Shown: piece by piece, positions 1 to 64,000 of the stretch
Layout: each line of letters begins with the position of its first letter
Position numbering within the stretch: position 1 is the first letter of the stretch
Assembly (NCBI RefSeq): GCF_900215535.1
Contig: NZ_OCND01000006.1
Coordinates: forward strand, 124,001 to 188,000
Direction of reading: 5' to 3'
DNA length: 64,000 bases
From: Pseudoxanthomonas wuyuanensis
Lineage (GTDB): Bacteria; Pseudomonadota; Gammaproteobacteria; Xanthomonadales; Xanthomonadaceae
The notes under the pieces: generated by a model
Told to the model about the DNA's origin: nothing
What the model saw: the letters and a program-made list of their open reading frames with translations, nothing else
Database searches by the model: none
Translations under genes and position numbers: made by a program

Positions 1-117
1 GTCATTCCCGACAACGACGTCTGGGCGCAGAGCGATCTGAAACGCCATTACAACCATCAGCGCCTGCGCAGCCTGGTCTCGCTGATCCTGATGTCCCCCG
101 AATTCATGAGCCGCTAG
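1..117 (+). CDS. DUF1800 family protein, C-terminal end (partial)
   Basis: The first frame is open from the window edge to a TAG at 115-117 and gives 38 residues ending LILMSPEFMSR. This resembles the usual C-terminus of DUF1800 proteins, where a helix with a SPEF motif closes the chain. DUF1800 genes are very often followed directly by a DUF1501 gene, as here, which supports the call. The function of the pair is not established; both are generally exported proteins. The TAG stop lies inside the CTAG that bounds the repeat element starting at 114. Only the tail is visible, so the family call rests on a short stretch plus context. Confidence 0.6.
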   Translation, partial: VIPDNDVWAQSDLKRHYNHQRLRSLVSLILMSPEFMSR

Positions 118-382
118 GGCCTGTTAACGCTATTGGGATAAGCCACGCCGCGATCCAGTGCGTACGGGGCAAGGAAGAATGAGGAAATGTATGTCGATAC
201 ACGCCCGAATGATGACGCGGCCCCGTGCGCACTGGGTCGTGGCCCGCTGGGTTGCTTCCCCGCCTCGCCAGGAACTCGCGCGCGGCTTGAACAGGCGGCC
301 AGCCTGCCGCTACGCCGCGCACAAGCCCCTGGCGAGGCGAGGAAGCAACGTGACTCATCCCAATAACGTTAACAGGCCCTAG
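114..382. mobile_element. Palindromic MITE-like element, 27-bp terminal inverted repeats
   Basis: The outer 27 bases at 114-140 match the reverse complement of 356-382 at 25 of 27 positions; both ends begin CTAGGGCCTGTTAACG. A second inner inverted repeat pairs about 250-271 with 328-349 at 21 of 22 positions, so the whole element could fold into one long hairpin. CTAG at each border may be a target duplication. No transposase is encoded; the short open frames across it are artefacts of its symmetry. It separates the DUF1800 and DUF1501 genes. Confidence 0.75.
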
Positions 383-391
383 GTCGACCCA

Positions 392-1729
392 ATGAGCGAT
401 TTCAAACTGACCCGCCGGGAATTCTTCAAGGGCTGCTGCAGCGCCGCCGTGGTCGGCGCCGCCGGCACGTCGATGATGTTCGCCGACCGCGCCTTCGCCG
501 CCGCCAACAGCTACGACACCGTCGTGCACCTGTTCCTGCGCGGCGGCATGGACGGCCTGAACCTGGTCGTGCCGATCAGCGGCCAGGACCGGGCCTTCTA
601 CGAGGAGGCGCGCCCCAGCCTGCAGATCGCCGCCAGCGGTGCCTATGGCGCGCTGCCGCTGACGCTGGCCAACGGCTCCGCCACCGGATTCGGCCTGCAC
701 CCGTCGGCCAGCGGCCTGCGCGATCTGTGGAACGACAGCAAGCTGGCCATCGTGCACGCCTGCGGCATGAGCACCGCGGTGACCCGCAGCCATTTCGATG
801 CGCAGCTGTATATCGACCTGGGCACGCCCGGAAAATACGGTTCGCCGACCGGCTGGATGACCCGCGCCTGGGAAACCCGCGCCTCCGGTACGCCGGCCGC
901 GACGCTGCCGGCGCTGGGCATCAGCGGCACCCAGCCGGCCGGACTGATGGGTGCGGTCGACGCGCTGACGATGAGCAGCCCGGCCGATTTCTCATTGAAT
1001 TCGGGCGCCTGGCAGTGGCAGATGGCGCGTTCCGGCTCGCCGGCAGGCTTCCGCGGCGTCAACGAAACACTCGGCGACTTGTGGGGCGGCCAGACCGGCC
1101 TGCAGATCAACGGCCGCCGCGCCGATGGCGCGCTGAAGCTGATCGGTCAGCAGGGCTACGCCAGCCTGCCGGCCAGCTGGCCCACCGGCAACTTCGCCCA
1201 GCAACTGTGGACCATCGCCCAGAGCATCCGCTTCAACCTGGGCCTGCGCTACGCCACGCTGGATCTGGGCGGCTGGGACACCCACGAAGGCCAGGGCACC
1301 GCCGGCAGCGGCTACCACTACTACCAGAACAAGATCAACGAACTGTCGGCAGCGCTGTACGCCTTCTTCAACGAACTCAACAGCACCGGCCAGATGGCGC
1401 GCACCACCGTCATCGTGCAGTCCGAATTCGGCCGCCGCGTGCGCGCCAACGCCAACAACGGCACCGACCACGGCTACGGCAACCCGCTGCTGGTGCTCGG
1501 CGGCCCGGTCAACGGCCGCCGCTTCTTCGGCACCTGGCCCGGCCTGAACCCGGAAACGCTGTCGCCCACCTTCGGCGACGTACCGGTCACCACCGACTAC
1601 CGCCGCGTGTTCTCCGAAATCATGATCCGGCGCATGGCCAACCCCAACCTCGGCCAGATCTTCCCCGGCTACAGCGGCTATGCGCCGCTGGGGATCGTGC
1701 AAGGGACCGATATTGCGGTGCAGGCATGA
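392..1729 (+). CDS. DUF1501 domain protein, Tat-exported
   Basis: This 445-residue protein starts with a twin-arginine signal: TRREFFKG at residues 7-14 followed by an Ala-rich hydrophobic stretch ending near ADRAFA (about residue 36). The rest matches the DUF1501 family (sulfatase/alkaline-phosphatase-like fold), with FLRGGMDGLNLVVP near the start of the mature part, LGGWDTHEGQG in the middle and EFGRRVRANANNGTDHG towards the C-terminus. Length is normal. It should fold in the cytoplasm and leave by the Tat system. It pairs with the upstream DUF1800 gene. No Shine-Dalgarno is visible because the repeat element ends 9 bases before the ATG. The TGA stop (1727-1729) is the first three bases of the IS3-family element, so the native C-terminus may be altered by a few residues. 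Confidence 0.85.
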   Translation: MSDFKLTRREFFKGCCSAAVVGAAGTSMMFADRAFAAANSYDTVVHLFLRGGMDGLNLVVPISGQDRAFYEEARPSLQIAASGAYGALPLTLANGSATGFGLHPSASGLRDLWNDSKLAIVHACGMSTAVTRSHFDAQLYIDLGTPGKYGSPTGWMTRAWETRASGTPAATLPALGISGTQPAGLMGAVDALTMSSPADFSLNSGAWQWQMARSGSPAGFRGVNETLGDLWGGQTGLQINGRRADGALKLIGQQGYASLPASWPTGNFAQQLWTIAQSIRFNLGLRYATLDLGGWDTHEGQGTAGSGYHYYQNKINELSAALYAFFNELNSTGQMARTTVIVQSEFGRRVRANANNGTDHGYGNPLLVLGGPVNGRRFFGTWPGLNPETLSPTFGDVPVTTDYRRVFSEIMIRRMANPNLGQIFPGYSGYAPLGIVQGTDIAVQA

Positions 1730-1802
1730 CCCACCCCCGATAGAGCTGGCCCCACTCGTTTGAACAGCACAGCCGTGTTCGATAAGTGGATCGCCTGCGG
1801 GT

Positions 1803-2681
1803 TCAAGCTGCCTTCGGCCAAGGCAGCGGCTGGTTGAAGTAGACCTGATCGGGGGTGAGCCGATCAAGTGCGCTGTGCGGTCGGCGACGGTTGTAAAAGT
1901 CGAAGTAGCGGGCGAGTGCTGTTTTGGCGTTGCTGACGCTGTCGTAGGCGTGCCGGTAGACCTCCTCGTACTTGACCGATTTCCACAGCCGTTCGATGAA
2001 CACGTTGTCGCGCCAGCAGCCCTTGCCGTCCATGCTGATGGCGATGCCGTGCTCCTTCAGCAGGCCGGTGAAGGCCTGGCTGGTGAACTGGCTGCCCTGG
2101 TCGGTGTTGAAGATCTCCGGCGTGCCGTGCCGGGCGATGGCGTCCTCGACCGCCTCGATGCAGAAGTCCGTGTCCATCGTGATCGAAACCCGCCAGGCCA
2201 GCACCCGGCGGCTGTACCAGTCGATCACCGCCGCCAGGTAGACGAAGCCGCGGGCCATCGGGATGTAGGTGATGTCCATGGCCCAGACCTGGTTCGTACG
2301 CTCGATCTTCAGCCCTCGCAACAGGTACGGGTAGACCTTGTGCCCGGGATGCTTCCGGCTGGTGTTGGGCTTGCGATACAGCGCCTCGATGCCCATGCGT
2401 CGCATCAGCGTGGCCACATGCTTGCGGCCCACGGCAATGCCTTCGGCGTTCAGCAGGTCGCGCAGCATCCGGCTGCCGGCGAACGGCAGCTCCAGGTGCA
2501 GTTCGTCGATCCGGCGCATCAGCGCCAGATCCTGCGCCGACACCGGACGCGGCAGGTAGTACACGCTGCCCCGGCTGATGGCCACCGCCTCGGCCTGCCT
2601 GCTCAAGGGCAGTGGATGGTCGCGGTCGATCATCGCCTTGCGCTCAGCAAACCCGCTTTGGTGAGCGCGCCTTCTAAAAAA
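1803..2681 (-). CDS. IS3-family transposase OrfB (DDE integrase domain)
   Basis: The frame entered by -1 slippage at 2675-2681 encodes about 290 residues: a HTH_21-like helical region (VYYLPRPVSAQDLALMRR and following) and then an rve integrase core. The DDE residues are visible: D in VWAMDITYIP, D in FNTDQGSQFTS and E in FIERLWKSVKYEEVY. The C-terminus YNRRRPHSALDRLTPDQVYF is typical of IS3 transposases. OrfB has no convincing start of its own, so it is probably made as the C-terminal part of an OrfAB fusion (1803-2935). The reading frame is intact. Confidence 0.9.
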   Translation of the reverse strand, partial: FFRRRAHQSGFAERKAMIDRDHPLPLSRQAEAVAISRGSVYYLPRPVSAQDLALMRRIDELHLELPFAGSRMLRDLLNAEGIAVGRKHVATLMRRMGIEALYRKPNTSRKHPGHKVYPYLLRGLKIERTNQVWAMDITYIPMARGFVYLAAVIDWYSRRVLAWRVSITMDTDFCIEAVEDAIARHGTPEIFNTDQGSQFTSQAFTGLLKEHGIAISMDGKGCWRDNVFIERLWKSVKYEEVYRHAYDSVSNAKTALARYFDFYNRRRPHSALDRLTPDQVYFNQPLPWPKAA

Positions 2682-2935
2682 TCGTTCTCCAATGTCAGTT
2701 CGCCGATCTTGGCATGCAGGGCCTTCAGGTCCACCGGAGGCGGGCCTGAATCGGCCGCGGCGCCGAACACGCCGGCGGCATTCTCCAGCAGTTGGCTGCG
2801 CCACTGCGTGATCTGGTTGGGGTGGAGGTCGAACTGCTGGGCCAGCTCGGCCAGCGTCTTGTCGCCGCGTACGGCGGCCAGCGCCACCTTGGCCTTGAAG
2901 GCCGGCGAGTGGTTGCGGCGGGGTCGTCTTGCCAT
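2630..2935 (-). CDS. IS3-family transposase OrfA (HTH_Tnp_1)
   Basis: This 101-residue protein starts MARRPRRNHSPAFKAKVALA and contains a helix-turn-helix of the transposase_8/HTH_Tnp_1 type (AELAQQFDLHPNQITQWRSQ). It ends with a leucine-zipper-like helix (IGELTLENDFLEGALTKAG) that would mediate multimerisation. It should bind the IS terminal repeats and, when fused to OrfB by frameshifting, form the active transposase. The slippery heptamer lies in the codons for DFLE near its end. An AGGAG-type ribosome site lies upstream of the ATG at 2935. Confidence 0.9.
   Translation of the reverse strand: MARRPRRNHSPAFKAKVALAAVRGDKTLAELAQQFDLHPNQITQWRSQLLENAAGVFGAAADSGPPPVDLKALHAKIGELTLENDFLEGALTKAGLLSARR
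2675..2681 (-). other. Programmed -1 frameshift heptamer T TTT TTA in the IS3-family element
   Basis: On the minus strand OrfA reads GAT TTT TTA GAA. The heptamer T TTT TTA fits the X XXY YYZ rule for -1 slippage. After slipping, the frame reads TTT TTT AGA AGG, which continues directly into OrfB (FFRRRAHQ). This is the standard control of OrfAB fusion in IS3 elements. No downstream pseudoknot was worked out. Confidence 0.8.
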
Positions 2936-3053
2936 GGGTCTGCTCCTCGTATGGCGATCATCATCGCCTCAGTGAGCAGGAAATCCACCTATCGCGCTGT
3001 TCAAATTCTCGGGGCCGGCTCTCAGTTTTCTGGGGGTGGGTCAGATAAATCTC

Positions 3054-3467
3054 TTAGTCTCCTCCACTCAACACCTCAAAGCGTGGAGGAGCATCTCGCA
3101 AGAAAGAGAGCCTTATAACGTTATTATCAAATGCCTCAAAGCGTAGCTGCACAGTCCCAGCCGAAATCGTGATGATATGACCTTCGGAAATTGAAGCTAT
3201 TTCGACCTTGCCGTTCTTAGGCACTTCAAATGGGACCTCGATAGCCCTTATACAGTCTTTATTTGAAAACTCATGGAACGGCTCATCAAAAATTTCTAGC
3301 GAACAAGTACCAGACTCAATCAAGACTTTAAACGAAACGCTCCCCGGTCGCCACGAAAAGCCCTGGCGCACCTGCTCATCCGTCCAAGAATTAAATGGGC
3401 TCTGCAGATCATGTCTAAAGACTGCGATCTGCGAATAGGATACAAATAGTTCAAAAATCGACTGCAT
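3054..3467 (-). CDS. comJ-like: ComJ-like nuclease inhibitor, probable immunity protein
   Basis: This 137-residue protein starts at MQSIFELFVSYSQ. The region SYSQIAVFRHDLQSPFNSW followed by WTDEQVRQGFSWRPGSVSF matches the ComJ family. In Bacillus, ComJ (Nin) binds and inhibits the competence nuclease NucA. The gene upstream in the same direction ends in a NucA/NucB-type domain and stops only 5 bases before this ATG, so this is very likely the cognate immunity protein. The internal ATG at 3467 was chosen over an open-frame start at 3539 because family similarity begins here and the longer form would overlap the toxin gene. There is no signal peptide, so it should act in the cytoplasm. The gene is visibly richer in A+T than its surroundings, which suggests transfer. 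Confidence 0.82.
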   Translation of the reverse strand: MQSIFELFVSYSQIAVFRHDLQSPFNSWTDEQVRQGFSWRPGSVSFKVLIESGTCSLEIFDEPFHEFSNKDCIRAIEVPFEVPKNGKVEIASISEGHIITISAGTVQLRFEAFDNNVIRLSFLRDAPPRFEVLSGGD

Positions 3468-3472
3468 CCGCG

Positions 3473-4402
3473 TTAATCCTCTACCACTATCCGTACCTTC
3501 GCTCCGTCTGGCAGGCCCCTGCACGCGTTTCCGATGCATGCCCCAGCACTCATATTGTCAGAGGGATTTATCGCTCGAACACTAGCACCTGAACCACCTT
3601 CTCTAAACATTGCCGGCGGATATTCATCAAGCTGCTTTCCTGGCACTTTAGGGATTCCACCAGTGGATGCCGCACGATTGGCGTCAGCACCGTCCCGTGC
3701 GATTGTCAGTACACTTGGTTTTCCAGCAGCAATTGCGTCCTTTGCATGTAGCGCGGCTTCGCCTTGAGCCTTTACGGATAGTCGAATTGTCTTCGCACCC
3801 GCATCTCCAACCAGCGGCACAAAACCGACTACAGCCGCTGAAATACTGGCAACGCTCGGATCTTGATACGCCTCAACAATTCCCTTCGCGTCCCCAACAA
3901 TCGGCGTGAAGTCCAAAGCCAATTCCGCCGCCGGCCTAAGTTCACTCAATGAGGGCATTGTAACCGCGCCACCATTGCACGCCGAGCTCGCATTCGGGTT
4001 ATCGCAAATGCGTCCGTCCGGATCGATATTGGTGTATGGATTGTTGTTGGCGTACCAGTAGCGGTTGAAGTTGTTTCCCGTTGCTCCATCGGCCGTTATC
4101 GGATCGACGCTCAAGAACCTTCCGAACTGCGGATCGTAATAGCGCTGCTGCATATACGTCAGCCCGGTCGCCGCATCCTGTACGTGACCGGTGAAGCCCA
4201 CCCCACCATAGCTGGGCTTGCCGATGATGGCCCCGTACGGCTCGTAATCATTGCGTTCGATGACCTGCCCTGCCGCATTGGTCACCGCCACCACACTGCC
4301 CAATGCGTCGGTATGGATGTACTCCACCGTGGTCTGCGCCTGGGCGGTGGCGGCCAAAAAAACGGTGCCCAACCACAACAAACACTTCCCTAATCCGTTC
4401 AT
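3473..4402 (-). CDS. Exported RHS-core protein with C-terminal NucA/NucB DNase toxin
   Basis: This 309-residue protein has three parts. (1) A Sec signal peptide, MNGLGKCLLWLGTVFLAATAQA, residues 1-22. (2) An RHS-associated core, residues about 25-130: YIHTDALGSVVAVTNAAG, then YMQQRYYDPQFGRFLSVDPI and NPYTNIDPDGR, which fits the PxxxxDPxG release motif of Rhs toxins. (3) A variable tip: a linker with FTPIVGDAKG and FVPLVGDAG, then from about residue 225 a NucA/NucB nuclease (TIARDGADANRAAS, LDEYPPAMFREGGSGASV, PSDNMSAGA, GLPDGAKVRIVV). It should be a secreted DNase toxin. Its start overlaps the upstream rhs stop as ATGA (4399-4402), so the two are translationally coupled. The toxin-encoding end is more A+T-rich than the core part. 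The start codon is supported by the signal peptide. Confidence 0.88.
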   Translation of the reverse strand: MNGLGKCLLWLGTVFLAATAQAQTTVEYIHTDALGSVVAVTNAAGQVIERNDYEPYGAIIGKPSYGGVGFTGHVQDAATGLTYMQQRYYDPQFGRFLSVDPITADGATGNNFNRYWYANNNPYTNIDPDGRICDNPNASSACNGGAVTMPSLSELRPAAELALDFTPIVGDAKGIVEAYQDPSVASISAAVVGFVPLVGDAGAKTIRLSVKAQGEAALHAKDAIAAGKPSVLTIARDGADANRAASTGGIPKVPGKQLDEYPPAMFREGGSGASVRAINPSDNMSAGACIGNACRGLPDGAKVRIVVED

Positions 4403-7400
4403 TCTCCTGCTCCTTCTGTCCGCATGATGATCACCGGATCACACGGTGCTGGACAGGGATCTTGAACCACCACTATTTGGACCGACGAGTACGGGCTACA
4501 GCCCGAACCATTGCAGGCGCGGACTCTATACCAATAGGAGCCAGAGCCACGGCCAGGCATATTCGCGCTTGTGCCGGTTCCGTTATATACCTGGTACCAG
4601 TGACTTCCACCGACAAAGGTTTCTTCCAACTGATAGTTACCAGCGCCGGCGACCGCTGTCCAACTCAGGTCATACGACCAATTCACGTCCACCAATCCCG
4701 GTGCATATAGCGTTGGAGCTGTACCAGGTGCCGGTGCCGGTGGAACCACGACCGTTGCGAGCGATGAGTAAGGACCGCAGCCGGCTACATTGCAGGCACG
4801 TACGCGGTAGTCGTAGCTGCCCACCGCGCGCCCCGTCAGTGCGACAGATGTTCCCGCTGCATCGTGAATCACGCCCCAAGCGCCGGTGTTGAAGCGTTGC
4901 TCCAATTGGTAGCTGGTCGCCGTGGCAATGGCATTCCAACTGACCGCGTAGCTTCCGGTGCTGCTGCTTGCCGGCGCGCTGAGCGTCGGTGCCGTCGCGG
5001 GTGCCCGGGTGACCTGGACTGTCGCCATCGACGAGTAAGGTCCGCACCCGGCCAGATTGCAGCCGCGTGCACGGTAGCGATAGGTCCCGGTTGCCCGCCC
5101 TGACATGGCCAGACTGGTCGCTGCCGCGTTATGAATCGTGCTCCAGTTGCCTCCATTGAACTGTTCATCCAGTTCGTGACGAACCGCAGCGCCTACCTGC
5201 CCCCAGCTCACCGTGTAACTGCCGGTCAGGTTCGTTGCTGGCGCGGAGAGTGTTGGTGCGCCCGTCGGTGACAACACCACCAGCACGCTCAGCGCGGACG
5301 AATACGCGCTACAGCCGGCCGCATTGCAGGCCCGCAAGCGGTATTCATACGTTCCGGCCGTCCGTCCTGTAAGCGTCTTGCTGGTCAAGGGACCGTTGTG
5401 GACGGTTACCCAGGCGCCGCCGGCCGGGCGCTCATCCAGTTCGTACCTGTCCGACGTAGCCACCGCACTCCACGTCACCGCGATGCTACCCGTCGTGTTG
5501 GGCGTGGATGCCACAGGCGTTGGGGATGTGGCTGGCGAATAGAATGCCTGCGTACTGGCCGCTGCCGAGGTCGGCCCGCAGCCAGCCGGGTTGCAGGCCT
5601 TGACCCGGTAGCTGTAGCTGCCGGCGGCCTTGCCGCTGTAGGCCCTGCTCTGGCTGGCGGTGTTCTGCACGCTGGCCCAGCTGCCACCATTGGCGCTCTC
5701 TTCCAGCGTATAGGTGGTCGCGCCCCCGACGGCCGTCCAGCTGACCGTGTAGGTGCCGTTGGGGGCGCTGGCCGGCACGCTCAGGCTCGGGGCGCTGGCC
5801 GGCGGCAGTTCCACCGTGGTGGTACCGGTGGCGCTCCAACCACTGCAACTGCTGGCCTGACAGGCGCGCACCCGGTAGCCGTAACTGCCGCTGCCTTTGC
5901 CGGTGTAGGCCTGGCTGGTAGCCGTCCCGCTGTAGGCCGCCGCCCAGCTGCCGCCATTGACCGCTTCCTGCAGTTCATAGCTGGTGGCTGTCGGTGTTGC
6001 CGTCCAGCTGACGGTGTAGCTGCCGTTGCCGCTGTAGCCGGGCGTGGTCAGGCTGGGCGTACCCGGCGCCACCACCGTGGTGACTTTGGCCACCAGGCTG
6101 CCGGCCAGGGTGACGTACTCGTAGTGCTTGCCGGTGCGGTGGTCTTCCTGCCGCCGCAGTGTGCCGTCCTGGCCGTACATCGACAGGATGGGCACCTGCG
6201 CAGGATTGTTGGCCTGCACCCGCCGGCCGTGGCCGTCGTAGCGGTAGGTTTCCTGGTTGGCCGCTTCGCGCAGCCGGTTGCCGTAGTCGAACGCATACTG
6301 CTGGCCGTTCTTGTTGGACAGATTGCCCTGCTCGTCGTACCACAGTCCCACAATCGCGGCATTGGCGCTGTTCTGGATGCTCAGCAATCGGTTGGTGTTG
6401 GGTTCGTAGTAATAGCTGGCGTAGTCCTTTACCCCGGCCAGCTTCCAGGATTTGAGGTTGTCCACCGCATCGTAGGTAAAGCGGTGCCAGTGGTCGCCGC
6501 CGAACATCGCCGAGCCGGCCGCCGTCAGCCGGTCCAGGCCGTCGTACTGCAAGGTGCGGCTGTAGTTGGTCCCGCGCACCAGGTCGTGAATCTGCGCCGG
6601 GTTGCCGTTGCGGTCGTAGGCGTACTCGTAGCCGGTGGCATTGCCCGACTGCACCCGCAGCGGCAGCTGGCGCGCGTTCTGGGTCATCGAATGCACGATG
6701 CCATTGCCGTAGGTGAACTGCTTCACCGCCCCGTTGGGGTAATAGCTCACGCCGGTGGCGTAGTTGCCCGCCTGAGTCGGTTGCCCCAGCGCATTGGGCG
6801 CGAAGGCAACCTGCAAGCCGCTGGGGTAGTTCAGTTGGGCCAGGGCGCCATTGCCGTCGTACTGGTAGCCCAGGCTCCAGGTATACCCCGGCTGGCTGAT
6901 GCTCTCGCTGGTCAGCAGGCGCCGCTTGTTGTAGCTGTAGCTATTGACGACCGGTTGGCCGCCATTGCTGTTCCAGGTACTGATGGTGTCCGGCAAACCA
7001 TCCAAGGTGTAGTCCCACACCTGGTTGCCGCGCCCGTCCGGGAAACTCAGCGTCTTGAGGCGGTTGCGGGCGTCGTACGTGCGGCTCACCTTGCGGGCGG
7101 CCACCGCCACGGCGGTACCGTTCGGCTCGCAGGCCGTCCCGGCCGCCAGCCCGGCCGACGACCAGGCCAGGTTGCCGGCCCCGTCATAGCCCATCAGCGT
7201 GGCGCCGGTCTCCGGCTCGACGCTGCGGCACAACTCCTGGTGGACGTTGTAGGCGTAGCTGCGCGTGACCAGCTGCGTATTGCCGGCATCGCGCCGGGTC
7301 AAGGCCGTCGGCTTGCCGAACACGTCGCGGGCAATGTCGGTGCGGGCGTTCTCCGGGTGCTGCACCCATACCGGGGCGTCGTAACTGGGCTGGCCGAAGA

Positions 7401-10017
7401 CCTGGTAACCGGTCAGCGTCACCTGGTTGCGCGGGTTGGTCACCCGGGTCTGGTGGTTCGGCAGGTACTCGGTCAGCGTCGTCAGCGGGGTGTCTTCGCT
7501 GTCCTGCGAGACCGAGGTCACCCGGCCCAGCGCGTCGTACTCGGTCCAGGTGCCGGTGCTCAAGGCATCCGTGGTGCCCGGGTAGGACGCGAAGGTGGTG
7601 CGGCCTGCGTGGTCATAGGTGAAGCGACTGAAGCGCTGGGTACCCGCGACATTGGCGGTGTCGTACTCGCGTACCACCAGCGGCCGCCACAGCGCATCGA
7701 AGTAGCGTACCTGGCGCGCATTGCCGGTGCTCACCGTCTGCCGCCAGTGGCCGGCCGCAATGCCGTACTCGTTGGCCGCTACCGGCTCGAACACCTGGGT
7801 GGTGTTGTTCCACACCGTCGTGTCACCGGTTGGGTAAGCCGCGCTGGCCAGCCGACCCATCGCGTCATAGGTGTAGTTGCTCGCAAAGCCGTTCTCGTCG
7901 GTCACCTGGGTCACCCAGCCCGACGGGTTCACCACCGCCGACTGGGTGCGGGTGTCGGCATAGGTGATGCTGCGCGGAATGCCGCGGTACCAGTCGCTCA
8001 ACGTGGTGGTGCGGTTGTTGCCGTCCTTGACCGTGGCCACCGTACCGTCGGCGTTGTAGGTCAGCGTCTGCACCAGCTTGCCAGAGGTTCCCGTCGTGCC
8101 CGGACCGTAGTAACGCAGCGGTAACGCCGTCGTCCCGTCATACTCGGCCCGCGACACCACCACGTTGGGCGAGGTATTGGTGTTGGTCACGCTCAGCGTC
8201 TGCCCCAGCACCCACTGGGACAGGTTGTCGTGGTAAGCCGTCACGTCCGTGCGGGTGTGCCAGGGACTCTGCCGCGTCACGCTCAACGGGCGGGCAAAGT
8301 TGTCGAAAGCGTTGACTTGATGAATGTAAGGCGCCGTACTGGATCCACTCGATGGCGTCGAGCCCCATTCCACCGGTCCCGCAATGTCACCGTCCTGCAG
8401 GACAGTTATTTTCTTTATTGGCCGGTTTTGAATACTGGAAATGTCATGACTTCCGGAGAGATAGCCAAACTCCTTCGGAAATGGCATTGAGGCTACTTCA
8501 GTCTCGCTGACATACTCGTTCAGCTCTGCCCTCAGAATATGGCCATCACTCCGACGCCGATACTTGCCCTGCAGTCGGCCATCGTTGTAATTGAACAATA
8601 CCCCAAAGACGTACTCGTCTTTGCTACCGTCAGGCTGGTTGACTATGACGGACTTCTCTTGGTCGCAAGTAGTGCAGTACACCCCACTGTAGTTTGCGCG
8701 CCCTGTCAGCGGATCACCATACGCGTAAGTCCACTGCTGCGGTGACAAGCCTGGACCGGTGATGGTTTTTCTATCCAGCGAGAACAGGTAGTAGTAGTCA
8801 GGGATGGCGAGCGACCAATGCTGCTCACCGTTTATGACACCTTCCAGCACACAGGCAGTGGCGGGAGTGCCGCTGATGCCATGACGGAGATACTCGAATC
8901 GGAACTCGCCCACGGCACCGGCCGGATGGGTAACTGTCAGACCGAAGCTCGCGTGGTCAGGCAACGGTTCGATGCAACTAGGACCTCCAATGCTTCCGTC
9001 TTGGATCGATGGAACTATGCTGAGCCCGCCGTTGTACAGATACTGCCAGCGCGACTGGTCCGGCAAGGTCACCATGGTCAGCGCGCGCGCGCGCGGATGG
9101 ATGCTGAAGTACAGACTGCTGTGATAGGTATAGTGCCAATCACGGCCATGAGCGCTCGCCTTAATAATGCGACCGTCGCTGTAGGTCAGCGTAATGATGC
9201 GCCCGTCACTGGCAACGATGCGGTTGAGCTGATCGCCCGAATATTCGTAATCGACGTAATTGCCGAACCGGTCCTGGACCCGCGTGGCCATCAGATAGAT
9301 CTTAGTCCGGTTCAGCGCTACTTCGCCCCAACCGGAAGCGGGCTTGCGGGTCACCCCGCCAGCTCGCTCAATGGCGTAGTTGAAGACGTACTGCGTGCCC
9401 TGGCTGTCCACGGCGATGAAACCTTGGCCCGGGTAGTTGAGCATGCTGGTGCACTTGAAGCGCAACTGTTCGCGGGTGTTCCAGTAGTAAGCTTGCCCGT
9501 CCGTAGGCTGGACGTTGCCCGAGGTGGCATTCCAAAGTACCGTCTGGTCACCTTGGCCTGGCAAGTGCACTTTAGTCCCGGTCCATACCTCGTGCTGGGA
9601 AAACGGCGCATCGACACGGGGGTAGAAGGGCTGCGAACAGCGGTCAGTGGCTGTATTGCCGCCGGTGTTCCACTTGTAGTCGGAAGGGAAGACACCGTAC
9701 ATATACGGGACCTCCAAGTCCCATGCGCCAAAACCACCCAAACTATCGGCATCGTTGCGCAACTCGACCTTGAAGCTGCGCCCGAGCCGTACCGACAATG
9801 CATGATTGCCGGGAAGATCAATATCCGTGACCGAAAATTCGGTTGCTCCGTTGTAGAGGCTGACGTTGTCACCGAACAAGTCCGACTTGAGCGGCGCCAC
9901 CATCTCCGCAGCCTTCACCAACTTGTCATATTCCTGGTACGGCGTGGTCTGCGCCAGTGCCATCGAACACGTCGCCATCGACACGGTGGCAAGCCACCCC
10001 AAGTGCCTTGTCTTCAT
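4399..10017 (-). CDS. Giant exported RHS/YD-repeat protein with six C-terminal FN3-like repeats
   Basis: This 1872-residue protein has a Sec signal peptide (MKTRHLGWLATVSMATCSMALAQ, 1-23). An N-terminal beta-rich domain (about 24-250) follows, then a long series of RHS/YD repeats (for example YTYDAMGRLASAAYPTG and YDRNGNPAQIHDLVRGTNY) to about residue 1310. The YD part ends at EYVTLAGSLVAKV, the strand that in one-piece RHS proteins is followed at once by YxHTDALGS. Instead there are six fibronectin-III-like repeats and a stop; YIHTDALGS begins the next gene. No toxin tip, PAAR or VgrG is present here, so delivery by type VI secretion is not indicated. It probably forms most of an RHS shell outside the cytoplasm. 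An AGGG ribosome site lies 5' of the ATG. Confidence 0.9.
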   Translation of the reverse strand: MKTRHLGWLATVSMATCSMALAQTTPYQEYDKLVKAAEMVAPLKSDLFGDNVSLYNGATEFSVTDIDLPGNHALSVRLGRSFKVELRNDADSLGGFGAWDLEVPYMYGVFPSDYKWNTGGNTATDRCSQPFYPRVDAPFSQHEVWTGTKVHLPGQGDQTVLWNATSGNVQPTDGQAYYWNTREQLRFKCTSMLNYPGQGFIAVDSQGTQYVFNYAIERAGGVTRKPASGWGEVALNRTKIYLMATRVQDRFGNYVDYEYSGDQLNRIVASDGRIITLTYSDGRIIKASAHGRDWHYTYHSSLYFSIHPRARALTMVTLPDQSRWQYLYNGGLSIVPSIQDGSIGGPSCIEPLPDHASFGLTVTHPAGAVGEFRFEYLRHGISGTPATACVLEGVINGEQHWSLAIPDYYYLFSLDRKTITGPGLSPQQWTYAYGDPLTGRANYSGVYCTTCDQEKSVIVNQPDGSKDEYVFGVLFNYNDGRLQGKYRRRSDGHILRAELNEYVSETEVASMPFPKEFGYLSGSHDISSIQNRPIKKITVLQDGDIAGPVEWGSTPSSGSSTAPYIHQVNAFDNFARPLSVTRQSPWHTRTDVTAYHDNLSQWVLGQTLSVTNTNTSPNVVVSRAEYDGTTALPLRYYGPGTTGTSGKLVQTLTYNADGTVATVKDGNNRTTTLSDWYRGIPRSITYADTRTQSAVVNPSGWVTQVTDENGFASNYTYDAMGRLASAAYPTGDTTVWNNTTQVFEPVAANEYGIAAGHWRQTVSTGNARQVRYFDALWRPLVVREYDTANVAGTQRFSRFTYDHAGRTTFASYPGTTDALSTGTWTEYDALGRVTSVSQDSEDTPLTTLTEYLPNHQTRVTNPRNQVTLTGYQVFGQPSYDAPVWVQHPENARTDIARDVFGKPTALTRRDAGNTQLVTRSYAYNVHQELCRSVEPETGATLMGYDGAGNLAWSSAGLAAGTACEPNGTAVAVAARKVSRTYDARNRLKTLSFPDGRGNQVWDYTLDGLPDTISTWNSNGGQPVVNSYSYNKRRLLTSESISQPGYTWSLGYQYDGNGALAQLNYPSGLQVAFAPNALGQPTQAGNYATGVSYYPNGAVKQFTYGNGIVHSMTQNARQLPLRVQSGNATGYEYAYDRNGNPAQIHDLVRGTNYSRTLQYDGLDRLTAAGSAMFGGDHWHRFTYDAVDNLKSWKLAGVKDYASYYYEPNTNRLLSIQNSANAAIVGLWYDEQGNLSNKNGQQYAFDYGNRLREAANQETYRYDGHGRRVQANNPAQVPILSMYGQDGTLRRQEDHRTGKHYEYVTLAGSLVAKVTTVVAPGTPSLTTPGYSGNGSYTVSWTATPTATSYELQEAVNGGSWAAAYSGTATSQAYTGKGSGSYGYRVRACQASSCSGWSATGTTTVELPPASAPSLSVPASAPNGTYTVSWTAVGGATTYTLEESANGGSWASVQNTASQSRAYSGKAAGSYSYRVKACNPAGCGPTSAAASTQAFYSPATSPTPVASTPNTTGSIAVTWSAVATSDRYELDERPAGGAWVTVHNGPLTSKTLTGRTAGTYEYRLRACNAAGCSAYSSALSVLVVLSPTGAPTLSAPATNLTGSYTVSWGQVGAAVRHELDEQFNGGNWSTIHNAAATSLAMSGRATGTYRYRARGCNLAGCGPYSSMATVQVTRAPATAPTLSAPASSSTGSYAVSWNAIATATSYQLEQRFNTGAWGVIHDAAGTSVALTGRAVGSYDYRVRACNVAGCGPYSSLATVVVPPAPAPGTAPTLYAPGLVDVNWSYDLSWTAVAGAGNYQLEETFVGGSHWYQVYNGTGTSANMPGRGSGSYWYRVRACNGSGCSPYSSVQIVVVQDPCPAPCDPVIIMRTEGAGE
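4450..6070 (-). repeat. Six tandem FN3-like repeat units (about 89 codons each)
   Basis: Residues about 1316-1855 of the giant RHS protein consist of six units of 87-92 residues. Each has the plan APTLSxPxxxxTGSYTVSW, then a YELxExxNGGxW strand, a SGRxxGxYxYRVRAC strand and an NxxGCGPYSS turn. Each unit carries two cysteines spaced like ACNAAGC. The units differ enough that this is an old expansion, not a recent copy error. Fibronectin-III modules act as spacers or binding modules in secreted proteins. Confidence 0.85.
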
Positions 10018-10176
10018 TGTTTTCCCTATGTCCGCCTAGGACAAATTCCCCTGGGTCCCCACCCGTAACACACTTCTCGCGGCCCCAAGAGCACAACATA
10101 ACGCCATGGTCCAGCGAAGAAAAGTGCAACCTGCAAGTAAATGTGTGAACCTGACAACTGGCGGCGTCATCGCAAC

Positions 10177-10203
10177 AAAAAAGCGGGCCGAAGCCCGCTT
10201 TTT
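10177..10203 (-). terminator. Rho-independent terminator after pnp
   Basis: On the minus strand a perfect GCGGGC/GCCCGC stem with a short TTCGG-type loop is flanked by runs of A and T (aaaaaagcgggc, then gcccgcttttt). It begins 29 bases past the pnp stop. It should end the metY-to-pnp transcript before the rhs cluster. Its symmetry could let it work in both directions. Confidence 0.85.
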
Positions 10204-10231
10204 CGCAACGCTTGCGATGCCGTGCAGCGGC

Positions 10232-12340
<2,109 letters not shown>

Positions 12341-12489
12341 GTTGATTCCTTAGCGATATAGCTTTTTCGGGTGAACCGCAGGCGACCCTTGCCGCAGGCG
12401 GCTGGCCGGGTTTTTCCGGCCGTTATTGCGATGGGTATTTCTTGGCCGTGTCGGCCGGGCGCAACGCATTCCATTCCCTGAAATGCAAA

Positions 12490-12513
12490 CCGCGGCGCAT
12501 TGCTGCGCCGCGG
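12490..12513 (-). terminator. GC-rich hairpin in the rpsO-pnp spacer
   Basis: A perfect 10-bp stem CCGCGGCGCA/TGCGCCGCGG with a TTGC loop begins 13 bases past the rpsO stop. On the minus strand it is followed by TTTGCATTTC, a poor T tract, so it may be a partial terminator or an RNA-processing hairpin. The same place in enterobacteria holds the rpsO terminator and the RNase III site that controls pnp. Confidence 0.55.
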
Positions 12514-12525
12514 CGGGGGATTGCA

Positions 12526-12786
12526 TCAGCGACGCAGGCCGAGTTTCTCGATCAGGGTCTTGTAGCGCTCGTTGTCTTTCTTCTTGAGGTAGTCAAGCAG
12601 GCTGCGGCGGCGGTTGACCAGCTGCAGCAGACCACGGCGGCTGTGGTGATCTTTCTTGTGGGTCTTGAAGTGGCCGCTCAGCTGTTCGATGCGGGCGGTG
12701 ATCAGCGCGACCTGGACTTCCGGCGAGCCGGTGTCGTTGGCGCCGCGCTTGTTTTCTTCAATGACTTTCTGGGTATCGATGGACAT
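12526..12786 (-). CDS. rpsO: 30S ribosomal protein S15
   Basis: This 86-residue protein ([15 protein letters not shown] to LIEKLGLRR) binds the central domain of 16S rRNA early in 30S assembly. It contains the signature region [20 protein letters not shown] and the C-terminal [12 protein letters not shown] helix. A longer open frame extends upstream, but similarity begins at the ATG at 12786, which gives the normal length. It lies between truB and pnp, the universal order, and has its own promoter-like sequence at 12899-12927. S15 represses its own translation in several bacteria; no leader fold was worked out here. Confidence 0.97.
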
Positions 12787-12898
12787 GGGTTTTCTCTGAG
12801 ATGCGTGGCCTGCAGGAACGCCGGGGATACCGGGGTAAACCGGAGCACCGCTGGGCTCGCCGTAAACGAAAGGAAGTTGCCGTGAAATCGGCCGCGGA

Positions 12899-12927
12899 AT
12901 TGTAGCCGCGGAAGCCTTGTGAAACAA
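12899..12927 (-). promoter_or_regulatory. Sigma-70-type promoter for rpsO-pnp
   Basis: On the minus strand TTGTTT (12922-12927) and TACAAT (12899-12904) are separated by exactly 17 bases. The -10 box is framed by CCGCGG on each side, a palindrome that could bind a factor or simply be chance. The predicted start would leave a leader of roughly 105 bases before rpsO. It lies just past the truB stop. Confidence 0.65.
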
Positions 12928-12931
12928 GGTT

Positions 12932-13879
12932 TTATTGCGCCGCGGGCGGTTCCGGGCCGGCATCGCCGCCGGCCCGGACGAACAGGCGCTGCGGCGACAG
13001 CAGGCCGCCTTCATCCACGCGGCCCAGTCCCAGCACCTGTCCCAGCGGGCCATAGACCGCCACGGTATCCGCCGCCGCCCAGGGTCCGCGCAGGCGTTGG
13101 CCCATGCCCAGCCGCCGGGCGCCTTCTTCATCCAGCCGCAGCTGCGGGTAACCGCTCAGGCCTGCCTCGATCGGCAGCAGGCAGGCATCCAGGGCCGCCT
13201 CGCCTTCCTGTTCAGCCAGCGTCTGCAGTTGCTCCAACGTGAACATGCGCGGCGAAACGAACGGTTCGACCCACAGCCGGCGCAGGGCGGCCACATGCGC
13301 ACCGCAGCCCAGCGCTTCGCCCAGGTCCCGGACCAGGCTGCGCACATAGGTGCCGGAGCCGCATTCCACCCGCAGGGTCAGCCGGTCCTGCTGCCGTCCG
13401 GTCACGCTGATGGCATGCACCTCCACCTCCCGCTCCGGCGCCTCGATGGCCTCGCCGCGGCGGGCCTTGGCATACAGCGGCTCGCCGCCCTGTTTCAACG
13501 CCGAATAGATCGGCGCACGCTGGCGGATCCGGCCGCGCAACGGCGCCAGCGCCGCTTCCAGCGCGACATCGTCGATTTGCGGCACCGCGCGCTGGCGCAG
13601 CACGGCGCCGTCGGCATCGTCGGTATCGGTGGTCGCACCCAGCACGGCGACCGCGTCATAGGCCTTGCGCGAGCCCAGCAGCAGGCCGGCGATCTTGGTG
13701 GCCTCGCCGAAGCACAGCGGCAGCAGACCGGTCGCCAGCGGGTCCAGGCTGCCGGTATGCCCGCCCTTTTCGGCGCGAAACAGCCGCCGCGCCTGCTGCA
13801 GCGCCTGGTTGGAACTGATGCCCTGCGGCTTGTCCAGCAGCAGGATGCCATCGAGGCGGCGGAATTTGATTCGGCTCAT
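12932..13879 (-). CDS. truB: tRNA pseudouridine(55) synthase
   Basis: This 315-residue enzyme makes the universal pseudouridine 55 in the T-arm of tRNAs. The catalytic aspartate is in [18 protein letters not shown] (about residues 38-55). The N-terminal [15 protein letters not shown] is the family hallmark, and [17 protein letters not shown] is also present. The C-terminal part ([11 protein letters not shown]) resembles the PUA-like tail. The start at 13879 ([11 protein letters not shown]) was chosen because the upstream open frame is repeat-derived. It is followed on the same strand by rpsO and preceded by rbfA with a repeat-filled spacer. Confidence 0.96.
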
Positions 13880-13891
13880 GGGATGTAGAAA

Positions 13892-14127
13892 GCACCGCGT
13901 TCCTTCTCCCCTTGGGAGAAGGGCCTGCCCCGCACTTGATACGGGGTGCCCGAAGGGCGGATGAGGGAAAGCACCATCAGACCGCGAAAGTGCGTTGACG
14001 CTGGGAGTTGTTTCCCTCATCCGGTGCTGCGCGCTCCGGCCCTGCGCCTGGCGCAGGGCGTTCAGCCGTGCGCGAGCCAATGGCTGGCAACCGCACGCCG
14101 TCACCCCGGAGGGAGAAGGAAAGCAAG
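13892..14127. repeat. Mosaic inverted-repeat spacer between rbfA and truB
   Basis: The 250-base spacer has no gene. Its outer ends pair (TTCCTTCTCCCCTTGGG near 13899 with CCGGAGGGAGAAGGAAAG near 14110), as do inner blocks (CGGATGAGGGAAA near 13959 with TTTCCCTCATCCG near 14010). It also contains GGGAGAAGG and TGCCCGAAGGGCGGATGAGGG modules of a type often seen between proteobacterial genes. It probably folds as a long transcribed stem-loop within the operon. Confidence 0.6.
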
Positions 14128-14130
14128 CAT

Positions 14131-14496
14131 TTACTCGGAGTCGGGCTCGCCGGATGGCGGCAAGTCGCGCAGCAGATTGTCGATGCGCTCGCCGCGGTCC
14201 ACCGAGTCGTCGTAGTGGAAATGCAGTTCGGGTACATGGCGCAGCTTCATCCGCCGCGCCAGTTCCATGCGCAAGCCCCAGGCCAGTTCCTTCAGGCCCT
14301 TGAGCGCTTCGACCGAGCGCTCAGGCATCAGCGCGGTGACGAACACCTTGGCATGGGCCAGATCGCGGGTGACCTCGACATCGGACACGCTGACCGACGG
14401 CAGCCCGTGTTCGCGCACGGCTTCATGCACCAGCGTGCCCAACTCGCGGCGGAGCTGGGCGGAAACGCGGTCGGTGCGGTGGAAGGTCTTGGCCAT
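14131..14496 (-). CDS. rbfA: 30S ribosome-binding factor RbfA
   Basis: This 121-residue, single KH-like-domain protein binds free 30S subunits, helps 16S rRNA 5'-end maturation and is important for growth in the cold. Visible family features are [19 protein letters not shown] near the N-terminus, [20 protein letters not shown] in the centre and [22 protein letters not shown] at the end. It sits between infB and truB as in most gammaproteobacteria. The ATG at 14496 gives the usual length. Confidence 0.96.
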
Positions 14497-14513
14497 AGAG
14501 CTAGAAACCAGTG

Positions 14514-14619
14514 GAGAGAAACGAGGAACGAGGAGTGAGAAACGAGTGGGGGCCGATCCAGGAGAAGGAATGAGCCAACGCTTTTACTCGTTTCTCACTC
14601 CTCCCCACTCGTTCCTCGC
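14514..14619. repeat. Heptamer-derived inverted-repeat array between infB and rbfA
   Basis: The left arm (14514-14551) consists of degenerate 7-base units such as GAAACGA, GGAACGA and GGAGTGA. The right arm (14586-14619) contains their complement; an 18-base block, GAGGAGTGAGAAACGAGT, is exactly repeated in inverse orientation. The arms are about 35 bases apart. It fills the 125-base spacer and reaches within 3 bases of the infB stop. Related arrays occur in other spacers of this window. Confidence 0.75.
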
Positions 14620-14621
14620 TG

Positions 14622-17252
14622 TTACAGCGTGCGCTGCACTTCGATGCGCTCGAAGCATTCGATCTGGTCGCCCGGCTTGACGTCGTTGTACTGCTTCACG
14701 CCGATGCCGCACTCGGTGCCGTTGCGCACTTCGTCGACGTTCTCCTTGAAGCGGCGCAGCGATTCCAGTTCGCCTTCGAACACCACGGTGCTGTCGCGCA
14801 GCACGCGGATAGGCTTGTTGCGCTTGACCGTGCCCTCCACGACCATGCAGCCGGCCACCGCGCCGAACTTGGAGCTGCGGAACACATCGCGGACCTCGGC
14901 GATACCGATGATCTCCTCGCGGATTTCCACGCCCAGCATGCCCGACGCCACCTGCTTCACCTGATCGATCACGTCGTAGATGATCGAGAAGTAGCGCAGG
15001 TCCACGCCATTGGCTTCGACGATGCGGCGCGCAGCCGCGTCGGCGCGCACGTTGAAGCCGATCACCGTGGCCTTGGAAGTGACCGCCGAATTGGCGTCGG
15101 ACTCGGTGATGCCGCCCACGCCCGCGTGGATGATGTTGATGCGGATCATCTCGTTGGACAGCGCCACCAGCGAATGCTTCAGCGCCTCCACCGAACCCTG
15201 CACGTCGGCCTTGATGACCAGGTTCAGCACCTGCTGGCCCTCGCCCTTGCCCAACTGCGACATGATGTCTTCCATGCGGCTGCCGGCCGACTGCACCAGG
15301 CGCGACTCGCGCCGCTTGGCATCGCGCTGCTGCGCCACATCCTTGGCCAGGCGTTCGTCGGCCACCACGACGAAGTCGTCGCCGGCATCGGGCACACCGG
15401 ACAGGCCGAGCACCTGCACCGGAATCGACGGCCCCGCCGACACCGGCTGACCGCCGGTTTCGTCGAACAGCGCGCGCACGCGGCCGTACTGGACGCCGCA
15501 CACCAGATAGTCGCCCTTCTTCAGCGTGCCCTGCTGCACCAGCACCGTGGCGACTGGGCCGCGGCCCTTGTCCAGCGAGGATTCGATGACCACGCCGGTG
15601 GCGCGGCCTTCGTACATCGCCTTCAGCTCCAGCACTTCGGCCTGCAGCGAGATCGCATCCAGCAAGGCATCGATGCCGGTGCCGACCTTGGCCGACACTT
15701 CGACGAACTGGGTATCGCCGCCGAATTCTTCCGCCACCACTTCCTGCGCCAGCAGTTCGTTCTTGACCCGCAGCGGGTCGGCGTCGGATTTGTCGACCTT
15801 GTTGACCGCCACGATCAACGGCACGCCGGCCGCCCGCGCATGCTGCACCGCTTCGATGGTCTGCGGCATCACGCCGTCGTCGGCGGCGACCACCAGCACG
15901 ACGATGTCGGTGAGCTTGGCGCCGCGCGCGCGCATCGCGGTGAACGCGGCGTGGCCGGGGGTATCCAGGAAGCTGATGACGCCGCGCGGGGTTTCCACAT
16001 GGTAGGCGCCGATGTGCTGGGTGATGCCGCCGGCTTCGCCGGTGGCGACCTTGGTGCGGCGGATGTAGTCCAGCAGCGAGGTCTTGCCGTGGTCGACGTG
16101 GCCCATGATGGTGACCACCGGCGGACGCGGCAGCTTGTCGCCCTGCACTTCCTCCGAATGCGCCAGCAGTTCGCTTTCGGCATCGTCGTTGCCGGCACGG
16201 ACAACGTTGTGGCCGAGTTCTTCGGTCACCAGCGCCGCGGTGTCGTGGTCGATGGTCTGGGTGATGGTGGCCATCACGCCCATCTTGAACAGCGCCTTGA
16301 CCACGTCGCCGCCCTTCAGCGCCATCTTCTGCGCCAGATCGGCCACGGTGATGGTGTCGCCGATGGCGACATCGCGCACCACCGGCGCGGTCGGACGCTC
16401 GAAACCGTGCGCGCCGCCGCCGCCGCGCGACTGCTCGTGGCGGCGCGGCTTGGGCTTGCCGCGCGAGGTGCTGCGGCGTGCGCGGTCGGCCGCGGACAGA
16501 TGCAACTGGCCGGCAAAACGCTGGGTGCTGTCGTCGTCCTCGACGCCGGCGACCATCGCATGCGAGCCACGGGTCTTGTGCTTGTGGGCAGCGGTGCCCG
16601 GGCGCTCTTCCACGCGCGGCGGCTCCTTGCGCGCCGGCGGTTTGGGCACATGATGCCCGCCCGGCTTGGCCGGACGCGCGGCTTCGCCATCTTCGCCGGC
16701 CACAACGCCCGCCGCGGCAGCGGCGGCTTCGGCCTCGGCCTGCAGGCGCGCGGCCTCGGCCTCGGCACGGGCGGCTTCCTCTTCCTGCCGCTGCTGCGCC
16801 AGCTGTTCGGCGCGCCGTCTGTCTTCTTCGGCCAGCCGCTTCTGTTCTTCCAGATTGCGCTGCTTGGATTCTTCCAGCTTGCGCAGGATCTCGGCGCGCT
16901 CGGCATCCATCTCCTGGGCCGGGGTTTCGCCTTCGGCCGGCTTGACGTAGGTGCGCTTCTGCCGCACTTCCACATTCACCGTGGTCTTGGTGCGGCCGGC
17001 AGCGACCGTCACTTCCTGAACCTTGCGGCGATTGAGCGTGATCTTCTTCGGTACCGCCACGTCATCGGCCGGCTTTTCCGCCTTGCCATGGGTGCGGCGC
17101 AGGAAGCCGAGCAGCTTCATCTTCTCGGTACTGGTCACGACCTGGTCGGGGCCGCTGAAGCTCATGCCGGCCTCGGCCAGCTGCTCGAGCAGTTTCTCGA
17201 CAGGCGTGTTGACCAGTTCGGCCAGCTTGCGGATGGTGGTTTGCTGCGACAT
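14622..17252 (-). CDS. infB: Translation initiation factor IF-2
   Basis: This 876-residue GTPase brings initiator tRNA to the 30S subunit. The N-terminal IF2_N domain ([20 protein letters not shown]) is followed by a long charged, Ala/Glu-rich, probably helical linker (about 105-200). The G domain then carries [16 protein letters not shown] and NKVDK (about 385-500), and the C-terminal C1/C2 domains end in [19 protein letters not shown]. It lies between nusA and rbfA in the conserved cluster. The ATG at 17252 has an AGGA site before it. No internal start for a shorter isoform was sought. Confidence 0.97.
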
Positions 17253-17312
17253 TCGGATCCTAGGTTCTGTTTTGCGCCCCCACGCCGGTTGCGGAGGAAG
17301 CGCGGATTTTAA

Positions 17313-17331
17313 GCCCTGAAGGGGTCAGGGC
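17313..17331 (-). terminator. Small hairpin in the nusA-infB spacer
   Basis: On the minus strand GCCCTGA pairs with TCAGGGC across a 5-base loop and is followed by TTAAAAT. It lies between the nusA stop and the infB start and looks like a weak intrinsic terminator or attenuator. Because NusA itself modulates termination, some feedback on infB is conceivable but not shown. Confidence 0.35.
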
Positions 17332-17347
17332 GGCGTTCATCGACGGC

Positions 17348-17406
17348 TCATACGCCGCGCTCCAGGCGGGCCAGGGCGGCGCTCATTCGCCACGCTCCAA
17401 ACGGGC
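17348..17406 (-). repeat. Tandem duplication of the nusA 3' end
   Basis: The last codons of nusA (reading IARLERGE then TGA) are repeated 35 bases further on as LARLERGV then TGA, with about 20 of 24 bases identical. The second copy is out of frame with nusA but forms a 12-codon frame, MSAALARLERGV, whose ATG overlaps the nusA stop as ATGA. A third, weaker echo (ATGAACGCCGCCCTGA) follows. Confidence 0.6.
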
Positions 17407-18894
17407 AATCTCCTCGGCGCGGGCGGCCAGGATCAGCGCCGCGGCGCGTTCCTCGTCCAGCCCCTCGATGCCGAACTCGACCACTTCGTCTGCCGCCAGG
17501 TCGGACAGGTCCTCGCTGGTGCGGACACCATGCGAAGCCAGCGCGTAGGCGGTTTCCTCGTCCATGCCTTCCAATGCCAGCAGGTCTTCGGCCGGCTGAT
17601 GCTCTTCCAGGCCCTCTTCCTCGGCCAGCGCTTCGTTCAACAGCGCGTCGCGGGCACGGGCGCGCAGCTCTTCCACGATGTCCTCGTCGAAGCCTTCCAC
17701 CGCCAGCAGCTCGCCGACCGGCACATAGGCGATTTCCTCGACAGTGTTGAAGCCCTCGCTGACCAGGATGGCGGCGATTTCCTCGTCCACTTCCAGCTTG
17801 TCCATGAACAGCTGGCGGGCCACGGCCTGCTCGGCCTCGGACTTGGCGGCGACCTGGTCCTGGGTCATCACGTTCAGCTGCCAACCGGTCAGGCGGCTGG
17901 CCAGGCGCACGTTCTGGCCGCCCTTGCCGATGGCCTGGGCCAGGCGGTCTTCGGCCACGGCCAGATCCATCGAATGCTTTTCTTCATCGACGATGATCGA
18001 CTGCACTTCCGCCGGCGCCATCGCGTTGATGACGAAGGTGGCCGGATTGTCGTTCCACAGCACGATGTCCACGCGCTCGCCGTTGAGCTCGTTGGACACC
18101 GCCTGCACGCGCGAACCGCGCATGCCGATGCAGGCGCCGATGGGGTCGGTACGGGTGTCGTGGGCCAGCACCGCGATCTTGGCGCGGTCGCCGGGGTCGC
18201 GCGCGCAGGCCTTGATCTCGACCAGGCCCTGGCCCACTTCCGGCACTTCCAGCTTGAACAGCTCGATCATGAATTCCGGTGCGGCGCGGCTGATGAACAG
18301 CTGCGGGCCGCGCGGTTCGGAGCGCACGTCGAACAGATAGCCGCGCACGCGGTCGCCGGCGCGCAGCACATCGCGCGGGATGCCCTTGTCCTTGGGGATA
18401 AAGGCTTCCGCGTTGCCGCCCAGGTCCACGTAGATGTTGCCGCGCTCGGCGCGCTTGACCACACCGGTGACCAGTTCGCCCACCCGGTCCTTCCAGGCAT
18501 CCACCACCTGCGCGCGCTCGGCTTCGCGCACGCGCTGCACGATGACCTGCTTGGCGGCCTGGGCGGCGATGCGGCCGAAATCCGGGTTTTCGATCTGCTC
18601 TTCGATCCAGTCGCCGACTTCGGCGCCGTCGCTCTCGTCGACCGCGTCCATCAGGCGGATCTGGCGGTCGGGCGATTCCATCACCACGTCGTCGGCCACC
18701 ACTTCCCAGCGGCGGAAGGTTTCGTAGGTGCCGTCCTTGTGGTCGATGGTGACGCGCACCTGCACGTCCTGCTCCGGGTAACGCTTCTTGGCGGCGGACG
18801 CCAGCGCGGCTTCGATCGCATCGAAGATCACTTCGCGCGGCACGCCTTTTTCATTGGCCACCGCGTCCACCACCAGCAACAATTCCTTACTCAT
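17383..18894 (-). CDS. nusA: Transcription termination/antitermination factor NusA
   Basis: This 503-residue protein binds RNA polymerase and nascent RNA and controls pausing, termination and rRNA antitermination. Order of domains: N-terminal polymerase-binding domain (MSKELLLVVDAVANEKG to about 125), S1 domain (GELVTGVVKRAERGNIYVDL, about 135-200), KH1 with GACIGMRGSRVQAVSNEL, KH2 with LAQAIGKGGQNVRLAS, and two acidic AR-type repeats after residue 350. Length matches the E. coli protein. The start lies 3 bases after the rimP stop, so the two are co-translated. Confidence 0.97.
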   Translation of the reverse strand: MSKELLLVVDAVANEKGVPREVIFDAIEAALASAAKKRYPEQDVQVRVTIDHKDGTYETFRRWEVVADDVVMESPDRQIRLMDAVDESDGAEVGDWIEEQIENPDFGRIAAQAAKQVIVQRVREAERAQVVDAWKDRVGELVTGVVKRAERGNIYVDLGGNAEAFIPKDKGIPRDVLRAGDRVRGYLFDVRSEPRGPQLFISRAAPEFMIELFKLEVPEVGQGLVEIKACARDPGDRAKIAVLAHDTRTDPIGACIGMRGSRVQAVSNELNGERVDIVLWNDNPATFVINAMAPAEVQSIIVDEEKHSMDLAVAEDRLAQAIGKGGQNVRLASRLTGWQLNVMTQDQVAAKSEAEQAVARQLFMDKLEVDEEIAAILVSEGFNTVEEIAYVPVGELLAVEGFDEDIVEELRARARDALLNEALAEEEGLEEHQPAEDLLALEGMDEETAYALASHGVRTSEDLSDLAADEVVEFGIEGLDEERAAALILAARAEEIARLERGE

Positions 18895-18897
18895 CTA

Positions 18898-19518
18898 TCA
18901 CTCCGCGCGCGGCTTTGCGGCCGCCGGTTGGTTGGGTTTTTTCTTGCCTGTCTTTTTCGGAGCCGGCTTGCCTGCTCCGGATTTCTTGGAAGCGGCCTGC
19001 TTGCCGCCTCCGGATTTCGGTTTTTCCGGCGCCAGACCCAGCGCCGCCCAGTCCGGCACCAGCCGCGCCTTGTCGATGTTGTCGAAGGCGACGATCAATT
19101 CGGCGCCGTCGACCGTGAACGCCACGCGGTCGCCGTCGATACGGGTAATTTCGCCCTGCAAGCGGCGGCGCCCTTCCTGCGGCAGCTTCAGCGCGACCTT
19201 GGCGACCTGGCCCTGGTAGCGCGCCAACTGGTCCAGCGTGAACAGCGGCCTGTCGATGCCGGGAGAGGATACCTCCAACGTGTAGTTGCCGGAAATCGGA
19301 TCCTCCACGTCCAGTTGCGCCGAGACCTCGCGGCTGACCGCCTCGCAATCGTCGATGCCGACCATGCGTTCAGGCTGCTCGTTCTCCGGCACGTCGATGT
19401 AAAGCCGCAGCGTGGCGCCGCCCGGCGCCGGCAGATATTCGGCGCCCAGCAGCTCAAGCCCGAGGGCCTGTACCGTCGGGGCCAGCAGGTTAGCGATTTG
19501 GATTGCCTTGTCGCTCAC
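18898..19518 (-). CDS. rimP: Ribosome maturation factor RimP
   Basis: This 206-residue protein is needed for efficient 30S maturation. The family core (about 1-165) includes [39 protein letters not shown] and [16 protein letters not shown] Lys/Ala/Pro-rich tail of roughly 40 residues follows ([18 protein letters not shown] and onwards); it is absent from the E. coli protein and looks disordered, possibly RNA-binding. It is the first protein gene after the initiator tRNA. Confidence 0.96.
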
Positions 19519-19652
19519 ATGGTGACCTTTGGCCAGGAGATTGGAACTGGGGGTGCGGAAACGACAAAGGGCCCGATGGGCCCCTTGTCCGATACGCTGG
19601 ATTCCGGTGCGAAGATGGGAACATTCATCTTCGCGTGCCCGAGTTTCAGTTT

Positions 19653-19683
19653 CCCGGCGGTTCCCGATAGAGAAACCGCCGGG
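19653..19683 (-). terminator. Hairpin between metY and rimP
   Basis: A perfect 10-bp stem CCCGGCGGTT/AACCGCCGGG with an 11-base loop begins 10 bases past the CCA end of the initiator tRNA. There is no T tract, so it is more likely a processing or attenuation structure than a strong terminator. A second GGGCCC-type hairpin lies closer to rimP, near 19575-19595. Confidence 0.45.
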
Positions 19684-19693
19684 CCTGAAAACT

Positions 19694-19770
19694 TGGTAGC
19701 GGGGGCAGGATTTGAACCTGCGACCTTCGGGTTATGAGCCCGACGAGCTGCCAGACTGCTCCACCCCGCA
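19694..19770 (-). tRNA. metY: Initiator tRNA-fMet (CAT)
   Basis: The minus strand folds as a full tRNA with anticodon CAT and an encoded CCA end. Initiator hallmarks are visible: three consecutive G-C pairs next to the anticodon loop (CGGG CTCATAA CCCG) and an unpaired 1-72 position. Here that position is T1 opposite T72, while E. coli has C1-A72. The body GCGGGGTGGAGCAG matches initiator tRNAs. Position upstream of rimP-nusA-infB equals that of E. coli metY. Confidence 0.95.
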
Positions 19771-19781
19771 GCAGAAGCGGA

Positions 19782-19810
19782 ATTATGACGATTCAGGGAG
19801 TTTATTGCAA
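19782..19810 (-). promoter_or_regulatory. Sigma-70 promoter for metY-rimP-nusA-infB
   Basis: On the minus strand TTGCAA (19805-19810) and CATAAT (19782-19787) are exactly 17 bases apart. Transcription would start about 5-7 bases before the tRNA. An 8-bp inverted repeat (GATTCAGG at 19790-19797 and its complement at 19812-19819) overlaps the spacer and could be an operator or the last hairpin after nuoN. Confidence 0.72.
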
Positions 19811-19925
19811 GCCTGAATCGCATCGAAAACAAAATACGCCAACAACGCTGCAACCGATGGACGCCAAAGCCAGCGGCAAGCGCAGGTATCAGCCTTCAGT
19901 CGCCGGACGGTACCGGCGGCGGCAC

Positions 19926-21374
19926 TCAGACGGCGAATGCCTGCTGGCACCAGGCCATGATCGGGTTCCAGGCGATGCCCAGCGCCAGCAATGCGAGCGC
20001 GTTGACGCCGAACACGATCGGCACCACCCGGTCCTTGCGCGGCGGCGGTGCCGGACCGACCGGTTCATCGAAGTACATCACCTTGATCACGCGCAGGTAA
20101 TAGAACGCGCCTATCACCGCGCAGACCACGCCCAGGATGGCCAGCCACAGGAAGCCGCCCTCGAGCACGGCGCCCAGCACCACCAGCTTGGCCCAGAATC
20201 CCAGGAACGGCGGCACGCCGGCCAGCGAGGCCATCACGCACAGGACCAGGCCGGCCTGCCAGGGGTTACGCGAGCTCAGGCCCTTGAAATCGTCGATCTT
20301 GTCGGCTTCGAAGCCCTGCCGCGACAGCACGATGATGGCGCCGAACGAGGCCGCCGACATGATCGCGTAGCTGATCGCGTAGAACATCGCCGCCGAATAA
20401 CCCTGGGTGCCGCCGCCGACGAAACCCAGCAGCAGGAAGCCGACATGCGACACGGTCGAATAGGCCAGCATGCGCTTCAGATTGCTCTGCGCAATGGCAA
20501 TCACGTTGCCGATGATCAGCGACGCCGCCGCCAGCCCGGCCAGCAGCCACTGCCATTGCTCGGCGGTAGCGCCGACGCCGGTTTCCAGCAGCCGGTAGGC
20601 CATGCCGAATGCGGCCAGCTTGGGACCGGTGCTGATGAACAGCGTCACCGGGGTCGGCGCGCCGTGGTAGACGTCCGGCAACCACATATGGAACGGCGCG
20701 GCGCCCAGCTTGAAGGCGACGCCGGCGACCATGAACACCACCCCGGTCAGCAACAGGCTGCGGTCGGCAAGCCCGGCGATGGCGGCATTGATGCCGCCCA
20801 GGTCCAGCGTGCCGGTGGCGCCGTAGATCAGCGACATGCCGTACAGCAGCAGACCCGAGGCCAGCGAACCCAGCACGATGTACTTCATTGCCGCTTCCGA
20901 GGACAGGCCATCGTCGCGGTTCAGCGCGACCAGCGCGTACGAGCACAGCGCCAGCAGTTCCAGGCCCAGGTAGACCATCACCAGGTTGCCGGCCGAAACC
21001 AGCATCATCATGCCGGCAGTGGCCAGCAACACCAGTACCGGTACCTCGCCTGGATACAGATCGCGTTCGCGCAGGTAGGGCCAGCCGTAGATCAGCGACA
21101 GGCCGCTGACCAGCAGGATCGCCAGCTTGACGACATTGGCCATCACGTCGCGGACGAACATGCCGTTGAATACCGTGCCCTGCCCGCCCACGCCGGCATA
21201 GACCATGTACAGCACCGCCGCCAGCAACAGCAGCGACAGGCCATGGGTGATGATGCGCTGGCGCTTGTCCAGGAACAGGTCCAGCATCAGCAGCGCGAAC
21301 GCCCCGGCGATCAGGGTCACTTCCGGCAGCAGCGGCCACAGGTCGGCGGCGGTGGGTAGCATCGGCGTCGTCAT
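19926..21374 (-). CDS. nuoN: NADH-quinone oxidoreductase subunit N
   Basis: This 482-residue, antiporter-like membrane subunit is one of the three large proton-pumping subunits of complex I. It consists of about 14 hydrophobic helices. Family motifs include EAAMKYIVLGSLASGLLLYG, the KLGAAPFHMWLPDVYHG loop and QSNLKRMLAYSTVSHVG with conserved Lys residues of the channel. It is the last gene of the nuo operon and starts 9 bases after nuoM. Confidence 0.96.
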   Translation of the reverse strand: MTTPMLPTAADLWPLLPEVTLIAGAFALLMLDLFLDKRQRIITHGLSLLLLAAVLYMVYAGVGGQGTVFNGMFVRDVMANVVKLAILLVSGLSLIYGWPYLRERDLYPGEVPVLVLLATAGMMMLVSAGNLVMVYLGLELLALCSYALVALNRDDGLSSEAAMKYIVLGSLASGLLLYGMSLIYGATGTLDLGGINAAIAGLADRSLLLTGVVFMVAGVAFKLGAAPFHMWLPDVYHGAPTPVTLFISTGPKLAAFGMAYRLLETGVGATAEQWQWLLAGLAAASLIIGNVIAIAQSNLKRMLAYSTVSHVGFLLLGFVGGGTQGYSAAMFYAISYAIMSAASFGAIIVLSRQGFEADKIDDFKGLSSRNPWQAGLVLCVMASLAGVPPFLGFWAKLVVLGAVLEGGFLWLAILGVVCAVIGAFYYLRVIKVMYFDEPVGPAPPPRKDRVVPIVFGVNALALLALGIAWNPIMAWCQQAFAV

Positions 21375-21383
21375 CGTTCTTCC

Positions 21384-22895
21384 TTACAGCTTGCTGTTGG
21401 CGAGCTGCATCGCCAGTTGCGCTATCGAGGGCTCCATCAGGTCGGTCAGCGGCTTGGGATACAGGCCGATGGCCAGCACGCCGGCCGCAAACACGCCCAG
21501 CACCAGCGCCTCGCGCGCATTGATGTCCTTCAGTTCGGCGACGTGGGCATTGGCCACTTCGCCGTACATGACCCGCTTGATCAGCCACAGCGTATAGGCC
21601 GCGCCGATGACCAGCGTGCTGGCGGCGGCCAGCGCAATCAGCGGATGCTTCTGGAAGCTGGCCACGATGACCATGAATTCGCCGACGAAGCCGCTGGTGC
21701 CCGGCAGGCCGGCGTTGGCCATGCCGAACAGCACGAAGAACACCGCGAACCACGGCATCACATTGGCCACGCCGCCGTAGTCCTTGATCATGCGGGTGTG
21801 CATGCGGTCGTACAGCACGCCGACGCAGGAGAACATGGCGCCGGAAACGAAGCCGTGCGAGATCATCTGCACCATCGCGCCCTGCAGGCCCAGCCGCGCG
21901 CCGTCCAGGTTGCCGTAGTCGCGCATCATGCCGAAGGCGATGAAGATGCCCAGCGTGACGAAGCCCATGTGCGAAACCGACGAATAGGCGATCAGCTTCT
22001 TCATGTCGTCCTGCACCAGCGCCACCAGGCCGACGTAGATCACGCCGATCAGCGACAGCACGATCAGCAGCGTGGCCCACTCGTAGCCGGCATCGGGCAC
22101 GATCGGCAGGCTGAAGCGCAGGAAGCCGTAGCCGCCGATCTTCAGCATGATCGCCGCCAGGATCACCGAACCGGCGGTCGGCGCCTCGACGTGGGCATCC
22201 GGCAGCCAGGTGTGCACCGGGAACATCGGCACCTTGACCGCGAAGGCGATCAGGAAGGCGAAGAACAGCCAGGTCTGCTCCTTGGCGTTGAGCTGCAATG
22301 CGTACAGATCCGCCAGCTGGAAGCTGCCCCCCTTGTTGTACAGGTAGATCAGCCCGATCAGCATGAACACCGAGCCGAGGAAGGTGTACAGGAAGAACTT
22401 CAACGAGGCATAGATGCGGCGCGGACCGCCCCAGACGCCGATGATCAGGAACATCGGGATCAGCATGGCTTCGAAGAACACGTAGAACAGCATCGCGTCC
22501 ATCGCGCAGAACACGCCGATCATCATGCCTTCCAGGAACAGGAACGCCGCCACGTACTGGCTGACCCGCTTCTCGACCGAGCCCCAGGCGCCCACCAGCG
22601 CCAGCACCGTGGTCAGCGTGGTCAGCACGATCAGCGCCACCGAAATGCCGTCGGCGCCCAGCGAATACCAGATCTTGAATGCCGGCACCCAGGCATGCTT
22701 CTCGGCGAACTGCATGCCCGGATCGGCGAAATCGAACCCGGTCAGCAACGGGATGCTGATGGCGAAGGTCGCCAATGACACGACCAGCGCCAGCCAGCGC
22801 GCTGCGCTGGCGCGGGCATTGCCCAGGGCAAGCACCAGCGCACCGCCGACAATCGGCAGCCAGATCAGAAGACTAAGCAAGGGCCAGTTCGACAC
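21384..22895 (-). CDS. nuoM: NADH-quinone oxidoreductase subunit M
   Basis: This 503-residue antiporter-like proton-pumping subunit carries the key residues of the family, for example KVPMFPVHTWLPDAHVEAPT, LIAYSSVSHMGFVTLG and MLFYVFFEAMLIPMFLIIG with the TM5 glutamate. The start codon at 22895 is GTG (SNWPLLSLLIWLP follows). It lies between nuoL, with a 47-base gap, and nuoN. Confidence 0.96.
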   Translation of the reverse strand: MSNWPLLSLLIWLPIVGGALVLALGNARASAARWLALVVSLATFAISIPLLTGFDFADPGMQFAEKHAWVPAFKIWYSLGADGISVALIVLTTLTTVLALVGAWGSVEKRVSQYVAAFLFLEGMMIGVFCAMDAMLFYVFFEAMLIPMFLIIGVWGGPRRIYASLKFFLYTFLGSVFMLIGLIYLYNKGGSFQLADLYALQLNAKEQTWLFFAFLIAFAVKVPMFPVHTWLPDAHVEAPTAGSVILAAIMLKIGGYGFLRFSLPIVPDAGYEWATLLIVLSLIGVIYVGLVALVQDDMKKLIAYSSVSHMGFVTLGIFIAFGMMRDYGNLDGARLGLQGAMVQMISHGFVSGAMFSCVGVLYDRMHTRMIKDYGGVANVMPWFAVFFVLFGMANAGLPGTSGFVGEFMVIVASFQKHPLIALAAASTLVIGAAYTLWLIKRVMYGEVANAHVAELKDINAREALVLGVFAAGVLAIGLYPKPLTDLMEPSIAQLAMQLANSKL

Positions 22896-22942
22896 GTGTG
22901 ATATCCGTTAGTTCAGCGCCAGGGCGTTCATCGCCAGCGGTT

Positions 22943-25153
22943 TCATTGCCAGAACCGGATGAGCACGGCCAGCAGGGCAATCAGGCCGAGAATCATCGCG
23001 AAGGCGTAGTGGTAGAGGAAACCGGACTGGGTACGGCGCAGCAGGTTGGCGGCCAGATCGATCAGCCGCGCACTCCCGTTGACCGCAACCCCGTCGATCA
23101 GATGGGTATCGATAGCGCGCGAGACCTTGCCCAGCTTGACGCCGCCGGCGGCAAAACCGCCGATCCAAAGATGGTCTGCCCAGTACTTCTTGTCCAGGAT
23201 GTTGGTCAGGAACGCGCCGATCGTGCTGCTGCGCAGCCTGGCCGGCCATTCGGTCTTCCACAGGTACAGCGCGGAGGCCAGCAGGAAGCCGGTCAGCGCC
23301 AGCCAGAACGGCGCGGCCTTGATGCCGTGCAGCGCGAATTCCCACGGACCATGGAAGGTCTGCTTCAGCTGCAGCACGGTGTCGCGGGCGGGGTTGGCGA
23401 AATCGATCGCGCCCAGGAAGAACGGCAACCGCTCGTGATGCCCGCTCCAGTCGGTGCCGAACAGCATCGGGCCGACCGTGAAATAGCCGATCAGGATCGA
23501 CGGGATGGCCAGCAGGATCAGCGGCACCGTCACCACCCACGGCGATTCGTGCGGCTCATGTACGCCGTGATGGCCGTCATGCCCATGAGCGTCGTGGGCG
23601 TGATCGTCATGGCCATGAGCGCCATGGGTTTCGCGGAAACGTTCCTTGCCATGGAAGGTCAGGTACAGCAACCGGAAGCTGTAGAAACTGGTGACCAGCA
23701 CGCCCAGCAACACCGCCCAGTAGCCGTAGTTGGCGATCCAGCTGCTCGGCCCGCTGATATCCGGCGCCATGGTGCCCATCTCGGCCATCTTGTGGGCGAA
23801 CTCGCCGGCCTGCTCCTTGTGGTGCTTGGCCGCTTCGATGATGGTGTCCTTGGAGTAGAAGCCGGAGAAGAACGGCGTGCCGACCAGCGCCAGCGTGCCG
23901 ATCAGGCTGGTGAAATAAGTAATCGGCATGTACTTGCGCAGACCGCCCATCTTGCGCATGTCCTGCTCATGGTGCATGCCGATGATCACCGAGCCGGCGG
24001 CCAGGAACAGCAGCGCCTTGAAGAACGCGTGGGTCATCAGGTGGAACACCGCCGCCGAATAGGCCGACACGCCCAGTGCGACGGTCATGTAGCCCAGCTG
24101 CGACAGCGTGGAATACGCCACCACGCGCTTGATGTCGTTCTGCACAATGCCGATAAGGCCGGTGAACAACGCAGTGGTTGCGCCGATGAACAGCACGAAA
24201 TCCAGCGCGGTCTGCGACAGCTCGAACAGCGGCGACATCCGCGCCACCATGAAGATGCCCGCGGTGACCATGGTCGCGGCGTGGATCAGCGCCGAGATCG
24301 GGGTCGGGCCTTCCATCGAATCCGGCAGCCAGACGTGCAGCGGCACCTGCGCCGACTTGCCCATCGCACCGATGAACAGGCAGATGCAGATCGCGGTGGC
24401 CAGGAACCAGACCACCGGCTCATCCAGCACCTGCCAGCTCTGCCCGAACAGGTTGATGGCGCCGGACCAGACGGTGACGGCCTTGCCGGCCAGCATCGGC
24501 GCATTGGCGAATACGGTGGCGTAATCCAGCGTGCCGAACATGAACAGCACGCCGGCGATGCCCAGCAGGAAGCCGAAATCGCCGACCCGGTTGACCAGGA
24601 ACGCCTTCATGTTGGCGAACACCGCGCTCGGGCGCTTGAACCAGAAACCGATCAGCAGGTAGGACACCAGGCCCACCGCTTCCCAGCCGAAGAACAGCTG
24701 CAGGAAGTTGTTGCTCATCACCAGCATCAGCATGCTGAAGGTGAACAGCGAGATGTAGCTGAAGAAGCGCTGGTAGCCGGGATCCTCGGCCATGTAGCCG
24801 ATGGTGTAGATATGCACCAGCAGCGAGACGAAGGTGACCACCACCATCATCATCGCGGTCAGCTTGTCGATCATGAAGCCGATGTGGCCGCTGTAGTTGC
24901 CGATCTCGAAGAACGTGTAGACGTTCTGGTTGAACGGCGATGCGCCCTGCCCGACCAGCTGGTACAGCACCCAGCCCGACAACGCGCAGCTGATCGCCAC
25001 GCTGAGGATGGTCGCCCAGTGCGCGCCCGCGCGCCCCACCTGGCGGCCGAACAGGCCGGCGATGATGCTGCCCAGCAACGGCGCCAGCACGATCGCCAGC
25101 AGTACGTTCTTTGAAATCGCCGGCAGTCCGCCGATATGTTCCAGACCAGTCAT
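22943..25153 (-). CDS. nuoL: NADH-quinone oxidoreductase subunit L
   Basis: This 736-residue distal proton-pumping subunit has the long lateral helix at its C-terminus that braces the membrane arm. Typical motifs are QVPLHVWLPDSMEGPTPISA, RVVAYSTLSQLGYM and FFSYISLFTFSMLMLVMSNN. Between late helices, about residues 505-540, there is a striking His/Asp/Gly-rich loop (GHDDHAHDAHGHDGHHG) rich enough to bind metal. It is longer than E. coli NuoL (about 613 residues), mostly in the C-terminal half. It starts 7 bases after nuoK. Confidence 0.96.
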   Translation of the reverse strand: MTGLEHIGGLPAISKNVLLAIVLAPLLGSIIAGLFGRQVGRAGAHWATILSVAISCALSGWVLYQLVGQGASPFNQNVYTFFEIGNYSGHIGFMIDKLTAMMMVVVTFVSLLVHIYTIGYMAEDPGYQRFFSYISLFTFSMLMLVMSNNFLQLFFGWEAVGLVSYLLIGFWFKRPSAVFANMKAFLVNRVGDFGFLLGIAGVLFMFGTLDYATVFANAPMLAGKAVTVWSGAINLFGQSWQVLDEPVVWFLATAICICLFIGAMGKSAQVPLHVWLPDSMEGPTPISALIHAATMVTAGIFMVARMSPLFELSQTALDFVLFIGATTALFTGLIGIVQNDIKRVVAYSTLSQLGYMTVALGVSAYSAAVFHLMTHAFFKALLFLAAGSVIIGMHHEQDMRKMGGLRKYMPITYFTSLIGTLALVGTPFFSGFYSKDTIIEAAKHHKEQAGEFAHKMAEMGTMAPDISGPSSWIANYGYWAVLLGVLVTSFYSFRLLYLTFHGKERFRETHGAHGHDDHAHDAHGHDGHHGVHEPHESPWVVTVPLILLAIPSILIGYFTVGPMLFGTDWSGHHERLPFFLGAIDFANPARDTVLQLKQTFHGPWEFALHGIKAAPFWLALTGFLLASALYLWKTEWPARLRSSTIGAFLTNILDKKYWADHLWIGGFAAGGVKLGKVSRAIDTHLIDGVAVNGSARLIDLAANLLRRTQSGFLYHYAFAMILGLIALLAVLIRFWQ

Positions 25154-25160
25154 CAGTGCA

Positions 25161-25466
25161 TCAGCCTTTGAGCGTATCGACTTCGGCGACGTTGATCGTG
25201 CGCCGGGTGCGGAACAGGGTGACCAGGATCGCCAGGCCGATGGCGGCCTCGGCCGCAGCCACGGTCAGGATGAAGAACACGAAGATCTGCCCGGCGGCAT
25301 CGCCCAGTTCGCGCGAGAAGGCGATGAAGTTGATGTTGACCGACAGCAGCATCAGCTCTATCGACATCAGCAGCACGATGACGTTCTTGCGGTTCAAGAA
25401 AATGCCGGCCAGGCTGATGCAGAACAGCACCGCGCCCAGCGCCAGCAGGTGACCCAGCGTAATCAT
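25161..25466 (-). CDS. nuoK: NADH-quinone oxidoreductase subunit K
   Basis: This 101-residue, three-helix membrane subunit contains the conserved glutamates in [17 protein letters not shown] and in the third helix ([16 protein letters not shown]) that lie on the central proton path of complex I. Length matches the family. The ATG overlaps the nuoJ stop as ATGA, so the two are translationally coupled. Confidence 0.96.
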
Positions 25467-26125
25467 GGCTTGCCCTCCCCTTCGCTACCGGCATCGGCCG
25501 GAGGCGGATTGTCCCGCTGCGGCTTTTCGACCGCGACCTTGACCATGCGCAGGCGATCGCTGGCCTTGACCCGCGACTGCTCGGACGGATTCTGGCTCTT
25601 GATGCCTTCGCGCTTGCGCAGCGTCAGCATCACCGCCGCCACCACGGCGACGGTCAGGATGACCGCGGCGAATTCGAACGGCAGCAGGAATTCGGTGAAC
25701 AGGCTGCGCGCCAGCCAGGCGGTATTGGAGACTTCCGCCGCCGCCGACGCTGCGTTGTCCGGGAATGGCGCGGCCATCTTCGCCTTGATGCCGATCAGCA
25801 CCAGCATCTGCACCAGCATCACCACCGCCACCAGCAGGCCGGCCGGCAGAAAGCGCACCCAGCCCTCGCGGATCTTGACGATGTCGATGTCCAGCATCAT
25901 CACCACGAACAGGAACAGCACCATCACCGCGCCCACGTAGACGAGAATCAGCGCCACGCCCAGGAACTCCGCGCCCACCAGCAACCAGGTGCAGGCCACC
26001 GAGAAGAACGTCAGGATCAGGCACAACACCGCATGCACCGGGTTGCGCACGCTGATCACCGCGCCGGCCGAGGCGACCGCGACGGCGGCAAAGGCGTAGA
26101 AACTGATCAATACCCAATCCATCAC
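25463..26125 (-). CDS. nuoJ: NADH-quinone oxidoreductase subunit J
   Basis: This 220-residue membrane subunit has five hydrophobic helices. The conserved [19 protein letters not shown] stretch (about 60-80) corresponds to TM3, whose pi-bulge rearranges during turnover. The C-terminal tail after residue 175 is charged and soluble ([20 protein letters not shown]). It overlaps nuoK by 4 bases and follows nuoI after 6 bases. Confidence 0.95.
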
Positions 26126-26131
26126 AGGACC

Positions 26132-26620
26132 TCAGCGGAAAGCGGCGTCGGCGGCGCGGCGCTCGGCGATTTCGGCTTCCAGCCGATCGCCAATCGCCAG
26201 CAGCTGCGGTTTGGTCACGATGTTCTGGCCACGCTTGTCGAAGTGGTACTCCAGCACATGCGTTTCCACGATCGAATCCACCGGGCAGCTTTCCTCGCAA
26301 AAGCCGCAGTAGATGCACTTGAACAGGTCGATGTCGTAGCGCGTGGTGCGGCGGGTGCCGTCCTCGCGCTTGGCCGAGTCGATGGTGATGGCCAGCGCCG
26401 GGCATACCGCCTCGCACAGCTTGCAGGCGATGCAGCGCTCCTCGCCGTTGGGGTAGCGGCGCAGCGCATGCAGGCCGCGGAAGCGCGGCGACTGCGGGAA
26501 CTTCTCCATCGGGTACATCATTGTGTACTTCGGCTTGAAGGCGTACTTCAGCGTCAGCCACAGTCCGCCCAGCAGCTCGAGCAGCATCAGGCTCTTGAAG
26601 AAGTGGATGATCCTATTCAT
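26132..26620 (-). CDS. nuoI: NADH-quinone oxidoreductase subunit I
   Basis: This 162-residue ferredoxin-like subunit carries clusters N6a and N6b. Two 4Fe-4S motifs are visible: [16 protein letters not shown] (about 61-76) and [16 protein letters not shown] (about 100-115). The N-terminal amphipathic helix ([20 protein letters not shown]) places it on the membrane next to NuoH. Length and motifs are normal. Confidence 0.97.
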
Positions 26621-26636
26621 TTCAGCATGTCCTTAA

Positions 26637-27728
26637 TCATGCGCCCTTCTCGAACACGCCAAAGAACACCATCACCGCGGTCACCGCTATCCAGGCAATG
26701 GCCAGCGGGATGAACACCTTCCAGCCCAGCCGCATGATCTGGTCGTAGCGGTAGCGCGGGAAGCTGGCGCGGAACCAGATGTAGGCGCTGGCGAAGAACA
26801 GCACCTTCAGCAGCAGCCACGGCCAGCCGCCAACCCAGATCCAGTCCACCCACGGCGAGATGTCGGCGCTGATCCAGCCCTGCAGCGGGCTCAGCCAGCC
26901 GCCGAGGAAGAACAGCGCCACCAGGAAGCTGATCAGGATCATGTTGGCGTATTCGGCCAGGAAGAACAGCGCGAACGCCGCGCCCGAATACTCCACCATG
27001 TGGCCGGCGACGATTTCCGACTCGCCTTCCACCACGTCGAACGGCGCGCGGTTGGTCTCGGCCACGCCGGACACCCAGTAGATGACGAACAGCGGGAACA
27101 GCGGCAGCCAGAACCACTCGAGGAAGCCGTTGTTGCCCGATTGCGCCATCACGATGTCGGTCAGGTTCATGCTGCCGGCGGCGATCAGCACGCCGACCAG
27201 CGCGAAACCCATCGCGATTTCGTAGCTGACCACCTGCGCGGCCGAGCGCATCGCGCCCAGGAACGCGTATTTGGAGTTGGAGGCCCAGCCGGCGATGATG
27301 ATGCCGTACACGCCCAGCGAGGTCATCGCCAGCAGGTACAGCAGGCCGGCGTTGGCATTGGACAGCACCAGCCTGGCGTCGAACGGCACCACCGCCCAGG
27401 CGGCGAATGCCGGCGCCAGCGTGATCAGCGGCGCAATCACATACATCGCCTTCTGCGCGCTGCTGGGCTGGATGATTTCCTTGAACAGCAGCTTGAACAC
27501 GTCGGCAAAGGCCTGGAAGATGCCCATGCCCACGTACATCGGCCCGTGGCGCACATGCATCCAGCCGATCAGCTTGCGTTCCCACACCACATAGAACGCC
27601 ACCGCGATGATCACCGGCATGGCGATGGTGAGGATCTTCAGCACGATCCACAGGGCTACGCCGATATCGCCCAGCCCGAAGAACCATTCGCGCAACGGGC
27701 CAACCGCGTTGATCAACAACTCATTCAT
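26637..27728 (-). CDS. nuoH: NADH-quinone oxidoreductase subunit H
   Basis: This 363-residue membrane subunit forms much of the quinone-binding cavity at the join with the peripheral arm. Conserved parts are [40 protein letters not shown] with the acidic residues of the entry channel, and [20 protein letters not shown]. Its ATG overlaps the nuoG stop by 4 bases. Confidence 0.97.
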
Positions 27729-29971
27729 GCGCTCACCACCGTGACACGTCCGGCTCCCAGCGGCGAAGTCGCGCCGTGGCCGCTTTCAATCCAGGCCGTA
27801 CCCGCCGCGACGCGTGCGTCGACCGCCAGCGGCAACGCTGCCGTGCCGTCGGCGCTGCCGATTTTGGCAACCTTGCCTTCGGCCAGGCCCAGCGCCTGCG
27901 CATCGGCCGGATTCAGCACGATGCGCGCCGGCACGTTGAGCGGGTGCGCCTGCAGCGCGGCTGCGCGACGGACCACGCTGTCGGTGCGGTAGATGCCCGC
28001 GCTGACCGCAAGTTCAAGCCCATCGGCATGGCCTGCCGTCGGAGCCGGGCTGGCGGCACCGCGGTTGATACCCGTCGGCTGCCGGTTGGCGGCGAGCGCA
28101 CGCGCGCCGGCCAGGTCGGTGAAATCGAAGGCCGGCAGCTGCAGTTCGCCGCCCAGGGCGCGCAGCACCCGCCAGCCTTCACGGGCTTCGCCGGGAAGCT
28201 TGCCGCCCGGCTGCGTGCGCTGCTCGACACCATCCAGATTGGTCAGCGTGGCCTCCAGTTCCGGCAGCGCGCCAATCGGCAGGATCACGTCGGCGACATC
28301 GCGGGTCGACTGGCAGGCGAAATGGCTGAATGCGACGACCTTGGCCGCGTTCAACGCCTTCTGCACGGCGGCGCTGTCGGCAAAGTCCAGCCCCGGTTCG
28401 ATGCCATAGAGCACATAGGCGCTGCGCGGCTCGGCAAACATGCCGACCACGTCGCGCTTGCCGGGCAGCACGCCGGTGCGGGCAAGACCGAGCGCGTTGG
28501 CGCCCTGCGGAATGCGGCACAGCGAGGCACCGGTGGCGGCAGCGAAATCGGCGGCCGCCGCACGGATCTTGGCGGCGGCAGGATGGTTTTCGGCCAGCCC
28601 GCCAACGATGACCGCCGCGCGGGTCGCATTACTGGCGGCCTCGCGCAGCGCGGCATCGCCCAACGCGCCGGCCAGCTGCGACGGCGCCACGATGGTCTTG
28701 CCGGCGATATCGAAAGCGAAATCGAAATCGACCGGGTTGACCGCATGCACGCGCGCGCCGCGGCGGGTGGCCTTGCGGATGCGCTGATGCAGCAGCGGCA
28801 ACTCGTGGCGGATGTTGGTGCCGACCAGCACGATGACATCGGCCTGTTCGATTTCCGCCAGCGGCAGCGCGAACGGCTGCGCCACCGCGCCATCGGAGAA
28901 GTCGCGGTTGAAGATGCGATGGTCCAGGTTCTGCGAACCCAACCCGTCGGCCAGCGCTGCCAGCAGGCCGCCCTCCTCGTTGGAGGTGGCCGGATGCGCC
29001 AGTACGCCCAGTTCGTCGCCCGGGTGCGCACGCAGGATATCGGCGGCGGCGGCCAGGCCTTCGGCCCAGCTCACTTGCTGCCATCGACCGTCGATCTTGC
29101 GCAGCGGCCGGACCGCGCGGTCCTCGGCATGCAGCCCCTGGTGCGAATAACGATCGCGATCGGACAGCCAGCATTCGTTGACCGCCTCGTTGTCGCGCGG
29201 GACGGTACGCAGCACTTCGCCGCGGCGCACATGCAGGAACAGATTGGAACCCATGGCATCGTGGTAGCCGACGGATTCGCGCGCGATCAGCTCCCACGGA
29301 CGCGCGCGGAACTGGAACACCTTGTTGGTCAGCGCGCCGACCGGACAGACATCGATCACGTTGCCCGACAGCTCGGTGGTCAGCGGCTTGCCGTCATAGG
29401 TGCCGATCTGCAGGTTCTCGCCGCGGTACATGCCGCCCAGCTCGTAGGTACCGGCGATGTCGGCGGTGAAACGGATGCAACGCGTGCACTGGATGCAACG
29501 GGTCATCTCGGTGGCCACCAGCGGACCGATGTCCTCGTCCGGCACCACTCGCTTGCGTTCCTGGAAGCGGCTGACCGACCGGCCATAGCCCAGCGACAGA
29601 TCCTGCAGTTCGCATTCGCCGCCCTGATCGCAGATCGGGCAGTCCAGCGGATGGTTGATCAGCAGGAACTCCATCACGTTGCGCTGCGACTTCAACGCCT
29701 TCTCGCTGCGCGTGGCGATCTTCATGCCATCCATGACCGGCGTGGCGCAGGCCGGCGCCGGCTTGGGCATCTTTTCCACGTCGACCAGGCACATGCGGCA
29801 GTTGGCGGCGATGGCCAGCTTGTCGTGGTAGCAGAAGCGCGGGATAGGGATACCGGCCTTGTCGGCGGCCTGGATGATCATCGAGCCTTTCGGCACGACC
29901 AGCGACTGGCCATCGATTTCGATGGTCAGGTGATCCGGCGGGACGTTGGGGTTTACGGGCTGGGCGCTCAT
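27725..29971 (-). CDS. nuoG: NADH-quinone oxidoreductase subunit G
   Basis: This 748-residue peripheral-arm subunit holds the N-terminal 2Fe-2S and 4Fe-4S clusters. Cysteine motifs visible: [18 protein letters not shown] (about 39-56), [18 protein letters not shown] with the HxxxCxxC-type N5 site, and [11 protein letters not shown] molybdopterin-oxidoreductase-like body follows, with no cofactor signature. The SD GGGAG lies 7 bases before the ATG and directly abuts the heptamer array in the nuoF/nuoG spacer. Confidence 0.96.
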
Positions 29972-29983
29972 GCGATGGCTCCC

Positions 29984-30136
29984 GGGACCGGGGACCGGGG
30001 ACCGGGGACCGGCTGAACACCCCCGTTGATCCCTGACGCGACCGCCAAACGTCCCGATGTTTCAGATTCTTTTGTCACTGTCTTGGGCAGGAAACCAAAA
30101 GCTCTTCCCGGTCCCTGGTCCCTGGTCCCCGGTCCC
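29984..30136. repeat. Heptamer array with inverted arms in the nuoF-nuoG spacer
   Basis: Four perfect copies of GGGACCG occupy 29984-30011. Four copies of YGGTCCC, their inverse, occupy 30109-30136. About 97 bases separate the arms. The structure fills most of the 181-base spacer, the largest in the nuo operon apart from nuoE/nuoD, and would fold as a long stem with a large loop in the transcript. Confidence 0.9.
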
Positions 30137-30152
30137 GATCGATGGAGAGTAC

Positions 30153-31496
30153 TCATGCCGCCACTCCCAGCTTCTCATCGACAATGGATCGCCCATTGAC
30201 GATGTAATACTCGAACTCGTGCCAGAAGTGGCGCAGCATGCCCTGCACCGGCCAGGCGGCGGCTTCGCCGAAGGCGCAGATGGTGTGGCCCTCGATCTGG
30301 CCGGCGGCGGCTTTGAGCGTCTGCAGGTCTTCCAGCGTCGCCTTGCCTTCCACCACGCGGGTGATCATGCGGTACATCCAGCCGGTGCCTTCGCGGCACG
30401 GCGTGCACTGGCCGCAGCTCTCCTTGAAGTAGAAGCGCGCGATGCGCTGGCAGGCGCGCACCATGCAGGTGGTTTCGTCCATCACGATGACCGCGCCCGA
30501 ACCCAGGCCGGAACCGGCCTTCTGGATGCTGTCGTAGTCCATGGTCAGGCCCATCATGGTTTCGCCCGGCAGTACCGGCATCGACGAACCGCCCGGAATC
30601 ACCGCCTTGATCTTGTGGCCGTTGCGGATGCCCCCGGCCATTTCCAGCAGTTCGGCGAACGGCGTGCCCAGGCGGATTTCATAGTTGCCGGGCTTGGCGA
30701 CGTGGCCGGACACCGAGAAGATCTTCGGGCCGCCGTTGTTGGGCTTGCCCAGGTTGAGGAACCACTCGGCGCCGTTGCGGATGATCGCCGGCACCGAGGC
30801 ATAGGTCTCGGTGTTGTTGATGGTGGTGGGCTTGCCGTACAGGCCGAAGTTGGCCGGGAACGGCGGCTTGAAGCGCGGCTGGCCCTTCTTGCCTTCCAGC
30901 GATTCCATCAGCGCGGTTTCTTCGCCGCAGATGTAGGCGCCCGCGCCCAGCGCGTTGTAGATGTCGATGTCGATGCCCGAACCGAGCACGTTCTTGCCCA
31001 GCCAGCCATGCTTGTAGGCTTCGGCGGTGGCCTCTTCCAGGTGTTCGAACGGTTCGTGGTGGAACTCGCCGCGCAGGTAGTTGTAGGCCACGCTGGAACC
31101 GGTGGCATAGCAGGCGATGGCCATGCCCTCGATCACCGCATGCGGGTTGAAGCGCAGGATGTCGCGGTCCTTGGCCGTACCCGGCTCGGATTCGTCCGAA
31201 TTGCAGAGGATGTACTTCTGCATGTCGCCCTTGGGCATGAAGCTCCACTTCAGGCCGGTGGGAAAGCCTGCGCCGCCGCGGCCGCGCAGGCCGGACTGCT
31301 TGACCATCTCGACCACATCAGCCGGCGGCATCTTCTCTTCGATGATCCGGCGCAGCGCGCTGTAGCCGCCGGTCTTCAGGTAGTTCTCGTACGACCACGG
31401 CTTGTCGAAATGCAGCGTGGTGTAGACGACCTGGTGCTCCTTGGGAGCCGGGCCGACCGGGCCGTAGCCTTCGGACGGATGGGAATGATGTGCCAT
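30153..31496 (-). CDS. nuoF: NADH-quinone oxidoreductase subunit F
   Basis: This 447-residue subunit oxidises NADH. Visible are the FMN/NADH glycine-rich stretch [18 protein letters not shown], the second nucleotide-binding part [18 protein letters not shown], and the N3 4Fe-4S motif [12 protein letters not shown] with a distal Cys in [14 protein letters not shown]. It starts 4 bases after the nuoE stop and is followed by the repeat-filled spacer before nuoG. Confidence 0.97.
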
Positions 31497-31500
31497 GTGC

Positions 31501-32028
31501 TTACTCCAGCCCGTCCAGCAGCTCGTCCACCTTCGCAGGCGTGAGCTTCTCGTGGTAGTGGCCGTTGATGACGACCACCGGCGCGCCGCAGCAGGCCGCC
31601 ACGCATTCTTCTTCGCGCTTCAGGTAGACGCGGCCGTCGGCGGTGGACTGGCCCAGCTTGCAGCCGAGCTTCTTCTCGGCGTGGGCGACCAGATCCTCGG
31701 CGCCGTTGAGCCAGCAGCTGATGTTGGTGCAGAAGGCCACATTGTTGCGGCCGACCTTCTCGGTCTCGAACATCGAATAGAAGCTGGCGACCTCGTACGC
31801 CCATACCGGCGGCAGGTCCAGGTACTTGGCCACGGCGGCGATCAGCTCATCGCTGAGCCAGCCGTTGTTCTGTTCCTGCGCGGCATGCAGGCCCTGCAGC
31901 ACCGCCGAACGCTTGCGGTCCGGCGGGAACTTGCCCAGCCAGTGGTCGATATGCGCGCGCGTCTTGTCGCTCAACGCCACCAGCGGATCGACGTGCTGCG
32001 CTTTTTCGAAGTTTCCTGTGGCTTTCAT
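31501..32028 (-). CDS. nuoE: NADH-quinone oxidoreductase subunit E
   Basis: This 175-residue thioredoxin-like subunit carries the off-path 2Fe-2S cluster N1a, with ligands in CTNISC and [28 protein letters not shown] is the family helical start. The ATG at 32028 ([15 protein letters not shown]) was chosen: an upstream in-frame extension is just the translated spacer repeat. A GGAG site lies about 9 bases before this ATG. It is coupled to nuoF. Confidence 0.95.
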
Positions 32029-32040
32029 GCGTGGAACTCC

Positions 32041-32181
32041 GGGACTCGGGACTGGGGACTGGGGACTCGCAGGAGCCCGCGTCCGCCAGCGTCCGAACCA
32101 TGAGAAAGAACAACCGCGTTTACAGAAAAGGACACCGCAGACCAGCCTTCGCCGAGTCCCGAGTCCCGAGTCCCGAGTCCT
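32041..32181. repeat. Heptamer array with inverted arms in the nuoD-nuoE spacer
   Basis: Four heptamers GGGACTC/GGGACTG lie at 32041-32068. Four inverse heptamers GAGTCCC (the last GAGTCCT) lie at 32154-32181, with about 85 bases between arms. The plan is the same as in the nuoF-nuoG spacer but the heptamer differs by one or two bases, so each array has its own consensus. Confidence 0.9.
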
Positions 32182-32188
32182 GGCGCGC

Positions 32189-33475
32189 TCACCGATCCAC
32201 CTCGCCAAATACCAAGTCGTAAGTACCGATCATCGCAACCACGTCGGCAAGCATATGGCCCTGCACGATGGCGTCCATCGAGGACAGGTGCGCGAACCCG
32301 GGCGCGCGCAGATGCACGCGGAACGGCTTGTTGGCGCCGTCGGACACCAGATAGCAGCCGAATTCGCCCTTGGGCGCCTCGACTGCGGCGTAGGTTTCGC
32401 CGGCCGGCACGCAATAGCCTTCGCTGAACAGCTTGAAGTGATGGATCAGCGCTTCCATGTCGTCCTTCATCTCCTCGCGGGACGGCGGAGCGACCTTGTA
32501 GTTCTGCACCATCACCGGGCCAGGATTGGCCTTCAGCCACCGCACGCACTGCTGGATGATGCGGTTGGACTGGCGCATCTCGGCCACGCGGACCAGGTAG
32601 CGGTCGTAGCAATCGCCATTGGTGCCGACCGGGATGTCGAATTCGACCGTGTCGTACTTGGCGTAGGGCTGCTTCTTGCGCAGATCCCAGGCGATGCCCG
32701 AACCGCGCAGCATCGCGCCGGTCATGCCCCAGGCGCGCGCCTGCTCAGGCGTCACCACGCCGATGCCGACGGTGCGCTGCTTCCAGATGCGGTTGTCGGT
32801 CAGCAGCGTCTCGTATTCGTCGACGCGCTTGGGGAATTCGTTGGTGAAGTCTTCCAGAAAATCCAGCAGCGAGCCTTCGCGCGCGGCATTGAACAGTTTC
32901 AGCGCCTTGCCCTTGCGCCAGGGCGATTCCTTGTACTTGGGCATGCGATCCGGCAGGTCGCGGTAAACCCCGCCCGGACGGTAGTAGGTGGCGTGCATGC
33001 GCGCGCCGCTGACCGCCTCGTAGCAGTCCATCAATTCTTCGCGTTCGCGGAAGGCGTACAGCATCACCGCCATCGCGCCCAGGTCCAGCGCGTTGGAGCC
33101 GATCCACATCAGGTGGTTCAGGATGCGGGTGATCTCGTCGAACATCGTGCGGATGTACTGCGCGCGCTCGGGCGCTTCGATCCCCATCAGGGTTTCGATG
33201 GCGCGCACGTAGGCATGCTCGTTGCACATCATCGACACGTAGTCCAGCCGGTCCATGTAGCCGATCGACTGGTTGAACGGCTTGGATTCGGCGAGTTTCT
33301 CGGTGCCGCGGTGCAGCAGGCCGACATGCGGGTCGGCACGGACCACGGTTTCGCCGTCCATTTCCAGGATCAGGCGCAGCACGCCGTGCGCGGCCGGATG
33401 CTGCGGGCCGAAGTTCAGCGTGTAGTTGCGGATTTCCGGGCGGACTGCGGCGGGATTGGAAGCTTGCGTGCTCAT
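32189..33475 (-). CDS. nuoD: NADH-quinone oxidoreductase subunit D
   Basis: This 428-residue, 49-kDa-type subunit lines the quinone site opposite NuoB. Family motifs: [20 protein letters not shown] with the quinone-binding His, [20 protein letters not shown], and the C-terminal LVFGEVDR. It is homologous to the large subunit of NiFe hydrogenases but lacks the metal-binding cysteines. Its ATG overlaps the nuoC stop as ATGA. Confidence 0.97.
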
Positions 33476-34203
33476 GACTTGTTGCCCTCGCGCGCGGCCT
33501 GCTCGCCGGCGGCGGTCTGGTAGCGCGCATCGTCGCGGATCACGCGCGGCACGCCGACCCGCGGTTCGACCGAGGTCACCGGCTCGTAGATCACGCGCTT
33601 CTTCTCGTCGTCGTAGCGCACTTCGACGTTGCCGATCAGCGGGAAATCCTTGCGGAACGGATGGCCCACGAATCCATAGTCGGTCAGGATGCGGCGCAGG
33701 TCCGGATGCCCTTCGAAGATGATGCCGAAAAGGTCGTAGGTTTCACGCTCGAACCAGTTGGCGCCGGCCCAGATATCGGTGACCGAGGCCACGACCGGCA
33801 GGTCGTCGTTGGGCGCGTAGCAACGCACGCGCAGGCGGCGATTGTGCTGGAAGGAAAGCAGGTGCAGCACGACCGCGAAACGGCGCTCCGGGCCGGCTTC
33901 GCCCTGCGGGCGCTGTTCCCAGTTGAACCGTCCGGGACCGAACCCCTCCACGCCGCGGCTGAAACCCTCCGAGGAAACGTCGGAGGTGTCCCATTCGTCG
34001 CTGCCGTAGCCCAGGTAGTCCACGCCGCAAACGTCGATGGCCTGTTCGAAACCGAATTCGTCGCGCAACGCCAGGCACACCGCGTGCCAGGACGGCGACG
34101 GCACTTCCAGCGTGATCTCGCCACGCGGCTCGGCAACGGTGACCAGCGCGTCCGCGAATCGCGCGCGCAACCGGTCGGTGAGATTTAAAGCTTGCTCGGC
34201 CAT
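33472..34203 (-). CDS. nuoC: NADH-quinone oxidoreductase subunit C
   Basis: This 243-residue, 30-kDa-type subunit of the peripheral arm has the signature region [20 protein letters not shown] with the following [18 protein letters not shown]. NuoC and NuoD are separate proteins here, not fused as in E. coli. Compared with short homologues it carries an insertion rich in Gly/Ser/Arg (about 65-105, [20 protein letters not shown]). Confidence 0.96.
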
Positions 34204-34257
34204 GGGGCGTGGCGTGCTCTGGGTAAGGGGACGGATTTCGGGGAAGCCGGGGAAGAG

Positions 34258-34812
34258 TCAGCGCGCGATGGTCTGCGTGCGCCAGATCTTCTTCTGCAAC
34301 TGCAGGATGCCGTAGACCAGCGCCTCGGCCGTCGGCGGGCAACCGGGCACGTACACGTCCACCGGCACGATGCGGTCGCAGCCGCGCACCACGGAGTACG
34401 AGTAGTGGTAGTAGCCGCCGCCGTTGGCGCAGCTGCCCATCGAGATCACCCACTTCGGGTCGGGCATCTGGTCATAGACCTTGCGCAGCGCCGGGGCCAT
34501 CTTGTTGACCAGGGTGCCGGCCACGATCATCACGTCGGACTGGCGCGGCGACGGGCGGAACACCACGCCATAGCGGTCCAGGTCCAGCCGCGAGGTGCCG
34601 GCGTGCATCATTTCCACCGCGCAGCAGGCCAGGCCGAAGGTCATCGGCCACATCGAGCCGGTGCGCGCCCAGTTCATCAGCGCATCGACGCTGGTGGTCA
34701 CGTAGCCTTTTTCCAGCAGCGGATTGTCGCCTTCCGGGCGCAGGATGTCGTCCACCCGCCCTTCCGGGATCGGGTTGGTCATCAGGCGGTCGATGGTTTG
34801 GATCACTCCCAT
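34258..34812 (-). CDS. nuoB: NADH-quinone oxidoreductase subunit B
   Basis: This 184-residue subunit carries cluster N2, the last in the chain before quinone. The tandem cysteines are in [14 protein letters not shown], with the others in [14 protein letters not shown] and [11 protein letters not shown]. The ATG at 34812 ([14 protein letters not shown]) was chosen on family length; it overlaps the end of nuoA by 10 bases. Confidence 0.97.
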
Positions 34813-35159
34813 TCGAGCGCTCCCTTCTTCCAGACGTAAATGAAACCGAGGAACAGCATGCCGACGAACAGGCCCATCGTGACCAGTGCGCGCGCGCCGA
34901 GTTCCTGGAAGACCAGGGTCCACGGGACGATGAAGATGATTTCCAGGTCGAACACGATGAACTGGATGGCGATCAGGTAGTAGCGCACGTCGAACTTCAT
35001 GCGCGCGTCTTCGAACGGTTCGAAGCCGCATTCGTAAGGCGAGAGTTTCTGCGCGTCAGGGCGGCGCGGGCCGAGGAATCGACCGACCACCATCAGCGCA
35101 ATGCCGATGCCGGTAGCGACGATCAAGAACAACAGGGTCGGCAGATAATTGGCCAGCAC
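34803..35159 (-). CDS. nuoA: NADH-quinone oxidoreductase subunit A
   Basis: This 118-residue, three-helix membrane subunit has the conserved loop [23 protein letters not shown], split here between residues about 38 and 60, that touches the quinone site. The start codon at 35159 is GTG ([12 protein letters not shown]), preceded by a purine-rich AAGAGAAGAGAA stretch. It is the first gene of the nuo operon. Confidence 0.95.
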
Positions 35160-35200
35160 TCGCGATTCTCTTCTCTTGTCCTAACCCGCCCGCCGCAAAG

Positions 35201-35230
35201 TTTACACGCTGTCGCGCATCCACCTTGCAA
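35201..35230 (-). promoter_or_regulatory. Proximal promoter candidate for the nuo operon
   Basis: On the minus strand TTGCAA (35225-35230) and TGTAAA (35201-35206) are 18 bases apart. The expected start lies about 35 bases before the nuoA GTG. The match to the sigma-70 consensus is moderate. Confidence 0.45.
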
Positions 35231-35422
35231 AAGGCTCGCATTTCGCCATGGAAGCCGCGATGCCGGCGGCCTTGCGCGGGTGCGCTGGAAACCATCCCGT
35301 GCCTGCAGCGGCAGGCCAACCGACGGCTTCCCTCTGAATCCGAAGCCCGGCGTTGGCGGCAGCGGAAACGTTCCGTTGCCGCCCTTCCGCAACACGTACC
35401 GGGCCGGCAACGAATCGGCGGA

Positions 35423-35452
35423 ATTGTAACGGTTAGTGAACTGACTAGTAAA
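35423..35452 (-). promoter_or_regulatory. Distal promoter candidate for the nuo operon
   Basis: On the minus strand TTTACT (35447-35452) and TACAAT (35423-35428) are 18 bases apart, giving a leader of about 255 bases before nuoA. The -10 box is good and the -35 box weak. The remaining leader between here and 35230 is GC-rich and shows no gene. Confidence 0.42.
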
Positions 35453-35521
35453 CGTTCCACGCGCCCGCAACGCGCCGCGCCACCCCACAACCTCGGCGCC
35501 AGAACGCTGCCGACAGGAACG

Positions 35522-35549
35522 GCAAAGCCCGCACTGCGGCGGGCTTTGC
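35522..35549 (-). terminator. Terminator-like hairpin after tRNA-Leu
   Basis: A perfect 11-bp stem GCAAAGCCCGC/GCGGGCTTTGC with a 6-base loop lies about 60 bases past the tRNA-Leu gene on the minus strand. It has built-in AAAG...CTTT at its base but no long T tract. It should separate the tpiA-secG-tRNA unit from the nuo operon. Confidence 0.6.
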
Positions 35550-35611
35550 TGTCTGGCTCTGCGGGCTCGGCCTGGTCGCTGCGAACGGCGACTGCGAAAC
35601 CCGCGCTGGAT

Positions 35612-35696
35612 TGGTGCCCAAGAGGGGACTCGAACCCCTACGACTTTCGCCGCTACCACCTCAAGGTAGTGCGTCTACCAATTCCGCCACCTGGGC
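35612..35696 (-). tRNA. tRNA-Leu (GAG)
   Basis: The minus strand gives an 85-base tRNA with a long variable arm, CCA end encoded, and stem CTACC/GGTAG around the loop TTGAGGT, so the anticodon is GAG. GCCCAGGTGGCGGAATTGG is the typical start of bacterial tRNA-Leu. It follows secG, as in many gammaproteobacteria. Confidence 0.95.
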
Positions 35697-35748
35697 ATTG
35701 TCAGTTCCGCAGCCGGCCTGGCCGCTGCGGGGAGCTATTGTAGCCGGC

Positions 35749-36219
35749 TCAGCCGCCCTGCGGCGGCGCAGCCGGCTGTTCGGCCGGGGTTGCAGACGGC
35801 GGCTGCGCCGTGTCCAGCTCCACCGGCGGAGTCGCGGCGGGCGCGGCCGGAACCGTCGAGGTATCGCCAGCCGGCGCCTGGACCGGGGCGCTGGGAACCG
35901 TGCTCGACGGCAGTTCGCCGGCAGCCGGGGCCGGCGCGGCCGGCAACTGCGACATCACGCCCAGGTTCTGCTGCTGCGCCGGGCGCGCGTTATGGGTCGC
36001 CTGCCAGGCCATGAACAGGCTGATGCCGAAAAACACGACCGCCAGCCACTTGGTGCTCTTGGACAGGAAGTTGGATGCGCCGCGCGAACCGAACACGGTG
36101 CCGGACGCACCGGCGCCAAAGCCGGAACCGGCGGCGGCACCCGAGCCGCGCTGCATCAGCACCATCGCAATGATCGCGATGGCGACCAGTACGTAGACCA
36201 CGTTGAGGATCAACATCAT
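35749..36219 (-). CDS. secG: Preprotein translocase subunit SecG
   Basis: This 156-residue accessory subunit of the SecYEG channel has the two membrane helices expected (LILNVVYVLVAIAIIAMVLMQ begins at residue 3; WLAVVFFGISLFMAWQ near 58-73) with the RGSGAAAGSGFGAGASGTVFG loop between them. A long Pro/Ala/Thr-rich tail of about 75 residues follows, absent from the 110-residue E. coli protein and probably disordered on the periplasmic side. It lies between tpiA and tRNA-Leu, the usual place. Confidence 0.94.
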   Translation of the reverse strand: MMLILNVVYVLVAIAIIAMVLMQRGSGAAAGSGFGAGASGTVFGSRGASNFLSKSTKWLAVVFFGISLFMAWQATHNARPAQQQNLGVMSQLPAAPAPAAGELPSSTVPSAPVQAPAGDTSTVPAAPAATPPVELDTAQPPSATPAEQPAAPPQGG

Positions 36220-36277
36220 TTCGAATTCGTCTCAATCGGTTGCGGAACCTGCCGCCATGGCCGGTTCCGGTGAAGCT

Positions 36278-37036
36278 TCAGCTTCGTTTCGCCGCCGCTT
36301 GCGCGATGGCGAGGAAATCACGGGCAACCAGCGACGCGCCGCCCACCAGCCCTCCATCGACATCCGGCTGCGCGAACAGTTCCGTGGCGTTGTCGGGCTT
36401 CACGCTGCCGCCGTACAGGATGGGCAACGAATCGGCAATTCTAGCATCGTGTGCGGCGACTTCGCCACGGATGAACGCGTGCACGGCCTGGGCCTGCTCC
36501 GGGCTGGCGGTGCGGCCGGTGCCGATGGCCCAGACCGGCTCGTAGGCGATGACGGCGTTCTCGAAGGCTTGCGGGCCGGCCGCTTCGAACACCGCCTGCA
36601 GTTGCCGTTCGATGCGGGCTTCGGTCTGGCCGGCCTCGCGCTGCTCCAGCGTCTCACCCACGCAGAGAATCGGCACCAGTCCGGCGTTGCGGGCGACGGC
36701 GAACTTGCAGGCCACCGTCTGGCTGCTTTCGTTGTGGTACTGGCGGCGTTCGGAATGCCCGACCAGCCCGTAGCGCGCGCCGACATCCAGCAGCATCGAC
36801 GCCGACACCTCGCCGGTATAGGCGCCCTTTTCGTTGCAGCTGACGTCCTGGGAACCGAAGCCGATGCCGCGCGGCGCGTAGTCCTCGATCAGCTCGCCCA
36901 GGTACGGCAACGGCGGCAGGATCAGCACGTCCACGTTGTCCAGCGGCAAGCCGGCGGCGATTTCGTCCATCAGCGCGTAGGCGAACCGGCGGTCTCCATG
37001 CAGCTTCCAGTTCCCGGCAACGATTTTTCGGCGCAT
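36278..37036 (-). CDS. tpiA: Triosephosphate isomerase
   Basis: This 252-residue glycolytic enzyme interconverts dihydroxyacetone phosphate and glyceraldehyde 3-phosphate. Catalytic residues are in GNWKLHG (Lys), GLVGHSERR (His) and AYEPVWAIGTGRTASP (Glu). The phosphate loop ILYGGSVKPDN is near the end. The ATG at 37036 (MRRKIVAGNWK) fits the family start; a longer open frame upstream does not. Confidence 0.97.
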   Translation of the reverse strand: MRRKIVAGNWKLHGDRRFAYALMDEIAAGLPLDNVDVLILPPLPYLGELIEDYAPRGIGFGSQDVSCNEKGAYTGEVSASMLLDVGARYGLVGHSERRQYHNESSQTVACKFAVARNAGLVPILCVGETLEQREAGQTEARIERQLQAVFEAAGPQAFENAVIAYEPVWAIGTGRTASPEQAQAVHAFIRGEVAAHDARIADSLPILYGGSVKPDNATELFAQPDVDGGLVGGASLVARDFLAIAQAAAKRS

Positions 37037-37139
37037 AAGACCAATTCCTGTCCAGTTGGGCGCGCAAGGATACCCTCCCGGCCAGCGGGTGACGAGCCGT
37101 GGCGGCAAATGCCAGCGGCTGCATCGCGGATGAGCGCGC

Positions 37140-37892
37140 TCAATCGGCTTCCAGTTTCTTCATCAGCGGCACGATCAGGTCCATCGGCAGCGGGAACACG
37201 ATAGTCGAATTCTTCTCGCCGGCCACCTCGATCAGCGTCTGCAGGTAGCGCAGTTGCATCGCCTGCGGCTGCCTGGCCAGGATCTCCGCCGCCTCGCCCA
37301 GCTTTTCGGCCGCCTGCATCTCGCCCTGGGCATGGATGACCTTGGCGCGCCGCGAGCGTTCGGCCTCGGCCTGCTGGGCGATGGCGCGAATCATGCTTTC
37401 GTCCAGGTCGACGTGCTTGATCTCGACATTGGTGACCTTGACGCCCCACGGATCGGTCTGTTCGTCCAGGATCAGCTGGATGTCCTGGTTCAGCTTGTCG
37501 CGTTCGGTCAGCATTTCGTCCAGTTCATGCTGGCCCAGCACCGAGCGCAGCGTGGTCTGCGCGACCTGGCTGATGGCCTCGTAGTAATGCTCGACCTGCA
37601 GCACCGCCTTGGCCGGCTCGACCACGCGGAAATAGACCACGGCATTGACCTTGACCGAGACGTTGTCGCGCGAGATCACGTCCTGCGACGGTACGTCCAT
37701 CACCACCGTGCGCAGATCCACGCGAATCATGCTCTGCACGCCGGGAATGACGATGATAAGGCCCGGTCCCTTGGTGCCGGTGTAGCGGCCCAGCGTCAGG
37801 ATCACGCCACGCTGGTACTCCTTGAGGATCTTGATGGTTGCCGCGATCAACGCCAGCAGCAGGATCACGACGGCGCCGGTGAATCCGAACAT
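37140..37892 (-). CDS. SPFH/stomatin-like (slipin) membrane protein
   Basis: This 250-residue protein has an N-terminal membrane segment ([19 protein letters not shown]) followed by a Band 7/SPFH domain. Family stretches are [40 protein letters not shown] and [19 protein letters not shown]. The C-terminal half is helical ([20 protein letters not shown]). Slipins form oligomers in membranes and are encoded next to NfeD proteases, as here: the nfeD stop-to-start order on the minus strand places the NfeD gene just upstream (110-base gap). The ATG at 37892 was chosen for the signal-anchor. Confidence 0.93.
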
Positions 37893-38001
37893 GGCAGTCT
37901 CCTTTGCGCCGTTCCTGGCGCGGATCCGCGTTTCCGTCCGCGGGTCGGTTCGATGCGCATCCTTCGCATGGCCCCGCGCATCCCTGCGCGGAGATCGCAC
38001 G

Positions 38002-39393
38002 TCAGTCGTGCGCCTTTTTCACCCGCAGGGTCAAGCCGTCGACGGCAGCCACCCGCACGCGATCGCCCGGCTGTAGCGGCTGGTCGGCCTGGATGCGCCA
38101 GCGCTCGCCTTTCAGGCGCGCCCATCCCCTGCCGTCGCCGAATTCGCTGACGACCAGTTCGGATTGCAGCAGCGCCTGCTCGCCGGTGACCACCGCGACC
38201 CGGCGCGAACGCGCCAGCAGGTAGACGGTGGCGGCCATCGCCAGCACCGCCACCGTGGCGATGCCGGCCACGATGCCCATGTTGGTCCGGTAGCCCGGCA
38301 CGTCGATGTCGAGCAGCAGGATGGAACCGAACACGAACGCAGCGATGCCGCCGAAGCCCAGTACGCCAAAGCTGGGCAGCAGCGATTCGGCCACAATCAG
38401 CACGATGCCCAGCAGGATCAGCGCGAAGCCGACGTAGTTGACCGGCAGCAGCTGGAAGGCGAACAGGCCCAGCAGCAGGCAGATCGCGCCCATCACGCCA
38501 GGCAATATGGCGCCGGGGTTGTAGCCTTCCAGCAGCAACCCGTAGATGCCGGCCAGCAGCAGGAAATACGCCACCGCCGGGTTGGTCAGCACCGCCAGAA
38601 AACGCATCCGCCAGTCCGGCGCATAGTCGCGCATCCCGATTCCGGCCGTGGCCAGGGTTTGTTCGCCGCCAGCCATCAGTACCTTGCGGCCATCGACGTC
38701 CTTCAGCAGCGCCTGGCTGTCGGGACTGATCAGATCGATGACGCCCAGTTCCAGCGCCTCGCGCGAGGAAGCGCTGACGCCTTCGCGTACCGCCCGCTCG
38801 GCCCAGTCGGCATTGCGGCCGCGCCGCTCGGCCAGGCCGCGGATGTACGCCACCGCATCGCCAAGCAGTTTGTTCTGCATCGCATCGCCCGATCGCGCGG
38901 CATCCTTCTGGTCGGACGGATCGGCCCGGGGCCCGGGGCCATCGTCCTTGTCCGCCGCCGGTCCGTCGCCGCGGTCGCCGCCCGGGAACGGCCGCCCGCC
39001 GATGGGCACCGGCGTGGCCGAGCCCAGATGCGTGGCCGGCGCCATTGCCGCCACATGACAGGCGTAGAGGATGTAGGTACCGGCGCTGGCGGCGCGCGCG
39101 CCGCCCGGGGCCACGTAGCCGATCACCGGAATCGGCGAATTGAGGATGGTCCGCACGATGTCGCGGGTGGCGCCGTCCAGGCCGCCCGGCGTATCGATGC
39201 GCAGCACGATGACCGATGCGCCGTCGCTGACCGCCTGGCGGCTGGCCTTCTCGAAATATCCGGTCGTGGCCGGGCCGATCGCGCCGTCGATCTCGATCAG
39301 GGCGGCATGGCCGACCGCAGTCGGCCTTTCCTGGGCGCTTGCCAGCGCCAGAAACGTCACGCAAAGCAGCAGGGGCCACCAGCGTTTCGACAT
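38002..39393 (-). CDS. NfeD family membrane serine protease (ClpP-class)
   Basis: This 463-residue protein has a signal peptide ([21 protein letters not shown]), a ClpP-like protease domain (about 30-220), four to five membrane helices (about 245-390) and a C-terminal NfeD OB-fold. The Ser nucleophile is in [13 protein letters not shown] and the probable Lys in [15 protein letters not shown], which fits the Ser-Lys dyad of archaeal 1510-N. Partners of this family cut the C-terminus of stomatin-like proteins, and the slipin gene follows directly. A Gly/Asp/Arg/Lys-rich loop ([20 protein letters not shown]) is inserted in the protease domain. The ATG at 39393 gives the best signal peptide. Confidence 0.92.
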
Positions 39394-39461
39394 GGCGCGA
39401 TTATAGCGCCGAGGCATGTTGGCATCAGGTTACGCCAGCCCGGGCCCGGAACCGCCGTCCG

Positions 39462-40400
39462 CTACTTGAGCTTGATCTCGCGCAGGCGCTCTTCCAGGTA
39501 GCCCTGGGCGGTGATCGGCTGCGGGTAGCGGCTGGGATTGCCGGCGCTGACGCAGTAAGGCAGCACATCGATCAGGAAGTCCGGATTGGGGTGCAGGAAG
39601 AACGGCACCGAATAGCGCGGCTTGCGCGCTTCTTCGCCCGGCGGGTTGGTCACCCGGTGGGTGGTGGAGGGATAGACGTGGTTGGTCAGCCGCTGCAGCA
39701 TGTCGCCGATGTTGACCACGATGGTGTCGGCGTCGGACGTGAACGGCACCCATTCGCCCTTCTTCGACAGCACTTCCAGCCCGGCCGCGCTGGCGCCGAC
39801 CAGCAGCGTGATGAGGTTGATGTCCTCGTGCGCACCGGCGCGCACATTGGGGACGTCGTCCGTCGTGATTGGCGGGTAATGGATCGGGCGCAGGATCGAA
39901 TTGCCCGAATCGGTCTTGTCGGCGAACCAGTTTTCCGGCAGCCCGATATGCAGGGCCAGCGCCGACAGCATCCGCGAGCCCAGCTTGTCCAGCGCCTGGT
40001 ACAGGCCGTAGCCGTGTTCGCGGAACCCCGGGACTTCATCCGGCCACAGGTTCGGCGGCATCACGTCGCGGTATTTCGAATCGTCGGGAATCTCGCGGCC
40101 GATATGCCAGAACTCCTTCAGGTCGAAATGCTTGGAATCCTTGGCCGTTTCCACCCCGAACGGGGTGTAGCCGCGCGCGCCGCCGCTGCCGGGCACGTGG
40201 TACTTGAGCTTGGTCTGCTCGGGCAGCGCGAAGAAATTCTGGAAGACGCCGTAGGCCGCGTCGATCTGCGACTGCGCGATGCCGTGGTTGCGGATGCCGG
40301 CAAAGCCCCATTCGCGGTAGGCCGCGCCCAGCTCGGCCACGAAGGCGTCGCGGTCGCTGTCGAAACGGGTGATGTCCAGCGTGGGAATACGGGAACTCAT
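39462..40400 (-). CDS. 2-oxoglutarate/Fe(II)-dependent oxygenase, isopenicillin-N-synthase-like
   Basis: This 312-residue protein has a DIOX_N domain (PTLDITRFDSDRDAFVAELG onwards) and a 2OG-FeII oxygenase domain. The iron ligands are His and Asp in AGAHEDINLIT and the distal His in STTHRVTNP; the Arg in KPRYSVPFFLHP would bind the 2-oxoglutarate carboxylate. The substrate is unknown; homologues are often listed as isopenicillin N synthase family without any beta-lactam pathway. It lies between glmM and nfeD with no obvious metabolic partner. Confidence 0.9.
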   Translation of the reverse strand: MSSRIPTLDITRFDSDRDAFVAELGAAYREWGFAGIRNHGIAQSQIDAAYGVFQNFFALPEQTKLKYHVPGSGGARGYTPFGVETAKDSKHFDLKEFWHIGREIPDDSKYRDVMPPNLWPDEVPGFREHGYGLYQALDKLGSRMLSALALHIGLPENWFADKTDSGNSILRPIHYPPITTDDVPNVRAGAHEDINLITLLVGASAAGLEVLSKKGEWVPFTSDADTIVVNIGDMLQRLTNHVYPSTTHRVTNPPGEEARKPRYSVPFFLHPNPDFLIDVLPYCVSAGNPSRYPQPITAQGYLEERLREIKLK

Positions 40401-40472
40401 TCAGGTCAACTCCACTAGATGGTGCGCGGGCGCCATTCGGGCATGCCCGCCGTTTCCATGCCTTGATCTGCC

Positions 40473-41837
40473 TCAATGCGCCGCGGCAGCGCGGACCGCG
40501 TCGGCCAGCTTGTCCAGCGTCGCCTGCATCAGCGCATCGTCGTCGGCTTCCACCGTGACCCGCACCACCGGCTCGGTGCCGGAGGGGCGCAGGAAGGCGC
40601 GGCCGCGGCCGGAAACGGCGGTCTGCGCTTCGGCCAGCGCGGCCTGCACGCCGGCGGCCTCGGTGGGCCTGGCGCCATTGGCCAGGCGCACGTTGACGGT
40701 CTTCTGCGGCACCCGCACCAGGCCCGCCAACGCCTCGCGCAGCGATACGCCGGTGCGCTTGAGCACCTCCAGCACCTGCAGCGCGCTGACGATGCCATCG
40801 CCGGTGCTGGCGCGGTCCAGGCACAGCAAGTGGCCGGAGGCCTCGCCGCCCAGAATGCCCTTGCCTTCGACCAGCGCCTGGTGCACGTAGCGGTCGCCCA
40901 CCTTGGCGCGCACGAAGGCGATCCCGGCGTCGGCGAAGGCGCGCTCCAGCCCGTAGTTGGTCATCAGCGTGCCGACCACCGGGCCGCGCAGGCGCCCGCT
41001 CTTCTGCCAGTCGCGGGCCAGGATGTAGATCAGGCCATCGCCGTCGACGATGTCGCCGCCGGCATCGACGAACAGCACCCGGTCGCCGTCGCCGTCGAAG
41101 GCGATGCCGAGCTCGGCGCCGCTTTCGCGCACGCGCGCGGCCAGCGCTTCGGGGTGGGTGGAGCCCACGCCGTCATTGATGTTGAGTCCGTTGGGTTCGG
41201 TACCGATGGCCTCGACCCGGGCGCCCAGTTCGCGCAGCACCATCGGCCCGACCTGGTAGGTCGCGCCATTGGCGCAGTCCACGACGATGCGCATGCCGTC
41301 CAGATCGAACTGCCGCGACACCGAATTCTTGCAGGCTTCGACATAACGGCCGATCGCATCGCGGGTGCGCACGGCCTTGCCCAGTTGCTCCGAAGCCACG
41401 GTACGGAACGGATGCTCCAGCGCGGCCTCGATCGCCAGTTCGGTGCCATCGTCCAGCTTTTCGCCTTCGGCCGAGAAGAACTTGATGCCGTTGTCGTGGT
41501 GCGGGTTGTGCGAAGCGGAGATCACAATGCCGCCGTCGGCGCGCAGCGAACGGGTCATGTGCGACACCGCCGGGGTCGGCATCGGCCCCATCAGCTCCAC
41601 GTCCACGCCGGCGGCGACCAGCCCGGCTTCCAGCGCAGCCTCGAACATGTAGTTGGAGATGCGCGTGTCCTTGCCGATGATCACCATCGGCTTGCGCCAG
41701 TCGCCCTCGCTCTTGACCGACGCGCGCAGCGCATGGCCGTAGGCATTGCCCAGGCGCAGCATGAAATCGGCCGAAATCGGGCCCTCGCCGACCCGGCCGC
41801 GAATGCCGTCGGTGCCGAAGTATTTGCGCGTGCTCAT
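40473..41837 (-). CDS. glmM: Phosphoglucosamine mutase
   Basis: This 454-residue enzyme converts glucosamine 6-phosphate to glucosamine 1-phosphate for UDP-GlcNAc, hence cell wall and LPS. The phosphoserine site is in [17 protein letters not shown] (about 100-116), the metal loop in [13 protein letters not shown], the sugar loop [11 protein letters not shown], and the phosphate-binding end [16 protein letters not shown]. The ATG at 41837 matches the family start ([13 protein letters not shown]). There is no Shine-Dalgarno: a heptamer array begins 7 bases upstream and its transcript is CGGTCCC-rich. Confidence 0.97.
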
Positions 41838-41843
41838 GGTGTC

Positions 41844-41936
41844 GGGACCGGGGACCGGGGACCGGGGACCGGGCAGGTGCGCATGTCCGCGAGTGCCAGC
41901 ATGCGGACGCGGCGCCCGACGCTTTTCCCGGGTCCC
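41844..41936. repeat. Heptamer array in the accD-glmM spacer
   Basis: Four perfect copies of GGGACCG occupy 41844-41871, immediately before the glmM start on the minus strand. A single inverse unit GGGTCCC lies at 41930-41936. The heptamer is the same as in the nuoF-nuoG spacer. A short TCACCATCACCAT run separates it from the end of accD. Confidence 0.88.
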
Positions 41937-41961
41937 GACTTCACCTTCACCATCACCATCG

Positions 41962-42852
<891 letters not shown>

Positions 42853-42926
42853 GCGTTGTCTTTGGTCCCGTTCAGGTTGGGCCGTAGCTAAGCATGCCAG
42901 TTTAGCTCAGTCATCGCTGAGTGAGG

Positions 42927-43730
42927 TCAGGCGTCCAGCGCTTGCCTCAGCGGGGCCAGGAATGCTGCGGCGCGGGAAACGGCATCGGCGGCATCCGTTG
43001 CACCGCCCAGCAATGCCACCAGCGCGCTGCCGACCACCACGCCATCGGCGTCGACCGCCATGGCGCGGGCGCTGTCGGCGTCCTTGATGCCGAAACCGGC
43101 CGCTACCGGCACCGGCGACAGCTTGCGGATCTCGCGCAGGCGGTCGCTCGCGGCCGCCGTGTCCAGGCGCTCGGAAGCGCCGGTCACCCCGGCGAAGCTG
43201 ACGTAGTAAAGATAACCCTGCGCGGTTTCGCACAGCATGCGCATGCGCTCGGGCGAGGTGGTCGGCGAGGCCAATGCAATCAGATCCAGACCATGGCGGC
43301 TGAAGATGGCGCGGGTTTCGGCCGCTTCCTCCGGCGGCAGGTCCACCAGCAGGACACCATCGACACCCGCCGCCACCGCCTCGGCGGCGAAGCGTTCGCA
43401 GCCGTGGATCTCGACCGGGTTCAGATAGCCCATCAGCACAATGGGCGTTTCATCATCCTGCTGGCGGAACACCTCCACCGCCTCCAGCACGTAGCGCAGC
43501 CCGGCGCCCCGCGCCAACGCACGCTCGGAACTGCGCTGGATGGTCGGGCCGTCGGCCATCGGGTCGGAGAACGGGACCCCCAGTTCGATCACATCGGCAC
43601 CGGCATCCACCAGCGCATGCATCACCGGCACGGTCGATTCCAGCGATGGATCGCCGGCGGTGATAAACGGAATCAGGGCCCTGCGGTTGGCGGCCTTGAG
43701 GTCGGCGAATTTCTGCTGGAGGCGGGTCAT
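42927..43730 (-). CDS. trpA: Tryptophan synthase alpha chain
   Basis: This 267-residue protein splits indole-3-glycerol phosphate and channels indole to TrpB. Catalytic Glu and Asp are in ADVIELGVPFSDPMADGP (about 46-63) and DGVLLVDLPPEEAAE. The phosphate-binding end includes VAAGFGIKDADSARA and ADGVVVGSALV. The ATG at 43730 (MTRLQQKFADLKAAN) is chosen; the longer open frame upstream is translated repeat. No Shine-Dalgarno is seen; a GAG/GTGA-type array begins within a few bases. Confidence 0.96.
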   Translation of the reverse strand: MTRLQQKFADLKAANRRALIPFITAGDPSLESTVPVMHALVDAGADVIELGVPFSDPMADGPTIQRSSERALARGAGLRYVLEAVEVFRQQDDETPIVLMGYLNPVEIHGCERFAAEAVAAGVDGVLLVDLPPEEAAETRAIFSRHGLDLIALASPTTSPERMRMLCETAQGYLYYVSFAGVTGASERLDTAAASDRLREIRKLSPVPVAAGFGIKDADSARAMAVDADGVVVGSALVALLGGATDAADAVSRAAAFLAPLRQALDA

Positions 43731-43733
43731 GGG

Positions 43734-43908
43734 GTGAGGAGTGAGTTGGGGCGAGGAGTGAGTGATGAGAAGTGAGTGATGAGAAGTGAGTGATGAGAAG
43801 TGAGTGAGTGAAGAGGAGTGAGAAGTGAGTGGAGCCGAGTACGGGAGCGGAAGTGGAAACGGGAAGCCAGGCCTCCACTCGTTTCTCACTTCTCTTCACT
43901 CACTCCTG
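43734..43908. repeat. 14-base/7-base tandem array with inverted arm in the trpB-trpA spacer
   Basis: Three perfect copies of GTGAGTGATGAGAA (two heptamers) lie at 43758-43799, flanked by degenerate units GAGGAGTGA and GAGAAGTGA. An inverse arm, ACTCGTTTCTCACTTCTC and following, lies at about 43878-43907. It resembles the rbfA/infB spacer array in sequence. It separates trpB from trpA by 180 bases; in most bacteria these genes touch or overlap. Confidence 0.85.
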
Positions 43909-43910
43909 CT

Positions 43911-45128
<1,218 letters not shown>

Positions 45129-45211
45129 GGCGGGTACGGCGGCTGGCCGGGGGTTCGGCCGGAAGATCAGCACTCTAGCGCACAGGTCGCAGTCAAAAAA
45201 GCGATAAGATT

Positions 45212-45226
45212 TGACACAACCTGTCA
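45212..45226. promoter_or_regulatory. Candidate LysR-type operator between trpB and the regulator gene
   Basis: TGACA-CAACC-TGTCA is a perfect 5-bp inverted repeat with a 5-base centre, close to the LysR-family T-N11-A pattern. It lies 14 bases before the regulator start and 84 bases before trpB, where a TrpI-like activator would be expected to bind. A TTGACT box for trpB lies further in, without a well-spaced -10. Confidence 0.4.
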
Positions 45227-45239
45227 GGAAATATCACAG

Positions 45240-46136
45240 ATGACTGCCCCCGCCCTGCCCCCGCTCAATGCCCTGCGCGCCTTCGAAGCCGCCGCCCGGC
45301 TCGGCAGCCTCAGCCGGGCCGCCATCGAACTGCATGTCACCCATGGCGCGATCAGCCGCCAGATCAAGCTGCTCGAGGACGATCTGGGGTTGGCGCTGTT
45401 CGCCCGCGCCGGTCGCGGCCTGCGCCTGACCCGGGCCGGCGAACAGTTGCAGGAGGCCGCGGGCGCCGCGTTTGCGCGCATCCACAGCGCGGCGGCCGAA
45501 CTGCGCCGCGGCGCGGCACCGGCAGCATTGGTACTGGGCTGCCCCGGCAGCGTGCTGGCACGCTGGATGATTCCGCGGCTGGACCGGCTGGCGCGCGATC
45601 TGCCGCAGCTGACCCTGCACCTGTCCGCGCAGGAAGGCGGATTCGACCCGCAGTTGCCGGGACTGGACGCTGCGCTGCTGCTGGGCAAGCGCCCCTGGCC
45701 GGCCGACTGGCAGGTGCACGAACTGGCCGGCGAACGGATCGGCCCGGTCGTCAGTCCGCGCTATGCCGGGCTGGCATCGCTGCAACAGGGTCGACCAGCC
45801 GCGTTGCTGGACGAAGCGCTGCTGCATACCGCCTCGCGCCCGCAGGCATGGCCGGACTGGGCGCGGCGCCACGGCCTGGACCCGGCGGCATTGCGCTACG
45901 GCACCGGTTTCGATCATCTGTACTACCTGCTGGAGGCGGCGGTGGCGGGCATGGGGGTGGCCATCGCACCGCAACAGCTGGTCAGCGCGGATCTGGCCGC
46001 CGGCCGCCTGCTGGCGCCCTGGGGGTTCGCCGGCACCGACGGCGTCTGGGCGCTATGCGCACCCAAGCGCGCGACCGACCCGCGCATCGGCCTGCTGGCC
46101 GAATGGCTGCGGCGGGAACTGGCGGACGCGCCCTAG
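45240..46136 (+). CDS. LysR-family transcriptional regulator, possible TrpI
   Basis: This 298-residue regulator has the N-terminal winged helix-turn-helix of the GcvA/TrpI branch: [20 protein letters not shown] then [19 protein letters not shown] sequence (here [20 protein letters not shown]) in residues 8-50. The effector domain follows from about 90. It is transcribed away from trpB, the arrangement of trpI-trpBA in pseudomonads, where indole-3-glycerol phosphate is the inducer. The match is therefore by context; ligand specificity cannot be read from sequence. A CAGGAA ribosome site precedes the ATG. Confidence 0.82.
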
Positions 46137-46166
46137 GGCGCGTCCGGCAACGTCGTCCCAGCGGGT

Positions 46167-46808
46167 TCAGGCAGGCGGGTTCGCATCGGCGCGGCGCACC
46201 GCTTCGACAAAACTGCGCATGGTTTCCGGGTCTTTCACTCCGGGCGAGGACTCGATGCCGCTGGACACGTCCACGCCCCAGGGCCGCGCAGTGCGGATGG
46301 CGACGCCGACATTGGCCGCGGACAGTCCACCCGCCAGCAGAAATGGTTTTTCCAGCGCCTGCGGCATTTGCCGCCAGTCGAACCGCCTGCCGCTGCCGCC
46401 CTGCTCGCCAGCGGCATGGCCATCGAACAGGAAACCGGCAGCGGACGGGAACTGGGCCAGGCGGGAGAAAGCGCTTTCGGCCTCGCCGCCCATCGCGATG
46501 GCCTTGAAGAATGGCTTTCCGAACGAGGCGCAGAAGTCGTCGTCCTCGGCGCCATGGAATTGCAGCAGATCCGGTTGCACGTTCTCTAGAATGCCTTCGA
46601 TTTCCCCGCTGTTGTTGTCCATCGCCAGCGCCACCACCGCGATTTCCTCGGGCACCAGCTCGCGCAGCATCCTCGCCTGCCCCAGCAGCAACCGGCGCGG
46701 ACTGTGCGGCGCGAACACCAGGCCGATGTAGTCCACCCCCAGCTCCACCGCAAGGCGGACGTCCTCGGCGCGGGTCAGGCCACAGAATTTGATGCGGGTG
46801 CGGGACAT
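46167..46808 (-). CDS. trpF: Phosphoribosylanthranilate isomerase
   Basis: This 213-residue TIM-barrel enzyme catalyses the third step of tryptophan synthesis. The catalytic Cys is in IKFCGLTRAEDVRLAVELG (about 7-25) and the Asp in FLFDGHAAGEQGGSGRRFDW; FLLAGGLSAANVG and GVDVSSGIESSPGVKDP are the phosphate loops. The ATG at 46808 fits the family start. Five GGAAGGC units begin 4 bases upstream, leaving no Shine-Dalgarno. It sits downstream of truA. Confidence 0.96.
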   Translation of the reverse strand: MSRTRIKFCGLTRAEDVRLAVELGVDYIGLVFAPHSPRRLLLGQARMLRELVPEEIAVVALAMDNNSGEIEGILENVQPDLLQFHGAEDDDFCASFGKPFFKAIAMGGEAESAFSRLAQFPSAAGFLFDGHAAGEQGGSGRRFDWRQMPQALEKPFLLAGGLSAANVGVAIRTARPWGVDVSSGIESSPGVKDPETMRSFVEAVRRADANPPA

Positions 46809-46812
46809 GGAC

Positions 46813-46847
46813 GGAAGGCGGAAGGCGGAAGGCGGAAGGCGGAAGGC
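46813..46847. repeat. Five-copy heptamer array (GGAAGGC) before trpF
   Basis: Five perfect tandem copies of GGAAGGC start 4 bases upstream of the trpF ATG; on the coding strand this reads GCCTTCC repeated. No inverted arm is seen, unlike the other arrays. The copy number could vary by slippage. Confidence 0.92.
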
Positions 46848-46930
46848 GGCGTAGAGCGTAACCTCTTACGTGGCTGTACGGGCTCTTTCGCCACTACAGG
46901 CCAGGGATGGCATCGCGCGCGTGCACCTCT

Positions 46931-46999
46931 CTGTAGGAGCGACGTGAGTCGCGACAGATTGCCGGTAAAGCTCCATCGCGACTTACGTCGCTCCTACAG
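46931..46999. repeat. REP-like inverted repeat in the trpF-truA spacer
   Basis: CTGTAGGAGCGACGTGAGTC (46931-46950) is mirrored by the complement ending CTCCTACAG at 46999, with CGGTAAAGC in the centre. The same core occurs at 59346-59436. Such GTAGGAGCG elements are frequent in Xanthomonadaceae spacers and often give rise to false proteins reading SDVSRD. Confidence 0.85.
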
Positions 47000-47006
47000 G
47001 CCGCTC

Positions 47007-47816
47007 CTACAGGGATGGGGCGGTGTGGTCAGCTCCCAGCGTCACTTCGGCAGGCAGCCGCCACTGCGGCGGGTACAGCGGGCTGACGAACACCAGCCCG
47101 TCCGGCGGCGCGGTCGGGCCGGCGACGGTGCGGTCGCGGCCGGCCAGCAGCTGCGCCATCCAGTCCTCAGGCTGTTCGCCGCGTCCGACCAGCAGCAGCG
47201 AGCCGACGATATTGCGCACCATATGGTGCAGGAAGGCATTGGCCTGCACCGTCACGATTACCTGTTCGCCGTCGCGGCGCACCGCTATGGCCTGCAGGTT
47301 GCGGCGGGCATGCGGAGCCTGGCAATGCACTGTGCGGAAGGCGCTGAAATCATGTTCCCCCAGCAGCGATTGCGCAGCGCGGTGCATCGCATCGGCATCC
47401 AGCGGCAGGCGCTCCCAGCTCAGGTACTGGCGCCCCAGCGCCGGACGCACCGCGCGGTTGAGGATGGCATAGCGGTAGCGGCGGGCGCGCGCGGAAAACC
47501 GGGCATGGAAGTCATCCGCCACCGGCTGGCACCAGCGCACGCAAACCGAGGCCGGCAGCCGCGAGGTGGCGCCCAGCATCCAGCCGCGCGGGTCGCGGCG
47601 GGCGCCGCTGTCGAAATGCACGACCTGGCATTGCGCGTGCACGCCCGCATCGGTGCGGCCGGCGCAGACGGTTTCTACCGGCGCGTTGGCGACGAACGAC
47701 AGCGCGCGCTCGAGTACCGATTGCACCGTGCTTTCATCGTCCGAACCGGGCTTGCTCAGCCGCTGCCAGCCCAGAAAGCCGCCGCCGTCGTATTCGACTC
47801 CCAGCGCATACCGCAT
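47007..47816 (-). CDS. truA: tRNA pseudouridine(38-40) synthase
   Basis: This 269-residue enzyme modifies uridines 38-40 in the anticodon stem-loop of many tRNAs. The catalytic Asp is in [20 protein letters not shown] (about 55-74). Other family parts: [14 protein letters not shown] at the start, [17 protein letters not shown], and [19 protein letters not shown]. It lies between the FimV-like gene and trpF, as in Pseudomonas. Confidence 0.96.
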
Positions 47817-47837
47817 CAGCGCGAATCCGGCATGGCC

Positions 47838-49589
47838 TCAGCCGATCTCGCGCAGCAGTTGCAGGGCTTCGTCGCGGGCGCCGGCATCGCCGCCAGCCAC
47901 GACTTCGTTCAACAGATCCCTGGCGGTGACCACGTCGCCCAGATCCAGATAGGCGACCGCCAGTTCCAGCCGCTCGCGACCGGCCGGTGCCGGATTCAGC
48001 GGCGCGACATGGGCGGCGCCGTCGCCGGAGTGCCAGGTGGGCTTGGCCACGGCTGGCGCTGGAGCGGGCGCCGCCGGCCCGGCGCCGAACAACGCCGCCT
48101 GCGGCGGCTGCGCGGCGGGCGCTTCCGGCTCGGCGGCAGGCGCTGCGGTTTCCGAAGCCTTGCCTGCCGCCGCAGTGGCGGGCACCGCGGCAGCCAGCGC
48201 CGCGCTGTCGAACACCGGCCGGCGCGGCGCGGTGGACGGCGCCAGGCGCTGGCGGCGCTGCGCCAGCCCCCAGGCCAATGCGCCGAGCAGCAGCAGGGCG
48301 AAGCCGGCCCAGAGCCACAGCGGCGTGCCGGCCCCGCCCTGGGTTTCCGCCAGCCGCTGCTGGGCAGCGGCCAGATCGCTGTCCTTCATTGCGATCAGCT
48401 TCTGCTGCTGTTGCTGCAGCTTCTCCAGTTCGGCCACCTGCGCGCGCAATTCCTGCACTTCGCTCTCGCGCGCGGCCAGATCTTCCTGGGTCTGTTGCAA
48501 TGATGCGTTCGCCAGCATGTCGCCCTCGCCGCCGGCGCTGTTGCCGGACTGTGTTCCTGCCTGAGTCGCCGCGCCCGCGGCCGGCGGTGAAATTTCCAGC
48601 CGCGCATCGGCCACGGCCGGCTGCGCCGCGGCACCGGCGCTGGCCGGCATATCGGCGATCGCCGCCGGTTGCGGAATCGGCCGGCGCGCCTGCCGCCATT
48701 CGGCGATCTGCGTGCGCACCAGCGCCGAGGCCTCGGCGGCGCCCAGTTGCGCCAGTTCCTCGCTCTGCGGCATCCGCAGCACCGCCCCCTGCTTGAGCAG
48801 GTTGATGTTGCCGTTGATGAAGGCTTCGGGATTGGCGCGCAGCAGCGCGATCATGGTCTGGTCCAGGCTGTAGCCTGGCGGCCGCAGATCGCGGGCGATC
48901 TGCGACAGGGTCTGGCCACGGCGCACCGGCGCGGGTTCGCCTGAAGGCACGGGCCGCGGCGCGGGCTGGGCGGCAACGGCAGCAGCGGGTGCAGCTGGCG
49001 CTGCAGGTGTGGCCGGCGCGGCTTCGGCAGGTTGGGCGGGCGGTTCGGCGGGGAGTTCGCTCGCCACCGCCGGGGTTTCCGGCGCACGGACGATGATGTC
49101 GGTGGGCGCAGCGACCGGCGCATCGATAATGGGCTGGACGGCCGCAGCGACAGCGCCGGGCGCGCTGACCAGGGCCGAGTATTCGCGCACCAGCCGTCCC
49201 TGCCCCCAATCGACCTCGATCAGGAAGTTGAGCGCCGGCACATCCACCGGCGCATTGCTGGTGACGCGGATGACCGGCCGGCCGGAATCGTCCAGCGCGA
49301 CCGCGAAGTTCAGGTCGTTGACCAGTCCCTGCGGGCGCGGCAGGCCGACGCGCTCGAAGGTGACCGGAGAGGCGAGCCGGGCATTCAACTGCTCCAGCTC
49401 GCCCGGTTCGTTGGAAATGATGGGGATTTCGGCCAGCAACGGCTGTCCCGGCTGCGACTTGACCCGGATTTCGCCCAGTCCCAGCGCGAACGCGGCGCTG
49501 CTGACCAGCGTCAGCAGCAGTCCCGCCAGGCCCTGCCATCGTTGTCTTGCCGTAAGCGTCACCGCTTGCCCCCGTCCTTTCCCGGCCAC
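47838..49589 (-). CDS. FimV/HubP-like polar protein with LysM motif
   Basis: This 583-residue protein has a signal peptide ending near SAAFA, then the FimV N-terminal domain (LGLGEIRVKSQPGQPLLAEI). An Ala/Pro-rich segment is followed by a LysM peptidoglycan-binding stretch (VRRGQTLSQIARDL). A helical coiled-coil part (LAARESEVQELRAQVAELEK), one membrane helix (LWLWAGFALLLLGALAWGLA) and a short C-terminal motif complete it (LAVAYLDLGDVVTARDLLNE, FimV C-terminal domain). It is short for the family (E. coli YegE-type relatives aside, Pseudomonas FimV exceeds 900 residues) because the acidic cytoplasmic region is reduced. Such proteins mark cell poles and support type IV pilus assembly. Confidence 0.9.
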   Translation of the reverse strand: MAGKGRGQAVTLTARQRWQGLAGLLLTLVSSAAFALGLGEIRVKSQPGQPLLAEIPIISNEPGELEQLNARLASPVTFERVGLPRPQGLVNDLNFAVALDDSGRPVIRVTSNAPVDVPALNFLIEVDWGQGRLVREYSALVSAPGAVAAAVQPIIDAPVAAPTDIIVRAPETPAVASELPAEPPAQPAEAAPATPAAPAAPAAAVAAQPAPRPVPSGEPAPVRRGQTLSQIARDLRPPGYSLDQTMIALLRANPEAFINGNINLLKQGAVLRMPQSEELAQLGAAEASALVRTQIAEWRQARRPIPQPAAIADMPASAGAAAQPAVADARLEISPPAAGAATQAGTQSGNSAGGEGDMLANASLQQTQEDLAARESEVQELRAQVAELEKLQQQQQKLIAMKDSDLAAAQQRLAETQGGAGTPLWLWAGFALLLLGALAWGLAQRRQRLAPSTAPRRPVFDSAALAAAVPATAAAGKASETAAPAAEPEAPAAQPPQAALFGAGPAAPAPAPAVAKPTWHSGDGAAHVAPLNPAPAGRERLELAVAYLDLGDVVTARDLLNEVVAGGDAGARDEALQLLREIG

Positions 49590-49601
49590 GAATATAGCCG
49601 T

Positions 49602-50627
49602 TTAACCGTTTTTAGCCACCAGTTCCGCCAGTTGCACGGCATTGAGCGCCGCGCCCTTGCGGATATTGTCCGACACGATCCACAGGTTGAGCCCGCGCGG
49701 ATGCGAGAAATCCTCGCGGATACGGCCCACGTAAACGGCGTCGTTGCCGGAGGCGTGGGTGACCGGGGTCGGGTAACCGCCGGGCACGCGTTCGTCCACC
49801 ACTTCCACGCCAGGGGACGATTCCAGCAGCGCGCGCGCCTGCTCCGGCGTGATCTTCTTCCGGGTCTCGATCGCCACCGCCTCGGAATGGCCGTAGAACA
49901 CCGGGACGCGCACCGCGGTCGGATTGACCTGGATGCTGTCGTCGCCGAGGATCTTGCGGGTTTCCCAGACCAGCTTCATCTCTTCCTTGGTGAAACCATT
50001 GTCCAGGAAGTCGTCGATGTGCGGGATCAGATTGAACGCGATCTGCACCGGGAAACGCTGCGGGTCCGGATCCTGGAAGTTCAACAGCGCACCGGTCTGG
50101 CGGCCCAGCTCTTCCAGGGCCGAGCGGCCGCCGCCGGACACCGACTGGTAGGTCGCCACGTTGATGCGTTCGATGCCGTATTCGCGGTGGATCGGTCCCA
50201 GCGCCACCAGCATCTGCATGGTCGAGCAGTTGGGGTTGGCGATGATGCCGCGCGGCCGGTTCTGCGCCTGCTCGGGATTGACCTCGCTGACCACCAGCGG
50301 CACGTCGTCGTCGTAGCGGAAGGCCGAGGAATTGTCGATCACCACCGCGCCGGCGGCGGCGAACTTGGGCGCGTACTCCTTGGACACGCTGCCGCCGGCC
50401 GAGAACAGCGCGATATCGACGCCGGCCGGGTCGAAGGTGGCCAGGTCCTGCACGTCGATTTTTTCGCCGGCGAACTCGACGGTGCCGCCGGCCGATCGCG
50501 CCGACGCCAGCGCGATCAGCTTGCCGACCGGAAACGCGCGTTCGGCCAGGATGTTCAGCATGGTTTCGCCGACGGCGCCGGTGGCGCCGACGACCGCGAC
50601 GGTGAAGCTACGGTTGGAATTGCTCAT
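49602..50627 (-). CDS. asd: Aspartate-semialdehyde dehydrogenase
   Basis: This 341-residue enzyme reduces aspartyl phosphate to the semialdehyde for lysine, threonine, methionine and diaminopimelate. NADP-binding VAVVGATGAVGETMLNILAE is at the start. The active-site Cys is in GIIANPNCSTMQMLVALGP (about 127-145), and the substrate-binding VRVPVFYGHSEAVAIET lies near 240-256. The ATG at 50627 is chosen; a 66-codon upstream extension is not conserved. It follows the hydroxyacid dehydrogenase gene and precedes fimV, a familiar order. Confidence 0.97.
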   Translation of the reverse strand: MSNSNRSFTVAVVGATGAVGETMLNILAERAFPVGKLIALASARSAGGTVEFAGEKIDVQDLATFDPAGVDIALFSAGGSVSKEYAPKFAAAGAVVIDNSSAFRYDDDVPLVVSEVNPEQAQNRPRGIIANPNCSTMQMLVALGPIHREYGIERINVATYQSVSGGGRSALEELGRQTGALLNFQDPDPQRFPVQIAFNLIPHIDDFLDNGFTKEEMKLVWETRKILGDDSIQVNPTAVRVPVFYGHSEAVAIETRKKITPEQARALLESSPGVEVVDERVPGGYPTPVTHASGNDAVYVGRIREDFSHPRGLNLWIVSDNIRKGAALNAVQLAELVAKNG

Positions 50628-50718
50628 GAGGGTTTCTGATTCGAAAAAAGGTAGAAAAGAACGACAGACGGATTGCGGGGGCTGTGTTCGGGGAACCTCA
50701 GGACGCGCCTGAGGCTCC

Positions 50719-51759
50719 CTACCGTTTAATCGCAGCGGTTTTGCCGATGGCGGCGTTGCCGGCGGCCGCCAGCGCGGCGGCATTGACGGGCGTGGGCGGG
50801 CGGCCGGCATCGGCGCCGAAGCCAAGCGCGGCGATCAGATTGTCCACCGCCAGCGACACCATTGCCCGGCGCGTGGCCAGGCTGGCGCTGGCGATATGCG
50901 GGGTCAGCACCACGTTGCGCAGCGCCAGCAGTTCCGGAATCACCGCCGGCTCGCCTTCGTAGACATCCAGCCCGGCGGCGGCCAGGCGCCCGCCGGCCAG
51001 CGCATCGGCCAGCGCCGGCTCGTCGACGAGACCGCCGCGGGCGATGTTGACCAGCGTCGCGGTCGGCTTCATCTGCGCCAGCGCCGCGGCATCGATGATG
51101 TGGTGGCTCTGCAGCGAATACGGCAGCACCAGCAGCAGATGATCGGATTGCGCCAGCAGTTCGTCGAAACCGACATACGCCGCGCGGCATTCGCGTTCGG
51201 TGTCCTGCGGCAGGCGGCTGCGGTTGTGGTACAGCACCCGCATGTCGAAACCGGCCGCGCGCCGCGCGATGCCCTGGCCTATCCGGCCCATGCCCAGGAT
51301 GCCGAGCGTGCTGCCGTGCAGATCGGCGCCCAGCATCGTGCTGAACGACCATTGCTGCCAGTGGCCTTCGCGCAGCCAGCGCTCGGCCTCGGTGATGCGG
51401 CGGGCGGTGGCCATCAGCAGCGCGAAACCGAAGTCGGCGGTGGTTTCGGTCAGCACATCCGGGGTGTTGGTGGCCAGGATGCCGGCCGCATTGAGCGCGC
51501 CGATATCCAGATTGTTGTAGCCGACGCCGACATTGGCGATGACGCGCAAGCGCGCCGCTGCGGCAATCTCGGCCGCGCCGATGCGTTCATTGAGCGTCAC
51601 CAGCGCGCCGTCGGCCCCGGCCAGCGCTGCGGCGATCTGCGCAGGCGAATACTCGGCGACCTCGGCAGCAGCGGTCACCTGGCAGTATTCGCCCAGCCGT
51701 TCGACGATATCGTCGAACAGCGGTTGCGATACCCACACGCGCGGGCGCGGTTCAGCCAT
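50719..51759 (-). CDS. D-2-hydroxyacid dehydrogenase (glyoxylate/hydroxypyruvate reductase type)
   Basis: This 346-residue protein has the split catalytic domain and NAD domain of the family. The nucleotide motif is [20 protein letters not shown] (about 149-168). The catalytic Arg is in [15 protein letters not shown], the Glu in LDVYEGEP and the His in [11 protein letters not shown]. It may reduce glyoxylate or hydroxypyruvate; the exact substrate is not evident. The start at 51759 overlaps the aroC stop by 8 bases. A C-terminal Ala-rich extension ([19 protein letters not shown]) is unusual. Confidence 0.9.
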
Positions 51760-52870
51760 CGGCCTGCCCGGGACGCACGTCGCCTGGAATCCGTGGCGGC
51801 ACCTGGCCGACATCGCCGCATTGGGCGCGATGCCGCAGCGCCTGATCCATCAGCACCAGCGCCATCATCGCCTCGGCGATGGGCGTGGCGCGGATGCCGA
51901 CGCAAGGATCGTGGCGGCCGGTGGTGACCACCTCGACCGGCTGGCCGCCGGCATCGACGGTCTGCCCCGGCAGGCGCAGGCTGGAGGTCGGCTTGAGCAC
52001 GATCGAGGCGGTGATCTGCTGGCCGGTGGCGATGCCGCCAAGAATCCCGCCGGCATGGTTGGACAGAAAGCCCTGCGGGGTCATCAGGTCGCGGTGTTCG
52101 GTGCCCTTCTGGGTCACCGCGGCAAAGCCGTCGCCGATTTCCACGCCCTTGACCGCATTGATGCTCATCAGCGCGGCAGCCAGTTCGCCGTCGAGCTTGC
52201 CGTAGATCGGTTCGCCCCAGCCGGCCGGCACGCCGTCGGCAACCACGTTCACGCGCGCACCGATGGAATCGCCGGATTTGCGCAGCGCGTCCATGTAGCT
52301 TTCCAGCTCAGGGACCTGCTCGGCTACCGGCCAGAAGAACGGGTTGTCCTCGACGGCGTTCCAGTCGAAACCTTGCGGAGCGATTTCGCCCAGTTGCGCC
52401 AGGTAGCCGCGCACGCGTACGCCGTAGCGCTGGGCCAACCATTTCTTGGCGATGACGCCGGCGGCCACCCGCATGGTGGTCTCGCGGGCGGACGAACGCC
52501 CGCCGCCGCGCGGATCGCGGATGCCGTACTTCTGCCAGTAGCTGTAATCGGCATGGCCGGGGCGGAACTGCTGGGCGATGTTGGCGTAATCCTTGCTGCG
52601 CTGATCGGTGTTGCGGATCAGCAGCGCGATCGGCGTGCCGGTGGTGCGGCCTTCATAGACGCCGGACAGGATCTCGACCTCGTCGGCCTCGCGCCGCGCC
52701 GAGGTATGGCGGCTTTTGCCGGTGGCGCGGCGCTGCAGGTCGTGGGCGAATTCTTCGGCTGCGATTTCCAGCCCTGGCGGGCAGCCGTCGACCACGCAGC
52801 CGATCGCCGGCCCGTGCGATTCGCCGAACGTGGTGACGGTGAGGAGTTTTCCGAAACTGTTGCTGCTCAA
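51752..52870 (-). CDS. aroC: Chorismate synthase
   Basis: This 372-residue enzyme makes chorismate from EPSP using reduced FMN, the last step of the shikimate pathway. Signatures: [20 protein letters not shown] (about 15-34), [31 protein letters not shown] and [14 protein letters not shown]. The tail after the core is short and basic-free. Co-directional with prmB upstream and the dehydrogenase downstream. Confidence 0.97.
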
Positions 52871-52932
52871 GGCTGGTTCTCGCGTGGAGCGGAGTTTGCT
52901 CCGCTGTTCCGGGGAGATCCCGGGAGGGGCCT

Positions 52933-52953
52933 GCCGAGCGAGCTCGGCGCTAC
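52933..52953 (-). repeat. GTAG-type REP stem-loop in the prmB-aroC spacer
   Basis: On the minus strand GTAGC is followed by GCCGAG-CTCG-CTCGGC, a 6-bp stem and 4-base loop. This is the layout of GTAG-headed REP elements described in Stenotrophomonas and relatives. A second hairpin, AGCGGAGTTTGCTCCGCT, lies nearer to aroC at about 52886-52904. Confidence 0.65.
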
Positions 52954-52990
52954 AAGGGCGTGCGTGCGCTCGACAATGGGACGCTGCGCT

Positions 52991-53920
52991 TCATTTTCGC
53001 GCATCGGCCAGTTCGCGGATGCGCGCGTTGTGATGGATCAGTTCGGCGCACTCAACCGCGAACACCCCCATCTGCCCGACCTTGAATTCGATCCAGGCGA
53101 ATTCCACGTCCGGCAGCAGTTCGACCAGCGCGCGCTCGGATTCGCCGACCTCGCAGATCAACAGGCCGTCCTGGCTCAGGTGCAGCGGCGCGTCGCGCAG
53201 GATCTTCAGCACCAGGTCCAGGCCGTCGTCGCCGGCGCGCAGCCCCAGTTCCGGCTCGTAGGAGTACTCCTGCGGCAGCGCATCGGTCTCGTCATTGGTG
53301 ACGTAAGGCGGGTTGCTGACGATCAACTGGTAGTGCCTGCCGCCCAGTCCGGCAAACAGGTCCGACTTGATCAGATGCACGTTGTCGGCGTGCAGGCGCT
53401 CCTTGTTGTCGGCAGCCAGCGCCAGCGCATCGTCGCTGATGTCCACGCCGTCGACCTGCCAATCCGGATTGTAGTGGCCCATCGCGATGGCGATGCAGCC
53501 CGAACCGGTGCACAGATCCAGCGCGTGATTGACCTCCCGCCCGCCCAACCACGGTTCGAACCCCGATTCGATCAGCTCGGCGATCGGCGAACGCGGCACC
53601 AGCGCGCGCGCATCGCTCTTGAAGTTCAGGCCGGCAAACCATGCCTCCCCGGTCAGGTAGGCGATCGGGATGCGCTCATCGATACGGCGGCGGAACAACT
53701 GCAGGATTTCGGCTTTTTCCGCGCTGGTGACGCGGGCCTGGCCATAGGCCGGCCCCAGGTCCGGCGGCAGATGCAGCGCATGCAGCACCAGTTGCGTGGC
53801 CTCGTCCAGGGCGTTGTCGTAGCTGTGGCCGAAGGTCAGGCCGGCCGCGTTGAAACGGCTGGCGCCGTAGCGGATCAGGTCGATAATCGTGTGCAGTTCA
53901 GCGGCTGCTTCGGCAGTCAT
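52991..53920 (-). CDS. prmB: 50S ribosomal protein L3 N5-glutamine methyltransferase
   Basis: This 309-residue SAM-dependent methyltransferase modifies a glutamine of ribosomal protein L3. Motif I is ALDLCTGSGCIAIAMG (about 138-153), and the active NPPY is in LIVSNPPYVTNDETDALPQE. The N-terminal helical domain is present (ELHTIIDLIRYGASRFNAAG). The ATG at 53920 was chosen; the frame upstream is not conserved. Divergent from the SCO1 gene across 126 bases. Confidence 0.95.
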   Translation of the reverse strand: MTAEAAAELHTIIDLIRYGASRFNAAGLTFGHSYDNALDEATQLVLHALHLPPDLGPAYGQARVTSAEKAEILQLFRRRIDERIPIAYLTGEAWFAGLNFKSDARALVPRSPIAELIESGFEPWLGGREVNHALDLCTGSGCIAIAMGHYNPDWQVDGVDISDDALALAADNKERLHADNVHLIKSDLFAGLGGRHYQLIVSNPPYVTNDETDALPQEYSYEPELGLRAGDDGLDLVLKILRDAPLHLSQDGLLICEVGESERALVELLPDVEFAWIEFKVGQMGVFAVECAELIHHNARIRELADARK

Positions 53921-54046
53921 GGCAAGGCTTGTGGGGAGCGGCCCGTCGTTGGGGCACCCGATTATAGGGTGCGCGCCGGTATCATGTACGGCTTCCGGCC
54001 TGGTCGCGATTGCGGCCACAGGCACTCCCGCGTTGGAACCGTCCCC

Positions 54047-54700
54047 ATGTTCAACAAGAAAACCGGCATCATCCTCGTCCTGGCGCTGGCCGCCGGCCTG
54101 GGCCTGCTGGCCGCGCAGAAGTTCTTCGGCCCGGCCGCACCCGCCGCGCAATGGCCGCAGACCCAGACCGTGACGCTGTTCCCACAGGCACGGCCGCTGC
54201 CGCCGTTCTCGCTACGGCAGTCCGATGGCACCCAGTTGACCTCGGGGGAGCTCAACGGCCACTGGAACCTGGTGTTCCTGGGCTTCACGTTCTGCCCCGA
54301 CATCTGCCCGACCACGCTGGCCGAACTGGCCCAGGCGCAAGCGCAATGGTCCGGCCTTGCCGATTCGGTGCGGCCGCAGGTGGTATTCGTATCGGTCGAT
54401 CCCGAACGCGACACGCCGACCCGCATCGGCGAATACGCCCATGCCTTCCATCCCGACACCATCGCCGCCACCGCCGATGTGCCGGCGCTGGAAAACTTCG
54501 CCAGATCGCTGGGTTTTGTCTTCATGAAGGTGCCGGGCAAGACCTTCGATCAGAACCCGCAGGACTACAGCATGGACCATTCCTCGGCGATCGCGGTGCT
54601 GGATCCGCAGGGCCGGCTGGCCGGGTTGATCCGGCCGCCGTTCCAGCCCAAGGCCATCGCCGAAGACATGGCCATGCTGACCGAGGCGGCGCAGAAATGA
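54047..54700 (+). CDS. SCO1/SenC family copper chaperone
   Basis: This 217-residue protein has an N-terminal membrane anchor ([20 protein letters not shown]) and a thioredoxin-like periplasmic domain. The copper ligands are the two Cys in [16 protein letters not shown] and the His in [14 protein letters not shown]. It probably helps deliver copper to the CuA site of cytochrome c oxidase. Its stop overlaps the psd start as ATGA. Confidence 0.94.
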
Positions 54701-55596
54701 GTTTGGCGACCACGCTGACCTACGCGTTGCCGCACCGTCTGCTGTCGTCGCTGGCGCGGCGGTTGGCGTATTCGGCCTCGCCGCGGCTCAAACAATGGCT
54801 GATCGACACGGTGACGCGGCGTTTCGGCGTGGATTTGTCCGAGGCCGCAGAACCGGATGCCAGCGCCTACCCTACTTTCAACGCCTTCTTCACCCGCGCC
54901 CTGAAGCCTGGCGCGCGCGTTGCCGACCCCGACCCGCGCGCCCTGCTGATGCCGGCCGACGGCCATGTCAGCCAGTGCGGCCGCATTGGCCAGGACGGCG
55001 ACCCGGGCCGGATTTTCCAGGCCAAGGGACAGTCTTTCAGCGCGGCCGAACTGCTGGGCGATGCGCAGAGCGCACAGGCGTTCGAAGGCGGCCTGTTCGC
55101 CACCGTCTATCTGTCCCCGCGCGACTACCACCGGGTCCACATGCCGTGGACCGGCACGCTGCGCGAAACCGTGCATGTTCCTGGCCGGCTGTTCAGCGTG
55201 GGCACCGCGGCGGTCGCCCATGTGCCGCGGCTGTTCGCCCGCAATGAGCGGCTGGTCTGCCATTTCGATACCGATTTCGGGCCGATGGCCTCGGTGATGG
55301 TGGGTGCGTTGCTGGTTTCGGGTGTGGAGACGGTCTGGAGCGGGGTGGAAATCCCGGCCTATGGCGACCGCATCAGCCGCAAGGACTACCGCGGCAAGAA
55401 CATCGTCCTGGAAAGGTTTGCCGAGATGGCGAGGTTCAATTACGGATCGACGGTGATCATTCTGTTGCCGCCGGGTGTGGCGGAATTGGTGCCGCAGTTG
55501 CGTGCAGAATCGCCGGTACGGTTGGGGCAGGCGTTGGCGCATCTCGTCTCAAAGCCGCACTTGGCGGAAGGGCCCGGACGCGTTGCGACGCGCTGA
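54697..55596 (+). CDS. psd: Phosphatidylserine decarboxylase proenzyme
   Basis: This 299-residue precursor makes phosphatidylethanolamine. It cuts itself between Gly and Ser in [15 protein letters not shown] (near residue 255) to form the pyruvoyl group; most relatives have LGST, here it is YGST. The His of the catalytic part is in [14 protein letters not shown], and the Asp in [10 protein letters not shown]. It is expected at the inner membrane. It is co-translated with the SCO1 gene, an unusual neighbour. Confidence 0.95.
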
Positions 55597-56014
55597 TTGC
55601 TCCGGCGCTTTCGCTACAGCCGTAGCTGTAGCCGCCGCCATCGCCACCGCAATCCAACTCGTCTGGGCCAGCCCGGAAGCTCCGTCGGCGGCCGATCCCG
55701 GCGTGTCGCCCTGGGCCTACCTGCCCTGGCTGTGCCTGCCTGCAATGCCGCTGGCGGCAATGGCCTGGTTCTGGGGCCGGCGCCTGCCGCCGGCCTGGCA
55801 AACGCTGCTGGTCAGCGCGACGATGACCGGCTACTGGCTGCTGCTGGACGTGTACGAATTCAGCGTCCGCGTCGCCGCATGGAGCACGTTCAGCACCCCA
55901 TCGCTTTGGCTGCACGCGCTGCACAATGCCGCGTGGCCGCTGCTGGTGTGCAGCGCGACCTTCGCCCTGTGCGTGCGGCTGCTGGCGCCACGGACGCCGG
56001 CAGCCTGCCGCTGA
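55583..56014 (+). CDS. Small four-helix membrane protein, unknown function
   Basis: A frame of 143 codons starts at a TTG inside the last codons of psd; a far upstream ATG at 55475 would give 179 residues overlapping psd and seems less likely. The product has four hydrophobic segments ([60 protein letters not shown] and [20 protein letters not shown]). No family is recognised. Regular helix spacing and Trp at the edges argue for a real gene, but the start is uncertain. Confidence 0.55.
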
Positions 56015-56044
56015 GCGTAAGCGCCCGCCCCACCCTGGCTAGCG

Positions 56045-57616
56045 CTACTTCCTGCAACTCTCCAGCCGGATCGTCTGGCCCTGGCGGACGCTGTAGCCAG
56101 GCGCCCTGAGGCCGTTGGCCCGCGCCAGCTGTTTCAGATCGCACTGGAACCGCTGCGCAACCCGGCCCAGCGTGTCGCCCTTGGCGATGCGGTATTCCCG
56201 CGCCTGCTTGGCCTTCGGCTTGGCCGGCTCCGGCGTGCCGGAGGCGACCGTGGTCGGCACCCCCGCCACCGGGGTCACGTCGCCCACCGCCACATTCGGA
56301 TTGAACGAGCCGCGGGTGATTGCGGCATTCAGATCCGCGGTCACCAGCGTGCGCGCCAGATCCGCGCGCGGGCCGCTGACGCAGTGGCGGTTGTACAGGT
56401 TGGCGATGCGGCTGGTGCCGTTGAGCGTGGTGCCGGCGGGAATCCAGGTCTCGGCTTCGTAGCGCGGATTGAGGTTGCGCAGCGCGCGCATATAGCCGTC
56501 GCGGGTGCCGCCGTTGCCCAGGCAGATGGTCAGCTCATAGATGGACGCCGACTTGGCCAGCTTGAACGTGGCCGGCTGCGCCTCGACCTTCGGAAACTCC
56601 AGCCCGTACTGCTTGGGATGCAGGAACAACCAGGCCGCGGCGATGACCATCGGCACGTAGTCCTTGGTTTCGCCGGGAAACTGGTTGTAGACCACCTCGT
56701 CCCAGAAGCCGCGGCCCGGATACTGGTTGTAGACGCGCTGCGCCCGCCCTTCGCCACCGTTGTAGGCGGCCAGCGAAAACTCGATGTTGTTGTTGAGAAA
56801 GCGCATGCGCTCGTTGATGTACTCGGCGCTGGCCAGGCCGGCGGCGCGCGGGTCGAAACGGGTATCGAAGCCGGTGCCGTCCGGCCCCAGTCCGAAGCGC
56901 CGACCGGTGGCCGGCATGAACTGCATCGGCCCGGCGGCACCGGCGCGCGAACTGGCGTGCACGCGGCCGTTGGACTCCTTGGCCATGATGCCGAACAGCA
57001 ACGCTTCGGGCAGGCCGTTGCGTTCCCACGAGGGCCACATCTCCGCGCGCATGTACTGGTAGTTCTCATAGCTGGTGATCAGCGCTACCCGCATGTCCGT
57101 CAGCCAACGCCGGATCGAAGCCTGCACGGCCGGGTTGTATTCGACCATGCGGTCGAAGGCGTGGCGCTGGTCGTTGAGCAGCGCCGCCGCGCGTGCCGCT
57201 TCGGGAATCTGCGCGGCAACGACAGCGTGGTCGGTACCATCATCCAGCAGATCGACATCGCCCTGTTCTTCCGAGGCCGAAGACTCGGCGTCGACATTCT
57301 GCTTCAGCAGGCGTTTGTAGGCGGACAGCAGCGTATGCACCTGGCAACCGCGCTGCTGCAGGCAGGCGTCCAGCACGTCCTCCATGTCCTCCAGCGCCTG
57401 ATCGCTCTCGGCCTGCCCCTTGGGATCGCTGTTGGCGGTCAGCACCAGCGCGTCGCGGTAGCGCTTTTCCGCCGCAGCCATGCGCTGCTCCAGCGCCTCG
57501 GCGGCGGCCCGGTCGCGGGCCGATACCCGTTGCGCCAGCGCCGGCGGCGCCATCAGCAGCAACGAAAGGAAGGCCAGCCATGGCCATGCGGCGGTTTTTT
57601 TGTCGAAGAAGAACAT
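56045..57616 (-). CDS. MltD-like membrane-bound lytic transglycosylase with LysM
   Basis: This 523-residue protein has a signal peptide (FLSLLLMAPPALA) and an N-terminal helical part. A soluble lytic transglycosylase domain follows, with the catalytic Glu in FGIMAKESNGRVHASSRAGA (about 212-231) and the motifs GPMQFMPATGRRFG and SLAAYNGGEGRAQR. The C-terminal LysM domain begins YRIAKGDTLGRVAQRFQCDL. It cleaves peptidoglycan between MurNAc and GlcNAc to give anhydro products. The ATG at 57616 was chosen because the signal peptide starts here. It has no lipobox Cys, unlike E. coli MltD. Confidence 0.9.
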   Translation of the reverse strand: MFFFDKKTAAWPWLAFLSLLLMAPPALAQRVSARDRAAAEALEQRMAAAEKRYRDALVLTANSDPKGQAESDQALEDMEDVLDACLQQRGCQVHTLLSAYKRLLKQNVDAESSASEEQGDVDLLDDGTDHAVVAAQIPEAARAAALLNDQRHAFDRMVEYNPAVQASIRRWLTDMRVALITSYENYQYMRAEMWPSWERNGLPEALLFGIMAKESNGRVHASSRAGAAGPMQFMPATGRRFGLGPDGTGFDTRFDPRAAGLASAEYINERMRFLNNNIEFSLAAYNGGEGRAQRVYNQYPGRGFWDEVVYNQFPGETKDYVPMVIAAAWLFLHPKQYGLEFPKVEAQPATFKLAKSASIYELTICLGNGGTRDGYMRALRNLNPRYEAETWIPAGTTLNGTSRIANLYNRHCVSGPRADLARTLVTADLNAAITRGSFNPNVAVGDVTPVAGVPTTVASGTPEPAKPKAKQAREYRIAKGDTLGRVAQRFQCDLKQLARANGLRAPGYSVRQGQTIRLESCRK

Positions 57617-57750
57617 CAGTCCACAACTAGACAACAGAGTCGGGCAGGTTAGCCCCGCGGCGATACGCGGGGCAAGCCGCGCGGCAACAACGGTTACCCC
57701 GCGGACAACTTCAATCGCAAGCGCGCGCCGTGGACCGAGAATGGAATGCC

Positions 57751-57773
57751 CCAAAGTTCGCGACACGCTCTAG
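57751..57773. repeat. Solo end of the TAGAGCGTGT element before the HerA-like gene
   Basis: CCAAAGTTCGCGACACGCTCTAG matches the right end of the element at 62734-62890 except for a few bases. No opposite end is found in the 130 bases to the left, where only a GCCCCGCG/CGCGGGGC hairpin (57652-57673) stands out. It lies 30 bases before the start of the downstream gene, within its likely promoter. Confidence 0.65.
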
Positions 57774-57802
57774 AATCCCGCCATCCACCCACGAGAGACA
57801 TC

Positions 57803-59305
57803 ATGGATCCGATCCTGCTCGGCAAAGGCCTTACCGACGACATTCCCGTCACCCTGCAGCCGAAGTTCGGCAATCGCCACGGACTGGTGGCAGGCGCCAC
57901 CGGCACCGGCAAGACAGTCACGCTGATGACGCTGGCGGAAGGATTTTCGCGGCTGGGCGTACCGGTATTCGTCGCCGACGTGAAGGGCGATGTCGCCGGA
58001 TTGGCGGTGGCCGGCGACGGCAACGAGAAGGTCCTGCAGCGCGCCGCCAGCATCGGTATCGGCGACTATGCGCCCGCCGCCAGTCCGGTGCTGTTCTGGG
58101 ACCTGTACGGCAAGCTGGGCCACCCGGTGCGCACCACCGTCAGCGAAATGGGGCCGACCCTGCTCTCGCGCATCCTGGAGCTGAACGATACCCAGTCCGG
58201 CGTACTCGACATCGTGTTCAAGCTGGCCGACGACCGCGGCCTGCTGTTGCTGGATCTCGACGATCTGCGCGCGCTGCTGGGCCTGGTGGCGGCCGAACGC
58301 AAGGACATCTCCACCGAATACGGCCTGGTCAGCACGCAGTCGGTGGGTGCCATCCAGCGCGCGTTGCTGCGGCTGGAGCAGGAAGGCGGGGAGAACTTCT
58401 TCGGCGAACCGGCGCTGGAACTGTCCGATCTGATGCGCACCCATACCGACGGACGCGGGGTGATCGGCATCCTGGCGGCCGACCAGCTGATTCTGAAGCC
58501 GCGGCTGTATTCCAGTTTCCTGCTGTGGCTGTTGTCGGAGCTGTTCGAGACGCTGCCGGAAGTCGGCGATCTGGACAAGCCCAAGCTGGTGTTCGTGTTC
58601 GACGAGGCCCACCTGCTGTTCGGCGATGCGCCGCCGGCGCTGCAGCAGCGCATCGAACAGGTGGTGCGGCTGATCCGTTCCAAGGGCGTGGGCGTGTACT
58701 TCTGTTCGCAGTTCCCCGACGACGTGCCGGACAACATCCTGGGCCAGTTGGGCAACCGGGTGCAGCACGCGCTGCGCGCGTTCACCCCGCGCGACCAGAA
58801 AGCGGTCAGGACCGCGGCGCAGACCTTCGTGCCCAATCCCAAGCTGGACGTGGCGCAGGCGATTTCGCAACTGGGCACCGGCGAAGCGCTGGTGTCGACA
58901 TTGCAGGACAAAGGCGTGCCATCGCCGGTGCAGCGGACCCTGGTATCGCCGCCGCGATGCCGCATGGGCGCCATCAGCGAAGCCGAGCGCGCGCAGGTGC
59001 GTGCCGGCAGCCCGATCGGCCACAAGTACGACAACCCGGTCAATCGCGACTCGGCCACCGAGATGCTGGCCCGGCGCGCGGAAAACGCGATGCAATCCGC
59101 CAACGCGCCCGCGGCCAGAACCGAGAAGGACGATCCGAATGCCGGCGGCTTCGGCCAGGCGGTCAAGGATGCCGTGTTCGGCACCAAACGGCGCCAGGGC
59201 ATGGTGGAAACCATGGCCAAGCAGACCGCACGCACGGTCGGCAACCAGTTGGGCCGGCAGATCCTGCGCGGCATCATGGGCGGGATATTCGGCGGCCGGA
59301 AGTAG
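57803..59305 (+). CDS. HerA-like ATPase (DUF853)
   Basis: This 500-residue protein has Walker A GLVAGATGTGKTVTLMTL (about 28-45) and Walker B KLVFVFDEAHLLF (about 260-272), with an arginine-finger region GNRVQHALRAFTPRDQ. It matches the DUF853/HerA-type P-loop family, common in proteobacteria, with no assigned function. The C-terminus is Gly/Met-rich (LGRQILRGIMGGIFGG). The ATG at 57803 follows a GAGAGA site; an upstream in-frame ATG lies in repeat sequence. Confidence 0.92.
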   Translation: MDPILLGKGLTDDIPVTLQPKFGNRHGLVAGATGTGKTVTLMTLAEGFSRLGVPVFVADVKGDVAGLAVAGDGNEKVLQRAASIGIGDYAPAASPVLFWDLYGKLGHPVRTTVSEMGPTLLSRILELNDTQSGVLDIVFKLADDRGLLLLDLDDLRALLGLVAAERKDISTEYGLVSTQSVGAIQRALLRLEQEGGENFFGEPALELSDLMRTHTDGRGVIGILAADQLILKPRLYSSFLLWLLSELFETLPEVGDLDKPKLVFVFDEAHLLFGDAPPALQQRIEQVVRLIRSKGVGVYFCSQFPDDVPDNILGQLGNRVQHALRAFTPRDQKAVRTAAQTFVPNPKLDVAQAISQLGTGEALVSTLQDKGVPSPVQRTLVSPPRCRMGAISEAERAQVRAGSPIGHKYDNPVNRDSATEMLARRAENAMQSANAPAARTEKDDPNAGGFGQAVKDAVFGTKRRQGMVETMAKQTARTVGNQLGRQILRGIMGGIFGGRK

Positions 59306-59345
59306 TCCGTATTCTTTGTTCGTCTCCGATTGCCGGGGACCTTTC

Positions 59346-59436
59346 CCTGCAGGAGTGGTGCCGGCATGCCGGCATCGGCGAGTCGCGATGAAGCGCTACC
59401 GGTAAAGCCTCATCGCGACTCACGTCGCTCCTGCAA
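59346..59436. repeat. REP-like inverted repeat after the HerA-like gene
   Basis: GCAGGAG at the left and CTCCTGC at the right frame TCGGCGAGTCGCGATGA and its complement TCATCGCGACTCACG, with CCGGTAAAGC in the centre as in 46931-46999. The left arm also contains the palindrome GCCGGCATGCCGGC. It fills most of the 252-base spacer; no gene is seen there. Confidence 0.8.
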
Positions 59437-59557
59437 GGTTTTTCCTTCGGTCGATTGATCCCAGAGCAAGCGCATAACCTCCTGGACGATTGCGCAAGCC
59501 GTGCCTGCACCAGCACAATCGCCCCATCGCCATACGTCGGCATCCAGGGGACTTGTC

Positions 59558-60832
59558 ATGGACGACCGTTATCGCGCCCATATGGGGCGCGCAACTTCCG
59601 CTCCCGAACCATTCTGGCAGCGCCTGCGCGCCATCGCCTTCTACCCGCTGCGCGGACCGGCGCTGTACTCGATGATTGCGCTGACCCTGTGCAGTCTGCT
59701 GACGATAGTGCCGGTGGTGGGCTGGATCATCGCCATCCTCACCTGGCTGGCGGCCTACAAATACAGCTTCGACATCCTTCGCCACACCGCCGACGGCCAC
59801 ATGGACTCGCCCGAACATGCGCTGGGTACCGGTGACGGCACCGTGCTGCGGTTGCTGGCGTTGACCATCCTGCTCGCGATCGCGGTGGTGCTGGTGGCGG
59901 TCTTCGCCGGGCCGACCGCAGGACTGCTGGCGTTGCTGCTGGTGGTATTCCTGCAGCCTGGCTGCCTGATCTCGCTGGCCATGGACGGCAGCCTGCGCCA
60001 GGCGCTCAACCCGGCCACCTCGCTGACGTTGGCGCTGCGCATCGGCTGGCCCTACCTGGCCGCATTCGGGCTGCTGTTCGTGATCCAGGCCAGCGCCCTG
60101 ACCGCCAGCAGTTGGGTGCACCAGTTCCTGCCACCCTTCGTCGGCGATCTTGCGGTCACCATGGTCAGCCTGTGGGGTCTGTTTGCCGCCTTCCACCTGA
60201 TGGGCTATCTGGTCTACCAGTACCACGAGGATCTGGGCTACGAGCCCGGCAGCCATTACGAACGGCTGCCCGAGCGGCACGCTCCGGATCAGCGCCTGCT
60301 CGACGAAGCCGGACACTTCGTCCGCGAGGGCCAGGCCGATACCGCGCTCGAGATATTGCGCGCGGAAGTGCGCTCGCGCCTGGTCGGCCTGCCGGTCCTG
60401 GAGCTCTATCAGCGCCTGCTGCGCAGCAGCGGACGGACCAAGGAACTGCACGAACACACCCGCCAGTACATCGGCCGGCTGCTGGCCGAGAAACAGGGGC
60501 ATCGCGCACTGGCGCTGTTGCGCGAGGCGCTGGACGCCGATTCGGCCTTCGTCCCGCTGCTGCCCGAACAGGGCGAAGAGCTGGCCGAGCGCGCCAGGCT
60601 GGCCGGCCAGTTCCAACTTACAACCGATATCCTGCGCGCCATGCTCCAGGCCTGGCCGAAATCGCCGGCGGCCGCGAAGTGGTCGTTGGACGCGGCATTG
60701 CTGCTGGCCGAGCGCTTCGGCCGCGACGACGAGGCCCGGCAACTGCTGGAACAGGCGCTGACGCGCTGCGAGGACCAAGAACAGCGCGGCAAGCTGGAAA
60801 CCGCACTGAAGGCGCTTGCCGTGCCGATGTAA
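59558..60832 (+). CDS. Multi-pass membrane protein with C-terminal TPR-like region
   Basis: This 424-residue protein has about six hydrophobic segments in residues 25-225 (for example LYSMIALTLCSLLTIVPVVG, LLALTILLAIAVVLVAVFAG, LLALLLVVFLQPGCLISLAM). The layout resembles DUF4013-type proteins. After residue 240 it is soluble and helical, with repeats like AGHFVREGQADTALEILRAE and AEKQGHRALALLREALDADS that look like tetratricopeptide units. The function is unknown; a scaffold role is plausible. The ATG at 59558 has a good AGGGGA site 7 bases before it, so it is preferred over a GTG at 59501. Confidence 0.8.
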   Translation: MDDRYRAHMGRATSAPEPFWQRLRAIAFYPLRGPALYSMIALTLCSLLTIVPVVGWIIAILTWLAAYKYSFDILRHTADGHMDSPEHALGTGDGTVLRLLALTILLAIAVVLVAVFAGPTAGLLALLLVVFLQPGCLISLAMDGSLRQALNPATSLTLALRIGWPYLAAFGLLFVIQASALTASSWVHQFLPPFVGDLAVTMVSLWGLFAAFHLMGYLVYQYHEDLGYEPGSHYERLPERHAPDQRLLDEAGHFVREGQADTALEILRAEVRSRLVGLPVLELYQRLLRSSGRTKELHEHTRQYIGRLLAEKQGHRALALLREALDADSAFVPLLPEQGEELAERARLAGQFQLTTDILRAMLQAWPKSPAAAKWSLDAALLLAERFGRDDEARQLLEQALTRCEDQEQRGKLETALKALAVPM

Positions 60833-61028
60833 TGCGCCGCTCTGCCAGGATCCTGGCGCGAATCCGCCGCAAGGCCTGCCCGCGCAACCGCAGCCGCGGC
60901 TTCACAAGTCAGCGACCAGCCGCGAGCGCGTCTGCAAGCCTGCAGAACCCCCGATTTGCCGCAGGCAGCAGAGAACCAGACCCAAGGAGAGACGGCGCAC
61001 CGGCGGTTTGCGGCGCAAGCGCCCGCCG

Positions 61029-62486
61029 TCAGGCATTGTCCAGCAGGAAGCGCGCTTTCTCGGCCTGCGGCAGGTCCGGATAGCGCGCGGCGACATCGCG
61101 CAATACGCGGGCGCGCTGTTCATCGTCGCGCTGCGTGCCATAGCCCAGCGCCAGCCGGAACCATTGCCGGGCCTGGTCGGCGCGTGGCAACTCGCCTCCG
61201 GCCTGGGTCAGCAATGCCTCGGCCGACTGCAGCTGTCCCAGCTCGATCCAGCGCGCAACCAGCCCCTCCTGCACATCGGCCGCCAGCGCACCGGAACCGG
61301 CCAGTTCGCCGACAAGTACCTGCTGCGCCCGCACCTGCGCCGGATCGCCGGCCTGCAGCCGCAGCACGTCCATGGCGCGCTGCGCCGCCATCTGCGCTCT
61401 GCCCTCGTTGCGGGCCGCGCGGTAGCGCGCCATGGCGATGTCGAAATCGTGCGGGCGCTCGCCGGCCAGTTCATCCAGCAGCGCTTCGGCCTGCCGGTTC
61501 TCCATCCGTCCCAGATGCCGTTGCGCGCGTTCCCAACGGTCATCCCTGGCTTCGGCAATCACGCCGGCGTCCTCGATATAGTCCCGCCGCAACTGCCCGG
61601 TCATCACCAGCAGCGCGCCGGTCAGCGCGCCGCAAACCAGGCCTCCGGCATGCGCATCGAAACCGATGCCGGCCTCGCCGTTGGTCCACAGGTTGTAGAC
61701 CTCCCAGCCCAGCCACGCCGGCAGCAGCCAGATCGCCGGTGCCTTGACGTAATCGAAGACCACACCGAACCAGTAGAAAAAGCGCACCGGCTGGCGCCCC
61801 CAGACCACGCAGAACGCGCCCATCAGCGCGGCGACCGCGCCGGACGCGCCCAGCCCGCTACTGGCATCGCCCCAACGCCAGGCCAGGCTGGCCGCGCTGG
61901 CGCCGAAGGCGCCCAGCAGGTAGACGCCCAGGAACCGGAATGGACCGATCGCCCCTTCCAGCAGCACCCCCAGCGCAAGCAGGAAGATCATGTTGCCGAT
62001 CAGGTGCATCGCATCGCCATGCAGGAATGCCGAAGACAGCATCCGCAACGGCGACCACTCGGAACTTCGCTGCACATAGCGTAGGCGAAAGACGTTGCCC
62101 AGCAGTCGGTCGTAGCCGGCGCGCAGCGGCCGCCAGGCCTGCGCTGCATCCGGATCGGCAAACAGCGTCCCGCCCTGCAGCGCGTCGATGAAACGGACAT
62201 CGGTCAACGTCGCCTGGCCCACCTGGACGATGCGCCGCTTCTCCGGCAGCTCCGCCAGTTCGGCGGCTTCATCGCCGCGGCCGGCGTTTTGCAGGTAGCG
62301 CACGTAAGCAGGCGCCTCGTAGCGGCCCAGGCCCGACTCGACGTAATAACGCTGCGCCTCGGCCAGAGCATCCCGGTCGCCTGATTGGAAACCGAAAAAC
62401 ACCACGACATTGACCAGCACCAGCAGCATCGTCGCCAGCGGCAAGTTTTCGAGCGTCAGCGGCTTGTGCAGCGGCAGGATCAGCAT
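61029..62486 (-). CDS. Rhomboid family intramembrane serine protease with TPR-like tail
   Basis: This 485-residue protein begins MLILPLHKPLTLENLPLATM. Rhomboid signatures are HLIGNMIFLLALG (TM2), GLGASGAVAALMGAFCVVWG with the catalytic Ser (GASG) and GFDAHAGGLVCGALTG with the catalytic His. A long soluble helical tail (about 305-485, with LGRMENRQAEALLDELAGER and similar units) follows. Between TM1 and the core there is an extended loop of roughly 110 residues. Convergent with the preceding membrane protein gene; the 196 bases between them show nothing. Confidence 0.93.
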   Translation of the reverse strand: MLILPLHKPLTLENLPLATMLLVLVNVVVFFGFQSGDRDALAEAQRYYVESGLGRYEAPAYVRYLQNAGRGDEAAELAELPEKRRIVQVGQATLTDVRFIDALQGGTLFADPDAAQAWRPLRAGYDRLLGNVFRLRYVQRSSEWSPLRMLSSAFLHGDAMHLIGNMIFLLALGVLLEGAIGPFRFLGVYLLGAFGASAASLAWRWGDASSGLGASGAVAALMGAFCVVWGRQPVRFFYWFGVVFDYVKAPAIWLLPAWLGWEVYNLWTNGEAGIGFDAHAGGLVCGALTGALLVMTGQLRRDYIEDAGVIAEARDDRWERAQRHLGRMENRQAEALLDELAGERPHDFDIAMARYRAARNEGRAQMAAQRAMDVLRLQAGDPAQVRAQQVLVGELAGSGALAADVQEGLVARWIELGQLQSAEALLTQAGGELPRADQARQWFRLALGYGTQRDDEQRARVLRDVAARYPDLPQAEKARFLLDNA

Positions 62487-62733
62487 GGACGGACCTCCGT
62501 GTCGGTCAGGGTCTTTGGCGGCCCCTGTCCGGCGCAGCTTCGGCGATTGCCGCGGCGCTTGCAAGCGCGCAGCCCCCTGGGTTGCGGCGCGGAAATGCCA
62601 CAATGCCTTCCATCGAGCCGGCCCCGGGATGGCAGGTTGTGCGTTAGCAGCTACAGCCGCGATGCCCATGCCGCACCTGGTCGCAACCGAAGCCGCTACC
62701 GCAGGAGCAGCGACGGCCTGCTGGGCGGTTCAC

Positions 62734-62890
62734 TAGAGCGTGTTATGGCCTTTGGGGTGAGTGCGAAGGCCGCTGCCGCAGTCGCGTTGCCCGGCTTGCC
62801 TTGGGCACCACCCAAGGACGGCGCCGGACGCCTTGCTGCAACGGCGCTGACGCGCAACGCATCTCATCCCAAAGTTCATAACACGCTCTA
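62734..62890. mobile_element. Palindromic 157-bp MITE-like element
   Basis: Terminal inverted repeats of 23 bases match at 21 positions (TAGAGCGTGTTATG at both ends). Inside, CCTTGGG-CACC-ACCCAAGG forms a central hairpin, so the whole element is roughly palindromic. It lies 43 bases before greB. The 247 bases between rhomboid and greB contain nothing else recognisable. A solo end of the same family is at 57751. Confidence 0.78.
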
Positions 62891-62933
62891 AGATCACGAC
62901 CCCATCCCGGTCCGCAGTTTCCAGGAATACCCG

Positions 62934-63443
62934 ATGAGCCGCTGGCGCCCCCCCGCAGAAAAAAGCACCGCGCTGATCACCCGCGAAGGCCACGCCCTGT
63001 TGAAATCCGAACTGGATGAGCTGTGGCGGCTCAAACGTCCGGAGGTGGTCCGGGCGCTGGCCGCGGCCGCAGCCGAAGGCGACCGCTCGGAGAATGCCGA
63101 ATACACCTACCGCAAGAAGCAGTTGGGCGAAATCGACCGCCGCGTGCGCTACCTGAGCAAGCGTCTGGAAAGCCTGCGGGTGGTCGAGACCGCCCCCTCG
63201 GATCCGGAAGCGGTATTCTTCGGCGCCTGGGTGGAAGTGGAGAACATCGCCACCGGCGAACTGGCCCGTTATCGCATCGTCGGCCCGGACGAAACCGACG
63301 CCCCGCGCGGCTACATCAGCATCGATTCGCCGCTGGCGCGCGCTTTGCTGAAAAAGCGGCTTGACGACGAAATCGAAGCCAGCCTCCCCGGCGGTGCCAC
63401 CCGCTTGGCGATCGTCGCGGTCAGCTACGATCCGGGCGGCTGA
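62934..63443 (+). CDS. greB: Transcription elongation factor GreB
   Basis: This 169-residue factor binds the RNA polymerase secondary channel and stimulates cleavage of backtracked RNA. The N-terminal coiled-coil includes [20 protein letters not shown] and the acidic tip [20 protein letters not shown]. The C-terminal FKBP-like domain carries [10 protein letters not shown] and [19 protein letters not shown]. GreB is preferred over GreA because of the basic N-terminal patch and length (GreA is about 158). An AGGAATA site precedes the ATG. Confidence 0.93.
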
Positions 63444-63595
63444 GGCCGGTGCGCGGCGCAGCCACCTGACGCATGCATTGCCCGGTCGCTCATGTGCCCG
63501 TGCGTACACTGCGCCTTCTGCGCTCCGCCCCGCGCCAGCGGGCTGCGTCCGCGACCGAATTCGAACAGTGCTTGCACCTGCATCAGGAGACTCCC

Positions 63596-64000
63596 ATGGG
63601 ATATTGGATCCGCATCGACACCCCGCACGGCCAGATTTCCGCCTGGAAAGCCGAGCCAGCACAACCGGCGCGCGGCGCCCTGGTCGTGGTGCAGGAGATC
63701 TTCGGCGTCAACCGCCACATCCGCGATGTGGCCGAGGGCTTCGCCGCCGCCGGTTATGTCGCGCTGGCGCCGGCCTATTTCGACGCCATCGAATCCGGTG
63801 TGGAACTGGACTACGACGATGCCGGTATCGCCAGGGGCCGCGAACTGATCGCGCAGCTGGGACTGGAGGCCGCGCAATCCATCACAGCCAGCGCCGCCAA
63901 TGCGCTGGCCGGCGAAGGCAAGGTCGGCACGGTCGGCTATTGCTGGGGCGGCACGGTCGCGTTGCTGGCGGCGCTGCGGCTGGGTCTGCCCTCGGTGAGC
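63596..64000 (+). CDS. Dienelactone hydrolase family protein (5' part, cut by window end)
   Basis: The first 135 codons are present. The sequence MGYWIRIDTPHGQISAWKAE followed by GALVVVQEIFGVNRHIRDVA is the family start, and VGTVGYCWGGTVALLAALRL carries the nucleophile Cys of the GxCxGG motif. Dienelactone hydrolases are alpha/beta hydrolases that use Cys-His-Asp; the other two residues lie beyond the window. The true substrate is not known for most members. An AGGAGA site lies 8 bases before the ATG. Confidence 0.92.
   Translation, partial: MGYWIRIDTPHGQISAWKAEPAQPARGALVVVQEIFGVNRHIRDVAEGFAAAGYVALAPAYFDAIESGVELDYDDAGIARGRELIAQLGLEAAQSITASAANALAGEGKVGTVGYCWGGTVALLAALRLGLPSVS

Follow-up and report, generated by a model that had tools for sequence, protein, structure and literature searches.

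The window (the whole 64,000-nucleotide stretch of Pseudoxanthomonas wuyuanensis DNA that was analysed) carries the genes for what is probably a two-chain, Sec-exported antibacterial toxin of the Rhs type, both chains of which would close one capsule around a DNase. Sequence comparisons support a break between the two chains that is real, old and recurrent, and two halves that look exported and co-vary. If this reading is true, the chains, having crossed the membrane separately, would have to meet and only then close around the toxin; to our knowledge, the toxin of Rhs and Tc capsules is taken up during the folding of one chain or of a cytosolic pair. One shell could then serve several toxins, and a new testable reading arises of Bcn-A. 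Together with two other bacteriocins, Bcn-A is linked to how Xanthomonas perforans outcompetes a sister species.

The two chains and the immunity gene

The large chain, P0001, is encoded on the minus strand at positions 4399–10017 (1872 aa, ATG start) and appears to be an exported YD shell that ends in FN3 units. The YD/RHS region spans residues 583–1311 (6085–8271, minus strand; PF05593 repeats, 55.1 bits in the Pfam search) and runs to ...EYVTLAGSLVAKVTT, the final shell strand ahead of the break being the GSLVA strand of residues 1306–1310 (6088–6102, minus strand). The FN3-like units follow up to the C-terminus (4453–6084, minus strand); six are detected by a profile of our own built from four of the P0001 units. 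At 19.4 bits, the Pfam fn3 model falls short of its 25-bit cut-off; ChitinaseA_N scores 58 bits, best over the same repeats. No RHS core was found in P0001 by Pfam, TIGR03696 and core/tail classification searches, and PAAR, VgrG or any other T6SS domain is absent from the four Pfam families that P0001 matches at E 0.1.

The small chain, P0002 (309 aa, ATG start, 3473–4402, minus strand), shares four bases with the large gene in an ATGA stop-start overlap at 4399–4402 on the same strand, and the two chains are therefore probably translated together. It begins MNGLGKCLLWLGTVFLAATAQA|QTTVEYIHTDALGS..., that is, with a Sec signal peptide (residues 1–22; 4337–4402, minus strand) and then the RHS core, YIHTDALGS...DPDGR, at residues 28–131 (4010–4321, minus strand; TIGR03696, 80.3 bits). 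Thus the YD repeats and the RHS-associated core of an Rhs/YD polymorphic toxin are both present, but on two open reading frames and not in one polypeptide (PF05593 in P0001, TIGR03696 in P0002). The open reading frames and profiles bear out the preliminary description, in which the 1872-residue chain stops past GSLVA and the FN3 repeats, YIHTDALGS opens a second chain of 309 residues, and the genes overlap by ATGA. Of the two separately secreted proteins that it proposes, the small one has a Sec signal peptide and that of the large one is weak: the candidate signal peptide of the large chain (residues 1–22; 9952–10017, minus strand; N-terminus MKTRHLGWLATVSMATCSMALA|QTT) was assigned by eye and fails the simple rule used here.

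Behind the core, P0002 matches the PT-TG pre-toxin family below the cut-off (19.8 against 23.5 bits) and the DNase_NucA_NucB family above it (30.7 against 23.8 bits), the latter at residues 251–305 (3488–3652, minus strand), which cover profile positions 43–99 of 100. We take PF14040 to be of the ComI type. The next gene on the minus strand, at 3054–3467, encodes a ComJ-type immunity protein (74.3 bits with the Pfam ComJ profile) of 137 aa from its likely start at 3467, the longest open reading frame starting at 3539; it lies outside the 3473–10017 interval of the preliminary description, yet belongs to the system. ComJ is given as the immunity protein for Tox-ComI in the accessible part of PMC3482391, and a NucA/NucB DNase beside ComJ fits a toxin–immunity pair, with predicted inhibition of the DNase by ComJ. 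In Undibacterium (L066) a similar toxin stands next to a ComJ-like protein that shares 39% identity with the window ComJ over 117 residues. As in Rhs/YD polymorphic toxins, then, a variable C-terminal toxin, here of putative activity, stands beside an immunity gene.

Two aspartates of the P0002 core, Asp100 and Asp127, are invariant across 34 aligned tails. By motif position and by analogy with PMC8765631, which in the portion available reports that an Asp pair frees the toxin in Rhs and Tc proteins and that the capsule is sealed by their C-terminal region, which folds inward, we infer that they form an autoprotease dyad, and cleavage is predicted. A structure model of P0002 alone was poor (mean pLDDT 53.2).

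The break among relatives

A search with residues 1–135 of P0002 among proteins of about 170–540 aa returned 3067 proteins at E ≤ 0.001, 120 of them listed, and many of the matches listed have a signal peptide directly ahead of Y[IVL]HTDALG. When a simple signal-plus-motif rule was applied to 228 small proteins, 169 passed, 9 did not, and 50 were unjudgeable as the motif failed. The survey of loci comprised 100 sources, namely the window, 20 stretches and 79 loci (L001–L044 were left out); since most loci were found through tail cores, a procedure that favours shells with tails nearby, its counts are no census. After removal of identical sequences it held 178 ORFs: 53 signal-peptide tails (59 by rule, six of which were moved to the orphan class by their GSLVA pattern), 37 fused chains, 58 core-less chains and 30 orphans or others. 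By the home-made simple rule for signal peptides, all 17 fused chains with an N-terminal part pass, as do 21 of the 25 FN3-bearing core-less chains, where the window's large chain is among the misses, and 25 of the 26 others.

The YD region is complete to its end in 74 chains, and FN3 units occur in all 30 of these that are core-less, in none of the 37 that are fused and in none of the seven others. The core-less shells carry four to nine units in 25 cases and one in five. A signal-peptide tail lies downstream on the same strand in 29 of the 30, so that the search for exported pairs with the same break point, proposed in the preliminary description, revealed a recurrent arrangement; in L049 the tail frame ends soon past the core. 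The exception is the shell of L126, which has two tails upstream but none after it; the gene that follows it lies on the opposite strand. A tail start is possible at –43 to +34 bases from the shell stop in all 24 close pairs, and at the –4 overlap (ATGA or GTGA) in 13 of them; where the shell has a single FN3 unit, as in five loci, the distance from the shell to the possible tail starts downstream is 0.5–3.2 kb. The junction itself differs as well, the residue before HTD being I, V, L or M in 46 of 47 tails versus one of 36 fused chains. In usual RHS proteins GSLVA was said to be followed directly by YxHTD; this did not hold, as 8–15 residues lie between them in 35 of the 37 fused chains measured.

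Shell and tail are not always neighbours. For 20 of the 53 tails no shell was found in the upstream sequence examined, which ranged from 340 to 13264 bases (three below 2.5 kb), and these tails may therefore act elsewhere or alone. One further tail of the 53 has only a shell fragment, 8.6 kb away, and three are the second or third tail of one shell; in L121 one shell is followed by three tails. Four Stenotrophomonas loci (L122, L126, L133 and L140) contain several signal-peptide tails or fragments, with no shell upstream in the bases examined. In L065 (2849–13996) a fused shell is followed by two separate signal-peptide tails; tails may therefore accompany fused shells too.

Within the genus, 38 genomes were surveyed for small frames with a match that begins no later than residue 29, one stop-containing frame of G035 being left out. 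Signal-peptide tails occur in seven of them and core-less FN3-ended shells in the same seven. A shell-based search of the genus gave eight window-type FN3 core-less frames (one each in G000, G016, G024 and G033, two each in G009 and G035), with a tail frame beside each, one tail frame being truncated where its contig stops. The tail-like frame of one further genome, G010 (L062), has a short leader and does not pass the rule, and a window-type shell was not found in that genome. Locus L089 comes from P. sacheonensis.

Two more loci lie in the window's own genome (G000; 4.67 Mb in 33 contigs). L045, on contig C10, is a second split system, in which an 874-aa shell chain, equipped with a separate signal peptide and a single FN3 unit, is followed by small ORFs with signal-like starts and, about 3 kb on, by a signal-peptide tail; an N-terminal chain is absent directly upstream of the shell chain. 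L046, on contig C20, has a shell cut at N|R (between the N-terminal part and the YD region) and fused to a core; over the core and toxin end this locus is 48% identical to P0002, and the ORF behind it, of 238 aa, looks different.

Relatives of these shells are cut at two more conserved points. Among twelve chains that begin at the YD region, with no N-terminal part, 11 pass the signal-peptide rule and 10 sit just behind an N-terminal chain. Another twelve begin mid-shell, at about residue 917 of P0001, each with a signal-like stretch, and nine of these follow a chain that ends at about 908–913. L049, L060 and L125 have three chains each. In L123 the N-terminal chain ends in seven FN3 units, and FN3 can thus mark a chain end at another cut. 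The chances are about even that Sec-exported Rhs capsules are commonly multi-chain in this family and are assembled outside the cytoplasm, cut at three conserved points, namely N|R (about residue 585 of P0001), mid-shell (about 910 in P0001) and GSLVA|YxHTD, with downstream chains that have their own signals, at most three chains per capsule, and a shell that could be loaded with several co-exported tails to give a mixed payload.

Bcn-A and other known systems

The nearest counterpart with genetics is Bcn-A of X. perforans. In the part of PMC7259588 available, it consists of ORFA (1398 aa, YD), ORF2 (124 aa), ORF3 (100 aa), ORF4 (290 aa, signal peptide) and ORF5 (145 aa, immunity); killing is abolished by loss of ORFA, ORF2 or ORF4 and weakened by loss of ORF3. 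No activity is seen in a type II secretion (xpsD) mutant; otherwise it is found in the supernatant, mostly above 100 kDa. The authors assigned the toxin to ORFA and delivery or processing to ORF4, reported no signal sequence in the bcnA product, and noted some likeness of ORF4 to WapA and RhsA. The ORF4 helices as printed were found in the small protein P0153 (two exact 23-residue matches at the same spacing of 28), whose listed start is 19 residues short of the published ORF4 start and runs into ...SASAQVIRYIHTDGLGS. ORF4 of Bcn-A is, as judged from its sequence, a signal-peptide RHS-core tail. Bcn-A thus resembles the window, where a core-less shell with a signal-peptide core tail is likewise present: a large YD chain comes first, then the tail and an immunity gene, and on that partial account killing needs both halves. 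The roles proposed by its authors would be reversed, with the toxin in ORF4, beside the immunity gene ORF5, and ORFA as the capsule. Bcn-A is not described as one split RHS fold in the sections of PMC7259588 that could be consulted.

A Xanthomonas locus, L120, has the five-gene order of Bcn-A, with products of 1398, 123, 101, 304 and 143 aa, and its relative of ORFA has a signal peptide by the home-made rule. Its 123- and 101-aa genes (9169–9844), with signal-like starts by eye, occupy the places of ORF2 and ORF3; neither these two small genes nor the presumed immunity gene has a Pfam match. L120 and, by the published account, Bcn-A have two small genes between the halves, whereas the window has a direct ATGA overlap, and the Bcn-A-type shells (L098, L110 and L120) end in one FN3 unit against six in the window. 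On L098 and L120 the published primers A3, A5 and ORF3F fit with 1–2, 1–2 and 6–7 mismatches versus 5–7, 4–5 and 9–12 for shuffled primers (five shuffles per primer); for the other seven Bcn-A primers, and on L110, shuffled primers did as well or nearly as well. The ORF4F primer was set aside, its matches in two of 395 family genomes (2 mismatches each) being probably due to chance.

Two-chain YD shells are already known in Tc toxins, cut elsewhere. One modelled fused relative has matches among the shells of Rhs, Tc and teneurin proteins, and in that model the core strand follows the shell strand. Like the window's pair, TcB and TcC of Tc (ABC) toxins are two chains of one YD capsule, the second of which holds core and cargo, and this second chain may be encoded at a distant locus and still be packaged (YenC3; PMC11067744, consulted in part). 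However, the TcC chains 4igl_B, 5kis_B and 6l7i_G align from residue 294–295 of the fused model, while the window's cut would fall at about 767–771 and not at the TcB/TcC boundary, and the window's chains, unlike TcB–TcC, each carry a Sec-like signal. The T6SS Rhs effectors RhsA, Tse5 and Tse15 share the YD shell, a C-terminal core with an Asp dyad, a variable toxin and immunity, but they keep shell and core in one chain, and the window has two chains and a signal peptide in place of a T6SS domain. WapA and bacterial teneurin-like proteins also have the YD shell and a variable toxin end, and many are Sec-exported; shell and core form one chain in these, and a separate core gene is not described in the part of PMC13018210 available. 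Orphan Rhs C-terminal cassettes (30 unique orphan-or-other ORFs in the survey) resemble the tails as displaced core–toxin pieces, but each signal-peptide tail possesses a separate start and an export signal. A search of the open-access literature, conducted mostly at a level other than full texts, returned no description of an Rhs fold split into separately exported chains.

Age of the break, proposed assembly and toxin exchange

On a tree of 67 shell chains (37 fused), the split or fused state changes nine times versus about 22 in shuffles, and at least five of the nine changes fall on well supported branches; the gene end has therefore changed state several times. A core tree of 108 rows, with too few columns, gave 8 changes, 1 of them forced. 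Shell and core distances correlate in 28 of the 29 split pairs (one tail being too short) with r 0.64 (P 0.0001), or 0.54 without one outlier, and in the 37 fused chains with r 0.70. Shell and toxin distances show no correlation in the split-pair and fused sets (r –0.12 and –0.07). The shell–core correlation could partly stem from linkage alone, without contact.

A recent stop or frameshift in an ordinary fused Rhs gene, or an assembly error, could produce two such frames, and fused relatives exist even in the same genome (the C20 locus, 48% identical to P0002). The preliminary description had foreseen this objection; its fused relatives are real (37 of the 67 tree chains), but the break is not a recent frameshift or stop, which was rejected because several genera share a complete signal peptide, FN3 units and an altered junction residue at this one point, and in view of the clustering of split and fused chains on the shell tree (nine changes versus about 22). 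The probability of this origin is close to negligible. It is also highly improbable that the ATGA overlap permits frameshifting or read-through into one long protein made besides the two chains: the –4 overlap is possible in 13 of the 24 close pairs, but the other 11 lack a –4 start, the tail starts of the five one-FN3 loci lie 0.5–3.2 kb off (with two small genes between in L120), and the fused product would place a signal peptide buried within the shell.

A self-sufficient secreted small toxin beside an unrelated adhesin, neighbours that share no shell, would account for a separate signal on each chain, for the 20 tails with no shell in the upstream stretch examined, and for Stenotrophomonas loci such as L122. 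We nevertheless regard it as unlikely, since the only YD-complete chains without a core are the FN3-ended ones, 29 of 30 with a tail; the core, and not the toxin, co-varies with the shell; the available part of the Bcn-A report makes both genes necessary; and the core strand follows the shell strand in the one fused-relative model.

For the preferred two-chain capsule, docking after export is the best reading, and it would be in keeping with Bcn-A genetics as far as reported, where both ORFA and ORF4 are needed. Each chain would be exported via its own signal peptide, as its sequence features suggest, and outside the cytoplasm the large chain would fold into an open YD shell. The small chain would add the next strand of the interrupted sheet and an inward-turning C-terminal seal carrying the toxin, and the two chains would close one capsule around the NucA/NucB-type DNase. 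The conserved core aspartates would then cut the toxin free, as in other Rhs and Tc proteins. Release probably occurs by type II secretion, as for Bcn-A, a gspD gene being present in the genome (548.8 bits, above the 351.35 cut-off), and ComJ, from its family pairing, would protect the producer. In the weakest step of the scheme, the FN3 units, placed where the core follows in a fused chain, probably bind a surface or target.

Comparison of 213 small proteins gave 21 pairs whose signal peptide plus core is at least 0.90 similar by alignment score, and in 15 of the 21 the part behind the core is less than 0.30 similar; toxins are therefore exchanged chiefly after the core and within the tail gene, where the reading frame still matters, as in ordinary Rhs. 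The suggestion that a cassette with its own signal could be swapped regardless of frame holds only in so far as complete tails, signal included, are found side by side and at a distance from shells.

As to the surroundings, a polynucleotide phosphorylase gene lies upstream on the same strand (10232–12340), and the toxin locus thus adjoins housekeeping genes; an IF-2 gene is at 14622–17252. A short inverted-repeat-like stretch, GGCCTGTTAACG...CGTTAACAGGCCC, was noted by eye at 118–382, upstream of a DUF1501 gene. A transposase ORF pair (integrase core and HTH_Tnp_1, IS3-like by eye) lies downstream of the immunity gene, at 1803–2935, and is possibly tied to cassette mobility.
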